Assembly: GCA_017502135.1 (NCBI GenBank)
Contig: JAFVVP010000005.1
Location: 116,811-180,810, forward strand
Direction of reading: 5' to 3'
DNA from: Clostridia bacterium
GTDB lineage: Bacteria > Bacillota > Clostridia > Oscillospirales > CAG-272
Length of the DNA stretch: 64,000 nucleotides
The translations under genes and the position numbers were made by a program. The notes beneath the pieces are model-generated. The model made no database searches, was not told the origin of the DNA, and saw only the letters and a program-made list of their open reading frames with translations. Shown piece after piece: positions 1-64,000 of this stretch (positions within the stretch are counted from its first letter, which is position 1; each line of letters opens with the position of its first letter).

Positions 1-1
1 C

Positions 2-1078
2 GGTAATTTCGTTCAGCGTGCAGAGCCTGCTATTATCGATAAATATGCACGCGCAGAAATGGCTCTCCGCGCAGGTGCGGATCTCGTTTTGGAACTGCCG
101 TTTCCATGGTGCGCGGCAAGCGCCGAATATTTTGCCAAAGCAGGAACCCACATCGCCGCCGCTCTGGCTGCTGACTCGCTTGCGTTCGGCGTCAACGCAG
201 CTGATACCGATGTTTTGTGGCGTTTTGCAGAGTTTTTCAACGCCCCCGAAACACAAAGTGAAATACAGCAACTCACCAACGAATCAGATCTATCCACAGG
301 CATCGCCGCCATTCGCGAAAAATGTCTAAAATCAAAGTTCGGAGATGTATCGAGCGAAATTCTGCACTCGCCGAATGACATACTTGCCGTTGAATATCTT
401 AGACAAATACTCAAAAACGCCTATTCACTCAAGCCCTGTATGCACAAGCGAGTAAGCACGGAAGACAACCCGAATTTCTTAGGTGCCACGGGAATCCGTA
501 CCCTCCTACACACACACGAACTTCCACGCGTGAAACAACACGTGCCTGATTATGTGTATGAGAAACTCTCCGATGTATTATCAACAGGGAATTGCGCTTT
601 CCCTGAAAAGTTTAGTGAGATTGCGTTTAATTCTCTCCGCATAAATCAGGCCCCGCAAAAAGAAAACGTTGCCGAAGGGAACGGTGGGCTCCTGGCCCGC
701 ATCTGCACCTCGGCAAATGAAGCTGTTTCTACTGACGAAATGCTCGAACGCGCAAAAACAAAAAAATACACAAACGCACGCATACGCCGCGTTTTATTGT
801 ATTATCTTTTGCGAATTACACCTGATATGCTTAATGATACGCCGCGTGTTGTGACCGTTCTCGCCGCAAATGAAACCGGATGTGCTTACCTTTCCGCGCA
901 GCGCAAATCCGATTCTATAACCCTTCTCACAAAGCCTGCAAATTACCGTTCACTTGACGAATATGCGCGTTTGCAGTACGAGCACACACAGCGCGCGGAT
1001 CGACTGTACACGCTGTGCCGACAAACAATTGTCCCTGCAGATTATTATATGAAAAAGAGCCCGTATATCAAAAAATAA
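2..1078 (+). CDS. tmcAL: tRNA(Met) cytidine acetate ligase TmcAL, 5' truncated by window edge
   Basis: The reading frame is open from base 2. The first visible residues, GNFVQRAEPAIIDKYARAEM, match the nucleotide-binding start region of the TmcAL/YlbM (DUF795) family, so only a short N-terminus is missing; 358 residues are visible. By family knowledge TmcAL uses ATP and acetate to make N4-acetylcytidine at the wobble base of elongator tRNA-Met in the cytoplasm. The central part carries the expected FLGATGIRTLL-like stretch and the C-terminus has the basic, helical character of the tRNA-binding part. The gene converges on tatD and shares a bidirectional terminator with it. Its promoter and true start lie outside the window. 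The identification is firm; the activity is inferred from homology. Confidence 0.9.
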   Translation, partial: GNFVQRAEPAIIDKYARAEMALRAGADLVLELPFPWCAASAEYFAKAGTHIAAALAADSLAFGVNAADTDVLWRFAEFFNAPETQSEIQQLTNESDLSTGIAAIREKCLKSKFGDVSSEILHSPNDILAVEYLRQILKNAYSLKPCMHKRVSTEDNPNFLGATGIRTLLHTHELPRVKQHVPDYVYEKLSDVLSTGNCAFPEKFSEIAFNSLRINQAPQKENVAEGNGGLLARICTSANEAVSTDEMLERAKTKKYTNARIRRVLLYYLLRITPDMLNDTPRVVTVLAANETGCAYLSAQRKSDSITLLTKPANYRSLDEYARLQYEHTQRADRLYTLCRQTIVPADYYMKKSPYIKK

Positions 1079-1104
1079 ACCTCCCGGCCGGGAGGTTTAT
1101 TTTT
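1070..1104. terminator. Bidirectional intrinsic terminator between tmcAL and tatD
   Basis: A perfect palindromic stem CCTCCCGGCCGGGAGG is flanked by an A-run on the left and a T-run on the right, so it can end transcription of the convergent tmcAL (plus) and tatD (minus) genes. Confidence 0.85.
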
Positions 1105-1892
1105 CATACTATACCAAACAACCGCAAGGCATTCTTCGTGGTAGCAACAGCCACCTCTTCATCAGGTCTTTCTTTCACAGACGCTATCGCGCGCACGATG
1201 TACGGAAGATACCCTGAATAATTGAGTTTCCCTCGGTGAGGCTCGGGCGGGAGATACGGCGCGTCCGTTTCAATCAAGATACGGTCAAGAGAAATGACCT
1301 CAGCCGTCTCGCGGAGATTACGGGCGTTTTTATAAGTGATCGGTCCGGCAAAGGAGATGTACCATCCTTTGTCAACAAGCTGGCGCGCCATCTCGGCACT
1401 GCCGCTGAAACTGTGGAGAACGCCCGAAACGTTCGGATGCGCTCTTAAAATGTCCATCGTATCGCCGTGCGCTTCACGGTCGTGAATGATTACGGGAAAC
1501 TTTAACTCTTCCGCAATGGACAGCTGAGCGTCAAAGATTTTCTTCTGCCGTTCTTTTTTGGAAACGTCCCAGTGGTAGTCGAGACCTATTTCGCCGACAG
1601 CAACGACCTTCGGGTGCCTACAAAGCGTGCGAATCTCGCAAAGTACATTCTCCAAATCAGCATCCGACACGTCGTGACTGTCGCTGGGGTGGAGGCCCGC
1701 CGCGACGTACAGGTGTGAAAACTTTTCTGCAAGAGCAATGCTTTCACGAACCGTATACGGTGAAGTACCGGCGTTCAAGATGGAATGCACACCGGCGTCA
1801 TAGGCATCGGCAATCGCTTTTTCTGCGCCGCCGGGATACTCCTCTTTGAAACGCGCATCAAAATAGTGCGCGTGCGAATCAAAGAATTCCAT
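1104..1892 (-). CDS. tatD: TatD family metal-dependent DNase/hydrolase
   Basis: 262 residues, the usual TatD length. Metal ligands of the amidohydrolase TIM barrel are visible: H7 and H9 in DSHAHYFD, the Glu of VGEIGLDYHW, His in HDREAH, His in VLHSFSG and Asp in ETDAPYLPP. Family members are cytoplasmic Mg-dependent nucleases or phosphoesterases implicated in DNA repair; the physiological substrate is uncertain. The start lies 9 bases after the metG stop and no strong Shine-Dalgarno is visible, so translation is probably coupled to metG. metG-tatD adjacency is the classical metS-yabD arrangement. Confidence 0.9.
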   Translation of the reverse strand: MEFFDSHAHYFDARFKEEYPGGAEKAIADAYDAGVHSILNAGTSPYTVRESIALAEKFSHLYVAAGLHPSDSHDVSDADLENVLCEIRTLCRHPKVVAVGEIGLDYHWDVSKKERQKKIFDAQLSIAEELKFPVIIHDREAHGDTMDILRAHPNVSGVLHSFSGSAEMARQLVDKGWYISFAGPITYKNARNLRETAEVISLDRILIETDAPYLPPEPHRGKLNYSGYLPYIVRAIASVKERPDEEVAVATTKNALRLFGIV

Positions 1893-1901
1893 ATGAGCTT
1901 A

Positions 1902-3854
1902 TCAGCGGACGCGCTCGCCGAGCGGGGTGTCCTCAGCGAGGAACACAACGCGGATCTGTTCTTCACCGGACGCGAGAATCATGCCGTTGCTCTCGATGCC
2001 GCAGAGAACCGCCGGCTTCAAGTTAGCAACAAGGATAATCTTCTTGCCGATGAGATCCTCGGGCTCATAGAATTTCGCGATTCCGGAAACAACCTGACGT
2101 TTCTCATACCCGAGATCAATTTGGAGTTTCAAGAGTTTCTTTGCTTTCGGCACTTTTTCGCAAGAAATTACCTGCGCGGTGCGCAGTTCAACGCCCATAA
2201 AATCTTCGATACCGATCTGGGCTACGCCTTCCGGCTTCTGAGCGTTTTTTTCTGCAGCTTCAAGAGCAGCCTGTTTTGCAGCAATTTCCGCGTTAATCTC
2301 TTCCATCATTTTCTTTTCATCAATGCGGGCAAACAAAGGCGTCGCCTCGCCGACGGACGTACCGGAGACAGTTGCACCGAACTTTAGAAGGGAATCGTAA
2401 TCGGTATCCGAAGCGCCGATCTGCGCATAAATGGATTTAGCGGTGGAAGGCATTACGGGCTCAAGGAGAATTGCCGCTATGCGGATGCACTCAAGCAGAT
2501 TGTACATTACCGTACCGAGGCGCGGGAGGGAAGCCTCATCCTTCGCCAAAGCCCAAGGCGTCGTCTCGTCAATATACTTGTTGGTGCGGCGGAGAAGTGC
2601 AACGACCGCCTCAATTGCATCGGCAATGTGGTAGGTGTCCATCCGGGCGGTGAATTCCGCAACCGTGGAAAGCGCCAGCGCTTTCAGTTCAGCATCCGTT
2701 CCTTCGTCACCTTGCGGCGCGGGAATAACGCCGTCAAAATATTTTTTCGTCATCGCAACGGTACGGCTGACGAGATTTCCGAGATTGTTAGCGAGATCCG
2801 TATTGTAACGGTTGATAACATTCTCATAAGTGATCGTGCCATCGTTTGCGTAAGGCATTTCGGCGAGTGCATAGTAGCGTACGGCGTCCACAGAAAAACG
2901 CTCAGCGAGCTCGTCCGCATAGATTACGTTGCCACGGGATTTACTCATCTTGTCAGCACCCGCGATAAACCACGGATGTCCGAAGATGCTCTTCGGAAGC
3001 GGCAGATCGAGCGACATGAGAAAGATCGGCCAGTAGATCGCGTGGAAACGGACGATATCCTTGCCGATAATGTGAACGTCGGCCGGCCAGTTATTTTTGT
3101 ACAAATCCGGCTGCTCGGGATTTTCCGGATCGTAGCCGAGAGCTGTAATATAGTTCGTGAGCGCATCGAGCCAAACGTAAACGACGTGATCGGGATCAAA
3201 ATCAACAGGAATGCCCCATTTGAAAGAGGTGCGGGAAACGCAGAGATCCTGAAGCCCCGGCTTCAAGAAATTGTTGATCATTTCCTTTTTGCGGGATTCA
3301 GGCTGCAAAAATTCCGGATGCGTATCGAAGTGCTCCATGAGACGATCGGCGTACTTGCTCATGCGGAAGAAGTACGCTTCTTCTTTTGCTTTCTTCACCT
3401 CACGGCCGCAGTCGGGGCATTTACCGTCCGCAAGCTGGGTATCGGTAAAGAAAGATTCACACGGCGTGCAGTACCAGCCTTCGTAGTGTCCTTTATAGAT
3501 ATCACCTTTGTCGTACATCTTCTTGAACATCCGGGCAACAGCCTTTTCATGGTGCTCGTCCGTCGTACGGATAAAGTGATCGTAGGTCGTGTCCATCAGA
3601 TCCCAGATTCTGCGAATCTCGCCCGCAACGGAGTCTACGTATTCCTTAGGCGTAATTCCGGCCTCAAGGGCGCGGTTTTCGATTTTCTGGCCGTGCTCGT
3701 CAGTGCCGGTAACGAAATGCACGTCGTATCCTCTCTGGCGCTTGTAGCGCGCGATAGCATCGGTCATAATGATTTCATATGTGTTGCCGAAATGCGGTTT
3801 GGAGGAGGCATAGGCGATCGCTGTCGTAATATAAAACTTTTCTTTCGTCGGCAT
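1902..3854 (-). CDS. metG: Methionyl-tRNA synthetase with C-terminal tRNA-binding domain
   Basis: About 650 residues. Class I signature 1 is seen near residue 20 (KPHFGNTYEI), a zinc knuckle CTPC...CPDCG near 130-155, and the KMSKS loop as DKMSKSRGN near residue 300. A C-terminal EMAP/Trbp111-like domain (from about residue 545, IEDFMGVELRTAQV) provides tRNA binding and dimerisation. The enzyme charges tRNA-Met in the cytoplasm. Two in-frame ATGs lie 6 bases apart; the GGAGAG sequence is better spaced for the second, which I chose (the other gives an end at 3860). The leader after the promoter is only about 70 bases with one small hairpin, so I see no room for a T-box or SAM riboswitch. Confidence 0.96.
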   Translation of the reverse strand: MPTKEKFYITTAIAYASSKPHFGNTYEIIMTDAIARYKRQRGYDVHFVTGTDEHGQKIENRALEAGITPKEYVDSVAGEIRRIWDLMDTTYDHFIRTTDEHHEKAVARMFKKMYDKGDIYKGHYEGWYCTPCESFFTDTQLADGKCPDCGREVKKAKEEAYFFRMSKYADRLMEHFDTHPEFLQPESRKKEMINNFLKPGLQDLCVSRTSFKWGIPVDFDPDHVVYVWLDALTNYITALGYDPENPEQPDLYKNNWPADVHIIGKDIVRFHAIYWPIFLMSLDLPLPKSIFGHPWFIAGADKMSKSRGNVIYADELAERFSVDAVRYYALAEMPYANDGTITYENVINRYNTDLANNLGNLVSRTVAMTKKYFDGVIPAPQGDEGTDAELKALALSTVAEFTARMDTYHIADAIEAVVALLRRTNKYIDETTPWALAKDEASLPRLGTVMYNLLECIRIAAILLEPVMPSTAKSIYAQIGASDTDYDSLLKFGATVSGTSVGEATPLFARIDEKKMMEEINAEIAAKQAALEAAEKNAQKPEGVAQIGIEDFMGVELRTAQVISCEKVPKAKKLLKLQIDLGYEKRQVVSGIAKFYEPEDLIGKKIILVANLKPAVLCGIESNGMILASGEEQIRVVFLAEDTPLGERVR

Positions 3855-3935
3855 ATTCATTCTCTCCGTGTAGTCTCAAGTTGAATGATTTGCAGCGGAA
3901 ACGTTTCTCAGTTTCCACAACTCTTATTATATCTT

Positions 3936-3964
3936 ATTATATCAAAGTTTCCGTTTGTTTACAA
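3936..3964 (-). promoter_or_regulatory. Sigma-A promoter of metG-tatD with tandem -10
   Basis: On the minus strand TTGTAA, a 17-base spacer and TATAAT are followed at once by a second TATAAT (TATAATAAGATATAAT). The expected start point lies about 65-70 bases before metG. Confidence 0.7.
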
Positions 3965-3981
3965 TAGGAAGGCGCGGATTT

Positions 3982-4872
3982 TCACTGATTTTCTTCAGCA
4001 GCCAAATACTGCTTGTAGAACACACCTTTCGAAACGCCGCGTGCTTTGGCGGCAGCTTTAATTGCATCCATTCTCTCCATACCGGAACTCATAAGAACAG
4101 ACACGTGCTCAAAAGGATCTCCCGGGTAATCGTCAGTAAGTGCGTCATCAGAGGCACCTTCGATCACAAGAACGTATTCGCCGCGCGGCTCGTTATTTTC
4201 GTACAACTGCACAGCCCCTGAGAGCGTGGTACGGATGACTTCTTCGTTTAGCTTTGTGATCTCGCGGCAAAGGGAAATGCGGCGCTCACCCATAGAGGTA
4301 AAGAGATCTTCAAGTGTGCGTTTCAGCTTATGCGGTGCTTCGTAAAGGATAATCGTCCTCACTTCCTTGGATAAGAGGGAAATGCGTTCGCGGCGTTCAC
4401 TTTTGCTGGGGGGTAAAAAACCTTCAAACACAAAACGGCGCGTAGGCAACCCGGACATAGAGAGCGCCGTAACCGCGGCACACGCTCCAGGGATAGACGA
4501 TACAGGAACACCGCGTTCTGCCGAGAGCGCCACGATATCCTCACCGGGATCACTGATGGCAGGCGTGCCTGCATCGGTGATCAGTGCACACGATTCACCG
4601 CCGAGAAGACGCCCGACGATTTCCTCGCCTCGCTCGCGCTTGTTATGCTCGTGGTAACTGACAAACGGTTTTGAGATGCCATAGCGCTGAAGAAGCATGC
4701 CGGAATTCCGTGTATCTTCCGCCGCTACAAAATCGACACCCGCCAGCACCTTTAATGCCCGCTCGGTAATGTCGGACAGATTGCCGATGGGGGTGGCCAC
4801 AAGATAAAGGACCCCACCGAGGACGCGGTTTTTCTCCGACTCGGAATCCGTACGGATCGGATGATCGTTCAT
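3982..4872 (-). CDS. rsmI: 16S rRNA (cytidine-1402-2'-O)-methyltransferase RsmI
   Basis: 296 residues of the tetrapyrrole-methylase fold. The SAM-binding N-terminal motif LYLVATPIGNLSDITERAL, the AAEDTRNS motif and the GTPAISDPG loop are diagnostic for RsmI. It 2'-O-methylates C1402 in the ribosomal P site. The ATG start overlaps the trmN6 stop as ATGA and is preceded by GGAGGA at 5-base spacing, so the two are translationally coupled. The pair trmN6-rsmI corresponds to yabB-yabC in Bacillus; yazA (a GIY-YIG protein), found between them there, is absent here. Confidence 0.95.
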   Translation of the reverse strand: MNDHPIRTDSESEKNRVLGGVLYLVATPIGNLSDITERALKVLAGVDFVAAEDTRNSGMLLQRYGISKPFVSYHEHNKRERGEEIVGRLLGGESCALITDAGTPAISDPGEDIVALSAERGVPVSSIPGACAAVTALSMSGLPTRRFVFEGFLPPSKSERRERISLLSKEVRTIILYEAPHKLKRTLEDLFTSMGERRISLCREITKLNEEVIRTTLSGAVQLYENNEPRGEYVLVIEGASDDALTDDYPGDPFEHVSVLMSSGMERMDAIKAAAKARGVSKGVFYKQYLAAEENQ

Positions 4873-5672
4873 GCTCTTCCTCCTTTACGGCTTTCAAAAA
4901 GAAACTCCATTGAAAACGTATCGTAAATGTGCGCCATTGATTCAGTATAAACGCGATTGGCGCGACTTTGGTAAATAATAAGCGGCGGTGCCTGAATTAA
5001 AGACGGGGAGGCGTCTTTTTTTGATTCAATAAGCACAAGACAGGGACGGCTTTCGACGTCCGGATACACGGTTACCATTCGCTTTGGTTCAAGATGTACA
5101 TCACGCAATGCAGAGATGAGTTCCGGCAACCGATCGGGTCGAAAAACTGTGTAGAACAAACCGCCCGTCATAAGAAGGCGTGATGCGGCGGCACAAAAGT
5201 CACGGATCGTGCCGTTGCATTCCCGCCGCGCGATCTCCATACGGTCGTCAGCGCTCGAAACGCCTGCGCCTTTTACCATATAAGGCGGATTGGAGATAAC
5301 GGCAGAAACAGCGCCGCCTGTATCGGCCTGGGTTAATTCACGGACGTCTTTGTTTAAAACGGACACACGCGCCTGAAGATTATTAAGCGCCGCATTCCTT
5401 TGAATAAGATCGCAAAACGGCTCCTGTATCTCAACAGCAAATGCGCTCTTGTATTTATCGCGTGCAAGACAGAGGAGGGATGCCACACCCGTACCGCTTC
5501 CCAAATCCACAACGGACGAGGAGGGTATTGGCTTCGCAAAAGCAGAAAGGAGGTAAGCGTCCGTTCCAAAAGTCAGCCCGCCTGTTTTTTGTATCAGCGA
5601 GAGGTTTTCGTTGATCTCATCAAGGCGCTCATCGTCTTTTAAAATAACTTTATTATCCGCAATTTTCTCCAT
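4869..5672 (-). CDS. trmN6: tRNA1(Val) (adenine-37-N6)-methyltransferase-like protein
   Basis: 267 residues with a Rossmann SAM-binding motif VVDLGSGTGVASLL and the catalytic NPPY motif (ISNPPYMVKG) of N6-adenine methyltransferases. It is the YabB/YfiC family, whose E. coli member methylates A37 of tRNA1(Val); the substrate here is inferred. The frame extends upstream to a TTG at 5708, but that lies inside the ferredoxin terminator and has no ribosome site, whereas the ATG at 5672 follows AAGGCGGTG. The stop overlaps rsmI by ATGA. Confidence 0.85.
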   Translation of the reverse strand: MEKIADNKVILKDDERLDEINENLSLIQKTGGLTFGTDAYLLSAFAKPIPSSSVVDLGSGTGVASLLCLARDKYKSAFAVEIQEPFCDLIQRNAALNNLQARVSVLNKDVRELTQADTGGAVSAVISNPPYMVKGAGVSSADDRMEIARRECNGTIRDFCAAASRLLMTGGLFYTVFRPDRLPELISALRDVHLEPKRMVTVYPDVESRPCLVLIESKKDASPSLIQAPPLIIYQSRANRVYTESMAHIYDTFSMEFLFESRKGGRA

Positions 5673-5701
5673 ATGCACCGCCTTAGCATAAAATCCTGAA
5701 A

Positions 5702-5737
5702 ATAACAAAAAACGCGCACGAGGCGCGCTTTTGTTAT
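5702..5737 (-). terminator. Intrinsic terminator after ferredoxin
   Basis: Read on the minus strand, an A-rich arm plus GCGCGC, a short loop and GCGCG are followed by T6. It separates the ferredoxin transcript from trmN6-rsmI. Confidence 0.75.
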
Positions 5738-5755
5738 GTAGACGACAAACTGAAA

Positions 5756-5926
5756 TTATTCAGCTGCGGGAGCATCTACAGGGCATGCGCCTGCACAAGC
5801 GCCGCACTCGATGCATTCGTCTGCATTGATGACGTACTTGCCGTCTTTTTCGGTAATGCACTCAACAGGGCATTCGCTTGCGCAAGCGCCGCAGCCGATG
5901 CATTCATCAGAAATCTTGTAAGCCAT
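5756..5926 (-). CDS. Small 2[4Fe-4S] ferredoxin (56 aa)
   Basis: A 56-residue protein starting MAYKISDECIGCGACASECP and ending CPVDAPAAE. It holds two classic CxxCxxCxxxCP clusters (CIGCGACASECP and CIECGACAGACP), i.e. a clostridial-type low-potential two-electron ferredoxin. A strong GGAGGTG ribosome site lies 6 bases before the ATG, with its own promoter and terminator, so it is probably a highly expressed single-gene transcript. Likely partners in an anaerobe are pyruvate:ferredoxin oxidoreductase and the hydrogenase at the right end of this window (inference). It interrupts the conserved ricT-trmN6 neighbourhood. Confidence 0.95.
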   Translation of the reverse strand: MAYKISDECIGCGACASECPVECITEKDGKYVINADECIECGACAGACPVDAPAAE

Positions 5927-5958
5927 TTGAAGCACCTCCGATTTATTAGATTGATACT

Positions 5959-5986
5959 ATTGTAGCACAAAAAAATGAAAAAGCAA
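5959..5986 (-). promoter_or_regulatory. Ferredoxin promoter
   Basis: TTGCTT, a 16-base T-rich spacer and TACAAT on the minus strand, with the TG of GTGC just upstream of the -10. The leader is about 25-30 bases. Confidence 0.6.
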
Positions 5987-6081
5987 TCGTTTTTCAAAAA
6001 AATGTTGAAAATTGATGCGATAAATCTTTCACTCATCTGCCAAAATACGCGCAAATAACCTTACGAGCGGAAAACTTATTC

Positions 6082-6984
6082 CTACTCCGCCTTTTTATTG
6101 CCGGATTTTCCCTGTCCTCGCTCCGGTGTTTTGAGAACGGTAACAGTATCTCTGTGGAAACTTCTGTAGATCGTATTGCCTTGTTTGTCAACAAGCGCAA
6201 TTTTCAGCATGCCCGTGAGAGGCGTGATCTCTGCTACCGTACCGACACCATCGTCCGTTTTCACACGGCTGCCGACCGGCGGAGTAAGGCGAAGTTCCTC
6301 TTCATAAGCTTGGTATTCGTAATTGAGGCAGCACATAAGACGTCCGCAGGTACCGGAAATTTTCGCGGAATTGAGGGAAAGATTCTGCTCTTTCGCCATT
6401 TTTATAGAAACCTGCGCAAAATCGGACAAGAACGTGGAGCAGCAGAAGGGACGCCCGCAGATGCCGATACCGCCCATCATTTTCGCCTCGTCTCGAATAC
6501 CGATCTGTCTGAGTTCGATACGGGTGCGGAAGACAGACGCAAGATCCTTTACGAGTTCACGGAAATCGACACGTCCTTCCGCAGAAAAGTAGAAAAGAAG
6601 TTTATTGTTATCGAACGTATATTCCGCATCGATCAGTTTCATTTCCAGCTTGTGATCGCGAATTTTCTCAAGGCATACATCAAAAGCGTTCTTTTCAAGT
6701 TGCACGTTCGCTTCGTGGCGCTCGATATCCTGCTTTGTCGCAATACGGATCACAGGACGAAGCGGCGGTACAATCTCAAACGTCGGAACGGTCTTATTGC
6801 CGCAAGTCGACACGCCGTACTCAGTGCCGCGTGCCGTTTCAACGATCACCGGCGTTTCTGCCTCAATGCGAAACTTGCCCGGAGAGAAGTAATATACCTT
6901 CCCCGTATCCCGAAAACGGACACCAACGACTTCCGTCGTTTCCGGAGAACCGAAATTCTGGTGCATTCTGTTATCTTGTGCCAT
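6082..6984 (-). CDS. ricT: RicT/YaaT PSP1-domain protein
   Basis: 300 residues of the PSP1 C-terminal family. Cysteine signatures CGRPFCCSTFL and CGRLMCCLNYEYQ are visible near residues 165-215; in Bacillus RicT the conserved cysteines help hold the [4Fe-4S] clusters of the RicA-RicF-RicT complex. That complex acts with RNase Y in mRNA maturation and influences sporulation and competence. holB-ricT is the usual arrangement (54-base gap here). The only good Shine-Dalgarno (AAAGGA) is 22 bases from the ATG with a small hairpin in between. RicA and RicF are not encoded in this window. Confidence 0.93.
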   Translation of the reverse strand: MAQDNRMHQNFGSPETTEVVGVRFRDTGKVYYFSPGKFRIEAETPVIVETARGTEYGVSTCGNKTVPTFEIVPPLRPVIRIATKQDIERHEANVQLEKNAFDVCLEKIRDHKLEMKLIDAEYTFDNNKLLFYFSAEGRVDFRELVKDLASVFRTRIELRQIGIRDEAKMMGGIGICGRPFCCSTFLSDFAQVSIKMAKEQNLSLNSAKISGTCGRLMCCLNYEYQAYEEELRLTPPVGSRVKTDDGVGTVAEITPLTGMLKIALVDKQGNTIYRSFHRDTVTVLKTPERGQGKSGNKKAE

Positions 6985-7038
6985 AAATTTATACGATTGA
7001 ATCGTTTCCTTTCTGGTAATTCTTATCGCTGAGAGAAA

Positions 7039-8076
7039 TCAGTGTTTATTCATAAAAAGAGAGACAAAGATTGGCTGAATCGTTCCGTTTGCGAGGATAT
7101 CCCCGCGTGCTGCCATAACGTCATCGGATGCCAGAACGATCCGTTCAAGAGAAACCTTGTCCGTTACAGCCCTGCATTCATCAGCGGTGCCGTAAAACAA
7201 AGGAGGAACGGCGGCGCTTTTTTTGACAGCCGCAAGATCGCGAAGAGCTGTAGCCGCGAGACGCAAAAGCTCTGCTGCATCACCTCGCTCTTTCGGAATC
7301 GTCTTCAATAAACCGATCACCGTCTCAGAAGAAGGGAAAAACAATTGCGAGACAATAAGGCGAGCGTTTTCGCGAAGTGCAAAAGTTTCGGCACAAACCG
7401 GATCATCCGCCGAAAGAAGTGATTCCGCCTTCCCGACGGCTCCTTCGCCGGCGATAACCGCCTCGGAGAATTTCTTCGGCTCTCGATCCGCAAGCGACTT
7501 ATAGAACGGTTTGCTTTTCAGAAATGCCGCAATCTCGTCTACCGAAAAAGTCTGCATCCGAAACACGGGTGCACGGCTGCGAATCGTTTCAAGAAGCGCC
7601 GTTGCGTTTTTTGTCAGAAGGATAAACACGACGTACGGCGGCGGATCTTCTAAGGAAAGAAGAAGTGCGTTCTGTGCCTCTTCCGTCATCGTTTCCGCAT
7701 TTTCTATGATATATACTTTTTTCTCATTTTCGTTTGGTGCAATCCATAAATCCTCTCTGAGTCTGCGGATTGTGCTCACGCCCATCGTTGCGCGATCTTC
7801 ATCGCGGCGGATGTATTGTACGTCAGGGGAAATCCGCCCCGTAATTTTGCGGCACGAAAGACATCTGCCGCAAGGCAGAGGAAATGCGGAATCGGACTTG
7901 TTTTCGCAGGAAAGGGCAGCACTCACCGCTTCAGCGGCGGTATGTTTTCCGGATCCTTCAGGGCCTTCAATAATGTACGCATGGCCGAAGCGGTTCAAAA
8001 GAATATCGCTGCCCACAACCGTGCGGAAATGATCGTTTCCGTACAGCAGGGGAAAAAGTAATCGCTGCGTACGCAT
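7039..8076 (-). CDS. holB: DNA polymerase III delta' subunit
   Basis: 345 residues, AAA+ clamp-loader type. The Walker A site is GPEGSGKHT, followed by a four-Cys zinc module (an isolated Cys, then CGRCLSC) and the sensor-like LLSLEDPPPYVVFILLT and IRSRAPVFRM segments. It works in the clamp-loader complex of the replisome. I chose the ATG at 8076 because GGAGGAGG lies 5 bases before it; an upstream TTG at 8091 would sit inside that site. It forms a probable operon with ricT. The tmk gene normally upstream is absent, as the next gene is divergent. Confidence 0.9.
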   Translation of the reverse strand: MRTQRLLFPLLYGNDHFRTVVGSDILLNRFGHAYIIEGPEGSGKHTAAEAVSAALSCENKSDSAFPLPCGRCLSCRKITGRISPDVQYIRRDEDRATMGVSTIRRLREDLWIAPNENEKKVYIIENAETMTEEAQNALLLSLEDPPPYVVFILLTKNATALLETIRSRAPVFRMQTFSVDEIAAFLKSKPFYKSLADREPKKFSEAVIAGEGAVGKAESLLSADDPVCAETFALRENARLIVSQLFFPSSETVIGLLKTIPKERGDAAELLRLAATALRDLAAVKKSAAVPPLFYGTADECRAVTDKVSLERIVLASDDVMAARGDILANGTIQPIFVSLFMNKH

Positions 8077-8210
8077 AAAAGCCTCCTCCAAACGAAACTA
8101 TGCGCCTATACATGCACACAGAATATTATATCAAATCAATACGATTCTGTCAAATGAAATCACGAATTCAGAAAAAACGATTGTTTACGCCAATCGTAAC
8201 GGGTGAGCAA

Positions 8211-9035
8211 ATGAAACTGTACGATTTTGTAAAAAAAGAACCGAAGAGAGCGAGCATCGCTATCATCTGGATCTCGCTCGTTGCCGCATTTTGCCTCACG
8301 TCGCTCATAGCGCTCGGCGCGGTTGCGGCGTATAGGCGCTCGGCCAGCCTGAAAACCAATGTTCGCCTCATAGCATCTGACCTTTTGTCTTTGCGCGATG
8401 GAATACAAAACGGTGACGAAACGGAAGTACAAATTACCTCTGCGCTTATTAGTGCAAGAACGCCGCTATGCCTCGACAAGAGAGACGCTGAAACCTTAAA
8501 CGCGATCGTTTCGGAAAAAGGAAACCGTTTTTTGCTTTTATGTGAAAAGATCGAAACTTTATCTCCCGCCAACCGATTGGACTGCATGTCGCTATCAGAT
8601 ATAATTCATACCCTTGACAGCATGGACAATCCTGAGACAATAACGCCCGAAAGCCCAAACGAACCCGCAACTCATCGAAAAACAGATCAGGCAAAAGAGG
8701 CGGCAAAATTTTTCGGCATAAACGACTTGTTCAGCTCAGCAGAAGACGGAGCGTATTGCGGCAATCTGTACATTGCCTTTGATCAAAAGAACAGAATGAT
8801 GAACTTGTACGCTGTTGAGTGCGTTCCGACAGAAATACGTATTACTGAAGACGCTTGCAAAGAGAAAATCACAGAGTTTTTGAGAAAAAAGCTGGCCATT
8901 ACCCGATGCAAAATCAGCGAGGTGAAAACGCAGAATGGAATTTACCTGGCTGACATCGCCGAAGCTGAAAAACCGTTCGCAAGAATCGGTATCAGGCGCG
9001 ATACAGGCAGTGTTTGCTTTTTTCTCACGTACTGA
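8211..9035 (+). CDS. Single-pass membrane protein of unknown function
   Basis: 274 residues from the ATG at 8211, which follows GGGTGAG. One hydrophobic segment (about residues 15-38) is preceded by a Lys/Arg-rich start, so most of the protein should lie outside the membrane. A helical region of about 90 residues is followed by a polar linker (SPNEPATHRKTD) and a C-terminal alpha/beta domain ending GIRRDTGSVCFFLTY. This layout resembles, only in outline, PepSY/YpeB-like germination proteins, but I see no diagnostic motif and do not assign a family. It is divergent from holB and followed by coaE with its own promoter. Confidence 0.6.
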   Translation: MKLYDFVKKEPKRASIAIIWISLVAAFCLTSLIALGAVAAYRRSASLKTNVRLIASDLLSLRDGIQNGDETEVQITSALISARTPLCLDKRDAETLNAIVSEKGNRFLLLCEKIETLSPANRLDCMSLSDIIHTLDSMDNPETITPESPNEPATHRKTDQAKEAAKFFGINDLFSSAEDGAYCGNLYIAFDQKNRMMNLYAVECVPTEIRITEDACKEKITEFLRKKLAITRCKISEVKTQNGIYLADIAEAEKPFARIGIRRDTGSVCFFLTY

Positions 9036-9066
9036 TGAATAATACGGATAAATATTATAGTATGTA

Positions 9067-9095
9067 TTGCAATTTTTGCACTTTTGTGGTAAAAT
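9067..9095 (+). promoter_or_regulatory. coaE promoter
   Basis: TTGCAA, a 17-base spacer and TAAAAT, about 50 bases upstream of the coaE start. Confidence 0.6.
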
Positions 9096-9152
9096 TACAG
9101 TAGTTGCAGTCAGAGTTGCTCTGATCTCATTACGCAGCGAAGCGAGGACTCC

Positions 9153-9809
9153 ATGAGTAAAACAGTAATTATCGGGCTTTGCGGCAGAAGCGGCACCGGC
9201 AAGGGATACGTTGCCGGAAAATTTCTCGCATACGGCATCCCCTCCGTTGACACGGATGCCGTCTATCGCGAGATGACCGCGCCTGCGGATCATTTATCGC
9301 CGTGTATGAAGGAACTCGTAACCGCGTTCGGGAGAAATATTGCCTTGCCGGACCGTTCTTTGAACCGACGGGCACTCTCCGAAACTGTGTTTGCCAAAGG
9401 GAACCGGGAAGCACTTACAACCCTCAACCGAATCACTCACAAACATATTCTCGAAGAAACGAGACGGATCATTGATCGATACAGAAGTGACGACACCACC
9501 GCCGTCATTGTAGACGCGCCGCTTCTCTTCGAAAGCGGATTCGATGCATACTGCGACTGCACGGTGTGCGTTACCGCTCCGACGGAAGTATCGGTACAAC
9601 GTATTGTTGCTCGCGACGGCATCACCGAGAATACGGCACATCAAAGGCTTCGGACTCAAATTGCCCAGGAAGAGTTGATTCGACGCTGTGATTATCAGAT
9701 TGAAAACGGATTGAACGAAAAAACACTCGACGAACAAGTGGAGGCTGTCGTGCACGATATTCTTTCCCGCTTTCACGGATCGGAGGAACAACTTGACATC
9801 GAACTTTAA
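9153..9809 (+). CDS. coaE: Dephospho-CoA kinase
   Basis: 218 residues with a P-loop near the N-terminus (GLCGRSGTGKGYVA), the DTDAVYREM motif, and DAPLLFESGFD, all typical of CoaE. It phosphorylates the 3'-hydroxyl of dephospho-CoA, the last step of CoA synthesis. GAGG precedes the ATG. The 3' end overlaps the lytic transglycosylase by 17 bases. The pathway also appears at coaX and the ECF transporter near 55 kb. Confidence 0.94.
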   Translation: MSKTVIIGLCGRSGTGKGYVAGKFLAYGIPSVDTDAVYREMTAPADHLSPCMKELVTAFGRNIALPDRSLNRRALSETVFAKGNREALTTLNRITHKHILEETRRIIDRYRSDDTTAVIVDAPLLFESGFDAYCDCTVCVTAPTEVSVQRIVARDGITENTAHQRLRTQIAQEELIRRCDYQIENGLNEKTLDEQVEAVVHDILSRFHGSEEQLDIEL

Positions 9810-10377
9810 AAAAAGTGTCCGCATGAGTGCCGTCATCCTCACGATACTTATCGCATCCATTCTCTGCGCGTTTTTGTACCAAACAATCTGGGACGCCATC
9901 GACCGTTCAAGATATCCGCAAGAGTACAGTGAATACGTCACCGAGTATTCCCGCCGCTTCGGCGTACCGGAGCATGTAATTTACGCCGTTATCAAAGTAG
10001 AGAGCGATTTCGTCAGTAACGCCGTCTCTCCCGCCGGTGCCGTAGGCCTCATGCAGATCACACCCGATACGTTTTCGTGGATTTCCATGCTTATGAAACG
10101 AAGCGATGACACAGGCATGCTGTACGATCCCGAGACGAACATCGAGTACGGCACCTACCTTTTGTCGTACCTCTACATGCGATATAACCGCTGGGATACG
10201 GTGTTCGCCGCATATAACGCAGGAATGACCCGCGTAGATGAGTGGCTCACAACCCCCGACTATACGGACGGCGACGGCCGACTGACCAACGTTCCATACA
10301 AGGAAACGCGCAAATATATCGATCGCGTCAACGACTCCATCAGAGTGTATAAACGCCTCTACGGCGAAACATATTAA
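9793..10377 (+). CDS. Membrane-anchored lytic transglycosylase (SLT, GH23)
   Basis: 194 residues from a TTG start at 9793 with GGAGG six bases upstream, overlapping coaE. An N-terminal membrane segment (about residues 12-30) anchors an extracellular SLT domain. The catalytic Glu is in VIKVESDFVSNAVSPAG, followed by GLMQITPDT and the AAYNAG motif of family GH23. Such enzymes cleave peptidoglycan glycan strands to anhydro-muramic ends. coaE followed by an SLT gene is a common clostridial pairing. Confidence 0.9.
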   Translation: MTSNFKKSVRMSAVILTILIASILCAFLYQTIWDAIDRSRYPQEYSEYVTEYSRRFGVPEHVIYAVIKVESDFVSNAVSPAGAVGLMQITPDTFSWISMLMKRSDDTGMLYDPETNIEYGTYLLSYLYMRYNRWDTVFAAYNAGMTRVDEWLTTPDYTDGDGRLTNVPYKETRKYIDRVNDSIRVYKRLYGETY

Positions 10378-10407
10378 CGATATCAAAAACGAGAAAGGAA
10401 TTTTAGC

Positions 10408-11823
10408 ATGAGCGAACAGAAAACGAAGGGACAGCTTCTTGCAGAGGAAGTGTTCTACAAGAAGAAATCAGCTTTTGATCTCTGGAGCGCAGAAGAGCTT
10501 TCTGCAGCTAAAGAATACTGCGGCGGCTACATGAAATATTTGGATGACGCAAAAACGGAAAGGGAAGCGGTAGATGCGTCTATCGCGATGCTCGAGAAGG
10601 AGGGGTTCCGCCCGTACAAACTGGGAGACGCCATTCATGCCGGTGATAAACTCTATTACAACAATCGCGGCAAGAGTCTTTATGTTCTCTCCGTCGGCAC
10701 GGAGGACATCAACAACGGCGTACGCATTTCCGCCTCGCATATCGATTCCCCCAGACTCGATCTGAAGCAGCACCCGCTTTTCGAGAACGACAATCTCGCA
10801 TACTTCAAAACGCATTATTACGGCGGTATCCGCAAGTATCAGTGGGCAACGATTCCGCTTGCCCTTCACGGCGTCGTCATCAAAAGAAACGGCGAATCTG
10901 TAAACGTCCGCATCGGCGATCTTCCCGGTGATCCCGTGTTCTGCATCACTGATCTTCTCCCGCATCTCGCAAAAGATCAGAACGCCAAGACGCTCGGCAC
11001 CGCCTTTACCGGAGAGGGTCTCAATATTCTCATCGCCGCCGCCCCCTACATGGAGGAGGACGGCAAACCGACGCCCGCATCCGACAAAGTCAAACTCTCC
11101 GTTATGGCATACCTGAACGAAAAGTACGGCATCACAGAATCCGATTTCATGAGCGCAGAACTTTCCATGGTCCCCGCCGGCAATGCTGTCGATATCGGTT
11201 TTGACCGCTGGCTCATCGGCGCATACGGTCACGATGACCGCGTCAGTGCATATCCGTCTCTCACCGCGATCATAGAAAACAAAAACAGTCCGCACACGCT
11301 AATGTGTATCCTTGCAGATAAAGAGGAAACCGGCAGTGAAGGCGTAACGGGTATGCAGTGCTCGCTTATGGTTGATCTCATAAATGAACTCGCAAAGCAC
11401 CTTTTCGGCAATCCGAACGTCATCCGTGCAAATTCTCTCTGTCTCTCTGCGGACGTGAGCGCCGGTTTTGATCCCAACTATCCCGAGGTACACGAGAAAC
11501 GCAACGCCTCTCTCATCTCCTGCGGTGTTGCTATGTCCAAATACACCGGTTCCGGCGGCAAGAGCAGCACGAACGATGCGGGTGCAGAACTCGTCAGCCT
11601 TATTCGCTCTATGTTTGAAAAGGACGGTGTCCTCTGGCAGACGGGCGAACTTGGTAAGGTGGATCAGGGCGGTGGTGGCACCGTTGCAAAGTATATTGCC
11701 AAACAAAACATCGACACCGTCGATCTCGGCGTTCCGGTGCTCTCTATGCACGCACCTTTCGAAGTTGTATCCAAAGTGGATGTATATTCCGCACACAAGG
11801 CTTTCTCGGCTTTCTGTAAATAA
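10408..11823 (+). CDS. M18 family zinc aminopeptidase
   Basis: 471 residues. Metal-binding motifs of M18 peptidases are visible: SASHIDSPRLDLK, DKEETGSEG and ADVSAGFDPNYPEVHEKRN, with a late MHAPFEVVSKVD segment carrying the last His ligand. The enzyme is a cytoplasmic dodecameric aminopeptidase that trims peptides, with acidic N-termini preferred in characterised relatives; specificity here is not deducible. AAAGGA precedes the ATG. It lies 30 bases before the aldolase gene, so the two may be co-transcribed, although no functional link is obvious. Confidence 0.92.
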   Translation: MSEQKTKGQLLAEEVFYKKKSAFDLWSAEELSAAKEYCGGYMKYLDDAKTEREAVDASIAMLEKEGFRPYKLGDAIHAGDKLYYNNRGKSLYVLSVGTEDINNGVRISASHIDSPRLDLKQHPLFENDNLAYFKTHYYGGIRKYQWATIPLALHGVVIKRNGESVNVRIGDLPGDPVFCITDLLPHLAKDQNAKTLGTAFTGEGLNILIAAAPYMEEDGKPTPASDKVKLSVMAYLNEKYGITESDFMSAELSMVPAGNAVDIGFDRWLIGAYGHDDRVSAYPSLTAIIENKNSPHTLMCILADKEETGSEGVTGMQCSLMVDLINELAKHLFGNPNVIRANSLCLSADVSAGFDPNYPEVHEKRNASLISCGVAMSKYTGSGGKSSTNDAGAELVSLIRSMFEKDGVLWQTGELGKVDQGGGGTVAKYIAKQNIDTVDLGVPVLSMHAPFEVVSKVDVYSAHKAFSAFCK

Positions 11824-11853
11824 ATTTTCCGACACCACCAAAGGAGAACCTCT

Positions 11854-12816
11854 ATGAAATCCATGAATCAAATGCTCTACGAAATCGGTATTATCCCCGT
11901 CATAAAGATTACCGATCCGAAAAAGGCCGTACCGCTGGCACGCGCGCTCTCGAACGGCGGTCTTCCTGCAGCTGAGATTACGTTCCGCACCGAATGTGCC
12001 GCAGAAGCCATTTCTGCGATCGTCAAAGAGTTTCCGGATATGCTCGTCGGTGCAGGTACCGTCCTCACCCCCGAGCAGGCTGACCGTGCAAAGGCAGCGG
12101 GCGCAAAGTTTATCGTAAGCCCCGGTCTCAACCCCAACACGGTTCTCCACTGTCAGAAGATCGGTGTCCCGATCCTCCCCGGCTGCTCGAATCCCTCCGA
12201 TATCGAAGCCGCTATAGAACTCGGCCTTGATACGGTGAAGTTTTTCCCTGCAGAAGCTGCCGGCGGTATTGAAATGATCAAGGCAATGTCAGCTCCTTAC
12301 GGCAACATTAAATTCATGCCCACGGGCGGCATTAACGCAAACAACCTGCTCGATTATCTGCGTTTTGATAAAGTTATCGCCTGCGGCGGCAGTTTTATGG
12401 TAAAAGAAGCACTGATCGAAGCGGAAGACTGGGACGCAATCGAAGCACTCACCAGAGAAGCAGTTATGAAAATGCTTGATTTTGACGTAAAGCACGTGGG
12501 CATCAACTGCGCGGACGAACCCGCGTGCCGCGACACCGCCAATACGCTCGAGAGCATCTTCGGCTTTGCCCAGAACGAACGCTCCGGTGCGATTTTCTCC
12601 TCCACACTCTTTGAAGTGATGAAAGCACCCGGACGCGGTAAAAACGGTCATATCGCCATCTCCACCAACTTTGTTGATCGCGCGGAAGCATTCCTCTCCC
12701 GCATGGGCGTGGAATTCATAGACGAGACGAGACGCCTTGACGCGAAAGGAAAGCCGGAGTTTGTCTATCTCAAAGATGAGATCGGCGGATTCGCTTTCCA
12801 CTTGGTGAAAAAATAA
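11854..12816 (+). CDS. eda: KDPG/KHG aldolase fused to a C-terminal VOC domain
   Basis: 320 residues, about 110 longer than a usual KDPG aldolase. Residues 1-208 are a complete class I aldolase: E41 and R45 in EITFRT, VGAGTVL, Schiff-base K129 in DTVKFFPAEAAGG and the phosphate site MPTGG. Residues 210-320 start DVKHVGIN and look like a single VOC (glyoxalase/bleomycin-resistance) module, with potential ligands H214 and H266 in NGHIAIS. The aldolase splits 2-keto-3-deoxy-6-phosphogluconate to pyruvate and glyceraldehyde-3-phosphate. The tail may act on a neighbouring sugar-acid intermediate or be structural (inference). The start is firm (AAGGAG). No Edd or kinase gene is adjacent. Confidence 0.88.
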   Translation: MKSMNQMLYEIGIIPVIKITDPKKAVPLARALSNGGLPAAEITFRTECAAEAISAIVKEFPDMLVGAGTVLTPEQADRAKAAGAKFIVSPGLNPNTVLHCQKIGVPILPGCSNPSDIEAAIELGLDTVKFFPAEAAGGIEMIKAMSAPYGNIKFMPTGGINANNLLDYLRFDKVIACGGSFMVKEALIEAEDWDAIEALTREAVMKMLDFDVKHVGINCADEPACRDTANTLESIFGFAQNERSGAIFSSTLFEVMKAPGRGKNGHIAISTNFVDRAEAFLSRMGVEFIDETRRLDAKGKPEFVYLKDEIGGFAFHLVKK

Positions 12817-12843
12817 TTACATAGACTTTTGAGTATACGGACT

Positions 12844-12870
12844 GCTCCCGTGCGTTTTACGCGCGGGAGC
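12844..12870 (+). terminator. Strong hairpin between aldolase and prfA
   Basis: GCTCCCGTGCG and CGCGCGGGAGC form an 11-base-pair stem (one G-T pair) with a TTTTA loop. No good T-run follows, so it may be a weak or factor-dependent terminator, or an mRNA-stabilising element. Confidence 0.45.
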
Positions 12871-12920
12871 CCGTGTACGTTTTACGATATTCCGATTCTG
12901 CTTCGAAGGAGGCAAACACA

Positions 12921-14009
12921 GTGGCAGATCTCATTGAAAAATTAAAACAACTTGAGGAGAGATATGCACTCCTCGAACACCTGCTTGCCTTACCCGAAAC
13001 CGTATCGGATAGTGTGAAGTATCAACAGACGCTGAAGGAATACAGCGCACTTGCACCCGTCGCTGAGAAAATCGGCGCATATATGGAAGCATACACACGG
13101 ATGCAAGAAGCGGACAATCTCCGCAGAACCGAGTCCGATGCAGAACTCTGCGCGCTCGCGGAGGAGGAATACCGCACTGAGGCAGACACCGCACAAAGGC
13201 TCGCAGCAGAATTGAAGCTTTTCATGATACCTAAAGATCCGAACGACGATAAAAACGTCATCGTTGAGATTCGCGCAGGTGCCGGCGGAGATGAAGCCGC
13301 GCTTTTCGCCGGGGTGCTCTACCGTATGTACGTCATGTATGCCGAATCGCACGGATTCCGCTGCGAATTCGCCGGCGCTACAGAGACCGGTCTCGGCGGT
13401 TACCGCGAGATCACCTTTATGGTGAGCGGTAACGGTGCGTATTCCAAATTCAAATTCGAAAGCGGTGTTCACCGCGTACAGCGCGTACCGGAGACGGAAT
13501 CTTCCGGCCGCATCCATACTTCAACCGCCACGGTTGCCGTTTTGCCTGAAACTGAAGAAGTGCAAATCGAAATCAACCCCACCGATCTCCAGATCGACAC
13601 GATCAAGAGTACCGGTGCCGGCGGACAGCACATCAATAAAACCGAGTCAGCCATCCGACTGATACACAAACCGTCCGGTATCGTAATCGAATGTCAGGAC
13701 GAGCGTAGCCAGCTGCGCAACAAGGACAAAGCGATGCGTCTTTTGCGCGCAAAACTGTTCGATCAGAAACAAAGGGAACAGACGGACAAAATTGCCTCCG
13801 AGAGAAAATCACAGGTCGGAACCGGCGACCGCAGTGAGCGCATCCGTACTTATAACTATCCGCAAGGACGAATCACAGATCACAGAATCGGCCTCACTTC
13901 TTATACACTTGATACATTTTTGAACGGCGACCTTGATTTTATGACAAACGCACTCGCCGAGGCAGATGCCGCCGCAAAACTGAACGAAAAGGACGGTGCA
14001 TTCCTGTAA
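12921..14009 (+). CDS. prfA: Peptide chain release factor 1
   Basis: 362 residues from the GTG at 12921, which is preceded by AAGGAGG; the frame reaches further upstream without a ribosome site. The GGQ motif that triggers peptidyl-tRNA hydrolysis is in [14 protein letters not shown]. The stop-codon recognition tripeptide is PET ([11 protein letters not shown]), of the RF1 P-x-T type, so UAA/UAG reading is expected. The stop overlaps the tsaC start (TAATG). A PrmC methylase gene, often next to prfA, is not here. Confidence 0.96.
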
Positions 14010-15049
14010 TGAAAACGGATTTTTATAAAGTATCCGGCAACAAAGCCGCCGATCATTCGGCAATCGTCCGCGCAGCAGAGATCATCCAAAACGGCGGACT
14101 CGTAGGCATGCCAACCGAAACGGTATACGGCCTTGCAGCATCAGCGCTGAACACCGATGCCGCAGAAAAGATCTATGCCGCAAAAGGAAGACCATCGGAC
14201 AACCCGCTGATCGTTCACATTGCCGATCCTCGAGAAGCGGAAGCAGTAGCCTTTGTTCCGCCGGTGTATTACCGATTGGCAGAACGATTCATGCCGGGCC
14301 CGCTTACGGTAATCATGCCGAAAAGATCGTGCATTCCCGACAGCGTTACCGGCGGACTTGACTCCGTAGCAGTTCGCTGTCCCGCTCATCCGATCGCCCG
14401 TGCATTGATCTGTGCGGCAGGCGTTCCGCTTGCCGCACCGAGTGCTAACCGCTCGGGCGCCCCTTCTCCCACGACCGCAGAGCATGTGCGGCGAGACATG
14501 GATGGCTTAATTGATATGATCCTGGACGGTGGCCCCTCCGAAATTGGACTTGAGTCTACCGTTATCAAACTCACAGATGACGGATGTGTTATCCTGCGTC
14601 CCGGCGCTGTAACCGAGATGATGCTTGCTTCCGTTCTGGGAAGCGTAAGCATTGCCAAAGCCGTCACCAACCCCGAGATGGTGGGCGACAAACCCCTCTC
14701 CCCGGGCATGAAATACAAGCACTATGCACCGAATGCCGAAGTGATTCTCGTCGACGCCTCGCCGTCCGCGTTTAGTGAGTACGTCAAAGAACATATATCC
14801 GAGAATGAAGCGGTAGCCGTAGCGGATGACGCAAAAGCATCTTTTGCTCATTGTCACGTTCTGTCCACCGGAAAATCAACGTCCGCAAAAGACGAATCGC
14901 GCGAACTGTTCGCACTCCTCCGAAAAGCCGATGATCTCGGATACCGTCGCATATATATAAAACTTCCTCCGGCAACGGGCGAATATCTCGCTCTTTATAA
15001 CAGGCTCATCCGCGCCGCGGGTGGCAAAATCATATACATATCCAGATGA
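14009..15049 (+). CDS. tsaC: L-threonylcarbamoyladenylate synthase (Sua5 type)
   Basis: 346 residues: a YrdC/TsaC domain (PTETVYGLAASALN, KGRPSDNPLIVHI, PLAAPSANRSG) plus the C-terminal Sua5 domain after about residue 215, which begins after the GMKYKHYAPNA segment. It makes threonylcarbamoyl-AMP from threonine, bicarbonate and ATP for t6A at tRNA position 37. The ATG overlaps the prfA stop by one base, with AAAGGACGG inside prfA as ribosome site. prfA-tsaC coupling is common in Firmicutes. Confidence 0.94.
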   Translation: MKTDFYKVSGNKAADHSAIVRAAEIIQNGGLVGMPTETVYGLAASALNTDAAEKIYAAKGRPSDNPLIVHIADPREAEAVAFVPPVYYRLAERFMPGPLTVIMPKRSCIPDSVTGGLDSVAVRCPAHPIARALICAAGVPLAAPSANRSGAPSPTTAEHVRRDMDGLIDMILDGGPSEIGLESTVIKLTDDGCVILRPGAVTEMMLASVLGSVSIAKAVTNPEMVGDKPLSPGMKYKHYAPNAEVILVDASPSAFSEYVKEHISENEAVAVADDAKASFAHCHVLSTGKSTSAKDESRELFALLRKADDLGYRRIYIKLPPATGEYLALYNRLIRAAGGKIIYISR

Positions 15050-15061
15050 ATCGAGGGAACT

Positions 15062-17296
15062 ATGGCTAAAAGAAAATCAACGGTTACACCCGTGCCCGAG
15101 ACGATCGCGGAAATCCAAAATCAGCCAATCACCGAAACGATAGAAAAAAACTACATGCCGTATGTCATGTCCGTAATCGTTTCGCGCGCGATCCCCGAAA
15201 TTGACGGGTTTAAGCCTTCCCACCGTAAGCTTCTCTACACTATGTACAAAATGGGTCTTATGAACGGTGCACGCACCAAAAGCGCTAACGTGGTCGGCCA
15301 AACGATGCACCTGAACCCGCACGGCGATATGGCAATTTACGAAACACTCGTACGCCTCACGCGCGGCAACGAAGCACTGCTCCATCCTTTTATTGATTCA
15401 AAGGGAAGTTTCGGCAAGCAGTACAGCCGCGATATGGCGTTCGCTGCCCCTCGTTACACCGAAGTAAAACTCGATCCGTTCTGTGCAGAACTCTTTGCCG
15501 GTATTGACAAGAACGCCGTCGAGATGATCCCGAACTATGACAACACAACGACCGAACCCACGCTTTTGCCCACAACGTTCCCGAACGTACTTGTATCACC
15601 GAATATGGGAATTGCGGTAGGCATGGCATCCCAGATATGCTCATTCAATCTTACCGAAGTCTGCGATGCCACAGTAGCGCTTCTCAAAAACCCTAAAACG
15701 GACGTTGAAAAGATCCTCGATCTTATGAAAGCACCGGATTTCTCCACAGGCGGACAACTCCTTTACGACCGCGCTCAAATGAAAGAAATCTACGAAACCG
15801 GGCGGGGAAGCGTACGTCTCCGTGCACGGTACGTCTTTGACAAACAGCACAACTGCATTGATATTATCCAGATCCCTTACTCCACGACAATAGAAGCCAT
15901 CCTTAAATCAGTTGGTGATCTCGTAAAAGAAGGAAAAATCCGCGAAATCACAGACTACCGCGATGAAATTGACCTCAGTGGCTTCAAACTGACGCTCGAT
16001 GTGCGCCGCGGAACAGATCCCGACGCCCTTATGAACAGACTGTTCAAGTTAACACCCCTTGAAGACAGTTTCTCCTGCAACTTTAACGTCCTCGTTGACG
16101 GTGCCCCGCGACAAATGGGTGTTATCGAGATTCTTCACGAGTGGATCCGTTTCCGCAGAAACTGTCTGGTACGTGAGCTGAACTACGATCTTGGCAAGAA
16201 GAAGGACAAGCTCCATCTGCTCCGCGGACTCGGCAAAATCCTTCTCGATATAGACAAAGCGATCAAGATCGTCCGCGAAACGGAGAAGGAAGCAGACGTC
16301 GTCCCTAACCTGATGACCGGATTCCGCATAGATCAGATCCAGGCGGAGTATATTGCTGAAATAAAGCTCCGCCACTTGAACCGCGAGTACATCATCGGCC
16401 GCATAAAAGAAATCGAGTCCTTACAAGCAGAGATCGCAGAACTTGAAGCAGTTATCGGCGACGAGCTGAAGCAGAAAGCGATTATTGCAAAGCAGCTTAC
16501 AGAAATCAAAAAGAAATACGGAAAGCCACGTTCAACCCAGCTGATTTACGCCGAGGATATCGTGGATACACCACTCGAATCCTTCGTTGAAAATTACGCC
16601 GTACACATCGTTCTTACGAGAGACGGATACTTCAAAAAAATCACGAAGCAATCTCTCCGCGGCAGCGACGAGCAAAAGCTTAAGGACGGCGACGTGATCA
16701 TCAACAGCGAGGAAACGGAAAACCGTGCGGAAATCCTCGTTTTGACAAACGGAGCACAGGCGTACAAAGCAAAACTTGATGATTTTGATACTACGAAAGC
16801 ATCTGCTTTGGGCGATTTCCTCCCGGCCGCACTCAAGTTTGACGACAACGAACTTCCGATCATGGTAAAAGCACTCACGGAGTACAACCCGAAGCACCAT
16901 ATCGTGTATATTTTCGAAAACGGAAAAGGTGTCAGAATCCCCGTTACTGCATACGCAACGAAAACAAACCGTCGTAAACTGACCGGTGCATTCAGTTCGT
17001 CTTCACCAATCGTCGCTGCGTTCTATGAAACAGATCCGATTGATATTCTTATGATCTCCGACAGCGGAAAGGCGATCCTGATCCGTTCTTCGCTCATTCC
17101 CGAAATGACTACACGCACCTCAGCCGGTGTATCGCTGTTTACGCTAAAGAAGACACAGAAAATTACAGCCGCAGTAGCCGGCGATGATATTGCCGCCTTC
17201 GACGGTGCTTCCAAGTGCAAAAAAATTAAAATTCCTGCCGCCGGAGTTACTCTTCCATCTGTCGAATCCGGCAAAAACCAGCTCTCGCTTGTATAA
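15062..17296 (+). CDS. Type IIA topoisomerase A subunit, ParC/GyrA family
   Basis: 744 residues, shorter than typical GyrA. The catalytic Tyr is Y132 in AFAAPRYTEVKL with R131 before it. The winged-helix region reads GQTMHLNPHGDMAIYETLVRL, and a long coiled coil spans about residues 350-480. The C-terminal ~240 residues look like a reduced beta-pinwheel, with KQSLRGSDEQK in place of an obvious GyrA box, which argues for topoisomerase IV-type or a paralogue. The usual B-subunit neighbour is missing; it follows tsaC by 12 bases. At the positions matching E. coli GyrA Ser83 and Asp87 the residues are M90 and E94. Confidence 0.85.
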   Translation: MAKRKSTVTPVPETIAEIQNQPITETIEKNYMPYVMSVIVSRAIPEIDGFKPSHRKLLYTMYKMGLMNGARTKSANVVGQTMHLNPHGDMAIYETLVRLTRGNEALLHPFIDSKGSFGKQYSRDMAFAAPRYTEVKLDPFCAELFAGIDKNAVEMIPNYDNTTTEPTLLPTTFPNVLVSPNMGIAVGMASQICSFNLTEVCDATVALLKNPKTDVEKILDLMKAPDFSTGGQLLYDRAQMKEIYETGRGSVRLRARYVFDKQHNCIDIIQIPYSTTIEAILKSVGDLVKEGKIREITDYRDEIDLSGFKLTLDVRRGTDPDALMNRLFKLTPLEDSFSCNFNVLVDGAPRQMGVIEILHEWIRFRRNCLVRELNYDLGKKKDKLHLLRGLGKILLDIDKAIKIVRETEKEADVVPNLMTGFRIDQIQAEYIAEIKLRHLNREYIIGRIKEIESLQAEIAELEAVIGDELKQKAIIAKQLTEIKKKYGKPRSTQLIYAEDIVDTPLESFVENYAVHIVLTRDGYFKKITKQSLRGSDEQKLKDGDVIINSEETENRAEILVLTNGAQAYKAKLDDFDTTKASALGDFLPAALKFDDNELPIMVKALTEYNPKHHIVYIFENGKGVRIPVTAYATKTNRRKLTGAFSSSSPIVAAFYETDPIDILMISDSGKAILIRSSLIPEMTTRTSAGVSLFTLKKTQKITAAVAGDDIAAFDGASKCKKIKIPAAGVTLPSVESGKNQLSLV

Positions 17297-17357
17297 TGTT
17301 TTTCGCCACAAGATTCTTTCATTCATTTAAAGTTTTTCGCGCGGTAATCTTTTTCTC

Positions 17358-17385
17358 TTGATTTTTTTGCCGTAATATGTATAAT
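17358..17385 (+). promoter_or_regulatory. Promoter of the exported protein-SpoIID pair
   Basis: TTGATT, a 16-base spacer and TATAAT with a TG-containing upstream edge. This looks sigma-A-like rather than sigma-E, although one partner is a SpoIID-domain protein. Confidence 0.6.
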
Positions 17386-17409
17386 AAAACAAGAAGAATG
17401 CGCCCACAA

Positions 17410-17421
17410 GGGTTGCAACCC
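17410..17421. promoter_or_regulatory. 12-base perfect palindrome just downstream of the start point
   Basis: GGGTTGCAACCC begins about 18-20 bases after the expected transcription start and precedes the gene at 17453. It could be an operator; there is no T-run, so it is not a terminator. Confidence 0.35.
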
Positions 17422-17452
17422 ACTACCTAATTTATATGAATTGGAGTTGCAC

Positions 17453-17986
17453 ATGAAATTTTCAAAAAAACGAAGTATCGCTATTTTATCCGCGGCGCTC
17501 GTCCTTTCTCTCATCACAGCCGCTTTTGCCGTCTCTGCCTATGATGGCACTACCGACCCGATCATATCGCTCAGTTATCTTCGTCAATTTAAGACCACGG
17601 AAATCGATCCGCAAATTCTGGCACTGCAAAATGAAATCAGAGCTCTGCAGAGAAAGATAACGGAACTCTCCGAAGCCCAGCAGCAAACGCCGCAGACGCC
17701 CGTTGTACAAACAGGCGGATTCGTTGTCGTACAGCTTGAAAACGGACAGAAAATTATGGCAGGCGAATCCTGCGAACTCATTTTGCGATCCGGCACGGCT
17801 ACTGTTATTCTCGATCAGAACTCCGGAGGCGGTATCTCTGACCTGACGGATGGCAAGGATCTTCAAAACGACGAGGCAGTTACACTCAACCACCATCTTC
17901 TTGTGCCCAGAGATGACGGACGAGGAATACATATTACGTCCGCAGTTGCTTTTCTCATGATCAAGGGGGATTACACCATTGAGTAA
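17453..17986 (+). CDS. Exported protein of unknown function with coiled-coil segment
   Basis: 177 residues. The N-terminus is a signal peptide or anchor (KKRSIAILSAALVLSLITAAFAVSA in outline, cleavage possible after AVSA). A heptad-like stretch (about residues 48-75, PQILALQNEIRALQRKITEL) suggests a coiled coil. It is followed by a beta-rich domain (VQLENGQKIMAGESCELILR, then GTATVI) ending HITSAVAFLMIKGDYTIE. I know no function for this family. The start follows TTGGAG. Its stop overlaps the TTG start of the SpoIID-domain gene by 8 bases, so the two products probably act together at the cell surface. Confidence 0.7.
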   Translation: MKFSKKRSIAILSAALVLSLITAAFAVSAYDGTTDPIISLSYLRQFKTTEIDPQILALQNEIRALQRKITELSEAQQQTPQTPVVQTGGFVVVQLENGQKIMAGESCELILRSGTATVILDQNSGGGISDLTDGKDLQNDEAVTLNHHLLVPRDDGRGIHITSAVAFLMIKGDYTIE

Positions 17987-20039
17987 AAACACGGATACAA
18001 AAAAAGTACGGGAAAGCCGTTCAAAACGAATTGCCCGCGTCCTTTCTTTGATCCTTGCGCTTCTCATGATCGGCGGCAGTGCGTATTACATGATATACTT
18101 GCTGATCATTGGAGTATCAGCGGCTGACACTTACGGCTATTTAGAACCGGTCCTTGAGGATGTTAACATCCGAATCGGTCTTAAATACGGTTCCGGTGTT
18201 CCGGTCAGTTATGAAACAACAGCCGCTAACGGATATACGCTCGGATCACAGCCGCTTGCTGACGGCTATTTCAAGTTGTCACCTTTTTGGAAAATGGACA
18301 CGAAGACCATCGCAGTCGCAACGCACACGAATCTTGTGAAAGAGAGCGGTGCGTATGCACATGCATCGAACACACAAAACGTATCTGTAGGCTGCTACCA
18401 CGTGGAATTCACCGCAGACTACAGCATGCACGATTCCGCCGTCCTCGAACAGCAGCTGGCAATCATCAACAGAACGCTTGCTCCGCACGGATTTTATGCT
18501 TTCCCTTCATATTTGAATGGTAACTTACGCATTCGCGTCGGTGCATTCTCGACCCGCCAGGAGGCGGAGGCTATGTATCCGGTTATAGCCGGATTCGTAG
18601 GCAATTTTTCCGCCGAAATAGTAGACCCGTCTCCTTCCAGTGTCATCATTATTGATCCGTCTTCCAATCAAATACTGTTCACATACGACTGTTCCGACGG
18701 AACCTCTCTCGGATTGGCACCTATACAAGGCGGCGATACAACCACATATACAAAATCGTCGGTGGGAAACGTCTATGAAGGCGTTTTCGCCTACAATCGC
18801 CACTGCGATGATGGGGTAGACGGGGTTGCCGTTATCAACGTTCTAACACTTGATCAGTACGTCCAGGGCGTTCTCCCTTATGAGATCAGTAACTCCTGGC
18901 CGATTGAAACGCAAAAAGCCTGCGCAATCGTAGCACGCTCCTACGCCGCAAGCTGCCTTGGCAATCATGCGGCAACAAACGGATTCGATCTTTGCAACTC
19001 CACCCACTGCCAGGCGTATCACGGCGCCGGACGAGTTAATGATAAAGTCATTGATGCCACGGTAAGCACGCACGGCTTGATCGTCGCGCACAAGGGAAAT
19101 GTTGCCCCCACCTACTACGCTTCCAGCAGTGGCGGATACACGATCAACAGCGGCGATGTCTGGGGAGGAACGCAGTACGGATTTCTAACTGCCCGCTCAA
19201 CCCCTTGGGAACGCTACACGGACCATGCCGGCGGATTTTGGACAAAAGAGATCTCTCCCGAAGAACTGCTCGACTATCTTGTCAACACAAAAAATCGCAC
19301 CGAACTGGCAGGTGGCGGCTACATAAAAAGCATCGAGGTGCTTGCATACGCAAGTAATACCCCTTACGTAAAAACAGTCAGGATCACCGCTGCAAACGGT
19401 GCATCAATTACTTTGAATTACACGGATAACGTCCGTCTCGGATTGGGCCTTAAAAGCGCCAACTTCGTCGTTGGACAGGGAAGCGTTGTTTATACCGAAG
19501 ACACGGTCGAGGTTCTCGGTGACCGTCTCATCGATTCGAGCACAGACCAATATGTAAACAGTCCCATCGGAGGTACCACTTCCTCTGAAGGCTTTATCCG
19601 CTACGACGAGCCGCAGACGATCCTTACAGAAAACGGTACCGTTCAATCTTTTGTCGCCGGGTTGCCTATTCTTACCGCGAGCGGCAGTGAATTGGCAGTA
19701 TCGGAGACGATGCTCGTTCTGACGTCACAGAATATGCATCTGTTCAATGCGGGAGCGCTTGCACCGCCGTCTTCCTCCTCGTCATCTCCTACCGTTTCTA
19801 CCGGCACCAAGACGGTAAAAGACTATACCGTCCACACTGAAACGAAGACAGCCTATGCGTCTTCCTCGCGTAACTTCATTTTTGTTGGAAAGGGTACGGG
19901 ACACGGAACGGGACTGAGCCAGTGGGGTGCCAAGGATCTCGGTGACCTTGGATATAATTTCCTCCAAATCCTCAACGCCTATTTCACCGACATCGAAGTT
20001 GTGTACTACAAGGAATTGGAAATTTTCCGCAACCGATAA
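17979..20039 (+). CDS. SpoIID/LytB-domain cell-wall protein with SPOR-like region
   Basis: 686 residues from a TTG start with AAGGGGG upstream. One membrane helix (about residues 20-45) is followed by an extracellular part. A SPOR-like stretch reads LRIRVGAFSTRQEAEAMY near residue 190. The SpoIID core has the catalytic-type Glu E301 in GVLPYEISNSWP, the CNSTHC zinc-type motif at 339-344, ASSSGGYT, and a distal GTGHGTGLSQWGA motif near residue 640. SpoIID cleaves denuded peptidoglycan during engulfment. This protein is twice the length of the canonical one and has a Ser/Thr-rich insert before the last motif, so a vegetative LytB-like role is also possible. Confidence 0.85.
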   Translation: MSKNTDTKKVRESRSKRIARVLSLILALLMIGGSAYYMIYLLIIGVSAADTYGYLEPVLEDVNIRIGLKYGSGVPVSYETTAANGYTLGSQPLADGYFKLSPFWKMDTKTIAVATHTNLVKESGAYAHASNTQNVSVGCYHVEFTADYSMHDSAVLEQQLAIINRTLAPHGFYAFPSYLNGNLRIRVGAFSTRQEAEAMYPVIAGFVGNFSAEIVDPSPSSVIIIDPSSNQILFTYDCSDGTSLGLAPIQGGDTTTYTKSSVGNVYEGVFAYNRHCDDGVDGVAVINVLTLDQYVQGVLPYEISNSWPIETQKACAIVARSYAASCLGNHAATNGFDLCNSTHCQAYHGAGRVNDKVIDATVSTHGLIVAHKGNVAPTYYASSSGGYTINSGDVWGGTQYGFLTARSTPWERYTDHAGGFWTKEISPEELLDYLVNTKNRTELAGGGYIKSIEVLAYASNTPYVKTVRITAANGASITLNYTDNVRLGLGLKSANFVVGQGSVVYTEDTVEVLGDRLIDSSTDQYVNSPIGGTTSSEGFIRYDEPQTILTENGTVQSFVAGLPILTASGSELAVSETMLVLTSQNMHLFNAGALAPPSSSSSSPTVSTGTKTVKDYTVHTETKTAYASSSRNFIFVGKGTGHGTGLSQWGAKDLGDLGYNFLQILNAYFTDIEVVYYKELEIFRNR

Positions 20040-20043
20040 TTTT

Positions 20044-20079
20044 AAATGAGGCAGAAGCCAAAGGCTCCTGCCTCATTTT
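20044..20079. terminator. Bidirectional terminator, SpoIID-domain gene / sigF
   Basis: GAGGCAGAAGCC, AAA and GGCTCCTGCCTC form a 12-bp stem with one mismatch, flanked by AAAT and ATTTT. The right arm overlaps the sigF stop codon. Confidence 0.8.
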
Positions 20080-20816
20080 GTCAATTGTTCCCGCAGTACA
20101 GCGAATATCTTCTTTTCTTCCCGCGATACCTTTACCTGCGTCAGACCGAGTTTTTCAGCAACCTCTTGCTGTGAATACTCGCGGAAATACCGCAAAATGA
20201 CGATTTTTTTCCAAAGAGGCGGCAGAGCGTCAATTGATTGTCGAAGCGCAATCTGCGTCGTTCTTCTTTCAATCAAATCTTCGCCGGAAAGTATTTTTTC
20301 GAGCGAAAAACCTTCCTCTCCATCGTCCCCAATCGGCTCTGAAATGGAATGCACCGGCGATATTGCTTCCAAAGAAAGAGCCGCTTCCGCATCGGTGATG
20401 CCTAGTATAAGTGAAAGCTCGTGTATTTGCGGCTCTCTGCCTTCATTTCTCAAAAACGCTTCCCGCTCGCGCAGTATGGCGGCCCCGATCTGTTTTTGTT
20501 TTCTTCCCACCTTTATAAGTCCGTCGTCCCTAAGATAACGGCGTATTTCTCCGATGATCAGGGGGACTGCATAGGTGGAAAAAGCGGTTCCGCGCGTAAG
20601 ATCAAAGCTGCGTATGGCTTTCAGCATGCCGATGTTACCTATCTGAACGAGATCGTCGAACTCCGTTCCGTGCCCGCGAAAGCGTGCAGCAAGTCCGCGC
20701 ACAAGTCCGCCGTTTACGTCCATTAAATGTGCGATTGCTTCTTCGTTGCCCCCCGCCGCTTCTTTTAAGTATTCCAAATTATCAGCGTATTTTGCATCAG
20801 TGTGCACATCAGTCAT
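20073..20816 (-). CDS. sigF: Sporulation sigma factor SigF
   Basis: 247 residues of the sigma-70 family SigB/F/G group. Region 2 has EFDDLVQIGNIGMLKAIRSFD and GTAFSTYAVPLIIGEIRRYLRDD; region 4 ends YSQQEVAEKLGLTQVKVSREEKKI in outline. It directs early forespore transcription. Position directly after spoIIAA and spoIIAB, with one base between the spoIIAB stop and this start, identifies it as SigF rather than the similar SigG. Confidence 0.96.
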   Translation of the reverse strand: MTDVHTDAKYADNLEYLKEAAGGNEEAIAHLMDVNGGLVRGLAARFRGHGTEFDDLVQIGNIGMLKAIRSFDLTRGTAFSTYAVPLIIGEIRRYLRDDGLIKVGRKQKQIGAAILREREAFLRNEGREPQIHELSLILGITDAEAALSLEAISPVHSISEPIGDDGEEGFSLEKILSGEDLIERRTTQIALRQSIDALPPLWKKIVILRYFREYSQQEVAEKLGLTQVKVSREEKKIFAVLREQLTK

Positions 20817-20817
20817 T

Positions 20818-21318
20818 TTATGCTCTCATCTCCGAAAGCGGCGCCAGTTTTTTCGTCATTACGATCTTCGTTCCGCATCCCGACGAGGTTACTTTGAGTG
20901 TATCCATGAAATTTTCCATAATCGTGAATCCCATACCGCTTCGTTCGTTTTCACGGTCCGTAGTGAAAAGCGGCTGCATAGCCTCATTTATGTTCTGAAT
21001 TCCGCATCCTTTATCCTTGATTTCCACACGAAATTCTCGATTTTCGTAAAGACGCATATTTATATAAATAAGACCAATCGAATCACGATATCCGTGTACG
21101 ATACAGTTTGTTACCGCCTCCGATACGGCACATTTTATATCCGAAATCTCTGTTATTGTCGGATTAATCTGAGAAACAAACACCGCACAAGCGGCTCGTG
21201 CGTATGATTCATTCATCGAATGAGAGGGAAGCACCATCTTTACCTCATTCAGCGGTTTCTTTCTCATTCTTTTTTTGCTTACTGCTTTTACTTCACTGAT
21301 TTTTTCACCGGTGATCAT
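20818..21318 (-). CDS. spoIIAB: Anti-sigma F factor SpoIIAB
   Basis: 166 residues. GHKL-kinase motifs are clear: N box VSEAVTNCIVHGY, G1 box IKDKGCGIQN and G2 ERSGMGFTIMENFMD. The protein binds SigF and phosphorylates SpoIIAA on serine. Relative to the Bacillus protein the N-terminus carries about 19 extra, Lys-rich residues. An internal start would be possible, but AAAGGAG lies before the first ATG. The start overlaps the spoIIAA end by 14 bases, so the two are translationally coupled. Confidence 0.96.
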   Translation of the reverse strand: MITGEKISEVKAVSKKRMRKKPLNEVKMVLPSHSMNESYARAACAVFVSQINPTITEISDIKCAVSEAVTNCIVHGYRDSIGLIYINMRLYENREFRVEIKDKGCGIQNINEAMQPLFTTDRENERSGMGFTIMENFMDTLKVTSSGCGTKIVMTKKLAPLSEMRA

Positions 21319-21652
21319 TTTTCTCGAAACTCCTTTCTATGCGTATAAGTCTTTTGATACCTGCTACGTCCAAAATTTTTGTAACGTTCTCGTTTGGATT
21401 CAAAAGAACACATTCTGCACCGATTTCCGACGCCTTTGAAAAACGCCCGAGAATAAGCCCCAGTCCCGAGCTGTCCATAAACTCGACTTTCGAAAGATCA
21501 AGCACGAGCTTTTGGGGGCGGCGGCGATATAAATCCTCGTCGATCTGCATACGAACCGTCCGCGCGCTGTGATGATCAATATCTCCGCCGAGAACGCATA
21601 GCATCTCATCGTTTTTCATATGAATAACTACACCGCTTATCTCAGTTTTCAT
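21305..21652 (-). CDS. spoIIAA: Anti-sigma F factor antagonist SpoIIAA
   Basis: 115 residues, STAS domain. The phospho-acceptor segment VEFMDSSGLGLILGRF aligns with the Bacillus SpoIIAA site, with the two serines at residues about 57-58. Unphosphorylated SpoIIAA releases SigF from SpoIIAB in the forespore, under control of the SpoIIE phosphatase. It is the first gene of the spoIIA operon; dacF, which precedes it in Bacillus, lies 7 kb away here. Confidence 0.95.
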   Translation of the reverse strand: MKTEISGVVIHMKNDEMLCVLGGDIDHHSARTVRMQIDEDLYRRRPQKLVLDLSKVEFMDSSGLGLILGRFSKASEIGAECVLLNPNENVTKILDVAGIKRLIRIERSFEKNDHR

Positions 21653-21701
21653 ACTGATTCCTCCATAGAATAGTTTGTATGAACATTATACACTTTACCC
21701 A

Positions 21702-21749
21702 TGTCGTATTTTGTTACAATCCCTTGTGAAAAACTGTATATTTTCCTGT
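21702..21749 (-). promoter_or_regulatory. Possible spoIIA operon control region
   Basis: The minus strand has ACAGGAAAA, matching the sigma-H -35 pattern RnAGGAwww, but the expected -10 is poor. On the plus strand TGTCGTA at 21702-21708 matches a Spo0A box (TGTCGAA) at 6 of 7 positions. Both are suggestive only; spoIIA is sigma-H and Spo0A dependent in characterised spore formers. Confidence 0.35.
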
Positions 21750-21766
21750 AAAATCCCCTCTAAAAC

Positions 21767-21795
21767 TTGACATCTGACGAAATATCAGATATAAT
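21767..21795 (+). promoter_or_regulatory. Consensus sigma-A promoter of the phosphofructokinase gene
   Basis: TTGACA, exactly 17 bases, TATAAT: a full-consensus promoter, as expected for a highly expressed glycolytic gene. Confidence 0.9.
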
Positions 21796-21833
21796 TTACA
21801 TTGTTAATTCAAAGACGTGAAAGGTGATTTACT

Positions 21834-23102
21834 ATGTCTTGTCAGAAACTCGTTGGCGCCGCTGTCGTAGGACAGTCAGGTGGCCCCACCGCTGTCATTA
21901 ATGCAACACTCGCCGGCGTTATCCGCGCTGCATTGTCCGATGAAGCAAAGGGAACGATTACCGAACTCTACGGCATGAGAAACGGCATTGAAGGATTCAT
22001 TGACGGACGCTTCGTGTCGCTCTCTTCTATCTTTACCACTCCCAACGGAACGACCGACGAGGAAAAACTGGCACTTCTTACGCAGACGCCCGCTTCTGCG
22101 CTTGGATCCTGCCGTAAAAAATTGCCCGATCCCGAGAAAGATCCCGAATTCTTTGAAAGATTAATTTCCCGATTCAAAGAGAATAACATCCGCTACTTCT
22201 TCTATATCGGCGGAAACGATTCCATGGACACAGTAGCAAAGCTCAGTCGCTTCGTTACCGATCATGAGTACGATATGCGCGTGATCGGTTTGCCGAAAAC
22301 TATCGACAACGACCTCCCCGGAACAGACCACGCACCCGGATACGGCTCTGCCGCAAAACTGATCGCCGCCGAGGTACAGGAAATTGTTCGCGACTGCGCC
22401 GTATATACCGTTCCCGCTGTAACGATCGTTGAGATTATGGGACGCGACGCGGGGTGGCTTACTGCAGCATCTGCACTCCCGCGCATTCTCGGCGGCTATG
22501 CACCTGATCTTGTGTACCTCCCTGAGTGCGACTTCTCTATGGATGCCTTCTTTGGCGATCTACGCTCTATCTTGAAAATGAAACCCAACATTGTCGTCGC
22601 CGTTTCCGAGGGCGTTCGCTTCGCAGACGGCACGTATGTCGGAGAATCCACCCAGAGCGGCGTGAAGGATGCCTTCGGCCACAAATATCTCGCAGGCACC
22701 GCAAAGATGCTCACAGAGGCTGTAAAGGCGGAATTCGGATGTAAGGTGCGCTCGATAGAGCTGAACCTTCCGCAGCGCTGCGGCGCTCATTTCGCCTCAC
22801 AGACGGACCTCACCGAAGCTGCAGATGCCGGTTCAGCCGGTGTCAAAGCCGCTGTATCCGGCGAAACCGGCTCTATGATCGCGATTCTGCGTGACGAGAC
22901 CGCCGCTGACTATGCTGTCATTTACAAACCCGCCAACGTGCAGAACATTGCAAACGGTGAGCAGAAGGTCCCGGACAAATTCATAACTGAAGAAAAGAAC
23001 AATGTAACGGACGAATGTCTCCGATACATTGCGCCTCTCATCAAGGGCGAGCCGAAGCTTATTATGAACGGCGGTATTCCCGTCCATTTTGTCTTTGACT
23101 GA
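21834..23102 (+). CDS. pfp: Diphosphate-dependent 6-phosphofructokinase
   Basis: 422 residues. The N-terminal QSGGPTAVINATLAG is the nucleotide/pyrophosphate loop. GGNDS at 126-130 and PKTIDND at 154-160 carry the residues that distinguish PPi-dependent enzymes (Asp after GGN, Lys before TIDND) from ATP-dependent PFK with GGDGS and GTIDND. It reversibly phosphorylates fructose-6-phosphate with PPi, saving ATP, as is common in anaerobic Clostridia. It has its own consensus promoter and terminator. Confidence 0.92.
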   Translation: MSCQKLVGAAVVGQSGGPTAVINATLAGVIRAALSDEAKGTITELYGMRNGIEGFIDGRFVSLSSIFTTPNGTTDEEKLALLTQTPASALGSCRKKLPDPEKDPEFFERLISRFKENNIRYFFYIGGNDSMDTVAKLSRFVTDHEYDMRVIGLPKTIDNDLPGTDHAPGYGSAAKLIAAEVQEIVRDCAVYTVPAVTIVEIMGRDAGWLTAASALPRILGGYAPDLVYLPECDFSMDAFFGDLRSILKMKPNIVVAVSEGVRFADGTYVGESTQSGVKDAFGHKYLAGTAKMLTEAVKAEFGCKVRSIELNLPQRCGAHFASQTDLTEAADAGSAGVKAAVSGETGSMIAILRDETAADYAVIYKPANVQNIANGEQKVPDKFITEEKNNVTDECLRYIAPLIKGEPKLIMNGGIPVHFVFD

Positions 23103-23117
23103 ATTATAAAATAAAAA

Positions 23118-23147
23118 AAGGCTGTGCAATATTTGTTGCACAGCCTT
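23118..23147. terminator. Bidirectional terminator, pfp / SEDS gene
   Basis: A perfect 12-bp stem AAGGCTGTGCAA and TTGCACAGCCTT with a 6-base loop, flanked by A7 and TTTCATTTTT. Confidence 0.92.
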
Positions 23148-23154
23148 TTCATTT

Positions 23155-24288
23155 TTAAGCTTTTTCACGTTCAAAGTAATATTTTTGGTTGTGGGAAGCA
23201 ACACTCTCAATCACACCGATACAAAGAAGCGACGAAAGCATCGAAGATCCTCCGTAACTGAGGAAAGGAAGCGTTATTCCAACGACCGGCAGCATACCGA
23301 GGCACATACCGATATTTTCAAGTGTCTGCGCTATAAATATCGCGGCAATACCCATACAGATGTTCGCACCGCAATCTTTTCTCGCACGCCGCGCGAGAAT
23401 AATGAGACGGCAGACAAGCCCCCCCATGAGGGCAATATAGGAAAAGACCCCAAAGAAACCAAACTTTTCCGCCACAACAGCAAAAATAAAATCCGTATAG
23501 TATTTAGGAATCGTAACGTAATACGATCCGCCTGCATAGCCGGCACCGCGGAATCCGCCGGAGGCAATTGTTGCAAGACTTTTGAGCGGCTGGTATCCGT
23601 ATCCTTCGGGATCCAGCATGGGATCAAATCCAACTAAAATCCGTTGCTGCTGATAGAGAGCAAGATGTGCCCACACGTACGGAAACAAAATTATAATAAC
23701 GCCGATAGCAGCCGCGAAATACCAGAGCGACAAACCGCCGGTAAAAAGCATAAGCGCCATGATTGCAGCAAACACAAGCGCGGAACCTAAGTCGCCCGTC
23801 AAAAGAACAAGACCGGTAATGATCCCTCCGTGAATGCAAAGTGCAAGAACGGAAAGGGGATGATTGATCTTTTCCTTGACTCTGTCGATATGTTTGGCAA
23901 AAGTAAGAACGAAAATTATCTTGACAAACTCTGAAGTTTGGATACTGATAAGCCCGGGAATCTCAATCCAGCAACGGTTTGTACTACCCTCAGGACCCGT
24001 TCCGACGAGAAGCGTAATGATCATCGCGGCGACAGAAACAATAAACAACGGAAGCGTAAATCGCCTGAGAAGCTCCTCATAATCAAACATAGAGATGGCA
24101 AAAACGCAAAACAAACCGAGAAGGAGCGCGGCAAATTGAACCACCACTCTTCTCGGTCCGCCTGCGCTGTCACCAGCAACGCCGGAAAGAGTGAGTACAC
24201 TCAAGAAAGCCATGCCCAGTACGGACAATAGGATAACATAGTCAATCCGTCGGAATTTTTCCTTCAGTGATACAGAGAACTCTTTCAT
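23155..24288 (-). CDS. rodA: SEDS family peptidoglycan polymerase (RodA/FtsW/SpoVE type)
   Basis: 377 residues with about ten membrane helices. SEDS motifs are visible: WIEIPGLISIQTSEFVKI, TGDLGSALVFAAI, the large loop with LDPEGYGYQPLKSLATIASGGFRGAG, and a terminal GITLPFLSYGGSSMLSS motif, each given here in part. SEDS proteins polymerise lipid II with a partner class B PBP. RodA is favoured over FtsW by length and the missing division-cluster neighbours, but no PBP2 is adjacent and SpoVE cannot be excluded. It lies 23 bases after proS and is probably co-transcribed. Confidence 0.88.
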   Translation of the reverse strand: MKEFSVSLKEKFRRIDYVILLSVLGMAFLSVLTLSGVAGDSAGGPRRVVVQFAALLLGLFCVFAISMFDYEELLRRFTLPLFIVSVAAMIITLLVGTGPEGSTNRCWIEIPGLISIQTSEFVKIIFVLTFAKHIDRVKEKINHPLSVLALCIHGGIITGLVLLTGDLGSALVFAAIMALMLFTGGLSLWYFAAAIGVIIILFPYVWAHLALYQQQRILVGFDPMLDPEGYGYQPLKSLATIASGGFRGAGYAGGSYYVTIPKYYTDFIFAVVAEKFGFFGVFSYIALMGGLVCRLIILARRARKDCGANICMGIAAIFIAQTLENIGMCLGMLPVVGITLPFLSYGGSSMLSSLLCIGVIESVASHNQKYYFEREKA

Positions 24289-24311
24289 GACTCGTAAAGT
24301 TTCTTATAAAA

Positions 24312-25751
24312 TCAGTATGCCTTGCCCCAGAAGACAAGTTTCTTCGCCGGACGTCCGCAGCATACACAAACGTCACTGATAGTCTCCTGCTCGAGCGGAA
24401 TACATCTCGATCCTACGCCGGATTCTTCTTTTACCTTATCCTCACACGCAGGATCGCCGCACCACATAGCGCGAACGAATCCGTCGCCTTTTTCAGCGAG
24501 GTTCTGCTTAATTTCATCAATCGTTTTGCAGTCGTAGGTACGCGCCTGACGGTTAGCGAGAGCCTTTTCGTACATGCCGTTACGCACAGCCTCAAGCCTT
24601 TCAGCGACAGCCGCTTCCAGATTGTCAAGGGACACGATCGTTTTCTCACGGTCGTGTCTCGTAACGATTACACACTGACCGGCTTCGAGATCACGCGGGC
24701 CGATTTCGATGCGGAGCGGAACGCCCTTCATCTCATACTCAGCATATTTCCATCCGGGGGAGTTGTCACTATCGTCAAGTTTTACGCGGAAAGCCCCCTT
24801 GAGGCGTGCAAAAATACCCTCAGCCGCTTCCGTTACGCCGGGCTTGTGTGCGGCAACAGGAATAATGACTACCTGAATCGGGGCTACGGCAGGAGGAAGA
24901 ACGAGACCGTTATCATCACCGTGCGTCATAATAATGCCGCCGATCATTCGGGTAGTAACACCCCAGGAAGTCTGGAACGGATGAACCAGTTTGTTCTCTT
25001 TATCTGCAAAGGTAATATCAAATGCCTTGGAGAAGCCGTCACCAAAATAGTGAGACGTGCCCGCCTGAAGTGCCTTACCGTCGTGCATCAAAGCCTCAAT
25101 AGCGTAGGTGTCCTCAGCACCCGCAAACTTGTCACTCGGCGTCTTGGCACCCTTGATGACGGGAATCGCCAGATCCTGCTCGTGGAAGTCTGCGTACACA
25201 TTCAGCATCTGTACCGTCTCTGCGATTGCTTCCTCGGCAGTTGCGTGCATGGTATGACCTTCCTGCCAAAGGAACTCACGGGAACGAAGGAAGGGCCTCG
25301 TTGTCTTCTCCCAACGTACAACGGAGCACCACTGATTATACAGTTTCGGAAGATCGCGGTAGGAACGGATGATATTCGCATAATGCTCGCAGAACAACGT
25401 CTCCGAGGTCGGGCGGACACACATACGCTCCGTCAGTTTTTCGCTGCCGCCGTGCGTAACCCAAGCAACCTCGGGCGCAAATCCGGCTACGTGATCCTTC
25501 TCCTTTTGGAGAAGAGATTCGGGGATGAACATCGGCATGTATACGTTTTCGTGGCCGAGTTCCTTAAATCGGGTATCAAGAATGCGCTGGATATTCTCCC
25601 AGATTGCATAGCCGTAGGGACGAATGATCATGCATCCCTTAACACTGGAATAATCGATCAAATCAGCTTTCTTGCAGATATCGGTATACCACTGCGCAAA
25701 ATCCACGTCCATAGACGTGATTTGTTCCACCATTTTCTTATCGTTTTTCAT
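24312..25751 (-). CDS. proS: Prolyl-tRNA synthetase, short (archaeal/eukaryote-like) type
   Basis: 479 residues from the ATG at 25751, which follows TTGGAG; an upstream TTG is less likely. Class II motifs include [17 protein letters not shown] (motif 1), [21 protein letters not shown] with a later [14 protein letters not shown] (motif 2) in outline, and an anticodon-binding domain. There is no editing insertion, and the C-terminus has a zinc-type domain ([20 protein letters not shown]). This ProS type is frequent in Clostridia. It has its own promoter after pcrA. Confidence 0.94.
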
Positions 25752-25792
25752 TTTATGGACTCCAAACAAATTATTAATTAATGTATCAAGAT

Positions 25793-25821
25793 ATTGTACC
25801 GCAAAACGGGAGAAATGTCAA
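25793..25821 (-). promoter_or_regulatory. proS promoter
   Basis: TTGACA, 17 bases, TACAAT on the minus strand, in the 94-base gap between pcrA and proS. The leader is about 35 bases, too short for a T-box. Confidence 0.8.
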
Positions 25822-25845
25822 ATGATTTCGGTGTACTCGTAAAAT

Positions 25846-28284
25846 TTAATCATCGGATTTCACAAGTTTTGCGTACGTCGCCATCAGTTTTTTCGTTCCT
25901 ACGTTGTCAAAAGCGATTTCGTAAAGGGTATCGGCACCCATCGCGCGCACGGAAAGGATGGATCCTTTACCGAACGTCGTGTGCTTGACACGATCACCGA
26001 CAGCGAACAGCGGTGTAGTGGGAACGGATTTCGCCGAAGGTCGAGTCACCCCGCCGCGGCTCTGGCCACTAAACGAAGGCTTCCCGTATGAGCCAAAGGA
26101 ATTCATAGGTTTTGAGTAACCACTACCGGATGCTCCGAATGAGATGCGTTTATCAGCCGAGTATGCTTGTCTGCCGACGTTTTCAATCAGTTCTTCCGGT
26201 ATTTCGCCAACGAATCGGGAGACCTGATTGAACTGCGTGGATCCGTTCAGCATACGGTCGTGCACGTGTGTGATAAAGAGTTTTTTCTTCGCTCTGGTGA
26301 TCGCCACATACGCCAGGCGGCGCTCCTCCTCGATCTCATCGGGATTGATAATAGACTGATGACCGGGGAAAAGGCCTTCTTCCATGCCGGGCAGGAAAAC
26401 GATCGGAAACTCAAGTCCTTTTGCGCTGTGGATCGTCATCAGTACGACGGCATCAGCGGTTTCATCATATTTGTCTACATCCGATACGAGCGCCACGTCT
26501 TCAAGAAATTCAGAGAGGGAAGGCGTTTGAGTCGACTGCTCGTACTGTGCGGCAGACGAGATTAGCTCTCCGATATTGTCAAGGCGATCTGCCTCTTCTT
26601 CGCCGGCAGCCGCAAGCATTCTCCCGTATCCGGTGATTTCTACTACGTTTCGGATAAGATCGGAGACGGAACTTTCGGCAGCCTCTATTCGGAGATCTTC
26701 AATAAGCTGCGCAAACTCCTCCATGCTTTTCGCAGCGGCGACGGGAATTGCCTTGTAATCCTGTGCATGGCGGATAAATTCAAGCATCGGATAGCCGCTC
26801 GCGATCGCCATCGCCTCGGCGGTAAGAATAGATTTATCACCGATACCGCGCTTTGGAACATTGATAATACGCTTTAGGCGCAGATCATCAAGCGGGTTGT
26901 TTATAAGACAAAGGTACGCCAAAATATCGCGGATCTCGAGTCTGTCGTAAAAGCGGGTGCCGCCAAGCATACGGTAGGGAATACCGCTTTTCGCAAACGC
27001 TTGTTCCAAACTGCGCGATTGGGCGTTCGTTCGGTAAAGCACTGCATAATCGCGATAGGAGGCTTCCTTTTTCGCAACGCTTCTATGTACTTCGTCGCAG
27101 ATAAAGCGTGCTTCATCATTCTGATTCCCGAGATTCCTCACGGTAATCTTTTCGCCGTCTGTGCTGTCTGTCCACAGCTTTTTATTGTGTCGGGTTGTAT
27201 TTCTCGCTATCACGCCGTTTGCCGCATCCAGAATCGTTTTCGTGGAACGGTAATTTTGCTCAAGTTTTACGACCTTAGCACCCTTGCACGTCGCTTCGAA
27301 ATTCAATATATTTTCGATCGTCGCACCGCGGAACTTGTAGATACTCTGATCGTCATCGCCGACGACCATGATGTTGTTGTGCTTACCGGAAAGGAGAAGG
27401 GTCAAGGCCAACTGCGCTTTGTTCGTATCCTGATACTCGTCGACAGAGACGTATCTGAATTTGTTTTGGATGCTGTCACGGGCCTCCCGGCAATCAGTCA
27501 AGAGGCGAACCGTCTGCATAATTATATCGTCAAAATCCAAAAGATTAGACGAAACCAGTCTTTCCTGGTAGAGCGCATAAATTTTCGCCGCTTGCTTGAG
27601 TTTGAAATCGGAACCGGCCTCGAGAGCAAATCCCTCGGGCGTAAGCAAGCGGTCCTTCGCTCTGCTGATTAGATTCATCACGCTCTTTACGGGAAGCTGT
27701 TTTTCATCAATATTGAGCTGCTTCATACAAGCAGAGATCAATTTCTTCGCGTCATCCGTATCGCAGACGCCAAAGCCGCTTTGGTAGCCAACCTCAGTGC
27801 CCCAACGGCGGAGTAGACGCATACATACGGAATGAAACGTGCCCGCCCATATTTCAGATGCCTCCGTGCTGTCCTCGCCGAATGTGGCCCGAAGACGAGC
27901 CTTAATCTCGCTTGCGGCTTTGTTTGTAAACGTGATCGCCAGAACGGACCACGCAGGCGGCGGCGAGACCGCGAACCGCACAAGATACTCTGCCAGATCC
28001 TCTTTTGGCAAGGACATCGCGTTTTCCATTTCAATTATCGTATCTTCATTTATGTCGGACGGAACAAGCGAGCTTTCCACAGCATCGCCGTATCGAATGA
28101 TATACGCAATGCGGTTTACGAGAACTGTCGTTTTTCCGCTGCCGGCACCTGCCAAAATAAGGAGCGGTCCGTTCGCTGTATATACAGCCTTGCGCTGCAT
28201 ATCGTTAAGATGATCATAGTATTTGTCAAACAGGGCACGTTTCAGTGTTAAAAAGCGTGCGCCGAGAGAATTTATATCCGTCAT
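25846..28284 (-). CDS. pcrA: UvrD/PcrA superfamily 1 DNA helicase
   Basis: 812 residues. SF1A motifs are in order: Walker A LAGAGSGKTTVL near residue 45, VLAITFTNKAASEI, the DEYQDTNKAQ motif II, GDDDQSIYKFRGA (motif III) and VVLMTIHSAKGLEFP (motif V), ending in a PcrA-type C-terminal VGDRVKHTTFGKGSI segment. It unwinds DNA 3' to 5' in repair and replication and is essential in Bacillus. GGCGGTG precedes the ATG. dacF is divergent. Confidence 0.95.
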   Translation of the reverse strand: MTDINSLGARFLTLKRALFDKYYDHLNDMQRKAVYTANGPLLILAGAGSGKTTVLVNRIAYIIRYGDAVESSLVPSDINEDTIIEMENAMSLPKEDLAEYLVRFAVSPPPAWSVLAITFTNKAASEIKARLRATFGEDSTEASEIWAGTFHSVCMRLLRRWGTEVGYQSGFGVCDTDDAKKLISACMKQLNIDEKQLPVKSVMNLISRAKDRLLTPEGFALEAGSDFKLKQAAKIYALYQERLVSSNLLDFDDIIMQTVRLLTDCREARDSIQNKFRYVSVDEYQDTNKAQLALTLLLSGKHNNIMVVGDDDQSIYKFRGATIENILNFEATCKGAKVVKLEQNYRSTKTILDAANGVIARNTTRHNKKLWTDSTDGEKITVRNLGNQNDEARFICDEVHRSVAKKEASYRDYAVLYRTNAQSRSLEQAFAKSGIPYRMLGGTRFYDRLEIRDILAYLCLINNPLDDLRLKRIINVPKRGIGDKSILTAEAMAIASGYPMLEFIRHAQDYKAIPVAAAKSMEEFAQLIEDLRIEAAESSVSDLIRNVVEITGYGRMLAAAGEEEADRLDNIGELISSAAQYEQSTQTPSLSEFLEDVALVSDVDKYDETADAVVLMTIHSAKGLEFPIVFLPGMEEGLFPGHQSIINPDEIEEERRLAYVAITRAKKKLFITHVHDRMLNGSTQFNQVSRFVGEIPEELIENVGRQAYSADKRISFGASGSGYSKPMNSFGSYGKPSFSGQSRGGVTRPSAKSVPTTPLFAVGDRVKHTTFGKGSILSVRAMGADTLYEIAFDNVGTKKLMATYAKLVKSDD

Positions 28285-28448
28285 AGTACACCGCCGTTTT
28301 CGGTCAATGCCGATAGAATTAATAGGAATTATAACAATTAATTATATCATACACGGCGTCAAAAAACAAGAAGATTCTGAAAAAGCATATCTGTAAACAA
28401 ACCGGCGTATATATGTATAAAGATTACGGACAAACGGAGATCTTACAA

Positions 28449-29618
28449 ATGGATAAAAAACGTTTTACTAAAGCATTCGCCTGTCTGCTTTCGGTTTTGC
28501 TCATATGTGCGTCAATCCCATGCGTTGGCGCAGAGCCCGACCAAGGCGCCCAAAACACCCCTTTTGACGTAGATGCTTTATCGGCTGTGCTTATGGACGC
28601 AGAGACCGGAGAAATTTTGTATGCAAAGAATGCGGACGAAGCGCTCCCTCCTGCATCCGTTACGAAGGTAATGACTCTTCTCCTCATTATGGAGGCGGTA
28701 GATACCGGACGGCTATCACTCACCGATATGATTCGTGTGAGCGAATACGCAGCCTCCATGGGCGGCTCGCAGGTTTACCTCGAGCCGGGCGAGGAGATGT
28801 CTCTTGAGGATATGCTCAAAAGCATCGTCGTTTCGTCCGCCAACGATGCCGCAGTGGCGGTAGCCGAAACAATCGCCGGCAGCGAAGAAGCTTTTGTAAA
28901 AATGATGAACGACCGCGCCGCCGAACTCGGCATGGAACACACAAATTTTGAGAACGTTACGGGACTCGATGATGACACCGCAAATCACCTTATCAGCGCA
29001 GAAGATATAGCAATCATGTCCCGTGAGCTGCTAAAGCACGAAACAATCCTAAACTATACAACCATCTGGATGGACACGATCAGAAACGGTGCATTCGGGC
29101 TTTCGAACACGAACAGATTAATACGTTTTTATAGTGGTGCAACCGGACTCAAAACCGGTTCCACCTCAAAAGCAAAATTCTGCATCAGCGCCACAGCAAA
29201 ACGAGACAATCTTCATCTCATAGCCGTAATCATGGGATCGCCTACACGCGACACGCGAAATGAAATGGCTAAAAAACTTCTTGACTGGGGATTTGCTAAT
29301 TTCGCCATGTACAGATATCCGTCTGCCGCTGTAGGCACGGTCCGCGTTCTCGGAGGGATCAAGGAAACGTGCGAAGCGGGATACGGCGATTTTACAAAAC
29401 TCATGAAACGAGGGACGGAAAACGGTGTAACGGTGGAGATATTGCTTGACGAGGAAATACCCGCACCCATCAAAAAGGGAGACCCGATCGGGCGTATCAT
29501 ATACCGCCTCGGTGATGAAATCATCGGAGAGAATGAAATCGTAGCGCGAGAAAACGTGGAAAAAATCAGTTTTTGGGGCCTTCTCGGGAGAATGGCACAG
29601 CTTGTGCTTTTGCGGTAA
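28449..29618 (+). CDS. dacF: D-alanyl-D-alanine carboxypeptidase (DacF-like, S11)
   Basis: 389 residues from the ATG at 28449. A signal peptide ends near VGA (residue 28). Active-site motifs of low-molecular-weight PBPs are S70-x-x-K73 (ASVTK), SSANDAA (SxN) and LKTGSTSKAK (KTG); a C-terminal beta domain and a hydrophobic/amphipathic tail (FWGLLGRMAQLVLL) anchor it to the membrane. It removes the terminal D-Ala from peptidoglycan stem peptides. The family name DacF fits clostridial homologues; DacB is an alternative. The region before it is AT-rich, and I could not confirm a sigma-F promoter. Confidence 0.92.
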   Translation: MDKKRFTKAFACLLSVLLICASIPCVGAEPDQGAQNTPFDVDALSAVLMDAETGEILYAKNADEALPPASVTKVMTLLLIMEAVDTGRLSLTDMIRVSEYAASMGGSQVYLEPGEEMSLEDMLKSIVVSSANDAAVAVAETIAGSEEAFVKMMNDRAAELGMEHTNFENVTGLDDDTANHLISAEDIAIMSRELLKHETILNYTTIWMDTIRNGAFGLSNTNRLIRFYSGATGLKTGSTSKAKFCISATAKRDNLHLIAVIMGSPTRDTRNEMAKKLLDWGFANFAMYRYPSAAVGTVRVLGGIKETCEAGYGDFTKLMKRGTENGVTVEILLDEEIPAPIKKGDPIGRIIYRLGDEIIGENEIVARENVEKISFWGLLGRMAQLVLLR

Positions 29619-29636
29619 ATTTTTTTGAGGAAAACC

Positions 29637-29665
29637 TTGTAAAATTAAATTCATTGCTGTATAAT
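29637..29665 (+). promoter_or_regulatory. pgi promoter
   Basis: TTGTAA, 17 bases, TATAAT with an extended TG motif directly before the -10. Confidence 0.8.
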
Positions 29666-29727
29666 ATTGTACATTGGTACAAAACTAAATGAACAGCATA
29701 TTATCTGACTTTCCGGAGGATAAATAT

Positions 29728-31071
29728 ATGTCGCTGAAACTAAACGAAAAGTTTTTGAAAGGGTTTATCGGCCCGAATGAAATTACATCTCTCGCCCCCC
29801 AGATCAAGACGGCCTATGAAACCGTAAGCACCCGTTCAGGCGAAGGGGCGGATTATCTCGGCTGGCTCGATCTACCCGTCAGCTATGACAGGGAAGAGTT
29901 CGCCCGCATCAAAGATGCAGCAGCGCGCATTCGCAATATGTGCGATATCCTTGTTGTTATCGGTATCGGCGGATCGTATCTCGGCTCCAGAGCCGCTATT
30001 GAGTTTGTTAAATCACCTCTCTATAATTCGCTCCCCGGAAACAAACCGGCTGTTTATTTTGCCGGCAATACCATAAGCCCCTCTGCCTTGAGCGATCTTC
30101 TTAAGATATGCGAAGGAAAGGACCTTTGCGTCAATATCATCTCAAAATCGGGCACGACCACCGAGCCTGCCGTTACGTTCCGCATTTTCCGCGAACTGCT
30201 TGAGAAGAAATACGGCACGGAAGGCGCACGCGAACGCATCTTTGCCACTACCGACAAGGCGCGCGGCACCTTAAAGACCTTTTCGGACAAAGTCGGATAC
30301 GAGACTTTCGTCGTTCCGGACGATGTCGGAGGCAGATATTCTGTGCTTACGGCGGTGGGTCTTCTGCCTATTGCCTGCGCAGGCATTGATATTGATGCCA
30401 TGATGCGGGGAGCCGCCGATGCAAGAAAAAAATACATGAATGCTGACGTAGAAACGAACGACTGTCTCCGCTATGCAGCAATTCGCAACATACTCTACCG
30501 AAAAGGGAAGGCTACGGAAATCCTCGCCGCATACGATCCGGCAGCGCAGATGTTCTGTGAATGGTGGAAACAGCTCTACGGCGAAAGCGAAGGGAAGGAT
30601 AATAAGGGCCTTTTCCCGGCGTCCGTCATTTTTTCAACCGATCTGCATTCACTGGGACAGTTTATCCAACAGGGGACGAGAAACATCTTTGAGACAATAA
30701 TTGATTTTAAAACGTCTCCCGACGCTGTGAAGATCCCCTATGATCCGGAAAATATTGACGGACTGAATTTCCTCGCAGGCGAAGATATCCACAATGTGAA
30801 TCGCACGGCTACGCTCGGCACGCTCATTGCACACACCGATGGCGGCGTACCCAACGTAGTTCTGGAGATCGCGGACCGCTCTGCGTATTCATTCGGGTAT
30901 GCCGTGTACTTCTTTGAACTCGCTTGCGCTGTCTCCGGATATCTTCTCGGGGTCAATCCGTTTAACCAGCCCGGCGTTGAGGCGTACAAGATCAACATGT
31001 TCGCTCTCCTCGGAAAACCCGGCTATGAGGAAACGCGTGCAAATCTGAGCGCTCGTATGCAGGACGAATAA
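29728..31071 (+). CDS. pgi: Glucose-6-phosphate isomerase
   Basis: 447 residues from the ATG at 29728, which has GGAGG seven bases upstream. Sugar-phosphate-binding [12 protein letters not shown] and [11 protein letters not shown], and the catalytic Glu in [12 protein letters not shown], match the short bacterial PGI type of Firmicutes. It interconverts glucose-6-phosphate and fructose-6-phosphate in the cytoplasm, directly feeding the PPi-PFK encoded 6.6 kb upstream. Confidence 0.95.
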
Positions 31072-31110
31072 AAAAACCAAAAAATAATCCATTTTTTTGT
31101 GCAAAAGTAC

Positions 31111-31139
31111 TTGAAATTCCCAAAAAAGTATAGTATACT
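31111..31139 (+). promoter_or_regulatory. Promoter of the small P-loop gene
   Basis: TTGAAA, 17 bases, TATACT; the -10 lies inside a short AT palindrome (AGTATACT). The leader is about 55 bases. Confidence 0.75.
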
Positions 31140-31199
31140 ATAACTACAGAACAAACCGCACGATGCGGTCTAATAAAATTCCGCAAGGAGGAGCTTTCT

Positions 31200-31607
31200 A
31201 TGCTGAAACTTATCATTGGAGTAAAAGGTACGGGCAAAACCAAAACGCTGATCGAAATGGTCAACGCGGCGCTTCACAAGAGCGAGGGTTCTGTCGTCTG
31301 TATCGAAAAGGGCAACAAACTTACATACGACATTAACTATCAGTGCAGACTGATAGATACAGATATGTATTCCGTTACTGATTTGGACTCTCTGTACGGC
31401 TTCATCGCAGGCATTCTCGCCAGCAACCATGACGTCACGGACCTCTTCGTCGACTCCGCACTCAAAATCGGAAACAATGATGCCACTAAATTTGACGAAT
31501 TCCTCACCAAAGTTGACGCGCTCATTAAAAAGCTGGACGTTAATTGCGTTATGACATCTTCGATTCCCGTAGAAGATGCCTCCGCAACTGTTAAGCAGTT
31601 TGTCTGA
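31200..31607 (+). CDS. Small P-loop ATP-binding protein of unknown function
   Basis: 135 residues. A Walker A motif is at residues 7-14 (GVKGTGKTK), and a hydrophobic strand ending in Asp (DLFVDSALKIG, near residue 80) could be Walker B, followed by VNCVMTSSIP as a sensor-like strand. It is too short for a full motor ATPase and resembles a minimal ATPase core. Similar clostridial proteins are usually left unnamed or loosely labelled PilT-like. It has a strong GGAGG site, its own promoter and a perfect terminator, so it is a monocistronic, probably well-expressed gene. Confidence 0.75.
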   Translation: MLKLIIGVKGTGKTKTLIEMVNAALHKSEGSVVCIEKGNKLTYDINYQCRLIDTDMYSVTDLDSLYGFIAGILASNHDVTDLFVDSALKIGNNDATKFDEFLTKVDALIKKLDVNCVMTSSIPVEDASATVKQFV

Positions 31608-31622
31608 TTTTTAAAGCAATAC

Positions 31623-31654
31623 AATGACAGAGTGATTTCACTCTGTCATTTTTT
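31623..31654 (+). terminator. Intrinsic terminator
   Basis: A perfect 13-bp stem AATGACAGAGTGA and TCACTCTGTCATT with a 2-base spacer, followed by T4. Confidence 0.92.
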
Positions 31655-31728
31655 GTATCTCCGCATAAGATGGTAGGGAAGAGCAGTGTATACTGTTTCT
31701 CAATCACCCAAGGAGGTTAAAGTAAACA

Positions 31729-32568
31729 ATGGCCGAAATCAGAATGAACCAATCGGCAAACCGAGACACGGTATGCATCGATACATACCGCGTGCTTGAC
31801 AGTTGTCGGGACAAAGACTGCTTTGAAGACGTGCGTGTGTACCTGACAGATGAAGGGCAGAACATCCTCGACCGAACGTGCGCCGTTCGCGTAAAAAAAG
31901 CGAGCGTACAATGGTCGCACATCGATATAACCCCCATGCCCTTTAATCGCGGGTTCTATCAGCTCAACATCCGCATCTACTGTAAAATCATCTGTGAAGC
32001 GTGCGTAGCCCCCGGAAACGTCAGAGAAATCTGCGGTATTGCTGTTGTGGAAAAGAAAGTCGTCCTTTTCGGAAGCGAAGGAAATGTTAACGTTTTCAAA
32101 AGCACGGAAGAGTGCACCGGATTCTGCGAGATCCCCGGTAAAAACCCTTGTGCCGCATCCACCAATCTGCCTATTGCCGTTCTCGAAACGGTAGACCCGC
32201 TCGTGCTCTCCTCAAAGGTAGTGGAGCCGCACCATCGCTGCTCTTGTCCGTGTTCCGTGGATGAGATCCCGGACTGTATCTGCAAATCGCTCTCTGCCCC
32301 CGTGGTAGATTGCGAGGGTAGCAACCGTCTGCTCGTAACACTCGGATTCTTTTCCGTTGTTCGTCTCGAAAGACCTGCACAGTATCTCGTAAGTGCTGTG
32401 GAATACTGCGTGCCCGAAAAGGAATGCCCGCAAGCACATGAAGATGATCCCTGCAGCATGTTCAAAAAAATGCGTTTCCCGATCTCTGAATTTTGTCCGC
32501 CTTCCGCCGGCGATTCCACAATCGGATGTTCTTGCGAAGACCACACAAAGCGCTCCACCTGCGGTTAA
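31729..32568 (+). CDS. Cysteine-rich conserved clostridial protein, function unknown
   Basis: 279 residues with 24 cysteines, no signal peptide and no membrane helix. The N-terminal half has VCIDTYRVLDSCRDKDCFED, then FNRGFYQLNIRIYCK and VVEKKVVLFGSEGNVNVFKS, a pattern I recognise from an unnamed family widespread in spore-forming Clostridia. The second half is rich in CxC and CxxC pairs (CSCPCS, CICK, CSCEDH). A structural role in a disulfide-linked spore coat layer is a reasonable guess, not a demonstrated function. AAGGAGG precedes the ATG and a perfect terminator follows. Confidence 0.75.
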   Translation: MAEIRMNQSANRDTVCIDTYRVLDSCRDKDCFEDVRVYLTDEGQNILDRTCAVRVKKASVQWSHIDITPMPFNRGFYQLNIRIYCKIICEACVAPGNVREICGIAVVEKKVVLFGSEGNVNVFKSTEECTGFCEIPGKNPCAASTNLPIAVLETVDPLVLSSKVVEPHHRCSCPCSVDEIPDCICKSLSAPVVDCEGSNRLLVTLGFFSVVRLERPAQYLVSAVEYCVPEKECPQAHEDDPCSMFKKMRFPISEFCPPSAGDSTIGCSCEDHTKRSTCG

Positions 32569-32574
32569 CAAAAG

Positions 32575-32606
32575 AACAGCCGTGCTGTCATAGCACGGCT
32601 GTTTTC
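32575..32606. terminator. Terminator shared by the Cys-rich gene and the ABC operon
   Basis: AACAGCCGTGCT, a 5-base loop and AGCACGGCTGTT followed by TT; a perfect 12-bp stem between convergent genes. Confidence 0.88.
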
Positions 32607-32610
32607 CTAT

Positions 32611-33198
32611 TTAGTCATTATCATTTAAAACTACGGAAGTGCCTTCTATGTCGATCGTTTTCCCATGAAGCGCACGGCGGAATGTCTCGTCGTGGGTGGC
32701 GATGAGGGTTAATTTGCCGGCAGTGTAGCGCAGTATTGCCGCAAGAATCAATTCTGCATGCGCCGGATCCTGACCGCTTGTTGGCTCGTCAAGAAGATAG
32801 ATATCCGCATCCACGGATAGTGCACGTGCCAAGCCTGCACGCTTTTTCATCCCCCCGGAAAGTTCATGTGGGTATTTTCCTGAAGCCCGAGAAAGCCCCA
32901 GCGCCGCCAGGATTTCTCCGTCAGGTTGCTCAGGCGACACGGCAAGGATATTCTCACTGACAGTGAGCTGAGGAAAGAGGCGCGGTTCTTGAAAAGCATA
33001 GGAAACAACGGCACCGTCTCTGCAAACAGTCCCTGCATCCGGCTTTTCAAGATCGGCTATCAAGCGCAAAAACGTAGTTTTGCCGGCTCCGGATGCGCCG
33101 CGTAAGGTGAACACTCCATTCTTTAGAGTAAGGTTCACGTTTTGAAGCACTACGGTACCATTGTACATTTTCAAAACATTTTCAAATACGATACTCAT
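32611..33198 (-). CDS. ABC transporter ATPase, nitrate/sulfonate/taurine (SsuB) type
   Basis: 195 residues, a short ABC ATPase. Walker A is GASGAGKTT, the Q-loop FQEPRLFPQL, the signature LSGGMKKRAGLARAL, Walker B IYLLDEPTSGQD and the H-loop ATHDE. It powers the importer with the overlapping permease (4 bases shared) and the lipoprotein upstream. It ends the four-gene operon led by the Crp/Fnr regulator. The substrate is not evident. Confidence 0.9.
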   Translation of the reverse strand: MSIVFENVLKMYNGTVVLQNVNLTLKNGVFTLRGASGAGKTTFLRLIADLEKPDAGTVCRDGAVVSYAFQEPRLFPQLTVSENILAVSPEQPDGEILAALGLSRASGKYPHELSGGMKKRAGLARALSVDADIYLLDEPTSGQDPAHAELILAAILRYTAGKLTLIATHDETFRRALHGKTIDIEGTSVVLNDND

Positions 33199-33989
33199 TC
33201 CGCCACCTCCGTCTTTTCATGCGAATCTATCCGAAAGACCGACAAGCGGAAAAGCAAACCTTCTATGAGCATGCTGATCAAAATGACCGTGATCGTCCAT
33301 GCAAACAGCGCCGGCGTCTCAAGATAGACTTTTGATTCGTAAATATATCCACCAATCGAGAAAGAGAGTGAACAGAGCACTTCGGCCGCAATCCCCGCCT
33401 TCCACGCCATCCCGAGGGAAGTGCGGGCTGCAGATGTAAAATGCGGAAGTGCTGCCGGAATATACAAAAGACGAAATTTTTTTAAAAAGTCAAATCGGTA
33501 TAGCTTGGCGACCTCCCAAAGTTCACGGTCAACGGAACGAAGACCCGTTAGAATATTACCCGTTACGATGGGAAGAACCATCAGAAAAGCAGAAAATGAG
33601 GGGACGCGATCTCGACCTATCCAAACGAGCGCCAATATGATAAACGAAGCCACCGGCACAGCACGGATCACCGACAAAACCGGCGAAAACATCGTATTTA
33701 TCAAGCGAAACCGAAAACAAAACGCTGCAAGAATAATGCCGACCGCACAACCTGCAATATAGCCAATCAAAACACGCACGAGCGAGCCGAAGATAGAAAA
33801 CCAAAAAGACGTTTCAGCGAAAAGGGAAACCATCACCCTCCCAACTGCAAAGGGGGTGGGAAGCAGGACCTCTTTGTCCACAAAATAAGCCGCTGCTGCC
33901 CAGACACATCCCCAAAAAAGAAGCGCTGCACCCGTTCGCAAAAACCTATCAAGAAAACGTTTGTTACTGTATGTAATAGATGTTTTCAT
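33195..33989 (-). CDS. ABC transporter permease, SsuC/TauC type
   Basis: 264 residues from the ATG at 33989 (a GTG 15 bases upstream is also possible), with about six membrane helices. The EAA-type loop that contacts the ATPase reads ELWEVAKLYRFDFLKKFRLLYIP in outline, near residue 165. The start lies inside the end of the substrate-binding gene, an overlap of 26 bases, so expression is coupled. Confidence 0.9.
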   Translation of the reverse strand: MKTSITYSNKRFLDRFLRTGAALLFWGCVWAAAAYFVDKEVLLPTPFAVGRVMVSLFAETSFWFSIFGSLVRVLIGYIAGCAVGIILAAFCFRFRLINTMFSPVLSVIRAVPVASFIILALVWIGRDRVPSFSAFLMVLPIVTGNILTGLRSVDRELWEVAKLYRFDFLKKFRLLYIPAALPHFTSAARTSLGMAWKAGIAAEVLCSLSFSIGGYIYESKVYLETPALFAWTITVILISMLIEGLLFRLSVFRIDSHEKTEVAE

Positions 33990-34932
33990 CCGGTACGTTT
34001 CCACCTACAGAAGCAGGATCGAATTTATAGAGCACTTTAAAAAATCCGTCAAGACCGATTCGCATCTCATCACCGACAATGCAAACGATATTCGCATCGG
34101 GAATCGCCTTCAGCGCAACGGGGGCCGCGGGAATAATCCCAACCTCGGCGATCACACCTGCAGCCTCTTCGGGCGTGTTATTCACAAAATCGACGGATGC
34201 TTTATATTCCTCCAAAAATGCTTTAACTGCACTTGGGTATTTCTCGGCAAATTCACGACGAATGACTACACATCCCTGATAGAGGGCACCGTCATCACCG
34301 TTCTTCTCAGCAGCTTTTTCCCACTCCTCAGTAAGATTCAAAGCGATACGCACTTCTTTGTTTCCGTTCAAAACGGTCGTTGCGTTTGGCACGGGAAGCA
34401 TGCCAATCACGACGGAGCCGGCGCTCATCTGCGTCGCCAATTCTGAATGTTCGGTGAGATAGATCACCTCACACTGGATATTGTTAGCGGCGAGAATGTA
34501 GTTGAGAACATACTCCGGGGTAGAAGCCTTACCGGTTGCGTAAATCGTTCTTCCGGCAAGATCTTCAATCGACTGAATAGTGTTTCCGTTTTCGAGAACG
34601 TAAAGCACGCCCAGCGTATTTACAGCACCGATCATCAGTTCTCCGCCGGTCTTTGCGTAAAGAAGAGCCGCGAGATTCGTAGGCAAAGCCGCGATGTCAT
34701 AATTACCGTTTATGATTTCCGCCGTGATTTCATCAGGTGCAGCTGCGACGGTGAACTGATACGGGGCGGTTTCATTCGAACTCGCGTCGTAAATCATTTT
34801 TGCCATGCCCATACCGGTCGGCCCTTTAAGCGTAAACACACGGATAGCGTCAGGCGTAGCCTCCTTCGAGCATCCGGCAAGAATGCCAAGAGCAAGAACA
34901 GCACACATAAGAAGAGCAATTATTTTTTTCAT
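33964..34932 (-). CDS. Substrate-binding lipoprotein of an SsuA/THI5-like ABC importer
   Basis: 322 residues from the ATG at 34932. The lipoprotein signal is explicit: MKKIIALLMCAVLALGILAGC with lipobox LAGC. The mature part is a type II periplasmic-binding fold of the NMT1/THI5/SsuA group (AAAPDEITAEIINGNYDIAA, VNTLGVLYVLENG). Members bind sulfonates, nitrate/bicarbonate or pyrimidine precursors of thiamine; I cannot choose between these. AAAGGA precedes the start. The gene follows the regulator by 37 bases with no promoter in between. Confidence 0.88.
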   Translation of the reverse strand: MKKIIALLMCAVLALGILAGCSKEATPDAIRVFTLKGPTGMGMAKMIYDASSNETAPYQFTVAAAPDEITAEIINGNYDIAALPTNLAALLYAKTGGELMIGAVNTLGVLYVLENGNTIQSIEDLAGRTIYATGKASTPEYVLNYILAANNIQCEVIYLTEHSELATQMSAGSVVIGMLPVPNATTVLNGNKEVRIALNLTEEWEKAAEKNGDDGALYQGCVVIRREFAEKYPSAVKAFLEEYKASVDFVNNTPEEAAGVIAEVGIIPAAPVALKAIPDANIVCIVGDEMRIGLDGFFKVLYKFDPASVGGNVPDENIYYIQ

Positions 34933-34969
34933 AACATGAATCCTTTCAAAATTCATTAAAATTGTCTTT

Positions 34970-35662
34970 TTATTTGCGGAACACAGCGGAGAGCTCTGCT
35001 TCGTCAAGAAGGACAAGCCGTTTACCGTCACGCCGCAAAGTTCCGTTATTTTCCAATTTATCAAGTGCGCGGTAGAGAGAAGCGCGCCCCATCCCAAGCG
35101 ATTCCGCCAGCGCAGAATAACTGACGTGCAGGGAAATAACGCCTGCTTCGTCACGTGGCAGTTCTGATAGATATACGGCAAGCTTCGCCTCGGCTGAACC
35201 CGCAGTAAAGGCGGAAATTTTCTGATTCAAAAAACAAATCCGCGCTGAAAGAAAACGAATATAGTTTTCACTCAAAAGGCTGTTGGAGGAGATCAGCCTC
35301 TTTACCGTCTTTTCGGGAATGAGAAGCACTCTCACCTCGGAAAGCGCGCGTATTACCGTTTCGTAGCGGTTATTTCCAGAGTACAAAGAAGCCGCACCGA
35401 ATATTTGGCCTTTCCCCAAAGTTCGAAGAAGAATACCGTTATCGGATGAATCGGACAAAACGCCCGCTGTACCGTCAGCAATCACTGCAATTCCGGTAAT
35501 CGGCGCCTCTGCGCTTTGAATAATCGTATCAACAGAATATGAAATGAATGCACATTCTGAAAAGAAAGGAGTTTGCTTCTCCACAGTAAGCGGCGAAACA
35601 TCTGAAAAGAGAAATGTTTCCACGAGGATATTTTCTATCTCTTTCATACGAATTTCTGTCAT
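34970..35662 (-). CDS. Crp/Fnr family transcriptional regulator
   Basis: 230 residues from the ATG at 35662, preceded by GGAGG. An N-terminal cyclic-nucleotide-binding-type beta barrel (GKGQIFGAASLYSG in the phosphate-cassette region) is followed by a long dimerisation helix and a winged HTH (SYSALAESLGMGRASLYRAL). No N-terminal Fnr-type cysteine cluster is seen, so it is not an obvious oxygen sensor. It heads the ABC importer operon, and a perfect palindrome overlaps its own transcription start, suggesting autoregulation of the whole operon. Confidence 0.9.
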   Translation of the reverse strand: MTEIRMKEIENILVETFLFSDVSPLTVEKQTPFFSECAFISYSVDTIIQSAEAPITGIAVIADGTAGVLSDSSDNGILLRTLGKGQIFGAASLYSGNNRYETVIRALSEVRVLLIPEKTVKRLISSNSLLSENYIRFLSARICFLNQKISAFTAGSAEAKLAVYLSELPRDEAGVISLHVSYSALAESLGMGRASLYRALDKLENNGTLRRDGKRLVLLDEAELSAVFRK

Positions 35663-35678
35663 ACTCGCCTCCTGCAAC

Positions 35679-35694
35679 TGTCTCGTTTGAGACA
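35679..35694. promoter_or_regulatory. Candidate operator of the Crp/Fnr regulator
   Basis: A perfect inverted repeat TGTCTC-N4-GAGACA lies just downstream of the -10 and covers the expected start point, a position typical for repression. The N4 spacing fits Crp/Fnr-family sites, but the half-site differs from CRP (TGTGA) and FNR (TTGAT). Confidence 0.65.
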
Positions 35695-35699
35695 ATTAC

Positions 35700-35728
35700 A
35701 GTATACATCCATTTTCCAAATTTGTCAA
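35700..35728 (-). promoter_or_regulatory. Promoter of the regulator-ABC importer operon
   Basis: TTGACA, 17 bases, TATACT on the minus strand, immediately upstream of the palindrome. Confidence 0.85.
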
Positions 35729-35782
35729 GTCTTTTTCGCACAACACTATTTATGAATGAATTGTAAAGAAAACGGGAATTAT

Positions 35783-35811
35783 TTGAAATTCACGCGGAAA
35801 TGTTATACAAT
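35783..35811 (+). promoter_or_regulatory. Promoter of the nucleotidyltransferase-galE pair
   Basis: TTGAAA, 17 bases, TACAAT. The predicted start point is near 35818, which places the AAAGGA ribosome site of the TTG start at the very 5' end of the mRNA. Confidence 0.6.
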
Positions 35812-35828
35812 ATTATAAAGGACATTAC

Positions 35829-36788
35829 TTGTCCAATAATACCGGAAAGGATATTCCGTTTCACACGGACATGGAAAACAGTATGACTCTATTTGTATTG
35901 GCAGCAGGTCTCGGTTCGCGTTACGGCGGCCTCAAACAGCTTGACCCCATGACACCTCACGGTGAATTCATTATTGATTTCTCCATCTTCGACGCGATCC
36001 GCGCAGGTTTTGATCACGTAGTATTTATTATCAAGAAAGAGAATTACGACGTATTCCGCGAGACGATCGGTGCCCGCATTGAAAATAAGATAAAGGTAGA
36101 TTACGCTTTTCAGGCAATTGACAAACTCGTGCCCGCAGACAAGATCCCCGAAGGCCGCGTAAAGCCCTGGGGAACATTCCACGCGCTCCTTTGCGCCAAG
36201 GAATATCTTAACGAGCCGTTTGCGGTAATCAACGCTGACGACTTCTACGGTGCCGATGCTTATAAGAAAGTTGCGGACTTCTTGTGCGGCGTCGCACACA
36301 AAGACGACAACCGTTCCTTCGCCATGGTCGGATACCGTCTCGGAAACACGCTGACCGACGCTGGAAGCGTTGCACGCGGTGTATGCGAAACAAAAAACGG
36401 TATTCTCACGGTTATCAACGAACGCGCCAAAGTTTTCAAAGATCCAGACGGTGCACACTATGAAGACGAGAACGGCGCATCTGTCCCCGTATCGCCCGAT
36501 ACGCCGGTTTCTATGAACTTCTGGGGATTCACACCGGATTTCTTCAAGGATTCCGAAAAGTATTTCGGAGAATTCCTCAATGCCGAACACAAAGATCCGC
36601 TCAAAGCCGAGTGCTATCTCCCCGTGGTCGTGGGCGAGATGATCAAAAAAGGTGAGTGTGAGGTATCCGTACTTCAAACAACCGCCAAGTGGTACGGCGT
36701 GACCTATCTCGAGGACAAGCCGGGCGTCGTTGCCAAAATCCACGAAATGATTGAATCCGGCGAGTATCCGGACGGACTCTGGAAATAA
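35829..36788 (+). CDS. Sugar-phosphate nucleotidyltransferase family protein
   Basis: Up to 319 residues. The nucleotide-binding signature LFVLAAGLGSRYGGLKQLD and FAVINADDFYGADAY place it in the NDP-sugar pyrophosphorylase family (GT-A fold, metal Asp in NADD). The sugar and nucleotide are not deducible. The start is uncertain: TTG at 35829 has AAAGGA six bases upstream but sits close to the predicted mRNA end; ATGs at 35871 and 35883 fit the family N-terminus better but lack a ribosome site. It is followed 21 bases later by galE, suggesting supply of UDP-glucose/galactose for surface polymers. Confidence 0.85.
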   Translation: MSNNTGKDIPFHTDMENSMTLFVLAAGLGSRYGGLKQLDPMTPHGEFIIDFSIFDAIRAGFDHVVFIIKKENYDVFRETIGARIENKIKVDYAFQAIDKLVPADKIPEGRVKPWGTFHALLCAKEYLNEPFAVINADDFYGADAYKKVADFLCGVAHKDDNRSFAMVGYRLGNTLTDAGSVARGVCETKNGILTVINERAKVFKDPDGAHYEDENGASVPVSPDTPVSMNFWGFTPDFFKDSEKYFGEFLNAEHKDPLKAECYLPVVVGEMIKKGECEVSVLQTTAKWYGVTYLEDKPGVVAKIHEMIESGEYPDGLWK

Positions 36789-36809
36789 TTTCTCAGAAAG
36801 GATTATATT

Positions 36810-37826
36810 ATGGCAATTCTTGTTACAGGCGGCACCGGCTATATCGGTTCTCACACGGTCGTTGAACTTCAAAACGCAGGATACGACGTTATCGTTTGCG
36901 ATAATCTGTCCAATTCCTCCGAGAAATCTCTTGCCCGTGTGGAACAAATCACCGGAAAGCCCGTAAAATTTTATAAATCCGATATCCGCGATCACGCCGC
37001 GATGGATGCGATCTTCGAAAATGAAGCCATCACGGCCGTTATCCATTTTGCGGGACTCAAAGCGGTAGGTGAATCCGTCTTAAAACCATGGGAATACTAC
37101 GATAACAACGTTACCGGTACACTGACCCTTGTCGATGCAATGCGTAAGCATAACGTGAAAAATATCATTTTCTCTTCCTCCGCCACAGTTTACGGCACAC
37201 CCGCATTCGTTCCGATCACCGAAGAGTGTCCGAAAGGGCAGTGTACAAACCCCTACGGCTGGACGAAATCCATGCTGGAACAGATCCTGACCGATATTTA
37301 TACAGCTGACAATGAGTGGAACGTAGTGCTCCTCCGCTACTTCAATCCGATCGGTGCACACAAAAGCGGTCTCATCGGAGAGGACCCAAACGGAATTCCA
37401 AACAATCTCATGCCGTACGTTACGCAAGTAGCTGTTGGTATTCGTCCCGAGCTCGGTGTATTCGGAAACGATTACGACACGCACGACGGCACGGGTGTGC
37501 GCGATTATATTCACGTTGTAGACCTCGCCGTCGGACACGTGAAAGCACTCCGAAAAACGGAAGAGAACGCTGGACTCAAGATCTACAATCTCGGTACCGG
37601 CAATGGCTACAGCGTTCTTGACATCGTACACAATTTTGAAAAGGCAACCGGCGTAAAGATCCCGTACTCAATCAAACCGCGCCGCCCCGGAGATATCGCA
37701 ACCTGCTATGCAAATGCAGACCTTGCCGCATCCGATCTCGGATGGCGTGCAGAAAACGGCATTCTGGAAATGTGCGCCGATGCATGGCGCTGGCAGAAAA
37801 ACAACCCGCACGGTTATAGTGACTAA
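36810..37826 (+). CDS. galE: UDP-glucose 4-epimerase
   Basis: 338 residues. The NAD-binding [11 protein letters not shown] is at residues 7-17; [10 protein letters not shown] and the catalytic YGWTK (Tyr-x-x-x-Lys) follow, then the [17 protein letters not shown] segment typical of GalE. It interconverts UDP-glucose and UDP-galactose in the cytoplasm. GAAAGGA precedes the ATG. It is the likely supplier of galactosyl residues for cell-surface glycans, in operon with the nucleotidyltransferase. Confidence 0.95.
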
Positions 37827-37839
37827 TAAAACAAAAGAA

Positions 37840-37868
37840 AACACCGCAGTCTGAATGACTGCGGTGTT
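37840..37868. terminator. Bidirectional terminator, galE / argH
   Basis: AACACCGCAGTC, a 5-base loop and GACTGCGGTGTT: a perfect 12-bp stem between convergent genes, flanked by A- and T-rich ends. Confidence 0.9.
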
Positions 37869-37877
37869 TATATTTAC

Positions 37878-39257
37878 TTACGCTTTCAAATATCCTTCGA
37901 GTAAATCGATCTGATGCAGAACCGAGGCAGGGGCAGGGCCGCCGTATGCGCCGCGCTCCTTCACGCACGTTTCCAGGCTGATCGCAGTATATACCTCTTC
38001 ATCAAACAGAGACGAGTAAGATTTATAGACGTCCATAGAAAGCTCTTCCAGCGTCGTATCTTCGGCAATACAGTGCGCAACCAGGCGTCCGCTGATCTTA
38101 TATGCATCCCGAAAAGCCATGCCGCGTTTCACAAGATAGTCTGCGCAGTCCGTGGCGTTAATAAATCCGCGGGATGCGGCACGCCGCATCGAATCCTTAC
38201 GGACTATCATCGTTTCGAACATAGCGGTGAAAACCTCGACGGCGATTTTCGTGTTGTCGAGCGCATCAAAGATCGCCTCCTTGTCCTCCTGCATATCTTT
38301 GTTGTACGCGAGAGGGAGTCCCTTCATCATCGTCAGAAGTGTTGTTAGATCTCCATAGACACGTCCGGTCTTTCCACGCACAAGTTCTGCGACGTCAGGA
38401 TTCTTTTTCTGCGGCATTATGGACGAGCCGGTGGAGTACGCATCATCAAGCTCGATAAATTTGAACTCGGACGAACACCAAAGAATGATCTCCTCCGCAA
38501 AGCGGCTCATGTGCATCATAAGGATGGAAAGTGCCGAGCATAGCTCGATGACGAAATCGCGATCAGACACACCGTCCATGCTGTTCTCCGTAACGGAGGA
38601 AAAGCCGAGAAGTTCTGCCACACGGTGGCGGTCAATCGGATACGTAGTGGAGGCCAATGCACCCGAGCCGAGCGGCATCACGTCCGTACGGCGGTATACG
38701 TCCTCGAGACGGTCCATATCGCGCATAAACATCTGTGCGTAGGCAAGGATATAGTGCGCAAACGTTACCGGCTGTGCACGCTGCAAATGCGTGTAGCCCG
38801 GCATTACCGTATCGATGTTTTCCTTGGCTTTTTCACAAATAGCACCAAGAAGGGAACCGACAAGAGATTTTACCGCAGTTATCTCATCTTTCAGGTGCAT
38901 GCGGATATCCAGTGCTACCTGATCGTTGCGGCTGCGTGCCGTATGGAGACGTTTTCCAGTCTCCCCGATGCGTTCGGTCAGAACTGCCTCGATAAACATA
39001 TGTATATCTTCCGCTTCAGGATCAATCCGGAGCGCACCGTTTTCAAGATCAGCGAGGATCTCTCCAAGAGCTTCTACAATTTTCTCGGACTCCTCTTTTT
39101 CAATGATACCGCATTCGCCGAGCATAGTTGCGTGCGCGATAGAGCCTTTGATATCCGAACGGTACATACGCCAGTCGAAAGAGATGGATGAGTTGAAATC
39201 ATTTACGCGCGAATCTACCGCTTTGGAAAAACGCGCATCCCACATTTTACCTTTCAT
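37878..39257 (-). CDS. argH: Argininosuccinate lyase
   Basis: 459 residues from the ATG at 39257, with GAGG five bases upstream. Fumarase-superfamily motifs: [31 protein letters not shown] and the signature [15 protein letters not shown]. It releases fumarate and arginine in the last step of arginine synthesis. argG lies upstream on the same strand, with a hairpin between them that may reduce read-through. Confidence 0.96.
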
Positions 39258-39284
39258 AAACACCTCAAATTATCGATGTATAAA

Positions 39285-39315
39285 ATGACCTGGCCGTCTG
39301 GCAGTCAGGTCATTT
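39285..39315 (-). terminator. Hairpin between argG and argH
   Basis: On the minus strand TGACCTG ... CAGGTCA encloses an inner arm pair and is followed by TTTTAT. A partial terminator between the two arginine genes. Confidence 0.55.
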
Positions 39316-39324
39316 CTACTAAAT

Positions 39325-40545
39325 TTATTTGCTGCCGAGAAGCTTGGCGCGAACCTTGATCGGGAGGCCGAACAAGTTAATGAATCCGGCAGAATCTGCC
39401 TGATTGTAATCTTCGTCTTCGCCGAAGGATGCGGTCTGCTCATCGTACAGCGTGTAAGGAGATGTCACGCCGGCGTTAATGATGTTGCCTTTGTAAAGCT
39501 TTAGTTTTACGTCACCGGTAACCGTTTCATTCACCTTGTCAACGAACGTGCACAGAGCCTCGCGAAGAGGAGTGAACCACTGTCCGTTGTAGGTGAGATC
39601 TGCCATTTTGGGTGCAATCTGCGCCTGCATGAAGTGGAAGGTTTCCTTGTCGAGAGTGATCGTCTCAAGAACATTGTGTGCTTTGTAGAGGATCGTACCG
39701 GCGGGCGTCTCGTAAACGCCGCGGCTCTTCATACCGACGAGACGGTTTTCAACGATATCAAGAATACCGACGCCGTTAGCACCGCCGATAGCGTTCAGTT
39801 TCTCAATAAGAGCAACACCGTCCATTTCCACGCCGTCAAGTGCGGTAGGAATACCTTTTTCGAAATGGATCGTTACATAGGTCGGCGTGTCGGGTGCCTG
39901 CTCGGGAGACACACCCAGTTCCAAAAAACCTTCCTTTTGGTAGTCGGGCTCGTTTGCGGGACTCTCGAGATCCATACCTTCGTGACTCAAATGCCAGAGG
40001 TTCTTATCCTTAGAATAGTTCGTCTCGCGATTGATCTTGAGAGGGATATTGTGCGCTTCCGCATAGTCGATCTCTTCCTCGCGGGATTTGATGTCCCAAA
40101 CTCTCCAGGGAGCGATAATCTCCATCTCGGGAGCGAATGCCTTGATCGTCAGTTCAAAACGAACCTGGTCGTTACCCTTACCGGTACAGCCGTGGCAGAT
40201 CGCATCAGCACCTTCGGCCTTGGCAATCTCTACGAGGCGTTTCGCGATGCAGGGACGTGCGTGGGAAGTACCGAGAAGATAATCCTCATACTTGGCGTCG
40301 GCCTTAAGACAGGGCCAAATGAAGTCTTCAACATACTCTTTGCGAAGATCCTCAATATACAACTTGGACGCACCGGTTTTGAGTGCCTTTTCCTCCAATC
40401 CGTCAAGTTCCGTGCCCTGACCGACGTCACCGGAAACAGCGATCACTTCGCATCCGGGGTAATTTTCCTTCAGCCATGGAATAATAATGGAGGTGTCAAG
40501 ACCACCGGAGTACGCAAGAACAATTTTTTTGATTTCCTTTTTCAT
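39325..40545 (-). CDS. argG: Argininosuccinate synthase
   Basis: 406 residues. The N-terminal ATP-binding P-loop reads [17 protein letters not shown], followed by [14 protein letters not shown] and the GRETNYSKD-like segment ([16 protein letters not shown]). It condenses citrulline with aspartate using ATP. It starts at an ATG after GAGG and has a full-consensus promoter. No other arginine gene lies in the window, so citrulline supply is encoded elsewhere. Confidence 0.97.
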
Positions 40546-40558
40546 TTTTCTACCTCAA

Positions 40559-40589
40559 TGAATAATTATAATGTTTGAATAAAAAATTA
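40559..40589. promoter_or_regulatory. Candidate ArgR boxes in the argG leader
   Basis: Two tandem AT-rich imperfect copies, TGAATAATTATAAT and TGAATAAAAAATTA, resemble the left half and core of the ARG box (TGAATWWWWATTCA). They lie between the -10 and the start codon. The second halves are poor, so this is tentative. Confidence 0.4.
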
Positions 40590-40596
40590 TGTATTA

Positions 40597-40625
40597 ATTA
40601 TACCGCATAGTCTGCAGTTTGTCAA
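40597..40625 (-). promoter_or_regulatory. Consensus argG promoter
   Basis: TTGACA, exactly 17 bases, TATAAT on the minus strand. Full consensus implies strong basal transcription that would need repression. Confidence 0.9.
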
Positions 40626-40630
40626 TACCC

Positions 40631-40684
40631 GTTGTGCATAAATATTCTCACAAAAGCAAAAATATGCAAAGCATTATGCACAAC
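40631..40684. repeat. Perfect 11-base inverted repeat upstream of argG
   Basis: GTTGTGCATAA at 40631-40641 and TTATGCACAAC at 40674-40684 are exact inverted copies 32 bases apart. A further TATGCA half-site lies at 40663-40668. The array sits just upstream of the argG -35, in the divergent gap shared with the deacetylase gene. The remaining part of this 292-base gap is AT-rich with no further recognisable feature. Confidence 0.6.
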
Positions 40685-40837
40685 TGCGCGTGAAATCACA
40701 CGCAACACCAATATTATACTACTGACCGTGTAAAATAACAAGACAAATTTGTAACAAATCCGTTTTTTCGGCGGAAATTTCTTCGGTTATTTTCGAAGAG
40801 GGAAGCAACAATAAAAACGAAACGAAAGGAGTTTTTT

Positions 40838-41638
40838 ATGAAACTGAAAAAATCTTTACTCATAGCATTCGTTATCTGCCTTACCGTGTGCGCAATAATG
40901 CCGCTCTCGGCACAAAGCATATCAACAAAACCGCTGAACTGGTACTGCCGCCACGAAAAAGACGGTAAGCAGCCTATGTGCGATTCGGAGATGCACTTCA
41001 TCGAGAAGTATGACGGATACTATATTGATACCAAAAACTGCGATCCGGCTGCTGCAGAAAAAGTAATCTACCTTACCTTTGATGTCGGGTATGAAAACGG
41101 AAATGTTGCAAAAATACTCGATACGCTTAAAGCCGAAGACGTCCCCGCAGCGTTTTTTGTTCTCGATCATCTTGTGAAAAGCGAGCCGCAGCTTGTAAAG
41201 CGTATGGCAAGCGAAGGACATCTCGTTTGCAATCACACCGCTTCGCACCGCGATATGACGAAAGTGCATTCAGCCGAAATATTCACGGCAGAACTCAAAA
41301 AACTGGAAGATTCCTGTGCTGAGATCGGTGTAACCACGGCGAAATACTACCGCCCGCCTGAAGGACGATTCTCGGAAGAAAATCTAAAATTTGCGATGGA
41401 CGCAGGATTCAAAACTGTATTTTGGAGTTTTGGATACGTCGACTGGGATAACGAACGTCAGATGGCACCCGATGATGCAATGACAAAAATATTTGACGGG
41501 CTTCACAACGGGGAAGTACTTCTTCTGCACCCCACCTCTGAAACAAATGCAAAAATTATGCCGGATCTGATCCGTGAACTTCGGGCACGCGGCTACCGTT
41601 TTGGGACGCTGGCCGAACTGACGCAAGCCGATAACTAA
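40838..41638 (+). CDS. PdaA-like peptidoglycan N-acetylmuramic acid deacetylase
   Basis: 266 residues with a cleavable signal peptide (to about residue 25, PLSAQS). The mature start (LNWYCRHEKDGKQP...KYDGYYID) is typical of the delta-lactam-forming PdaA family rather than general chitin deacetylases. NodB motifs: YLTFDVGYENG, where Val replaces the Asp or Asn that usually follows the first Asp; HTASHRDM (H-x3-H); and RPPEGRFSE. PdaA makes the muramic-delta-lactam of spore cortex in Bacillus. It is followed after 15 bases by a second deacetylase gene. Confidence 0.85.
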   Translation: MKLKKSLLIAFVICLTVCAIMPLSAQSISTKPLNWYCRHEKDGKQPMCDSEMHFIEKYDGYYIDTKNCDPAAAEKVIYLTFDVGYENGNVAKILDTLKAEDVPAAFFVLDHLVKSEPQLVKRMASEGHLVCNHTASHRDMTKVHSAEIFTAELKKLEDSCAEIGVTTAKYYRPPEGRFSEENLKFAMDAGFKTVFWSFGYVDWDNERQMAPDDAMTKIFDGLHNGEVLLLHPTSETNAKIMPDLIRELRARGYRFGTLAELTQADN

Positions 41639-41653
41639 AAAACGAAAGGAACG

Positions 41654-42364
41654 ATGCGTATGCGCCGCTGTGTTTCAGTATTTCTTCTCATTATTTTTTC
41701 CGTTCGCATAGCATCGATTACGGTTTCGGGAGTTTCATCGGCATCTGAGACGGAAAAAAGTGTTTATTCCTCGCACGACAACGAGAGCAGAAAAATCGCC
41801 ATCACCTTTGACGACGGTCCGCACCCGCGGTACACCGCCGAAATCCTCGACATTCTCGCTGAACATGGTGCCCATGCCACCTTTTTCATTATTGGAGATA
41901 ACGCTAAGAACTATCCCGATATCCTTTCACGTATCCAAAAAGAAGGACACGAGATCGGCAACCATACCTACTTGCATAGAAATCTCCAGAAAACGACACC
42001 GGACATTATCCGAAAACAAATACTGGATGCTGAACAGACCATTCTAGAACTAACCGATCAGAGAACAAAATTGCTTCGGCCGCCGGGCGGGTTGTACGAT
42101 CAGAAAGTATGTGACACAGCGCGTTCACTTGATTACGAAGTTATTCTTTGGACGATCGACACAAAAGACTGGACGCATCCAACCGTTGACGAGATCGTCG
42201 AGAAAGTAGAAGCAAATATCAAAACCGGCGACATTATCCTGTGCCACGATTTTATCGGCGGCGGATCAACGCCAACCCCGGATGCCCTAAGGCGGATCAT
42301 CCCCGATCTCACAAGGGAGGGGTACGAATTCGTTACCGTTTCCGAATTAATCCACTCAAAATAA
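41654..42364 (+). CDS. Secreted polysaccharide deacetylase (NodB/CE4)
   Basis: 236 residues with an N-terminal signal or anchor. All CE4 motifs are intact: ITFDDGPHPRYT with both Asp, HTYLHRNL (metal His pair), RPPGGLYD, DTKDWTHP and a terminal LCHDFIGGG with the catalytic His. It deacetylates GlcNAc-type residues in peptidoglycan or another surface glycan. It is probably co-transcribed with the PdaA-like gene, giving one canonical and one lactam-type deacetylase side by side. Confidence 0.9.
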   Translation: MRMRRCVSVFLLIIFSVRIASITVSGVSSASETEKSVYSSHDNESRKIAITFDDGPHPRYTAEILDILAEHGAHATFFIIGDNAKNYPDILSRIQKEGHEIGNHTYLHRNLQKTTPDIIRKQILDAEQTILELTDQRTKLLRPPGGLYDQKVCDTARSLDYEVILWTIDTKDWTHPTVDEIVEKVEANIKTGDIILCHDFIGGGSTPTPDALRRIIPDLTREGYEFVTVSELIHSK

Positions 42365-42398
42365 AGAGAAGCGCCTCATTTGAGAGGTGCTTCTCTTT
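42365..42398. terminator. Bidirectional terminator, deacetylase / GNAT
   Basis: AGAGAAGC-CCTC and GAGG-GCTTCTCT pair (one G-T pair) around a short AT loop, followed by TT. Confidence 0.8.
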
Positions 42399-42404
42399 CG
42401 TCGG

Positions 42405-42980
42405 TCATTCGTTACGATATTCGGAACGAAGAATGGAGCAGACGCCAATCGTCCTATAACTCTCCTTAATTAACATTGACTCTCGCTGTAATCCCTCAAA
42501 AGACATTCCGCATTTCTCCATAGCACGGCGGCTTCTTTCGTTACCTTCAATATATTTTGCCTCGATTCTGTGCAGATTCAGATCAAAAAAACCTACCTGC
42601 AGCACGGCACGGATCGCCTCGGCGGCAAGCCCTTGCCCCCAGTATTCGCGATTGAATACGTATCCGATCTCTCCGCTGTTGTGCGAGAAATCGAGAGACG
42701 TAAACCCGCACGTACCGATCATTTTATTGTTTCCCCTAAAGACTACCGCCCAATCACGAAAATCCCCCGATCGGTATTTCGGCAAAACATACGTAATATA
42801 CCGAAGAGTATAGTTCTCACTCGGATGTACGTTCCACGTGAGAAATTCTGTAACGAGAGGATCCCTCGCATATTCGTACATATCTCGGTAATCCGTCTTT
42901 TTAAGACGCCGCAAAACAAGGCGCGGCGTGGTAAGTTCGGGTGGATCACGAAAATAGCGGACGGCGGCATCTTTATTCAT
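42405..42980 (-). CDS. GNAT N-acetyltransferase, RimJ/RimL type
   Basis: 191 residues with the RimJ/RimL pattern: TPRLVLRRLKKTDYRDMYEY at the N-terminus, IGTCGFTSLD, GEIGYVFNREYWGQGLAAEAI (acetyl-CoA loop) and NERSRRAMEKCGM. It transfers acetyl from acetyl-CoA to an N-terminal amine or a small molecule; the substrate is unknown. A GGGGATC site precedes the ATG. It is divergent from proC and looks monocistronic. Confidence 0.9.
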   Translation of the reverse strand: MNKDAAVRYFRDPPELTTPRLVLRRLKKTDYRDMYEYARDPLVTEFLTWNVHPSENYTLRYITYVLPKYRSGDFRDWAVVFRGNNKMIGTCGFTSLDFSHNSGEIGYVFNREYWGQGLAAEAIRAVLQVGFFDLNLHRIEAKYIEGNERSRRAMEKCGMSFEGLQRESMLIKESYRTIGVCSILRSEYRNE

Positions 42981-43102
42981 TTACGATCCCCTGATTTATA
43001 TTATTTCTATCATCACACACATATTATATTCCTTTACAAAGTGAATTGCAACCAATAGAGTGAAAATTTGCAATTGTTAAATATAAATTTTCGATTCAAT
43101 TA

Positions 43103-43131
43103 TTGAAAGATACGACCGTTCGTGCTATAAT
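43103..43131 (+). promoter_or_regulatory. proC promoter
   Basis: TTGAAA, 17 bases, TATAAT, with the start codon about 30 bases after the -10. Confidence 0.85.
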
Positions 43132-43161
43132 ATTACATATTATTCAGTGAGGCGTGATTAT

Positions 43162-43980
43162 ATGGCTACTCGAAACTCTATTGCTTTTCTCGGCGTCGGT
43201 AACATGGGCGGTGCTATCGTAAAAGGAATTTTGACAAGCGGTCTCTTTTCTCCCGAGAACGTTGTACTTTGTGACGTTTTCAAAGAGAAATGCGAATCGT
43301 TTATCAGCCTTGGATGCAGATACACCTCCCAATTAACAGAAGCCGTGCAAAGAGCAGATATCGTTCTTCTGTCCGTTAAACCGCAGCAGATGGATGAAGT
43401 GTTTGGTGAAATCCGCCCCCTTATCAGCGGCAAACTGGTTCTTTCCATTGCCGCCGGGTTGCCGATTGAAAAAATCGCTGTCAATCTGCCGGGGGCGTCC
43501 GTTGTTCGTATCATGCCAAACACACCGCTTCTTCTCGGCGAAGGCGTGAGTGCGCTTTGCCGCCGCCCCGACGTATCTTTCGTTTCAGAGGAAGATTTTG
43601 CACTCGCATTCCGTATTTTTTCTGCATCCGGAATGGCCGTGGAGTTAGCGGAAGAGCAGATCAACCCTATCACTGCACTCACCTCCAGCTCCATCGCATA
43701 TTTCGCCCGTTTCATCGGTGATATGTATGAATGGGCAATCGAAAACGGCTTCAGCCCCTCAAAGGAAACAATGGAAATGATCTGCCGTTCCGCCATCGGA
43801 ACCTCTGCATTGCTTATAAAAACCGACTTTGATCCCAAAACACTCGAAGCGGCCGTTACATCAAAAGGCGGCACCACCGCAGCGGCGATGAAGGTGTTCA
43901 CCGAAGAGGGGATTGACACGATAATCCCCAAAGCTATGGACGCTTGCCTTCACCGTGCCGATGAACTGGCCGGCAAATAA
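43162..43980 (+). CDS. proC: Pyrroline-5-carboxylate reductase
   Basis: 272 residues from the ATG at 43162. The NAD(P)-binding start AFLGVGNMGGAIVKGIL, VLLSVKPQQMDEV and the signature SSSIAYFARFIGDMYEWAIENG region near residue 180, with the C-terminal TSKGGTTAAAMKVF, define ProC. It reduces pyrroline-5-carboxylate to proline. proS, which consumes proline, is elsewhere in the window, but no proA/proB is present. Confidence 0.95.
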   Translation: MATRNSIAFLGVGNMGGAIVKGILTSGLFSPENVVLCDVFKEKCESFISLGCRYTSQLTEAVQRADIVLLSVKPQQMDEVFGEIRPLISGKLVLSIAAGLPIEKIAVNLPGASVVRIMPNTPLLLGEGVSALCRRPDVSFVSEEDFALAFRIFSASGMAVELAEEQINPITALTSSSIAYFARFIGDMYEWAIENGFSPSKETMEMICRSAIGTSALLIKTDFDPKTLEAAVTSKGGTTAAAMKVFTEEGIDTIIPKAMDACLHRADELAGK

Positions 43981-44058
43981 TGCGTTCGCTGTAAACATAC
44001 AAAAAAGCACGTCCGCATATACTGTGTCAGAATGATTTTATGCCCGGAGGTGGAGAGT

Positions 44059-44601
44059 TTGACACAGTCAACCGCGTATTACACGGATATATCGTCGGAG
44101 AATCGGCTATCTCGAAATATCATCGTTCCTTTTGTGGCAATCTCGTCCGTTATAATTTTCACAGTCATCGGTTTTTTTGGCGTTTCAGTCGCTTTCCCCG
44201 ACGGAGCGAATTTCGAACTGCAGAAAATTGACGTATACGCCGGCTGTGAGCTGCCGATGGAATACATAATGCGTGCTGCTGCTTTGTGCCAGCCTGTTTT
44301 CTGGCTCATCGGATTACTCTTTGTAAGCGGTTACGTAATGTTTGAAAATTTCTTTATCGGCGTATTTTTCGCCGTGCAAGGCGCCGCTTTTGGCATTTTA
44401 CTGCGACTTTCATCGCTTTCAGATCCGAAAACATCACTTCACTGTATAGCGCTTCATACTTTACTCATTCTCATTTTTGTTGCATTTACGGCCGTTTGTC
44501 GAACGAGCAAAGGTGTACTCCCACCCCAAGACGCATTCGTCTACTCACTGATAACAGCCGGCATTGCATCTATGATTCTCGTCATCTCTTCTATACTGTA
44601 A
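44059..44601 (+). CDS. Polytopic membrane protein of unknown function
   Basis: 180 residues from a TTG at 44059, with GGAGGTG seven bases upstream; the in-frame ATG at 44032 would place this ribosome site inside the gene. About five hydrophobic helices are visible, after a short polar N-terminus (TQSTAYYTDISSENRLSRN). The segment between the first two helices, with VAFPDGANFELQK and CELPMEY, is probably extracellular. I recognise no family. It lies 78 bases after proC and 53 before the DUF624-type gene. Confidence 0.65.
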   Translation: MTQSTAYYTDISSENRLSRNIIVPFVAISSVIIFTVIGFFGVSVAFPDGANFELQKIDVYAGCELPMEYIMRAAALCQPVFWLIGLLFVSGYVMFENFFIGVFFAVQGAAFGILLRLSSLSDPKTSLHCIALHTLLILIFVAFTAVCRTSKGVLPPQDAFVYSLITAGIASMILVISSIL

Positions 44602-44654
44602 CACTTATCGAAAACTTACCGAAAGGGTACACCGAAACGGTGTGGACGTAAAAA

Positions 44655-45638
44655 ATGAACAGATATGACCGCGAGGAAACCGAAAACAAAAAAAGAACGT
44701 CTTGGTTTGACCGCGCCCGAAAAGAAAGGGAAGGGATTGATCCCGACGAGCGGAAAGCGCTGGACAACCCGACCGTCGCCTCCTTTTTCAAACTCCTGGG
44801 ACGAAAAATCAATACGCTTCTTTCCGTAAACCTTTTATACGTATTTGGAAATTTTCCTATTTTCTTTTTCCTTCTTGCTATGAGCGGATACGTGTCAGAC
44901 AATACCTTCGCACCGTATTATCAGCAGTACGCCCCTCTCCTCGGCGCGTCGTTCTTTGATCCCTCACCCGTAACAGCGACTCTCCTCGGAGTATTCGGGC
45001 TTCAAACAGGTGTTACGATTCCCACCACCTTGACCACGGTATTCTTTGCTCTCACAGGCTTGCTGCTCGTTACCTTCGGACCGGTGAACGTTGGGACATC
45101 CTACGTAATCCGCAGTATGATTCGCGAAGAAGGACTCTTTCTCCTCTCCGATTTCTGGTATGCTATAAAACGTAACGTAAAGCAGGAATTCCTATTCGGT
45201 GCTTTGGATCTTATCATCATGGGACTTCTCGGATATGATTTCCTCTATTTCTATCTGAACCTCGGCTCGGGCAGTACGTTTATCTACATTCTCTTTTTCA
45301 TTACCTCGGCGATGATCATTGTGTATACTATGATGCGTATGTATATCTATCTTATGATGATTACATTTGACTTATCTATTTCCAAACTTCTCAAAAACGC
45401 GCTGTTTTTCACCATTCTCGGCATCAAGAGAAACATTATGGCGCTCCTTTGGATTTTCCTTCTCGCCGCCGTTGAATATCTGTTCCTCATCGTTTTCTTC
45501 CCGGTCGGTGTTATCCTGCCGATGATCATTCTGTTTTCCGCCGCTTCGTTTGGATGCGCTTTCGCCGCTTATCCGAAAATCAAGGAAATCATGATCGATC
45601 CCTACTACGCGGAGCATCCCTCCGAGGTTAACGAATAA
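44655..45638 (+). CDS. YesL/DUF624-type membrane protein
   Basis: 327 residues. After about 55 charged cytoplasmic residues there are some six membrane helices. The GPVNVGTSYVIRSMIREEGLFLLSDFWYAIKRN region is the conserved DUF624 signature (given in outline), and the LMMITFDLSISKLLKNALFF region follows. In Bacillus YesL sits in rhamnogalacturonan-use operons, but the molecular role is unknown; here no sugar transporter is adjacent. The only clear Shine-Dalgarno (AAAGGG) is 27 bases upstream, with a perfect 6-bp hairpin between it and the ATG. Confidence 0.8.
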   Translation: MNRYDREETENKKRTSWFDRARKEREGIDPDERKALDNPTVASFFKLLGRKINTLLSVNLLYVFGNFPIFFFLLAMSGYVSDNTFAPYYQQYAPLLGASFFDPSPVTATLLGVFGLQTGVTIPTTLTTVFFALTGLLLVTFGPVNVGTSYVIRSMIREEGLFLLSDFWYAIKRNVKQEFLFGALDLIIMGLLGYDFLYFYLNLGSGSTFIYILFFITSAMIIVYTMMRMYIYLMMITFDLSISKLLKNALFFTILGIKRNIMALLWIFLLAAVEYLFLIVFFPVGVILPMIILFSAASFGCAFAAYPKIKEIMIDPYYAEHPSEVNE

Positions 45639-45643
45639 AGTTC

Positions 45644-45684
45644 AAAAAGAACTGCGCAGGTTACAGCCTGCGCAGTTCTTTTTT
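45644..45684. terminator. Bidirectional terminator, DUF624 gene / PAP2
   Basis: AAGAACTGCGCAGG, TTACAG and CCTGCGCAGTTCTT form a perfect 14-bp stem flanked by A-runs and T6. It overlaps the PAP2 stop codon. Confidence 0.92.
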
Positions 45685-46249
45685 AAGTCAATTCATTTTG
45701 CGTAAATTTCTTCCATACAGCTTTTACAAACCACACAGCAAAGAATGCAAACAGCACGCCGAGGATTGCACCCACCAAAACGTCTGTGGGGTAGTGTACG
45801 TACAGATACAAGCGTGACAGCGCCACGAGAATTGCCGCAATCATCGCAGGGATACCGAGCCTCTTATCACGAATCAAAAGAACCGTAGCGCCCTCCAGAG
45901 AGGCGAGCGTATGGCCGGATGGAAAAGAGAAATCAGACAAGCGCTCAACAAGCAATGCGACATCCCGCATTTCGTTCGCATCGTACGGGCGGATCCTTCC
46001 GATAAGCGGCTTGAGCGTCATGTTGCCGACAAGGAATCCGCACAAAAGTGCCACGCCCATCATGGCGCCCGTTGCACGCGTTTTTTTGAAAACCAGCAGA
46101 ACGGCGGCAAGGATCATCCAAAAAAGGCCGTGATCGCCGAGTTTCGTAACGAGGGGGAAGAACCAGTCCAAAAACCCACACTGAAACACGTCCTGGATCC
46201 AGTCAAGAATACCAATCTCAAATTGATTCAACTGTTGAAAAAAAGTCAT
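45683..46249 (-). CDS. PAP2 family membrane phosphatase
   Basis: 188 residues from the ATG at 46249 (AAAGGAG upstream; the GTG two codons earlier is too close). Five or six helices carry the three PAP2 motifs: KPLIGRIRPYD, FPSGHTLASLEG and SRLYLYVHYPTDVLVG with the catalytic His residues. Homologues dephosphorylate undecaprenyl pyrophosphate or phosphatidic acid derivatives at the outer membrane face. It lies 10 bases after the partner gene of the first glycosidase-domain module, so recycling of the lipid carrier for a surface polymer is a fair inference. Confidence 0.9.
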   Translation of the reverse strand: MTFFQQLNQFEIGILDWIQDVFQCGFLDWFFPLVTKLGDHGLFWMILAAVLLVFKKTRATGAMMGVALLCGFLVGNMTLKPLIGRIRPYDANEMRDVALLVERLSDFSFPSGHTLASLEGATVLLIRDKRLGIPAMIAAILVALSRLYLYVHYPTDVLVGAILGVLFAFFAVWFVKAVWKKFTQNELT

Positions 46250-46259
46250 AGGCACTCCT

Positions 46260-47339
46260 TTAATGGTTATAACGGTCGTAAATCAAAAACGCATCGCCAA
46301 CACGGCGGAAGAAGAACGTAGTATCAATATAATCCTTGTAATCTTCCATGTTGGTGCGTTTCAAGACGTGCGTAAATGAAATACGACAGGAAAACGTATT
46401 TTCATCATATTGGTAAAATTCGGACGTACGGACATCTTCGAAATCATAGGAATTGTGCTTGATAACAAAATACGTAAGAGACGTTTTGAGATATTCGTAC
46501 AGCTCGCTTTCCGGATCAATATAACCGGAAACCGAATAAAACATGGCATCGTTTTGCATGTATTTGGATATCGCTTTAGCGGCATCTATGATATAGGCAT
46601 TGCGGTCTTCGGGAATAACTTCCTCATAGAGAACATCTGCTGTAAACACGGCACCCTCGGCGGTCACGGTACACTCTCTGCCATCGGGCGAAAGCACCGT
46701 CACCGAATCGGGCGGCAGGTACATATCATCAATTACATATTCTAAATAGACGATACCCTCAACGCCTTCCGGCATAAAGGAGCACGATTTATCCTTCGCC
46801 TCTTCTCCACTCAAAGCAGTATCAGGAACCTCCGCACCGTTTACAAGTACAGTGTAGCCTTTGGGGGCGGTAATACTGACCGTTTCATTTGCGGCACAGT
46901 AAAGTTCAAAATCGCTAACCTCGTACAGAGAAAACCCTTTTTCCGTCTTTTTGTCCGATTCTTTAAGCGTAAAAGCGGAAAATTTTATATTGTCAGCTTT
47001 TACAATGTACTTAACGGACGTATCAAGACCTGTGGTGATCTGGGAATATGTGAGTTCTTTGTCATCCGTGAAAGCCGTAAGATATCGGCAGAGCGTATCG
47101 GCCGTTTCATACTCCGTAAGCGGCACTTCGCACTGATCTACGAGCTTACCGAAATCGCCGGATGCGTAATATTCTGCAAACACACGCTCCGCCTCGTACT
47201 GCGGTCTCGCAGATTCGTAATCAGCAAGATACGTCTTAACAATACCGAGTCCTATGTGAATCAAAACAAGAACGAGCGCAATAAATATAAAATACACCGT
47301 GTAAAAAACAGGAAACCGTTTTGTCTTCTGCATCGTCAT
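46260..47339 (-). CDS. Single-pass extracellular protein, partner of glycosidase module A
   Basis: 359 residues. A basic start and one membrane helix (about 11-34) precede a juxtamembrane DYESARPQYEAERVFAEYY segment that is mirrored in the protein at 52397. A central beta-domain has YTVLVNGAEV near residue 165-180, matching one copy of the repeat present three times in that relative, and the C-terminal ~110 residues look like an NTF2-type domain (DAAKAISKYMQND to FLIYDRYNH). The start overlaps the stop of the glycosidase-domain gene by ATGA. Function is unknown; it is predicted to sit outside the cell next to that enzyme. Confidence 0.75.
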   Translation of the reverse strand: MTMQKTKRFPVFYTVYFIFIALVLVLIHIGLGIVKTYLADYESARPQYEAERVFAEYYASGDFGKLVDQCEVPLTEYETADTLCRYLTAFTDDKELTYSQITTGLDTSVKYIVKADNIKFSAFTLKESDKKTEKGFSLYEVSDFELYCAANETVSITAPKGYTVLVNGAEVPDTALSGEEAKDKSCSFMPEGVEGIVYLEYVIDDMYLPPDSVTVLSPDGRECTVTAEGAVFTADVLYEEVIPEDRNAYIIDAAKAISKYMQNDAMFYSVSGYIDPESELYEYLKTSLTYFVIKHNSYDFEDVRTSEFYQYDENTFSCRISFTHVLKRTNMEDYKDYIDTTFFFRRVGDAFLIYDRYNH

Positions 47340-48652
47340 CCCTCCACTTCAACCGTTTCGGGCGCAACCATAAAGAAAGTCGGCATCCGACGCGGCGTTG
47401 TAAACGCCTTGTATTTATTGACAAGGCCCTGGAGTTGATACTGATCAAGACGTTCGGGGTCTATATCATACTTGGTGTAATAATCCTCATAGTACATAAG
47501 GGAAGAAGATCCGCCGTCAAGCATTCCTGCCGTTACAGCGCCGTAGGACACCATAATATCTATGACGTCGTTGTGGGTAGCGCCAAGACTGCTGGCCGTT
47601 CTTCCGTCCGTTACGAGCAAGATGACCGCACCGTCCGCCCGCTGACCGATTGCCGTTCTTTGCGCGGTACCTGTATTACTGTCCGCGTAGTGGAGATGCA
47701 CGTTCGTTCCGTCGTGATCAATGAGGAGATTGCCGGTCTGGAACGAAACTGCATCGCGGATACCGAGTTTGTCCGCCTTTGCCCGTGTCATCCCTTCCGT
47801 TACGACAAGATTGTTGTCCTTGTCAAAACCAATAAAGGTTTTCCATGAATAGCCGTCATTCCAAACACAATCACCTTTGGAATAGGTTAGCCCCGTAGGA
47901 TTATCTCCCGTGCCGGTGCCGCCGATATCGGCAAACTCACCGCCGTTTATAATTGCAACCGCGCCTTCGCGCTCTGCCATCTCAAAGATGCGCGCGCCTG
48001 TTTTGCCGCTATTGTAATCGCTGGATGTGCCTACATAAAGTCGGGAAGGATCTTTAACAACAAGGACATATGCTTTATATGTAGAACCGCTGAGCGTGTG
48101 GAACAGCATACCGTCTTTTGCATCCGCCCATTCGTCAACGGGCTCCGTACCTTCGCCGTGCTGAGAGTCAGACGGCGTTTGGGAAGCTGCATATTCCTCG
48201 AGAGACATCACGTCGGTGCTTATTACCTTACTGTCGGCAAGGATCGCTTCCACCTCAGCATCCTCAAGAAAGAGTCCCGGTACCCATTTCGTAGCGCTTG
48301 CCTGCAGAGCAGACAACACCAGCAAATTGCGCACGGTAGGACTCGGTCCGTTGGCAACTGTGTTGCAGAACGCAAAAACAGCATATACCAAAAGTACTAC
48401 CAAAGTGAGTAAAATGAGCAGCGAGCGCCGCACTACACACCACATCGTCTTCTTGACAGATTTTTTCTCGGGAGCGAACGGTTCTCCGTGTTTACAAAGC
48501 GCTTTTGGCAACTGTTCGTTTTCGACAACTTGATCCATAGAGATGTTCCCCTTCATGGATTCATCGACAGAAAGTTTCTTTTTCCGTTTATTGGGATTAT
48601 ACACACCGGGCACATACGCACCGTGTTCAGAAAATGCTCTTTTTGGATTCAA
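47336..48652 (-). CDS. Membrane-anchored phosphodiester glycosidase-domain (NAGPA) protein, copy A
   Basis: 438 residues from a TTG at 48652 with AGAGGA eight bases upstream; an ATG at 48538 after AAGGGG is the alternative. A cytoplasmic tail of about 75 residues and one helix (77-96) precede NGPSPTVRNLLVLSALQASA, then a linker. The NAGPA domain follows, with AIINGGEFAD, TAIGQRADGAVILLVTDGR and a LDGGSSSLM motif. This family includes the human enzyme uncovering mannose-6-phosphate and bacterial exopolysaccharide proteins; hydrolysis of a sugar-1-phosphodiester is inferred. It follows the glycosyltransferase gene by 34 bases and overlaps its partner by ATGA. Confidence 0.85.
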   Translation of the reverse strand: MNPKRAFSEHGAYVPGVYNPNKRKKKLSVDESMKGNISMDQVVENEQLPKALCKHGEPFAPEKKSVKKTMWCVVRRSLLILLTLVVLLVYAVFAFCNTVANGPSPTVRNLLVLSALQASATKWVPGLFLEDAEVEAILADSKVISTDVMSLEEYAASQTPSDSQHGEGTEPVDEWADAKDGMLFHTLSGSTYKAYVLVVKDPSRLYVGTSSDYNSGKTGARIFEMAEREGAVAIINGGEFADIGGTGTGDNPTGLTYSKGDCVWNDGYSWKTFIGFDKDNNLVVTEGMTRAKADKLGIRDAVSFQTGNLLIDHDGTNVHLHYADSNTGTAQRTAIGQRADGAVILLVTDGRTASSLGATHNDVIDIMVSYGAVTAGMLDGGSSSLMYYEDYYTKYDIDPERLDQYQLQGLVNKYKAFTTPRRMPTFFMVAPETVEVEG

Positions 48653-48686
48653 AACAAATATCCTCTGTATTTCAAATAATAGCCGA

Positions 48687-49766
48687 TTATTTTTTCTCCG
48701 GTTCTTCGGCAAAAACCCATCCACGCTGTACGCGGAAGCTGAGCATAAACAGCACCGTATCCACGATCAGCTTGACAAACGTTTTAAGAAGGGCGAACTC
48801 TCCGCCGACCATATCGGTTATAAATGAGAAGATTCCCAAAACGCCGGCAGAAATAGCCATGAGCAAGAGTGCTAACAAATAGTAACGCTTAAGTGCGACC
48901 TTTGAAGAAACTCGGCTTTTGAAAACCGCCTTTTTATTCAAAGTGTAATTAAACAGCGATGAAACGATTCGTGCCATGATGCCATAGATCACGTCCGCCC
49001 ACGCGCCGAGTGCAATCAAGGAGAAGCGTGCCAACACATAATAGACACCAAGATCCACGATGGAGGAAAGCGCGGAACTGGAAACGAATTTCAGTATCAA
49101 TCCGTAGATGCGAATGGAATCGCGCACAGGGCGAAAATGGGACGTGCGGTTTTCTTCTATGTAAACGGTATGAATTCTCACTTCACTGTACTGAATATGA
49201 CGAGAGCTCATTTCAAGAAGCATGTTCGTCTCGTATTCGTAACGATCCCCCTCCACTTCGAGCATATCAGGCAAAAATTTTGCAGGAATGGCACGAAGAC
49301 CGGTCTGCGTGTCCGAGATATTAAGACCGCAGAAAAGGCGGAAAACCAAAGAGGTAATCCTGTTGCCGATACGGCTTCTCGGCGGCACGTGCGGCTCGGA
49401 GAAATCACGCACGCCGAGGATAACGGCGTGCCGATCGCACATCTCACGGGCACAGTCTAAAACATCCTCTGCAAGATGTTGTCCGTCTCCATCCACCGTT
49501 ATAACGCCCGCCGTTTGCCTGCCGGAATCAAGATAGTATCGAAAAGCCGTTTTCATGGCCGCGCCTTTTCCTCGGTTTATTTCATGGGTAAGGAGAGTAC
49601 ATCCCGGGGCATCAACGGGAAAGTTCGGAATAAACTCGGGAGCCGATCCATCATTTACAAGAATAATATCGTCAAATCCGACAGCTATAAGGTCACTGAC
49701 TGTTTTTCTCAGTTTTTCATCCGGATTTAAGGATGGAATAATTACGGTTACGTTTATACGTTCCAC
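48687..49766 (-). CDS. GT2 glycosyltransferase fused to a GtrA membrane domain
   Basis: 359 residues. Residues 1-225 are a DPM1-like GT2 domain: VTVIIPSLNPDEKL, LVNDGS, the DxD at D92/D94 in TVDGDGQH, and QTGLRAIP. Residues 230-350 hold four helices of the GtrA family, with the typical SSIVDLGVYYVL and RIVSSLFNYTLNKKAVF segments. GT2 enzymes of this type load a sugar on undecaprenyl phosphate and GtrA proteins help flip the product. The fusion suggests both steps in one polypeptide, for modification of a surface polymer. It lies 34 bases before module A and is flanked by CapA. Confidence 0.88.
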   Translation of the reverse strand: MERINVTVIIPSLNPDEKLRKTVSDLIAVGFDDIILVNDGSAPEFIPNFPVDAPGCTLLTHEINRGKGAAMKTAFRYYLDSGRQTAGVITVDGDGQHLAEDVLDCAREMCDRHAVILGVRDFSEPHVPPRSRIGNRITSLVFRLFCGLNISDTQTGLRAIPAKFLPDMLEVEGDRYEYETNMLLEMSSRHIQYSEVRIHTVYIEENRTSHFRPVRDSIRIYGLILKFVSSSALSSIVDLGVYYVLARFSLIALGAWADVIYGIMARIVSSLFNYTLNKKAVFKSRVSSKVALKRYYLLALLLMAISAGVLGIFSFITDMVGGEFALLKTFVKLIVDTVLFMLSFRVQRGWVFAEEPEKK

Positions 49767-49814
49767 AGTATCACTTCTTTCACAAAATTTATTCTAATAG
49801 TCGCCCGATCTCAA

Positions 49815-51095
49815 TTACGGTTCCCTCAAAAACTGAGGATCAATCGTAGCGGACAGATACTTTTTCAGTGTATCGAGAGAGAGGGAGTTACCGTAGTAGG
49901 AGATTCCATGCGAGTTTGCCATTTCCTCGGTAAAATCGCTCAGATAATACACCTGGTTCTGATAAAAAGATGTATCAAAATAGTAAACGGTCGGGATAAA
50001 AACAACGTTTTCAATAGCCGGAACCCCGTCTGTGAGTACCATATCAAAGGAAATCATTCCGCCGAGCATATTGTAATCTTTCGCCTGCTCTGCGGCAAAG
50101 TTACCAAGGGAATACACACAAAGCGTACGACCTCCGTCAGCGCGGTCGATCCATTCCACGGGCTGAATCACGTGCGGGTGATGGCCAATAATGGCGTCCG
50201 CTCCGTTATCAGCGAGAAGTCTCGAAAAATCTCGTTCGATCTGCGTGGGGGTAAAGGTATTTTCCGCATCCCAGTGAACCGAAACGATAACAAAATCGGC
50301 AAGTTCACGGGCGCGCGAAAGCTGCGTCATAGCGGTTTCGTCGTCAAAATAAGGAATAACCGTTTCCGATCCGTCGGGCAGGGAAAGATAGTTAGTAAAG
50401 AACGTATAGGAGAGAAAAGCAATACGCACGCCATTTCTTTCGATGATGCGAAGCGTGTCGTAATCGGTTTGATCTTTATAACCGCCGATTAGGGTAATAC
50501 CTTCGAGAGAATTCCAAAAATCAATGGTCGCGAGAAGACCGTTCTCGCCTTTATCAAGCATATGGTTGTTCGCAATATTCACGACATCAAAACCGGTCTC
50601 CTTGATATCGTATCCAAGATCCTGCGGGCCGTTGAAATGGGGATAATAAGAGAATTCATATCCCTCTCCGCACATAAGAGTCTCCTGATTCACGAAAGCG
50701 ATATCCGCAGAAGAAATGCGTTCGGAAACATTCTTGAAGAGCGGCGCAAAATTGTACGTGCGCCCTCCGGGGACTCCCTGTGATTTGGCATCGCGCACAT
50801 TTCCGTAGTATATAATAATATCGCCGACACCAACAAAAGATGCGGAGCGGATCTCCGGCTCGGGCGGCAGTGTTTCCGTCGTTTCCTGAGCAGAGGTTTC
50901 ATCGGTCACTTGGGGAACGAAGACATCCGTATCGGAGGGGGTGTCGAGTGTATCAGAAATTCCTTCCGTCATTGCCCTATCGGCAGTTTCAGCGGCGGGA
51001 CGGAAAATTGACTGTGTACAGGATGAAAAACTCAGCAAACTGAAAACGATAAAGGTACACAGCAGAAAAAGTCGGAAAGAAAAGAATTTTCTCAC
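49815..51095 (-). CDS. CapA/PgsA-type metallophosphatase-fold lipoprotein
   Basis: 426 residues from a GTG at 51095 with GGAGG just upstream. A hydrophobic signal ends in a lipobox-like FSSC at residues 23-26 and is followed by a Ser/Thr/Glu-rich linker. The CapA core carries FVGVGDIIIYYGN, NIANNHMLDKGENG, and IIGHHPHVIQPVEW, the metal-binding pattern of the calcineurin-like CapA family. CapA proteins take part in poly-gamma-glutamate or capsule production; no capB/capC ligase genes are here, so its substrate in this locus may be the same surface polymer handled by the glycosidase modules (inference). Confidence 0.88.
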   Translation of the reverse strand: MRKFFSFRLFLLCTFIVFSLLSFSSCTQSIFRPAAETADRAMTEGISDTLDTPSDTDVFVPQVTDETSAQETTETLPPEPEIRSASFVGVGDIIIYYGNVRDAKSQGVPGGRTYNFAPLFKNVSERISSADIAFVNQETLMCGEGYEFSYYPHFNGPQDLGYDIKETGFDVVNIANNHMLDKGENGLLATIDFWNSLEGITLIGGYKDQTDYDTLRIIERNGVRIAFLSYTFFTNYLSLPDGSETVIPYFDDETAMTQLSRARELADFVIVSVHWDAENTFTPTQIERDFSRLLADNGADAIIGHHPHVIQPVEWIDRADGGRTLCVYSLGNFAAEQAKDYNMLGGMISFDMVLTDGVPAIENVVFIPTVYYFDTSFYQNQVYYLSDFTEEMANSHGISYYGNSLSLDTLKKYLSATIDPQFLREP

Positions 51096-51168
51096 ACTGC
51101 CTCCAAAAAATAACGCAATTCTCCGAACAAACTCGGGATTGAACGCATATAAACACACATTATAGTTA

Positions 51169-51197
51169 ATGATACCATATTCATACATAAATTGCAA
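51169..51197 (-). promoter_or_regulatory. Promoter of the CapA gene
   Basis: TTGCAA, 17 bases, TATCAT on the minus strand, in the 222-base divergent gap; the rest of this gap is AT-rich with nothing else recognisable. Confidence 0.55.
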
Positions 51198-51239
51198 GAT
51201 TTCAACGAGAATTCATCGGCATTTCATTCAAAATATATC

Positions 51240-51268
51240 TTGCATTATTCTTAAAAATTCTATACAAT
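51240..51268 (+). promoter_or_regulatory. Promoter of module B
   Basis: TTGCAT, 17 bases, TACAAT, about 50 bases before the glycosidase-domain gene at 51318. Confidence 0.6.
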
Positions 51269-51317
51269 ATATATACACGACAAAATATTTCTTTTTCTTA
51301 CATAAAGGAGCAAATTC

Positions 51318-52397
51318 ATGAACAAAACCATGACCGTTATAGGGCGGGTAGCGGCGATTACGGGTGCCGTGCTCTTAATCCTATTAATCATGGCGTACAG
51401 TGTGATGTGGATCCTTGTAAACGGACCGTCACCTACCGCACGCAGACTGTTTGTTTTATCTGTAAAAGAAACGTCCGCAGGTGGATTCCTTGCCGATATA
51501 TACCTTGCCGATGAGGAGATTTCCGAAATACTCGGTTCGAACGGTGACGACACCCCCGAGGAGGCCGTAGACGTATCACTCATTCAGATTCCGAGCGAAA
51601 CGGATTCTTCCGTCCCCTCGGCTTCGGATTCCGAGAATGGCGAGATAACCGATCCAGGCAACGGATCTGAAGTGGGAAGTGCTGATTCCGGGGAAGCTGC
51701 TGCCAATGATGACGGAATTGAAATAATTGACATTGAAGGTTCTACCTACAACGGTAAACTGCTGATTATCTCTGATCCTAAACGCATATTTGTCGGTGTC
51801 CCTGACCGCTACGGAGCGGACGCATCCGGCCTCACGGTGGCAGCCATGATTGAAAAATACGACTGCATCGCAGGAACGAATGCCGGCGGATTCTACGATC
51901 CGAACGGCAACGGAACGGGCGGCATTCCCGACGGCATCGTTATATACGAAGGAAAAATTCTGTGGGGAAACCTCTATTCTTCCTACAATATCGCAGCGCT
52001 TGACCAAAACGGCATTTTGCACGTCGGAACTATGACCGGCCAACAGGCGATGGATCTCGGAATTGAATATGCGGCAAGTTACGGTCCCGCGCTTGTCATC
52101 AACGGAAAAGCATGTAACGAAAACAGAACTCTGGGTGGCGGACTAAATCCTCGAACGGTGATCGGACAGCGCGCAGACGGCGCAATTCTCCTTCTCGTCA
52201 TCAACGGCCGCTCCCTGAATAGCCTCGGCGCCACCTATGACGATCTCGTAGAGATCATGCTTTCCTACGATGCCGTAAATGCCACCAATCTCGACGGCGG
52301 CTCCTCTTCCATCATGATTATGGACGGCGAGTACTTGACAAGCAGTGCGTATATTTTCGGTGAAAGGGTAGTCGCAACGGCGATATTGGTGAAATAA
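51318..52397 (+). CDS. Membrane-anchored phosphodiester glycosidase-domain (NAGPA) protein, copy B
   Basis: 359 residues. One helix (about 9-33) is followed by NGPSPTARRLFVLSVKETSA, an acidic Ser/Asp/Glu-rich linker (about 75-135) and the NAGPA domain: IAGTNAGGFYDPNGNG, TVIGQRADGAILLLVINGR, SLGATYDDLVEIMLSYDA, and LDGGSSSIM near the end. It is related to copy A but has no long cytoplasmic tail. AAAGGAG precedes the ATG. Its stop overlaps the partner start (TAATG). Confidence 0.87.
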   Translation: MNKTMTVIGRVAAITGAVLLILLIMAYSVMWILVNGPSPTARRLFVLSVKETSAGGFLADIYLADEEISEILGSNGDDTPEEAVDVSLIQIPSETDSSVPSASDSENGEITDPGNGSEVGSADSGEAAANDDGIEIIDIEGSTYNGKLLIISDPKRIFVGVPDRYGADASGLTVAAMIEKYDCIAGTNAGGFYDPNGNGTGGIPDGIVIYEGKILWGNLYSSYNIAALDQNGILHVGTMTGQQAMDLGIEYAASYGPALVINGKACNENRTLGGGLNPRTVIGQRADGAILLLVINGRSLNSLGATYDDLVEIMLSYDAVNATNLDGGSSSIMIMDGEYLTSSAYIFGERVVATAILVK

Positions 52398-54046
52398 TGA
52401 AACTCTCACGCTTTTGGAAAATATACATCTTTTCTGTTGCCGCCGCACTCCTTGTGCTTATCGTTGGCCTCTCTGTTTTTTATGCCTTTATCGCTTCTTA
52501 CGAGAAGTCGCAGCCCGAATACGCAGCAAGCGAATACGCAACAACTTTAACCGACAATGTTTTTGCAGATATTCTTAAGGAAATCAACATGAGATCTGCC
52601 AGTGAATACGAAACGGGCGAACAGCTAAAAAAAGTCCTTCTTGACGCATTCGAAACCTTGAACGGCGATTTTTCCGTACGGAAAAATTACAAAAAGTATT
52701 CTTCCGATGCACCTGTTTTCAGTTTAACAAAAGATTCCGTCACCGTCGCTGATATATACCTCGAAAGCGCCGAAAACGGTCTTTTCGGCATGAAACGTTG
52801 GAAGATCGCTGACCTTCAAATCCTTACTGCGAACCTGATCCCAGCCCCTGAAGATTATACCTTCTACGCCCCTTCTGATGCCGTCCTTTCTGTAAATGGA
52901 ATCACGCTGTTGCCGGAAAATAAAAGCGATCAAGTCCCGTACAGGTTCACAAGCCCCTATGAGCCCGACTCCACGGCTTCATGGGATGTTTATACCGTCA
53001 CCCGCCTCTTTCAAAAACCAAATGTTACGTGCTCCCTGAATGGAGATGCGTGTTCTTTTGAAGAAAAGGAAAACACTTTCCTCATTAAATATCCACAAAC
53101 ACTCACAGCGACCTATTCGCTCACCGTACCGAACGAGGCTCTTGTTACCATAAACGGTGTGACATTGAAGCCCGAGCACATCACAAACGCAAGTATTCCT
53201 TATGAGTATTCGCCGCTCGAAGCCACGCTTTCAGGATTACCGTACGCCGTTACCTATACCATATCCGACTTGTTCCACGAGCCGGATCTCCAAGGCGTGC
53301 TGCGCGGAACATCTCTTGAATTCACCTTAGAGGAAGACACGTATACCGCCGCATATCCCCAATCTATGCTCTATGCCTGCACTATTCGCGTCCCCGTCGG
53401 CAGTGAAGTTTTCCTCCGCGGCATGCCGTGTAACGAATACTTCACCGAACAAATGACCGGCTATGACGCGCTTTCAGCGCACATAAAGTCTCTTCCTATG
53501 TTCGATGTCTATACGTTACCCGCGTTATATATTTCGCCGGCTGACGAAATAACCGTTATGCTGAACGGAGAATCGCTTGCGGTAAGATCCGAGACTACGG
53601 ACATATTCCATATCGTATCAACATCAGCTTTCCCGAAAGCCGAAAACGAGACAGTCGCCGAACAAGCGCTTGTTTTCCTCCGTGATTACATCACATATAC
53701 CGGGGAAGGGTACAAGAATCTCGACACCAACCTATACCGAGTGCTGGCGCACGTAATTCCAAACACAGAAACCTATTTGCGCATCGCCAATTCTCGCATC
53801 GGTATCTACTATGTAACACCGGTCAATCATAACGATTACAAGAGACAGGAGATTACTTCGATAACCAGATATGCCGATGATATGTATGGATGTACCGTTT
53901 CGTTCGAAGTTATTCAAAAAACGTACTACATCCAAAACGGAGAAAACGCTTGCCTCGAAAATGATTTTGTAGGCGAAATGCACCTTATCTATATCCACCA
54001 AAACGGCGTATGGAAAGTTGCTGATATGCAGATAGATTCTAAATAG
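52397..54046 (+). CDS. Single-pass extracellular protein with three internal repeats, partner of module B
   Basis: 549 residues. One helix (about 10-33) and a juxtamembrane SYEKSQPEYAASEY precede a helical region. Residues about 153-400 contain three diverged repeats of roughly 86 residues. Recurring elements are VxxNGxxLxPE (SVNGITLLPE, TINGVTLKPE), VYTxxxLF-x-P/E-P (VYTVTRLFQKPN, TYTISDLFHEPD) and YPQ-x-L/M (KYPQTLTATY, AYPQSMLYAC). The last ~130 residues look like an NTF2-type domain ending WKVADMQIDSK. It is translationally coupled to the glycosidase-domain gene. Function is unknown; surface binding or scaffolding is the simplest reading. Confidence 0.77.
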   Translation: MKLSRFWKIYIFSVAAALLVLIVGLSVFYAFIASYEKSQPEYAASEYATTLTDNVFADILKEINMRSASEYETGEQLKKVLLDAFETLNGDFSVRKNYKKYSSDAPVFSLTKDSVTVADIYLESAENGLFGMKRWKIADLQILTANLIPAPEDYTFYAPSDAVLSVNGITLLPENKSDQVPYRFTSPYEPDSTASWDVYTVTRLFQKPNVTCSLNGDACSFEEKENTFLIKYPQTLTATYSLTVPNEALVTINGVTLKPEHITNASIPYEYSPLEATLSGLPYAVTYTISDLFHEPDLQGVLRGTSLEFTLEEDTYTAAYPQSMLYACTIRVPVGSEVFLRGMPCNEYFTEQMTGYDALSAHIKSLPMFDVYTLPALYISPADEITVMLNGESLAVRSETTDIFHIVSTSAFPKAENETVAEQALVFLRDYITYTGEGYKNLDTNLYRVLAHVIPNTETYLRIANSRIGIYYVTPVNHNDYKRQEITSITRYADDMYGCTVSFEVIQKTYYIQNGENACLENDFVGEMHLIYIHQNGVWKVADMQIDSK

Positions 54047-54091
54047 GTTTTAATAACGATTGCCCTCCGTTTCCCAACCATTTAAGCGAAT

Positions 54092-54119
54092 TCATATTCT
54101 TTTATTCCGCTCATATACT
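54092..54119 (+). promoter_or_regulatory. Sigma-E promoter of spoIIID
   Basis: TCATATT, 13 bases, CATATACT matches the Bacillus sigma-E consensus (kmATATT, 13-15 bases, CATAyAhT) at all fixed positions. spoIIID is a known sigma-E target, which supports the call. Confidence 0.8.
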
Positions 54120-54148
54120 GTATTAACATTATAAAGCGGAGTGATGAT

Positions 54149-54469
54149 ATGAAAGAGAACACTTCAGGCGAGTGGTTCGCCGACATTGAAATCGCAGACA
54201 AAGAACGGTGTGTGCGCCTGGCAGAATACCTAATCGAGCACAAAGCCACCGTACGCGCCACCGCAAAGCATTTCGGTATCAGTAAATCAACTGTACATAA
54301 AGATCTGGCTGAGAAGCTGCCACACGCTAACGCAGTACTGTACCAAGAAGCAAAAGCGATCCTCGCGATCAATAAGGCAGAAAGGCACCTGCGTGGCGGT
54401 CAAGCAACAAAAATCAAATACAAAACACTCAAAAACATAAAGCGAGGAAAATTTGACCTAACCCGTTAG
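54149..54469 (+). CDS. spoIIID: Sporulation transcriptional regulator SpoIIID
   Basis: 106 residues, slightly longer than the Bacillus protein (about 93). The HTH VRATAKHFGISKSTVHKDLAEKLP and the basic C-terminal RHLRGGQATKIKYK are almost diagnostic, each given in part. SpoIIID modulates mother-cell gene expression between the sigma-E and sigma-K phases. The usual neighbours spoIIQ and mbl are absent. GGAG lies before the ATG. Confidence 0.96.
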   Translation: MKENTSGEWFADIEIADKERCVRLAEYLIEHKATVRATAKHFGISKSTVHKDLAEKLPHANAVLYQEAKAILAINKAERHLRGGQATKIKYKTLKNIKRGKFDLTR

Positions 54470-54476
54470 CAGAGCA

Positions 54477-54505
54477 TTGACAATCGCAACCAATGTGTGT
54501 ATAAT
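54477..54505 (+). promoter_or_regulatory. Consensus coaX promoter
   Basis: TTGACA, exactly 17 bases, TATAAT. It gives a leader of about 110 bases, long for this window, that contains a perfect dyad. Confidence 0.9.
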
Positions 54506-54557
54506 ACTGTCTGTAGTTCAAAAGAGAACTTTACACATGCTTACACAAGCAACACGT

Positions 54558-54591
54558 CCAATTATACAAAATGCAAATTTTGTATAATTGG
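54558..54591. promoter_or_regulatory. Perfect 15-bp dyad in the coaX leader
   Basis: CCAATTATACAAAAT, GCAA, ATTTTGTATAATTGG: a perfect 15-bp inverted repeat about 45-80 bases after the start point and 31 bases before coaX. It is followed by GGGGAG rather than a T-run, so it is not a simple terminator. Its inner part recurs before the ECF transporter gene. Confidence 0.6.
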
Positions 54592-54622
54592 GGGAGTAAA
54601 AACAGACGAACAGGAGCACGGA

Positions 54623-55414
54623 ATGTTACTTGCGTTTGATATCGGCAATTCCAGCATTTCCTTCGGTGTAGCCAATATCGTCGGTGATTATCCGCAGTTT
54701 ATTGCTAAATCGCGGATCGCGTCTTCACCGCACCGCACACCGGATGAATATGTCGTTCTGATCCGCGAAATCCTGCGACTCTCCGATATCACATATGAAC
54801 AAATCGATTCGCTCGCCGTTTCGTCTGTTGTTCCGCAACTTACAAACGCTATCTCCGAAGCCGCGTCCCATTTCTCAAAAGCCAAACCTTTGATCGTGGG
54901 ACCGGGGATTCGCACCGGCTTGAACATCCGTGTGGATAGCCAGACACAGGTCGGCGCTGATATCGTTGCCAACGCCGTTGCTGCGCTGTGCCATACATCA
55001 GCCCCCGCAGTAATTGTTGATATGGGCACCGCGACAACCATTTCTGTTGTAGACACCTCTTCCACGCTGATCGGCACTATTATATGCCCCGGACTTCAGG
55101 TCTCCCTGAATGCGCTCTCTTTCGCTGCATCGCTGATAAGCGGCTCAGATTTTACCCGCCCTGCACAAATTATTGGAAAAAACACCCATGATTCTGTCAA
55201 CTCCGGCGTGATCAACGGTCACGCTAATATGATTGATGGGTTTGCACGCGATATCAGACAGATGCTGATAGGCACAACAGATACCAAACTCTCTTTACTT
55301 GCCACCGGCGGATTGGCAGAATATGTAATTCCCTACTGCAGAAATAAATTTGCACTCGTCCCTGACCTAACACTTTATGGCGTTGCAGAAATTTATAGGC
55401 GAAACCAAAAATAA
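54623..55414 (+). CDS. coaX: Type III pantothenate kinase
   Basis: 263 residues from the ATG at 54623, which follows AGGAG; the frame is open further upstream through the dyad but without support. ASKHA-fold motifs: LLAFDIGNSSISFGV (phosphate 1), GPGIRTGLNIRVDSQTQVGADIVAN and VDMGTATTISVVD. It phosphorylates pantothenate, the first committed step of CoA synthesis. Type III kinases are not feedback-inhibited by CoA in characterised cases, so control of uptake or transcription would matter. It is followed by an ECF S component. Confidence 0.95.
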   Translation: MLLAFDIGNSSISFGVANIVGDYPQFIAKSRIASSPHRTPDEYVVLIREILRLSDITYEQIDSLAVSSVVPQLTNAISEAASHFSKAKPLIVGPGIRTGLNIRVDSQTQVGADIVANAVAALCHTSAPAVIVDMGTATTISVVDTSSTLIGTIICPGLQVSLNALSFAASLISGSDFTRPAQIIGKNTHDSVNSGVINGHANMIDGFARDIRQMLIGTTDTKLSLLATGGLAEYVIPYCRNKFALVPDLTLYGVAEIYRRNQK

Positions 55415-55426
55415 TTTTGTATAATT
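55413..55426 (+). promoter_or_regulatory. Second copy of the coaX dyad arm, or an extended -10
   Basis: AATTTTGTATAATT is identical over 14 bases to 54576-54589. Here it lies about 72 bases before the transporter gene and overlaps the coaX stop codon. TGTATAAT also fits an extended -10 element, although no good -35 precedes it. Confidence 0.45.
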
Positions 55427-55497
55427 CAGCCGCGGCTGTTTTATAAATAATATGCGTTGTACCGCTTTGTTGAGCGGACGACAGCAAGGAGAATTTT

Positions 55498-56088
55498 ATG
55501 AAAACCACTAACAGCAAAGAAATCAAAAAACTTGCGCTTTTAGCGCTCCTTACCGCCATGGTAGCGATTCTCGCCTATTTCGGCGGTTTTATTAAAATCG
55601 GATCGCTCGCCTCTATCTCTTTAACACTGATCCCTATCGTTATCGGCGCGGCGTTGCACGGTCCGTGGGCCGGCGCGTGGCTCGGCTTTGTTTCCGCCGT
55701 CGTGTTCTTCACTACCGCTGATGCAGCTTTTTGGTTCGGCCTCAGCATCCCCGGCACCGTTATCACCGTTATCGTCAAAGGAGTACTCGCAGGTCTGCTT
55801 GCCGGCATCGTTTACAATCTTCTTAAAAACAAAAATCGCTATCTGGCGGTAATTACAAGCGCGATCGTCTGTCCCGTGGTTAACACCGGAATCTTCCTTG
55901 GCGGCTGCTTCGTCTTCTTTCTCGACACCGTTAAATCCGCCGCCGCGGGTGAAGGGATGTCTCTTTTTTCATACATCATCATTTTCTATGTCGGACTCAA
56001 CTTTGTTTTTGAACTCATCGCCAACCTCGTTCTTGCACCCACCATATACAGACTTCTGAACATCAAAAAGAAAAATTTTGACGAATAA
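55498..56088 (+). CDS. ECF transporter S component, probable pantothenate (PanT-like)
   Basis: 196 residues with about six helices and the S-component features: a short basic N-terminus (KEIKKLALLALLTAMVAIL) that meets the AA-x3-A-type T-component contact, and a conserved GPWAGAWLGFVSAVV segment. It would use shared EcfA/EcfT encoded elsewhere. Pantothenate is inferred only from adjacency to coaX and the shared sequence element; riboflavin and other vitamins cannot be ruled out from sequence alone. AAGGAG precedes the ATG. Confidence 0.82.
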   Translation: MKTTNSKEIKKLALLALLTAMVAILAYFGGFIKIGSLASISLTLIPIVIGAALHGPWAGAWLGFVSAVVFFTTADAAFWFGLSIPGTVITVIVKGVLAGLLAGIVYNLLKNKNRYLAVITSAIVCPVVNTGIFLGGCFVFFLDTVKSAAAGEGMSLFSYIIIFYVGLNFVFELIANLVLAPTIYRLLNIKKKNFDE

Positions 56089-56107
56089 AAATCCGGAGGA
56101 ACAAACT

Positions 56108-56527
56108 ATGTCCGCACCCGTAAAAATGCGCGTAATGTGCGCATCCAACAAAGGAAAAATCAAAACGTACGCCGTAGCCCTCAGTGAAGCTTTTAAATGC
56201 CGCGTTGATGACGTACCGCCCGCATACTCCTGTGACAAGGAGCGCCTCGTAGTCATCGTTGCATCTTTGAAAGGCGCTCCGAGCGACACGCTCCGCCGCT
56301 TCTGCGGTGAGCTGAATCCCTCCCGTGCACACAACGTAGCGCTTGTGATCGACAATGAATCACAGACACAAGGTGTTGAAGTTCTGAAAGAAACTCTCCG
56401 CGCCGCAGGCACAAACGTCATTGACGACGTGTATTACGTAAAAGCCGGTCTCTTCAGCGGATCGAAAATCACGCTCGAAGAACGCACCGCGATCGTAAAA
56501 TGGGTTGAAAGCATTGAGGTAAAATAA
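56108..56527 (+). CDS. Flavodoxin-like-fold small protein, function unknown
   Basis: 139 residues from the ATG at 56108 with GGAGG nine bases upstream. The order is a strand (KMRVMCASNKGKIKTYA, with a short phosphate-loop-like SNKGKIKTY), a middle strand VVIVASLKGAPSDTLRRF, and NVALVIDNESQTQG, consistent with a flavodoxin-type alpha/beta fold. It lacks a canonical T/S-x-T-G-x-T FMN loop, so flavin binding is doubtful. It lies 19 bases after the ECF gene and ends in a terminator, so it may belong to the coaX-ECF transcript. Confidence 0.7.
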   Translation: MSAPVKMRVMCASNKGKIKTYAVALSEAFKCRVDDVPPAYSCDKERLVVIVASLKGAPSDTLRRFCGELNPSRAHNVALVIDNESQTQGVEVLKETLRAAGTNVIDDVYYVKAGLFSGSKITLEERTAIVKWVESIEVK

Positions 56528-56534
56528 TGTTTTT

Positions 56535-56572
56535 GAAGAGTTGTGCAAAAACGCACAACTCTTCCCTTTTTT
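56535..56572 (+). terminator. Intrinsic terminator
   Basis: GAAGAGTTGTGC, AAAAAC and GCACAACTCTTC form a perfect 12-bp stem followed by CC and T6. Confidence 0.93.
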
Positions 56573-56594
56573 AAGTGATTTTTCTAAAAAACTA

Positions 56595-56623
56595 TTGACA
56601 AACAGTGCGATGTATGATATACT
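56595..56623 (+). promoter_or_regulatory. Promoter of the ylxM-ffh cluster
   Basis: TTGACA, 17 bases, TATACT. Confidence 0.85.
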
Positions 56624-56663
56624 CTGTAAAGTGTTTTGCTTTACAGCAATTGCGGAGGTACCA

Positions 56664-57017
56664 ATGTTTGAGAAAAATATGCGCCTTGCGCTCTTGTTGG
56701 ACTATTACGGCAACCTTTTAAGTGAGCATCGCCGCACGATTATGGAGTTGTACTACTGCGAAGATCTTTCTCTGGCTGAAATTGCCGAAAACACCGGCAT
56801 TACGCGCCAAGCAGTACGTGATTCAATCAAAAAAAGTGAAACAGAACTTTACCGCATTGACGAAGCACTCCGTTTGGGTGATCACCTGCAATCGATCCAA
56901 GACAAGTGCGCTGATGCAGCTGATCACATCGAAACACTGCTGTCCGCTCTACCTGACGGAGAAGCTAAAACTTCCCTTTCACAGATAATTGATGAGATTC
57001 GCGCCATCCCCAGTTGA
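56664..57017 (+). CDS. ylxM: YlxM family (UPF0122) DNA/RNA-binding protein
   Basis: 117 residues from the ATG at 56664, which has GGAGG five bases upstream. The N-terminal LLLDYYGNLLSEHRRTIMELYY and a sigma-4-like HTH (LSLAEIAENTGITRQAVRDSI) define the family, each quoted in part. In Firmicutes YlxM is always next to ffh and has been linked to SRP function. The stop overlaps the possible upstream frame of ffh, and the ffh start is 21 bases downstream. Confidence 0.93.
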   Translation: MFEKNMRLALLLDYYGNLLSEHRRTIMELYYCEDLSLAEIAENTGITRQAVRDSIKKSETELYRIDEALRLGDHLQSIQDKCADAADHIETLLSALPDGEAKTSLSQIIDEIRAIPS

Positions 57018-57037
57018 TTTTATACACGGAGGCCTGT

Positions 57038-58375
57038 ATGTTTGACAGTTTATCGGATAAACTTGCGAACGCATTCAAGAAGTTCAAAAACAAAGGTAAA
57101 TTGACTGAGGCTGACGTTAAGGAAGGCATGCGCGAAATCAAGCTTGCGCTTCTTGAAGCCGACGTAAACTTCAAGGTTGTCCGCGAGTTTGTAAAAACCG
57201 TATCCGAGCGTGCCGTCGGTTCTGAAGTTCTCGAGAGCCTCGTTCCCGCGCAACAGATCGTAAAGATCGTAAACGAGGAACTTATTAACCTCATGGGCGG
57301 GGCGCAAGCCAAACTCGACATCGCACCAAAGCCACCCACTGTAATAATGATGGTAGGTCTGCAAGGTGCCGGTAAAACCACACACAGCGCAAAACTTGCG
57401 TTAATGTACAAAAAACAAGGCAAAAATCCCCTTCTCGTAGCATGTGACGTTTATCGTCCCGCCGCGATCAAGCAGCTCGAAGTCGTTGGTGAGCAAATAG
57501 GCGTTTCCGTGTTCTCCATGGGCACCGACACTTCCCCGGTAGAAATCGCCCGCCGTGCCCTCCAGCATGCCCAGAAGCATGGGCACGACATGGTATTCCT
57601 CGACACCGCCGGCCGTCTGCACGTAGACGAGGTTCTCATGGCAGAACTCGACAGCATCAAGGAAGTTGCTGCTCCCACCGAAATCCTTTTAGTAATCGAC
57701 GCAATGCTCGGTCAAGACGCTGTAAACGTTGCCGAATCGTTTAACAACCTTTTGGATATCACCGGCGTCGTCCTCACTAAACTGGATGGCGATACACGAG
57801 GCGGCGCGGCGCTTTCCGTACGCCATGTTACCGGCAAACCGATCAAATTTGTTGGTATGGGTGAGAAGATGGATGCGCTCGAGCCATTTCATCCCGATCG
57901 TATGTCCTCCCGAATTCTCGGTATGGGCGACGTTCTGACACTGATTGAAAAGGCACAGCAGTCCTTTGATGAAAAAAAAGCCGAAGAACTGGAAAAAAAA
58001 CTCCGCGAATCCACCTTTGATCTGAACGATTTCCTTGATCAGTTCCGTCAAATCCGAGATATGGGTTCAATGGAGCAGCTAATGGGCATGATCCCCGGCA
58101 TGAAACCGGGCGCGCTTAAAGACGCTCAGATCGACGAGAAAGCGCTTTCACGCACAGAAGCGATCATCCTCGCAATGACAAAGAAAGAACGCGAGAAACC
58201 CAGCATAATCAATGCCTCCCGCCGCAAAAGAATTGCCGCAGGAAGCGGCACATCTGTAGAAGAGGTAAACAAATTGCTCCGACAATTCGAACAGATGAAC
58301 AAATTGATGAAACAGTTCAGCGGTATGGCAAACGGCCGTACAAGAAAAAGGATGAAAATGCCGTTCGGTTTTTAA
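57038..58375 (+). CDS. ffh: Signal recognition particle protein Ffh (SRP54)
   Basis: 445 residues from the ATG at 57038, preceded by GGAGG. The NG domain has the P-loop VGLQGAGKTTHSAKLA, DTAGRLHVDEVLM and TKLDGDTRGGAAL; the Met-rich M domain (about 300-445) ends RTRKRMKMPFGF. The P-loop reads GLQGAGKTTHSAKL where most Ffh have GLQGSGKTT, a mild variant. It binds signal sequences and SRP RNA and delivers ribosomes to FtsY. Neither SRP RNA nor ftsY is in this window. Confidence 0.97.
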   Translation: MFDSLSDKLANAFKKFKNKGKLTEADVKEGMREIKLALLEADVNFKVVREFVKTVSERAVGSEVLESLVPAQQIVKIVNEELINLMGGAQAKLDIAPKPPTVIMMVGLQGAGKTTHSAKLALMYKKQGKNPLLVACDVYRPAAIKQLEVVGEQIGVSVFSMGTDTSPVEIARRALQHAQKHGHDMVFLDTAGRLHVDEVLMAELDSIKEVAAPTEILLVIDAMLGQDAVNVAESFNNLLDITGVVLTKLDGDTRGGAALSVRHVTGKPIKFVGMGEKMDALEPFHPDRMSSRILGMGDVLTLIEKAQQSFDEKKAEELEKKLRESTFDLNDFLDQFRQIRDMGSMEQLMGMIPGMKPGALKDAQIDEKALSRTEAIILAMTKKEREKPSIINASRRKRIAAGSGTSVEEVNKLLRQFEQMNKLMKQFSGMANGRTRKRMKMPFGF

Positions 58376-58426
58376 ACCGCGGATTTTTATAAATCAATTA
58401 TAATATTATTTTTTGGAGGAATCCCC

Positions 58427-58672
58427 ATGGTAAAGATCAGACTGAAAAGAATTGGTGCACACAAGAACCCGTTCTACCGCATTGTTGTTGCAGACTCCCG
58501 TTATCCCCGCAATGGTCGTTTCATCGAGGAACTTGGCTACTACGATCCGATGAAGAATCCCGCAGAGATCAAACTCGATCAGGAAAAGGTTGAAAAATGG
58601 CTGAAGAATGGCGCACAGCCGACCGAGACCGTTCGCGCACTCATCAACAAGGCAAGCGGTAACAAAGAATGA
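58427..58672 (+). CDS. rpsP: 30S ribosomal protein S16
   Basis: 81 residues, normal S16 length, starting [20 protein letters not shown] with [20 protein letters not shown] precedes the ATG. It is an assembly protein of the 30S body. Placement between ffh and khpA is the conserved Firmicutes order. The stop overlaps the khpA start by 4 bases. Confidence 0.97.
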
Positions 58673-58938
58673 TGGAAGACAATATCGGCGTTCCCTGCCA
58701 GGATATTGATCTTAGCTGCGTTCTTGCCGATATGGCTCGTGCCATTGTAGATCATCCGGAAAAAGTGTCTGTCGCCGAAAACGAGACAGAAGAAGGAATC
58801 CTCCTGACACTCTCCGTTGACGAAGGCGATATGGGCATGGTTATCGGTAAACACGGTAAGATTGCCCGCGCTATCCGGACTGTTATGAAGGCTGCGGCAA
58901 AAATCGCAGACAAAAAGATCACCGTAGATATTCAGTAA
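58669..58938 (+). CDS. khpA: KH-domain RNA-binding protein KhpA (YlqC)
   Basis: 89 residues; the KH motif is [21 protein letters not shown] (quoted without its flanks, near residue 55-75). Its partner in other Firmicutes is KhpB/Jag, and the pair influences cell-wall synthesis through mRNA binding. The start overlaps the rpsP stop (ATGA). The N-terminus has about ten extra residues relative to the shortest homologues. Confidence 0.95.
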
Positions 58939-58940
58939 AA

Positions 58941-58977
58941 AAAGAGCAGCTCCCTTCCGGGGGGCAGCTCTTTTTTT
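58941..58977 (+). terminator. Terminator after khpA
   Basis: An A-run, AGAGC-rich arm, GGGGGGCAGCTCT arm and T7. The stem is imperfect but strongly GC. Confidence 0.8.
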
Positions 58978-58998
58978 GCACTTCCCTGTTGTAAAAAC

Positions 58999-59021
58999 TC
59001 CCGCGAGTTGTGCTCGCGGGA
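58999..59021 (-). terminator. Terminator of the Gfo/Idh gene
   Basis: A perfect 9-bp stem TCCCGCGAG and CTCGCGGGA; on the minus strand it is followed by GTTTTTAC. Confidence 0.8.
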
Positions 59022-59032
59022 ATTTTGTGTAA

Positions 59033-60193
59033 TCAGTACGTACCGTCGAGATTCGAAACTCCGCCGGCTACGTCTTCCTTTTTAAGAGTAGAATTCTTGA
59101 TCTTATCCTCAAGATAAGAAAGGAATTCCGTACCATCATTCGGAAGATCAACGAAATTGTTCGTCCAGGTAGACAGCATCATCGCATTGGAAATCGAAAG
59201 ACCGTTGATACCTTCGTATCCGGGAGCCAGAAGCGGCTCTCCGTTCAGAAGATGGTTTGTGAAGTTTTGGAAAATACCAACGTGGCCGGTGCCTCTGCCC
59301 TCAAACGTAATCGTTTCGGTAGTGGAGGGAACCTTTTTAAAGCTATCGGTAGTCTCAAAGCAATAAACGCGTTCGTCCTCTTCAAGCTTTGTGTATGTGA
59401 GAACGTTTGCCTCATACACAAGTTTGCCCTTGGAGCCGGTAATCTCCAGACGGTTCGTTCCGGGCGATTCAGCGGTAGAAGTGATGAACACACCGGTAGC
59501 ACCGTTCGGATACTCTGCGTATGCAGTTACGTCGTCATCAACCTCGATGTCGTGATATTTACCAAACGAGCAGAACGCGCGGATTCTGTTCGGCATGCCA
59601 AAGATCCACTGCCAAAGGTCAAGGTTATGCGGGCACTGGTTAAGAAGCACACCGCCACCTTCGCCTTCCCAAGTAGCGCGCCATCCGCCGCTGTTGTAGT
59701 ATGCCTGGGTACGGTACCAGTCGGTGATGATCCACACGCATCTCTTAAGCGAGCCGAGTTCACCGGACTGAACGATCTGACGCATCATCTGGTAAGCGGG
59801 ATTCGTGCGCTGGTTATACATAACGCCGAATACCTTTCCGCTCTTGCGTGCGGCTTCCATGAGTTCTTCTACCTTTTTGGTGTAAACACCGATCGGCTTT
59901 TCACTCAGAACGTGCTTCCCTGCTTCAAAGGCCTCGATACCAATTACGGGGTGCAGATAGTGTGGCGTAGCGATCATAACAACGTCCACGGCATCACACT
60001 TCAGAAGATCGTGATAGTCAAGGAAATACTCTACGTTATCACCGCAAACTTCGCGGATAGCATCGAGTCTTTCCTGCTTTACATCGCAGACAGCGGTAAC
60101 GACCGCATTCTGTATTTTGCCCTCAAAAAACTTTTTAATATGGCCGGTACCCATGTTACCGACGCCTACAATACCAAATCTGACCGTATCCAT
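59033..60193 (-). CDS. Gfo/Idh/MocA family NAD(P)-dependent oxidoreductase
   Basis: 386 residues. The Rossmann start is FGIVGVGNMGTGHIKKF; the catalytic EKP is in HVLSEKPIGVYTKK and the substrate-side GGGVLLNQCPHNLDLWQW contains the usual His/Asp pair. The family oxidises or reduces sugars and inositols, and the substrate here is not evident. GGAGG lies eight bases before the ATG. It is monocistronic with a clear promoter and terminator. Confidence 0.9.
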   Translation of the reverse strand: MDTVRFGIVGVGNMGTGHIKKFFEGKIQNAVVTAVCDVKQERLDAIREVCGDNVEYFLDYHDLLKCDAVDVVMIATPHYLHPVIGIEAFEAGKHVLSEKPIGVYTKKVEELMEAARKSGKVFGVMYNQRTNPAYQMMRQIVQSGELGSLKRCVWIITDWYRTQAYYNSGGWRATWEGEGGGVLLNQCPHNLDLWQWIFGMPNRIRAFCSFGKYHDIEVDDDVTAYAEYPNGATGVFITSTAESPGTNRLEITGSKGKLVYEANVLTYTKLEEDERVYCFETTDSFKKVPSTTETITFEGRGTGHVGIFQNFTNHLLNGEPLLAPGYEGINGLSISNAMMLSTWTNNFVDLPNDGTEFLSYLEDKIKNSTLKKEDVAGGVSNLDGTY

Positions 60194-60228
60194 AATGTCC
60201 TCCTATAATTAACAATACTATCTTGCTT

Positions 60229-60257
60229 ATTATAGCTTATTTAACGATAAAAAGCAA
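60229..60257 (-). promoter_or_regulatory. Promoter of the Gfo/Idh gene
   Basis: TTGCTT, 17 bases, TATAAT on the minus strand. Confidence 0.75.
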
Positions 60258-60310
60258 TGCTACGAGAACAATATGCCAACTTTTGACAAATGTATGAAAT
60301 TATTTTCCAT

Positions 60311-60339
60311 AAAAACCGCCGGCAAAACCGGCGGTTTTT
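60311..60339 (-). terminator. Terminator of the hydrogenase operon
   Basis: AAAAACCGCCGG, CAAAA and CCGGCGGTTTTT; the minus-strand reading ends in a T-run. Perfect 12-bp stem. Confidence 0.92.
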
Positions 60340-60347
60340 ATTATAAA

Positions 60348-62084
60348 TTATTTGCCGCGTTTTACGTAGTGCGTGTGAAGAATCTCGTGGGCGAGGTGGC
60401 TGTTAGGCTCGCCGAGGAAGTCTTCATAAAGCGCCTTAATGATGGAGTTCTCGTGAGATTTGCGGAGGTCCATCTTCTTGTCGGCAGTATAAAGAACTGC
60501 AGCGCGCTTAGCCTTCAGATCTACAGAGTTACGCACAGAAGCAGGCTGATACGGCTGACCGCCGCCATTTACACAGCCGCCCGGGCATCCCATGATCTCG
60601 ATGAAGTCAACCTTGTACGTGCCATCCTGTACACCCTTGAGGAGCTTCGAAGCATTGCCGGTGCCGCTGGCAACAGCAACGTTAAGCTCAATATCACCCA
60701 GTTTATAGGTGGCAAACTTGATACCTTCCGTGCCGCGCACATCGTTGAAATCAAGTTCCTTGAGTTCGGTGCCAAGGATAACTTCTGCGGCAGTACGGAG
60801 AGCAGCCTCCATAACACCACCGGTAGCGCCGAAGATTACACCTGCGCCGGATCCGATATCAACGGGAGAGTCAAACTTCTCGTTAGGAAGAGCGCGGAAA
60901 TCAATACCGGCAACGTCGATCATGCGAGCAACTTCGCGGGTAGTGATAGCGTAGTCGACACCGGGTACACCTTCAACATCCTGACCGTCACGAGTAACCT
61001 CAAATTTCTTTGCGGTACACGGAATGGCAGAAACGACCACGACATCCTTGGGATCGAGCCCCATCTTCTTGGCATAGTAAGCCTTATAGATGGCACCGAA
61101 CATCTGCTGAGGAGACTTACAAGTGGAGAGATTCTCCGTCATCTCCGGGAAGAAGTGTTCGCAATACTTAACCCATCCGGGCGAGCAAGATGTGATCATC
61201 GGGAGAACGCCGCCGTTCTTCACGCGGCCGAGGAACTCGGTAGCCTCTTCCATAATGGTGAGGTCTGCCGTGAAGTTAAGGTCATATACACCATCAAAGC
61301 CGAGACGCTTCATAGCGGCAACCATCTGACCTTCAACATCAGTGCCGGGCTCGTATCCGAAGCACTCACCAATGGTAGCGCGAACGGAAGGAGCGGCGGA
61401 AATAACAACGTGCTTCTTGGGATCGTTGATAGCAGCGAAAACTGCGTCCGTATCATCACGCTCATAAAGTGCACCGGTCGGGCATGCAACGATACATTGA
61501 CCGCAGTTGATACAACTGGTTTCAGCGAGTTTGAGACCGTTCGGAGAAGCGACCTCGGTATCGTATCCGCGGTTGGTCATGCCGATCGCGCCGATGCCCT
61601 GCACATTGTTGCAGGCTGCAACGCAGCGGCGGCAAAGGATACATTTGCTATTGTCGCGAATGATAGAAACAGAGGAAGTGTCAACCTCGCATTCGCAATC
61701 GTCGGAACGGAAGTAGTTCTCGTCAACGCCGTACTCATTAGCCAATTTCTGCAGTTCACAGGTAGTGGAACGTACGCAGGAAAGGCACTTTTTGTTGTGA
61801 GCGGAGAGAACGAGTTCAAGGTTCATCTTGCGAGCGGCTTTCACCTTCTCGGTGTTGGTATAGATCTCCATACCGTCGGTTACAGGGTAAACACAGGAGG
61901 TTACAAGGCCGCGTGCGCCTACAACTTCGACGAGGCAAAGACGGCAAGCGCCGATTTCATTGATATCTTTGAGATAGCAGAGCGTGGGAATGTTGATTCC
62001 GGCAACTCTGGCAGCATCCAGCACGGTCGCATTCTTGGGGACCTCAACCTCGATGCCGTTAATTTTAACTTTTACCATATCCAT
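60348..62084 (-). CDS. hydA: NADH-linked [FeFe] hydrogenase catalytic subunit (HydA/HndD)
   Basis: 578 residues. The N-terminal [2Fe-2S] domain (LCYLKDINEIGACRLCLVEV) is followed by a His-Cys [4Fe-4S] site (HNKKCLSC), two [4Fe-4S] clusters (CILCRRCVAAC, CINCGQCIVACP) and the H-cluster domain. Its motifs are L1 TSCSPGW at 298-304, L2 IPCTAKK at 354-360 and L3 GCPGGC with C500 and C504. L1 has Ser where many hydrogenases have the proton-relay Cys, and L2 has Ile in place of Met. With the flavoprotein subunit upstream it should produce H2 from NADH and reduced ferredoxin by electron confurcation, or the reverse. Confidence 0.93.
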   Translation of the reverse strand: MDMVKVKINGIEVEVPKNATVLDAARVAGINIPTLCYLKDINEIGACRLCLVEVVGARGLVTSCVYPVTDGMEIYTNTEKVKAARKMNLELVLSAHNKKCLSCVRSTTCELQKLANEYGVDENYFRSDDCECEVDTSSVSIIRDNSKCILCRRCVAACNNVQGIGAIGMTNRGYDTEVASPNGLKLAETSCINCGQCIVACPTGALYERDDTDAVFAAINDPKKHVVISAAPSVRATIGECFGYEPGTDVEGQMVAAMKRLGFDGVYDLNFTADLTIMEEATEFLGRVKNGGVLPMITSCSPGWVKYCEHFFPEMTENLSTCKSPQQMFGAIYKAYYAKKMGLDPKDVVVVSAIPCTAKKFEVTRDGQDVEGVPGVDYAITTREVARMIDVAGIDFRALPNEKFDSPVDIGSGAGVIFGATGGVMEAALRTAAEVILGTELKELDFNDVRGTEGIKFATYKLGDIELNVAVASGTGNASKLLKGVQDGTYKVDFIEIMGCPGGCVNGGGQPYQPASVRNSVDLKAKRAAVLYTADKKMDLRKSHENSIIKALYEDFLGEPNSHLAHEILHTHYVKRGK

Positions 62085-62102
62085 TTTGTCAAGGCTCCTT
62101 TC

Positions 62103-63896
62103 TTACTTTCTGGAGATTGCACCGAACTTACATTTTTCCATACAAGCGCCGCACTTCACGCACTTAGCAGTGTCGATGACGTGTACTTCCTTAACCTTAC
62201 CGGTAATAGCGCCGGCAGGACAAGCGCGTGCACAAAGCGTACATCCCTTACATTTGTCGGGATCAATCGTGTAATTGAGCAGTTTCTTACAAACGCCAGC
62301 GGGACATTTCTTATCGACGATGTGTGCGATGTACTCGTCGCGGAAATAGCGAAGCGTCGAAAGAACCGGGTTCGGTGCAGTCTGACCCAGACCGCAAAGA
62401 GATGCGCTCTTGATGTAATTTGCAAGCTCTTCGAGTTTATCGAGGTCTTCCATTTCGCCGTTACCGTCGCAGATCTTGTTAAGGATCTCGAGCATACGTA
62501 CAGTACCGATACGGCACGGAGCACACTTGCCGCAGGATTCATCAACGGTGAATTCCAAAAAGAACTTTGCAAGGTCAACCATACAGGTATCTTCATCCAT
62601 GACGATGAGACCACCGGAACCCATCATGGAACCGATCTCAAGAAGGTTATCGTAGTCGATCGGTACGTCGATGAGAGACGCGGGGATACAACCGCCGGAA
62701 GGGCCACCGGTCTGTGCAGCTTTGAACGTTTTACCGTTCGGAACGCCGCCACCGATTTCCTCAACAATCTCACGAAGTGTAGTACCCATGGGAACTTCTA
62801 CAAGACCTGTATTGGTGATCTTGCCGCCCAGAGCAAATACTTTCGTTCCCTTTGACTTCTCGGTACCCATGGAAGAGAACCAATCAGCACCTTTCAGGAT
62901 GATCTGTGCGATGTTCGCGTAGGTCTCAACGTTGTTGATAATCGTAGGTTTGCCCCACAGACCCTTTACTGCCGGGAACGGCGGACGGGGACGAGGCTCA
63001 CCGCGATTACCTTCGACGGAAGTCAGCAGAGCCGTTTCTTCACCGCACACGAATGCACCGGCACCGAGACGGATATGCAGATCAAAGTTGAAGCCGGAAC
63101 CGAAGATATTCTTGCCGAGAAGACCGTATTCTCTGGCCTGCTCAATAGCGATAGAAAGTCTTCTTACAGCGATCGGATACTCTGCACGGACGTATACCCA
63201 ACCTTCGTCAGCACCGATAGCGTAAGCAGCGATTGCCATGGCCTCGATCAGCGCGTGCGGGTCACCTTCCAGAACGGAACGGTCCATGAATGCGCCCGGG
63301 TCGCCTTCGTCGGCGTTACATACAACATACTTCTTATCCGAAACGGATGCGCGTGCAAACTGCCACTTGCGGCCCGTCGGGAATCCGCCGCCGCCGCGTC
63401 CGCGCAAACCGGATGCAAGGATAGTATTGATAACGTCTTCAGGCGTCATTTCTTTTACAGCCTTTGCGAGTGCGAAGTAACCGTCCATGGCGATATACTC
63501 GTCGATCGCTTCGGGGTTGATAACACCGCAGTTACGGAGAGCAACACGCTTCTGCTTTTTGTAGAACTGCGTCTCAGAGAGAGAAGCGGTGGCCTCTTCG
63601 GCAGCGGCAGCCTGATCGTTGTAAACAAGGCGCTCAACGATACGTCCTTTGAGGAGATGCTCTTCGACGATTTCGGGGATATCGTCTGCAGTAACCTGGC
63701 TGTAGAACGTACCCTCGGGATAGACGATCATAATCGGGCCCAATGCGCAAAGGCCGAAGCAACCGGTCATGACAATTTTGATCTCTTCCTCAAGGCCTTT
63801 TGCTTTGAGTTCATCCGCAAGCTTGTCGCGGAGTGCAACGCTGCCGGAAGAAGTACAACCGGTACCGCCGCAGATCAGTACATGAGAACGAATCAT
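62103..63896 (-). CDS. hydB: NuoF-like flavoprotein subunit of the [FeFe] hydrogenase (HydB/HndC)
   Basis: 597 residues. An N-terminal thioredoxin-like [2Fe-2S] domain (CGGTGC, TGCFGLCALGP) precedes the FMN/NADH domain (GLRGRGGGGFPTGRKW, NADEGDPGAFMDRSVLEGDPH in outline), an SLBB [4Fe-4S] site CGKCAPCRIGT, and two C-terminal clusters (CKGCTLCARACP, CVKCGACMEKC). It is the NAD(H) and putative bifurcation site of the multimeric hydrogenase. GGAGG precedes the ATG. hydA follows after 18 bases. Confidence 0.95.
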   Translation of the reverse strand: MIRSHVLICGGTGCTSSGSVALRDKLADELKAKGLEEEIKIVMTGCFGLCALGPIMIVYPEGTFYSQVTADDIPEIVEEHLLKGRIVERLVYNDQAAAAEEATASLSETQFYKKQKRVALRNCGVINPEAIDEYIAMDGYFALAKAVKEMTPEDVINTILASGLRGRGGGGFPTGRKWQFARASVSDKKYVVCNADEGDPGAFMDRSVLEGDPHALIEAMAIAAYAIGADEGWVYVRAEYPIAVRRLSIAIEQAREYGLLGKNIFGSGFNFDLHIRLGAGAFVCGEETALLTSVEGNRGEPRPRPPFPAVKGLWGKPTIINNVETYANIAQIILKGADWFSSMGTEKSKGTKVFALGGKITNTGLVEVPMGTTLREIVEEIGGGVPNGKTFKAAQTGGPSGGCIPASLIDVPIDYDNLLEIGSMMGSGGLIVMDEDTCMVDLAKFFLEFTVDESCGKCAPCRIGTVRMLEILNKICDGNGEMEDLDKLEELANYIKSASLCGLGQTAPNPVLSTLRYFRDEYIAHIVDKKCPAGVCKKLLNYTIDPDKCKGCTLCARACPAGAITGKVKEVHVIDTAKCVKCGACMEKCKFGAISRK

Positions 63897-63917
63897 ATAG
63901 TTTTTCCTCCTGTGGTG

Positions 63918-64000
63918 TTAGGCTTTAGCCGCGCCGATAGTGTACTCAGCAACGACTTTACCACCCTTGATGTGCTTTTCAATAATGGTTTTTGCTTTTT
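63918..64000 (-). CDS. 3' end of a [2Fe-2S] subunit of the hydrogenase operon (HndB-like), truncated
   Basis: Only the last 26 codons are visible, ending with IIEKHIKGGKVVAEYTIG and a short Ala/Lys tail, then TAA. The text and position (21 bases before hydB) fit the (2Fe-2S) ferredoxin-domain HndB protein that usually lies between the NuoE-like HndA and HndC subunits. A thioredoxin-like NuoE end is less likely. The call rests mainly on context. Confidence 0.6.
   Translation of the reverse strand, partial: KAKTIIEKHIKGGKVVAEYTIGAAKA

Follow-up and report, generated by a model that had tools for sequence, protein, structure and literature searches.

What do two membrane-anchored phosphodiester glycosidases do at the surface of a gut Clostridia cell, and why does each of their genes run into that of a second surface protein? 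The 64,000-nucleotide stretch analysed here (the window), from a genome of 1.14 Mb that is 64.6% complete, contains two NAGPA-domain genes, each overlapping the start of a gene for a single-pass partner (Table 1). The first-pass annotation had described this layout, and both the Pfam matches and the overlap coordinates agree with it. NAGPA-1 and NAGPA-2 score 111.3 and 124.3 bits against PF09992 (cut-off 25) and are the only two matches to this family in their incomplete genome; the overlaps read ATGA (47336-47339, minus strand) between NAGPA-1 and partner A, and TAATG (52395-52399) between NAGPA-2 and partner B. Partner A may start at a second in-frame ATG, six bases on and better placed behind GGAGGG, and the two genes are tightly coupled whichever ATG is used. 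The identities assigned earlier to the neighbouring genes also held, as the GT2, GtrA, PGA_cap/CapA and PAP2 domains all pass their Pfam cut-offs. Among NCBIfam models, the GT2-GtrA fusion matched AglJ (E 3e-19) and PpgS (E 2e-17) and the PAP2 protein matched SepP (E 2.7e-26), all under cut-off, and comparison with PHROGs gave weak or unnamed families only. The first start codon of the CapA open reading frame lies far upstream of the real start, which is probably a GTG near 51095. The hairpin at the PAP2 end has the longest stem among 13 terminator-like sites (10.1 expected), and a promoter scan returned 9 sites against 12.2 expected, so promoters were not used.

Table 1 Features of the two NAGPA modules and their neighbours in the window.
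Feature	Coordinates	Strand	Evidence and position
Intrinsic-terminator-like hairpin, 17 pairs	45644..45683	-	After PAP2
PAP2 phosphatase, undecaprenyl-diphosphatase type	45683..46255	-	PF01569 E 2.9e-21; last gene of minus-strand run
Partner A: TM, juxtamembrane YExxxP segment, domain 1, one NG beta-repeat, NTF2-like C-terminus (sub-threshold)	46260..47339	-	
NAGPA-1: N-terminal TM and extracytoplasmic phosphodiester glycosidase domain	47336..48652	-	PF09992 E 7.5e-32
GT2-GtrA fusion (GT2 of polyprenyl-phosphate sugar synthase type and flippase-like domain)	48687..49766	-	PF00535 E 2.2e-12, PF04138 E 2.7e-8
CapA/PGA_cap metallophosphatase-like lipoprotein	49815..51197	-	PF09587 E 5.1e-61; first gene of minus-strand run
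NAGPA-2: N-terminal TM and phosphodiester glycosidase domain	51318..52397	+	PF09992 E 7.7e-36; divergent from capA run
Partner B: TM, juxtamembrane segment, domain 1, several NG-type beta-repeats, C-terminal domain	52397..54046	+	

Searches made with the partner sequence alone found a NAGPA gene adjoining the partner in 37 of 37 genome-contig loci, at 22 of 23 places in 59 genomes and in 28 of 29 class-wide loci; partners are thus not mostly found apart from the enzyme. Together with the homology between the two window partners and the agreement of enzyme and partner pairwise distances (Mantel r 0.77, a value reached in none of 2000 permutations), these counts strongly support the pair proposed earlier, an enzyme and a dedicated partner that are inherited together. 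The enzyme comes first in 78 of 84 non-redundant pairs, 72 of which overlap or lie at most 30 bases apart; genes at the loci were called by a scan of all open reading frames, and because frames were taken from their first start codon the overlaps are upper estimates. Seven loci that duplicate relatives' contigs (L130-L133, L141, L148 and L156) are left out of the 76-locus, 84-pair and tree counts and remain within the 37. We found no published description of such a pair in the literature searched.

The NAGPA family occurs in 42 of the 59 genomes, at 112 sites, 64 of which were examined besides the window's two. The other 46 lie mostly in long frames, and no partner was seen beside them by single-sequence searches, which elsewhere missed four partners (L078, L106, L108 and L114) that the partner model found. 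Twelve more class-wide regions were examined for weak or second matches: two are further NAGPA-partner pairs (L226, L227), two are places already counted (L230, L231), and two match the partner model without a NAGPA gene (L228, the same place as L196, and L220, on a contig of just 4.4 kb). Five (L221, L222, L224, L225 and L229) gave no partner-model match at E 1e-3 and were taken as chance, as was L223 (E 1e-4), a DUF5711 protein. Single loci also depart from the rule, with an internal stop within the match in one partner (G015:C169) and a partner kept beside a NAGPA of 124 residues only in G012.

Most paired enzymes retain the conserved motifs of their family. Their profile aligns with the solved structures 6ozd, 6pku, 6pky and 6u11 at NGGxF, RTAIG and LDGGxS, which are found in both window enzymes and, across the 84 pairs, in 79, 80 and 75 members, respectively. 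The last motif, as the pattern was written, is therefore missing from nine, and one of these (L126, LDSTSS) clearly lacks the DGG. A hydropathy test places a hydrophobic N-terminal segment in 80/84 enzymes and 82/84 partners. In a tree of 121 NAGPA rows (at least 250 residues and E of at most 1e-9, so that of the 84 pairs the one with the L122 remnant is not in it), a single group of 84 rows takes in every one of the 83 paired rows. Its support is 83, below the starred level, and its only unpaired row ends at a contig end.

The locus had been read as a duplicated two-gene module; the two homologous copies stand, and a recent duplication does not. NAGPA-1, which sits in a 31-row subclade, and NAGPA-2 are 34% identical and occupy different old parts of the tree, and this argues against a recent event. 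Two copies in G013, which belongs to another genus, are closer to NAGPA-2 (53% and 50% identity) than NAGPA-1 is. By these comparisons the modules are ancient paralogs. The same divergent layout is seen in three further genomes of the genus, and in G033 as far as a contig end, and is therefore more than chance. Tandem duplication of the module is seen elsewhere (L157, L158, L159 and L161).

Homology between partners A and B, on which the earlier reading depended, is detectable in two places, the transmembrane and juxtamembrane segment at E 4e-7 and a stretch close to the C-terminus at E 3e-5. Of the juxtamembrane motif attributed to both, YExxxPxY is shared and the YEAxxx continuation belongs to partner A only. 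The proposed NTF2-like C-terminus is backed only by TcaA_5th matches below threshold, seen in 5 of the 33 partner homologues scanned, the best at E 0.0037. In Pfam, partners A and B show no TcaA match above cut-off and no zinc ribbon, nor is a zinc ribbon listed among the 33 homologues. Direct comparisons with the TcaA family, by Pfam on the 33 members, by PF22819 and by hhalign, gave nothing significant alone: PF22819 matched in 1 of 59 and 3 of 149 genomes, and hhalign of the partner against two of these four matches, those other than L167 and L197, gave E 0.003 (probability 10%) and E 0.065. The link is indirect. In hhalign the partner aligns over most of its length with the NAGPA-less single-pass proteins of L220 and L228 (E 7e-11 and 1e-12, probability 97%), one of which has a zinc ribbon and both of which have sub-threshold TcaA_2nd matches. 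These profile comparisons point to a distant kinship of the partner with TcaA-like proteins, whose zinc ribbon it lacks. No solved structure matched it significantly (best E 0.12). A C186-C318 disulfide was discarded as a general feature, with C318 present in 32 of 33 partners and C186 in just 19.

Neighbouring genes point to a pathway. Of 76 module loci, 33 contain a match to the GT2-GtrA model, and the flanks of the other 43, some of them short, contain none; PAP2, a frequent but optional neighbour, occurs in 24, the CapA model in 18 and a PIG-L-type (GlcNAc de-N-acetylase) gene in ten. The association of GT2-GtrA with NAGPA noted earlier proved real and specific to fused-length frames: a NAGPA gene is found within 6 kb for 16 of the 22 GtrA frames that reach 340 residues, versus 1 of 62 shorter ones (p 1.8e-11). 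Fusion is defined here by frame length alone; one of the 16 (G054:C37) is under the Pfam GtrA cut-off, and two loci that match the GT2-GtrA model without a GtrA match (L121, L124) were not counted. Long GtrA frames occur in 14 of 19 module genomes versus 8 of 40 others (p 1.2e-4) and, within the window's family alone, in 12 of 15 versus 5 of 21 (p 0.002). Five NAGPAs outside the paired group also adjoin a PF04138 frame of fusion length (L087, L089, L093, L110 and L123). Five small transmembrane proteins beside some NAGPAs have no Pfam family above cut-off, and at least one of 25 neighbour clusters, mostly unnamed, reads like an ABC transporter ATPase.

Since the pair often lies beside genes for the synthesis and export of lipid-linked sugars, these sugars may be what it processes, on the outer side of the cell membrane. 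The best explanation as a whole, to which we give a probability of roughly 0.4, is a paired phosphodiester glycosidase of the membrane surface for GtrA-flipped polyprenyl-phosphate sugars, with the substrate and the role of the partner inferred. The GT2 domain would make a polyprenyl-phosphate-linked sugar and the GtrA domain would flip it out; this sugar is the most likely candidate for the substrate, a sugar-1-phosphodiester near the membrane. By cutting the sugar-phosphate bond the enzyme could release undecaprenyl phosphate where the carrier is unused or at a dead end, or recover the sugar; PAP2 would convert any carrier in the diphosphate form back to the monophosphate. The partner may be a TcaA-like ectodomain protein that no longer has its cytoplasmic zinc ribbon and has taken on the task of holding or positioning the enzyme at the outer face. 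Module A (capA-gt2gtrA-nagpa1-partA-pap2) and module B (nagpa2-partB) might serve different sugars or acceptors. Against this mechanism, YfhO, usually the acceptor transferase, is present in 17 of 19 module genomes versus 23 of 40 others (p 0.017; no enrichment within the window's family, 13/15 versus 16/21), and in the window genome at G000:C1:199111, 28 kb from the module, so that the UndP-sugar may simply be spent on polymer.

It is doubtful that the pair instead trims or releases a wall polymer at a sugar-1-phosphate bond, for example a teichoic-acid-like GlcNAc-1-phosphate-6-MurNAc linkage, with the TcaA-like partner presenting the polymer. Chemically, that linkage falls in the same class as the GlcNAc-1-P-6-mannose of the animal enzyme, and LCP ligases and TagA/WecG are found in 18 and 15 of the 19 module genomes, respectively. 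Moreover, the part of the S. aureus study available to us describes an effect of TcaA on the ligation or retention of wall teichoic acid (PMC10328498). However, four module genomes have no TagA/WecG match (G015, G049, G054 and G058), and G054, 99% complete and also without an LCP match, keeps partner, NAGPA, GT2-GtrA and PAP2 together. Neither LCP nor TagA/WecG shows enrichment in module genomes (p 0.25 and 1.0), and a comparison of positions by eye places an LCP match on a module's contig only in the window genome, ~140 kb away. A wall-teichoic-acid linkage as obligatory substrate is weakened accordingly.

The absence of a recognised GT-C-type gene among the window module genes, where GT2-GtrA adjoins, would also suit a NAGPA that replaces the GT-C of GT-A/GtrA/GT-C systems and transfers the flipped polyprenyl-phosphate sugar to an acceptor, either a polymer or the partner. 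PIG-L, GtrA and NAGPA lie in one run at L109 and L112; yet YfhO is encoded elsewhere in most module genomes, and we know of no transfer activity for the NAGPA fold, which makes this improbable. The partner could fill the role of the second, acceptor-binding protein that smaller GT-C enzymes may need, a speculation in the portion of a review available to us (PMC8035078). A scavenging role in the gut, in which the enzymes would act on phosphodiester-linked sugars of dietary, fungal or host origin and have nothing to do with the lipid-linked sugars that the cell itself makes, appears more improbable still. A herbivore host is named for 16 of the 37 partner-search records, several more of which (RUG, SIG) are presumably ruminant metagenome-assembled genomes, and NAGPA domains also occur in the same genomes within open frames of 700-2800 residues. 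Against it stand the hydrophobic N-terminal segments of nearly all enzymes and partners, the commonest neighbours tested (GT2-GtrA, PAP2 and CapA), and the lack of any sugar-uptake or glycan-degrading gene among the five further neighbour clusters scanned with Pfam.

Almost nothing on the role of bacterial NAGPA-family enzymes is in print in the literature searched. The partner gene marks one enzyme subfamily and the GT2-GtrA fusion marks a pathway. With these two markers an orphan family acquires a hypothesis that can be tested, namely that it processes undecaprenyl-phosphate-linked sugars outside the cytoplasm. If true, the carrier lipid common to wall polymers would have an extra control point, and relatives tied to a defined enzyme are gained for the TcaA-like ectodomain proteins, whose part in wall teichoic acid is still without explanation. 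Tentatively, and at less than even odds, we propose an undescribed outer-leaflet complex of NAGPA and a TcaA-derived partner, spread across Clostridia, which would take polyprenyl-phosphate sugars flipped by GtrA and either cut off or transfer the sugar, as an extracytoplasmic counterpart of UshA or an end enzyme that is not a GT-C.

Known systems resemble the pair in parts. The window enzymes share domain and motifs with solved members of the NAGPA/uncovering enzyme family (PF09992, DUF2233; 6pku, 6pky, 3ohg, 6ozd) but differ in their transmembrane anchor and constantly adjoining partner gene. NAGPA-TelC surface proteins of spore-forming Bacillota likewise place NAGPA in secreted proteins, although, in the portion of that report available, as one large multidomain protein rather than a two-gene membrane pair (PMC12419801). 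TcaA and YvbJ-like zinc-ribbon proteins (PF22813, PF22819) have the same order of transmembrane segment, domain 1, beta-repeat and C-terminal domain, whereas the partners have no zinc ribbon and are adjoined by NAGPA at nearly all loci examined. The multi-component transmembrane glycosylation systems CsbB-GtcA-YfhO and GtrB-GtrA-GtrX have the GT-A and GtrA functions in common with the window locus, where these are fused and NAGPA and partner are found instead of a recognised GT-C. According to the part available of a B. subtilis study, the carrier becomes trapped in cells lacking YfhO as UndP-GlcNAc, which CsbB makes and GtcA flips, and the authors propose that UshA releases this carrier on the cytoplasmic face, an activity that they call undemonstrated (PMC11898649). 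UshA and UpsH share with the window enzymes the proposed task of freeing undecaprenyl phosphate; they resemble alpha/beta hydrolases and metallophosphoesterases, respectively, and are placed on the cytoplasmic face (PMC11898649, same part), whereas the window enzymes, PF09992 proteins with an N-terminal hydrophobic segment and not UshA-type alpha/beta hydrolases, would act outside.

Whether the NAGPA (PF09992) enzyme and its single-pass membrane partner form a real pair has to be tested from the partner's side. Searches with partner A and partner B across 59 genomes, including the window's, found 23 distinct partner places, of which 22 adjoin a NAGPA gene and the remaining one (G049:C82) is truncated at a contig end. 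A scan of a contig collection with peptide patterns drawn from the partners alone returned 37 loci, 7 of them on contigs already among the relatives, and NAGPA lies directly upstream on the same strand in all 37, with a widest gap of 173 bases (L151). Across the class, a wide partner profile matched 35 of 391 genomes, counting the window's own, and NAGPA sits beside the partner in 28 of the 29 loci returned beyond the window; the exception is L196/L228, NAGPA-less kin, and L220 is a further NAGPA-less match. Weaker class-wide matches gave two more pairs (L226 and L227). These partner-based searches bear out the proposal of the first-pass annotation that the partners are coupled to NAGPA genes. 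Among 84 non-redundant pairs, the enzyme comes first in 78 and the partner in 6; 32 of the enzyme-first pairs overlap as ORFs, 40 are spaced by 0–30 bases and 6 are wider. Enzyme and partner distances are correlated (Mantel r 0.77; highest of 2000 permutations, 0.12), which fits co-inheritance of the two proteins, with shared species history still contained in the figure.

The minus strand of the window carries a compact run of a CapA-like lipoprotein, a fusion of glycosyltransferase and flippase-like protein (GT2-GtrA), NAGPA-1, partner A and PAP2, in which the first two intergenic gaps measure 48 and 34 bases, NAGPA-1 and partner A overlap by 4 bases, and 4 bases separate partner A from PAP2. 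The plus strand carries NAGPA-2 and partner B in the divergent direction, with a single base shared between their frames. Three further genomes of the window's genus (G002, G003 and G004) have the same order, PAP2, partner A, NAGPA-1, GT2-GtrA, CapA and then NAGPA-2 and partner B in divergent orientation, and G033 of the window's family has it as far as a contig end inside NAGPA-2; searches with both partners found no partner in G001, of the same genus (83% complete). In the window spoIIID comes after partner B, and one cluster of spoIIID-like genes has members in four module loci. Two genes of the window that lie side by side (the first two in the table) resemble secreted polysaccharide deacetylases by their motifs, and similar neighbours occur in L088.

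Coordinates of features in the window and in related loci (L) and genomes (G)
Record	Position	Strand	Feature
Window	40838-41638		Neighbouring gene
Window	41654-42364		Neighbouring gene
Window	45644-45683		Terminator-like hairpin, 17 pairs, after PAP2 of the minus-strand run
Window	46260-47339	-	Partner A
Window	47336-48652	-	NAGPA-1
Window	51318-52397	+	NAGPA-2
Window	52397-54046	+	Partner B
Window	54149-54469		spoIIID, after partner B
L112	5995-11192		Run of overlapping genes
L122	5411-6390		CapA continuous with NAGPA remnant
L126	5137-6573		Paired NAGPA with LDSTSS
L157	5742-10405		Tandem array
L158	451-5186		Tandem array
L159	3276-8152		Tandem array
L161	5568-10638		Tandem array
L220	1333-2598		NAGPA-less profile match
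L228	5369-6559		NAGPA-less profile match
G002:C7	3362		NAGPA domain in long frame
G007:C32	131557		NAGPA domain in long frame

PF09992 occurs at 112 sites in the 59 genomes, all but 46 of which were retrieved; partners accompany at least 26 of the sites, namely the window's two and 24 others. A quick tree built from 121 NAGPA sequences, with support values from SH-aLRT alone, places every one of the 83 paired rows in one 84-row group (support 83, not starred), whose sole unpaired row, L102_7307, stops at a contig end; the partner therefore marks one NAGPA subfamily. NAGPA-1 falls in a clade of 31 rows (support 100) and NAGPA-2 lies elsewhere in the paired group, so the two window copies are old paralogs with different partner types. 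The module is present in two copies, as first annotated, and the duplication is not recent. Both copies are standard NAGPA domains. A 23-sequence profile matched the NAGPA structures 6pku and 6pky (E 3e-13) and a putative exported protein, 6ozd (1e-18); NGGxF, RTAIG and LDGGxS align between the profile and these structures and are retained by pattern in 79, 80 and 75 of the 84 paired enzymes. By a hydropathy test, 80 of the 84 enzymes and 82 of the 84 partners have a hydrophobic stretch at the N-terminus.

Variants of the module were also observed. Four Clostridia records carry tandem NAGPA-partner-NAGPA-partner arrays, in which the module is duplicated again in another lineage. The paired NAGPA of L126, with LDSTSS in place of LDGGSS and a long end branch, is probably inactive, and its partner gene is retained. 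In L122 (on a contig shared with L141), a 202-aa CapA is continuous with what remains of NAGPA, 124 residues, next to a partner of full length; the GT2-GtrA between CapA and NAGPA has apparently been lost, through either a deletion or an assembly join. Relatives also encode NAGPA domains within 700–2800-residue open frames, which may be large surface proteins like those reported in PMC12419801.

The partners, whose domains were named from reading alignments, have a transmembrane segment followed by a juxtamembrane stretch with YExxxP, then domain 1 and between one and several NG beta-repeats, with another domain at the C-terminus. Neither window partner matched a Pfam family above cut-off; the commonest weak match among partners is TcaA_5th, an NTF2-like domain, with matches in 5 of the 33 members scanned and a best E of 0.0037. 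The NAGPA-less proteins L220 and L228 each have a weak TcaA_2nd match, and they differ in that a zinc ribbon (E 3.7e-8) stands at the start of L220, and L228 has a weak PEGA match. Because hhalign also aligns both with the partner profile over most of their length (E 7e-11 and 1e-12, respectively), we infer that the partners are TcaA-like proteins that have lost the zinc ribbon and become bound up with NAGPA. L220 and L228 are followed by genes with zinc-ribbon-like N-termini, the one after L228 encoding a Yip1-domain protein; these surroundings are a possible ancestral TcaA-like cluster. In Staphylococcus aureus, TcaA influences wall teichoic acid ligation or retention (PMC10328498).

Across 76 distinct module loci, the GT2-GtrA model matched in 33 (a few weakly), PAP2 in 24 and CapA in 18. 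GtrA frames of at least 340 residues, our proxy for the fusion, lie within 6 kb of NAGPA in 16 of 22 cases, versus 1 of 62 shorter frames (p 1.8e-11), the lone short one sitting in the G018 module itself; GtrA alone is therefore not the signal. By genome, long frames occur in 14 of 19 module genomes versus 8 of 40 others (p 1.2e-4); for the window's family alone the figures are 12 of 15 versus 5 of 21 (p 0.002). Unpaired NAGPAs also adjoin a long frame (L087, L089, L093, L110 and L123). A gene cluster reading as PIG-L is found in ten of the 76 loci, in three of them opposite in strand to the nearest module gene; of its scanned members, L112 and L203 are above the Pfam cut-off for PIG-L and L213 is just below. 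L112 joins PIG-L, GT2-GtrA, partner and NAGPA in a single overlapping run, and L109 has PIG-L and a short GtrA frame ahead of NAGPA, partner and PAP2.

A polyprenyl-phosphate sugar is a sugar-1-phosphodiester, the bond type cut by the NAGPA family. GtrB- and GtrA-kind proteins make and flip such sugars (PMC8035078, PMC7117936). Because this product carries the NAGPA-family bond type, we propose that the NAGPA-partner pair would act at the outer leaflet on GtrA-flipped polyprenyl-phosphate sugar. PMC11898649 reports that Bacillus subtilis requires UshA when UndP-GlcNAc is trapped without YfhO, and proposes that UshA acts at the inner leaflet. Against our proposal, the GT2-GtrA model has no match in the examined flanks of 43 of the 76 module loci, and 17 of the 19 module genomes have YfhO, which gives the sugar another outlet. 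Wall-teichoic-acid linkage would be a possible alternative substrate: TagA/WecG and LCP are common in module genomes, without enrichment. In G054 (99% complete), partner, NAGPA, GT2-GtrA and PAP2 occur together and neither TagA nor LCP has a match, which argues against this linkage as the only substrate.

Among the matches listed for NAGPA, DUF2233, uncovering enzyme and GtrA, mostly open papers, none describes a NAGPA-partner pair. We judge the combination to be undescribed as far as found, and to be assembled from known elements: the enzyme family, the GtrA pathway and a TcaA-like protein.
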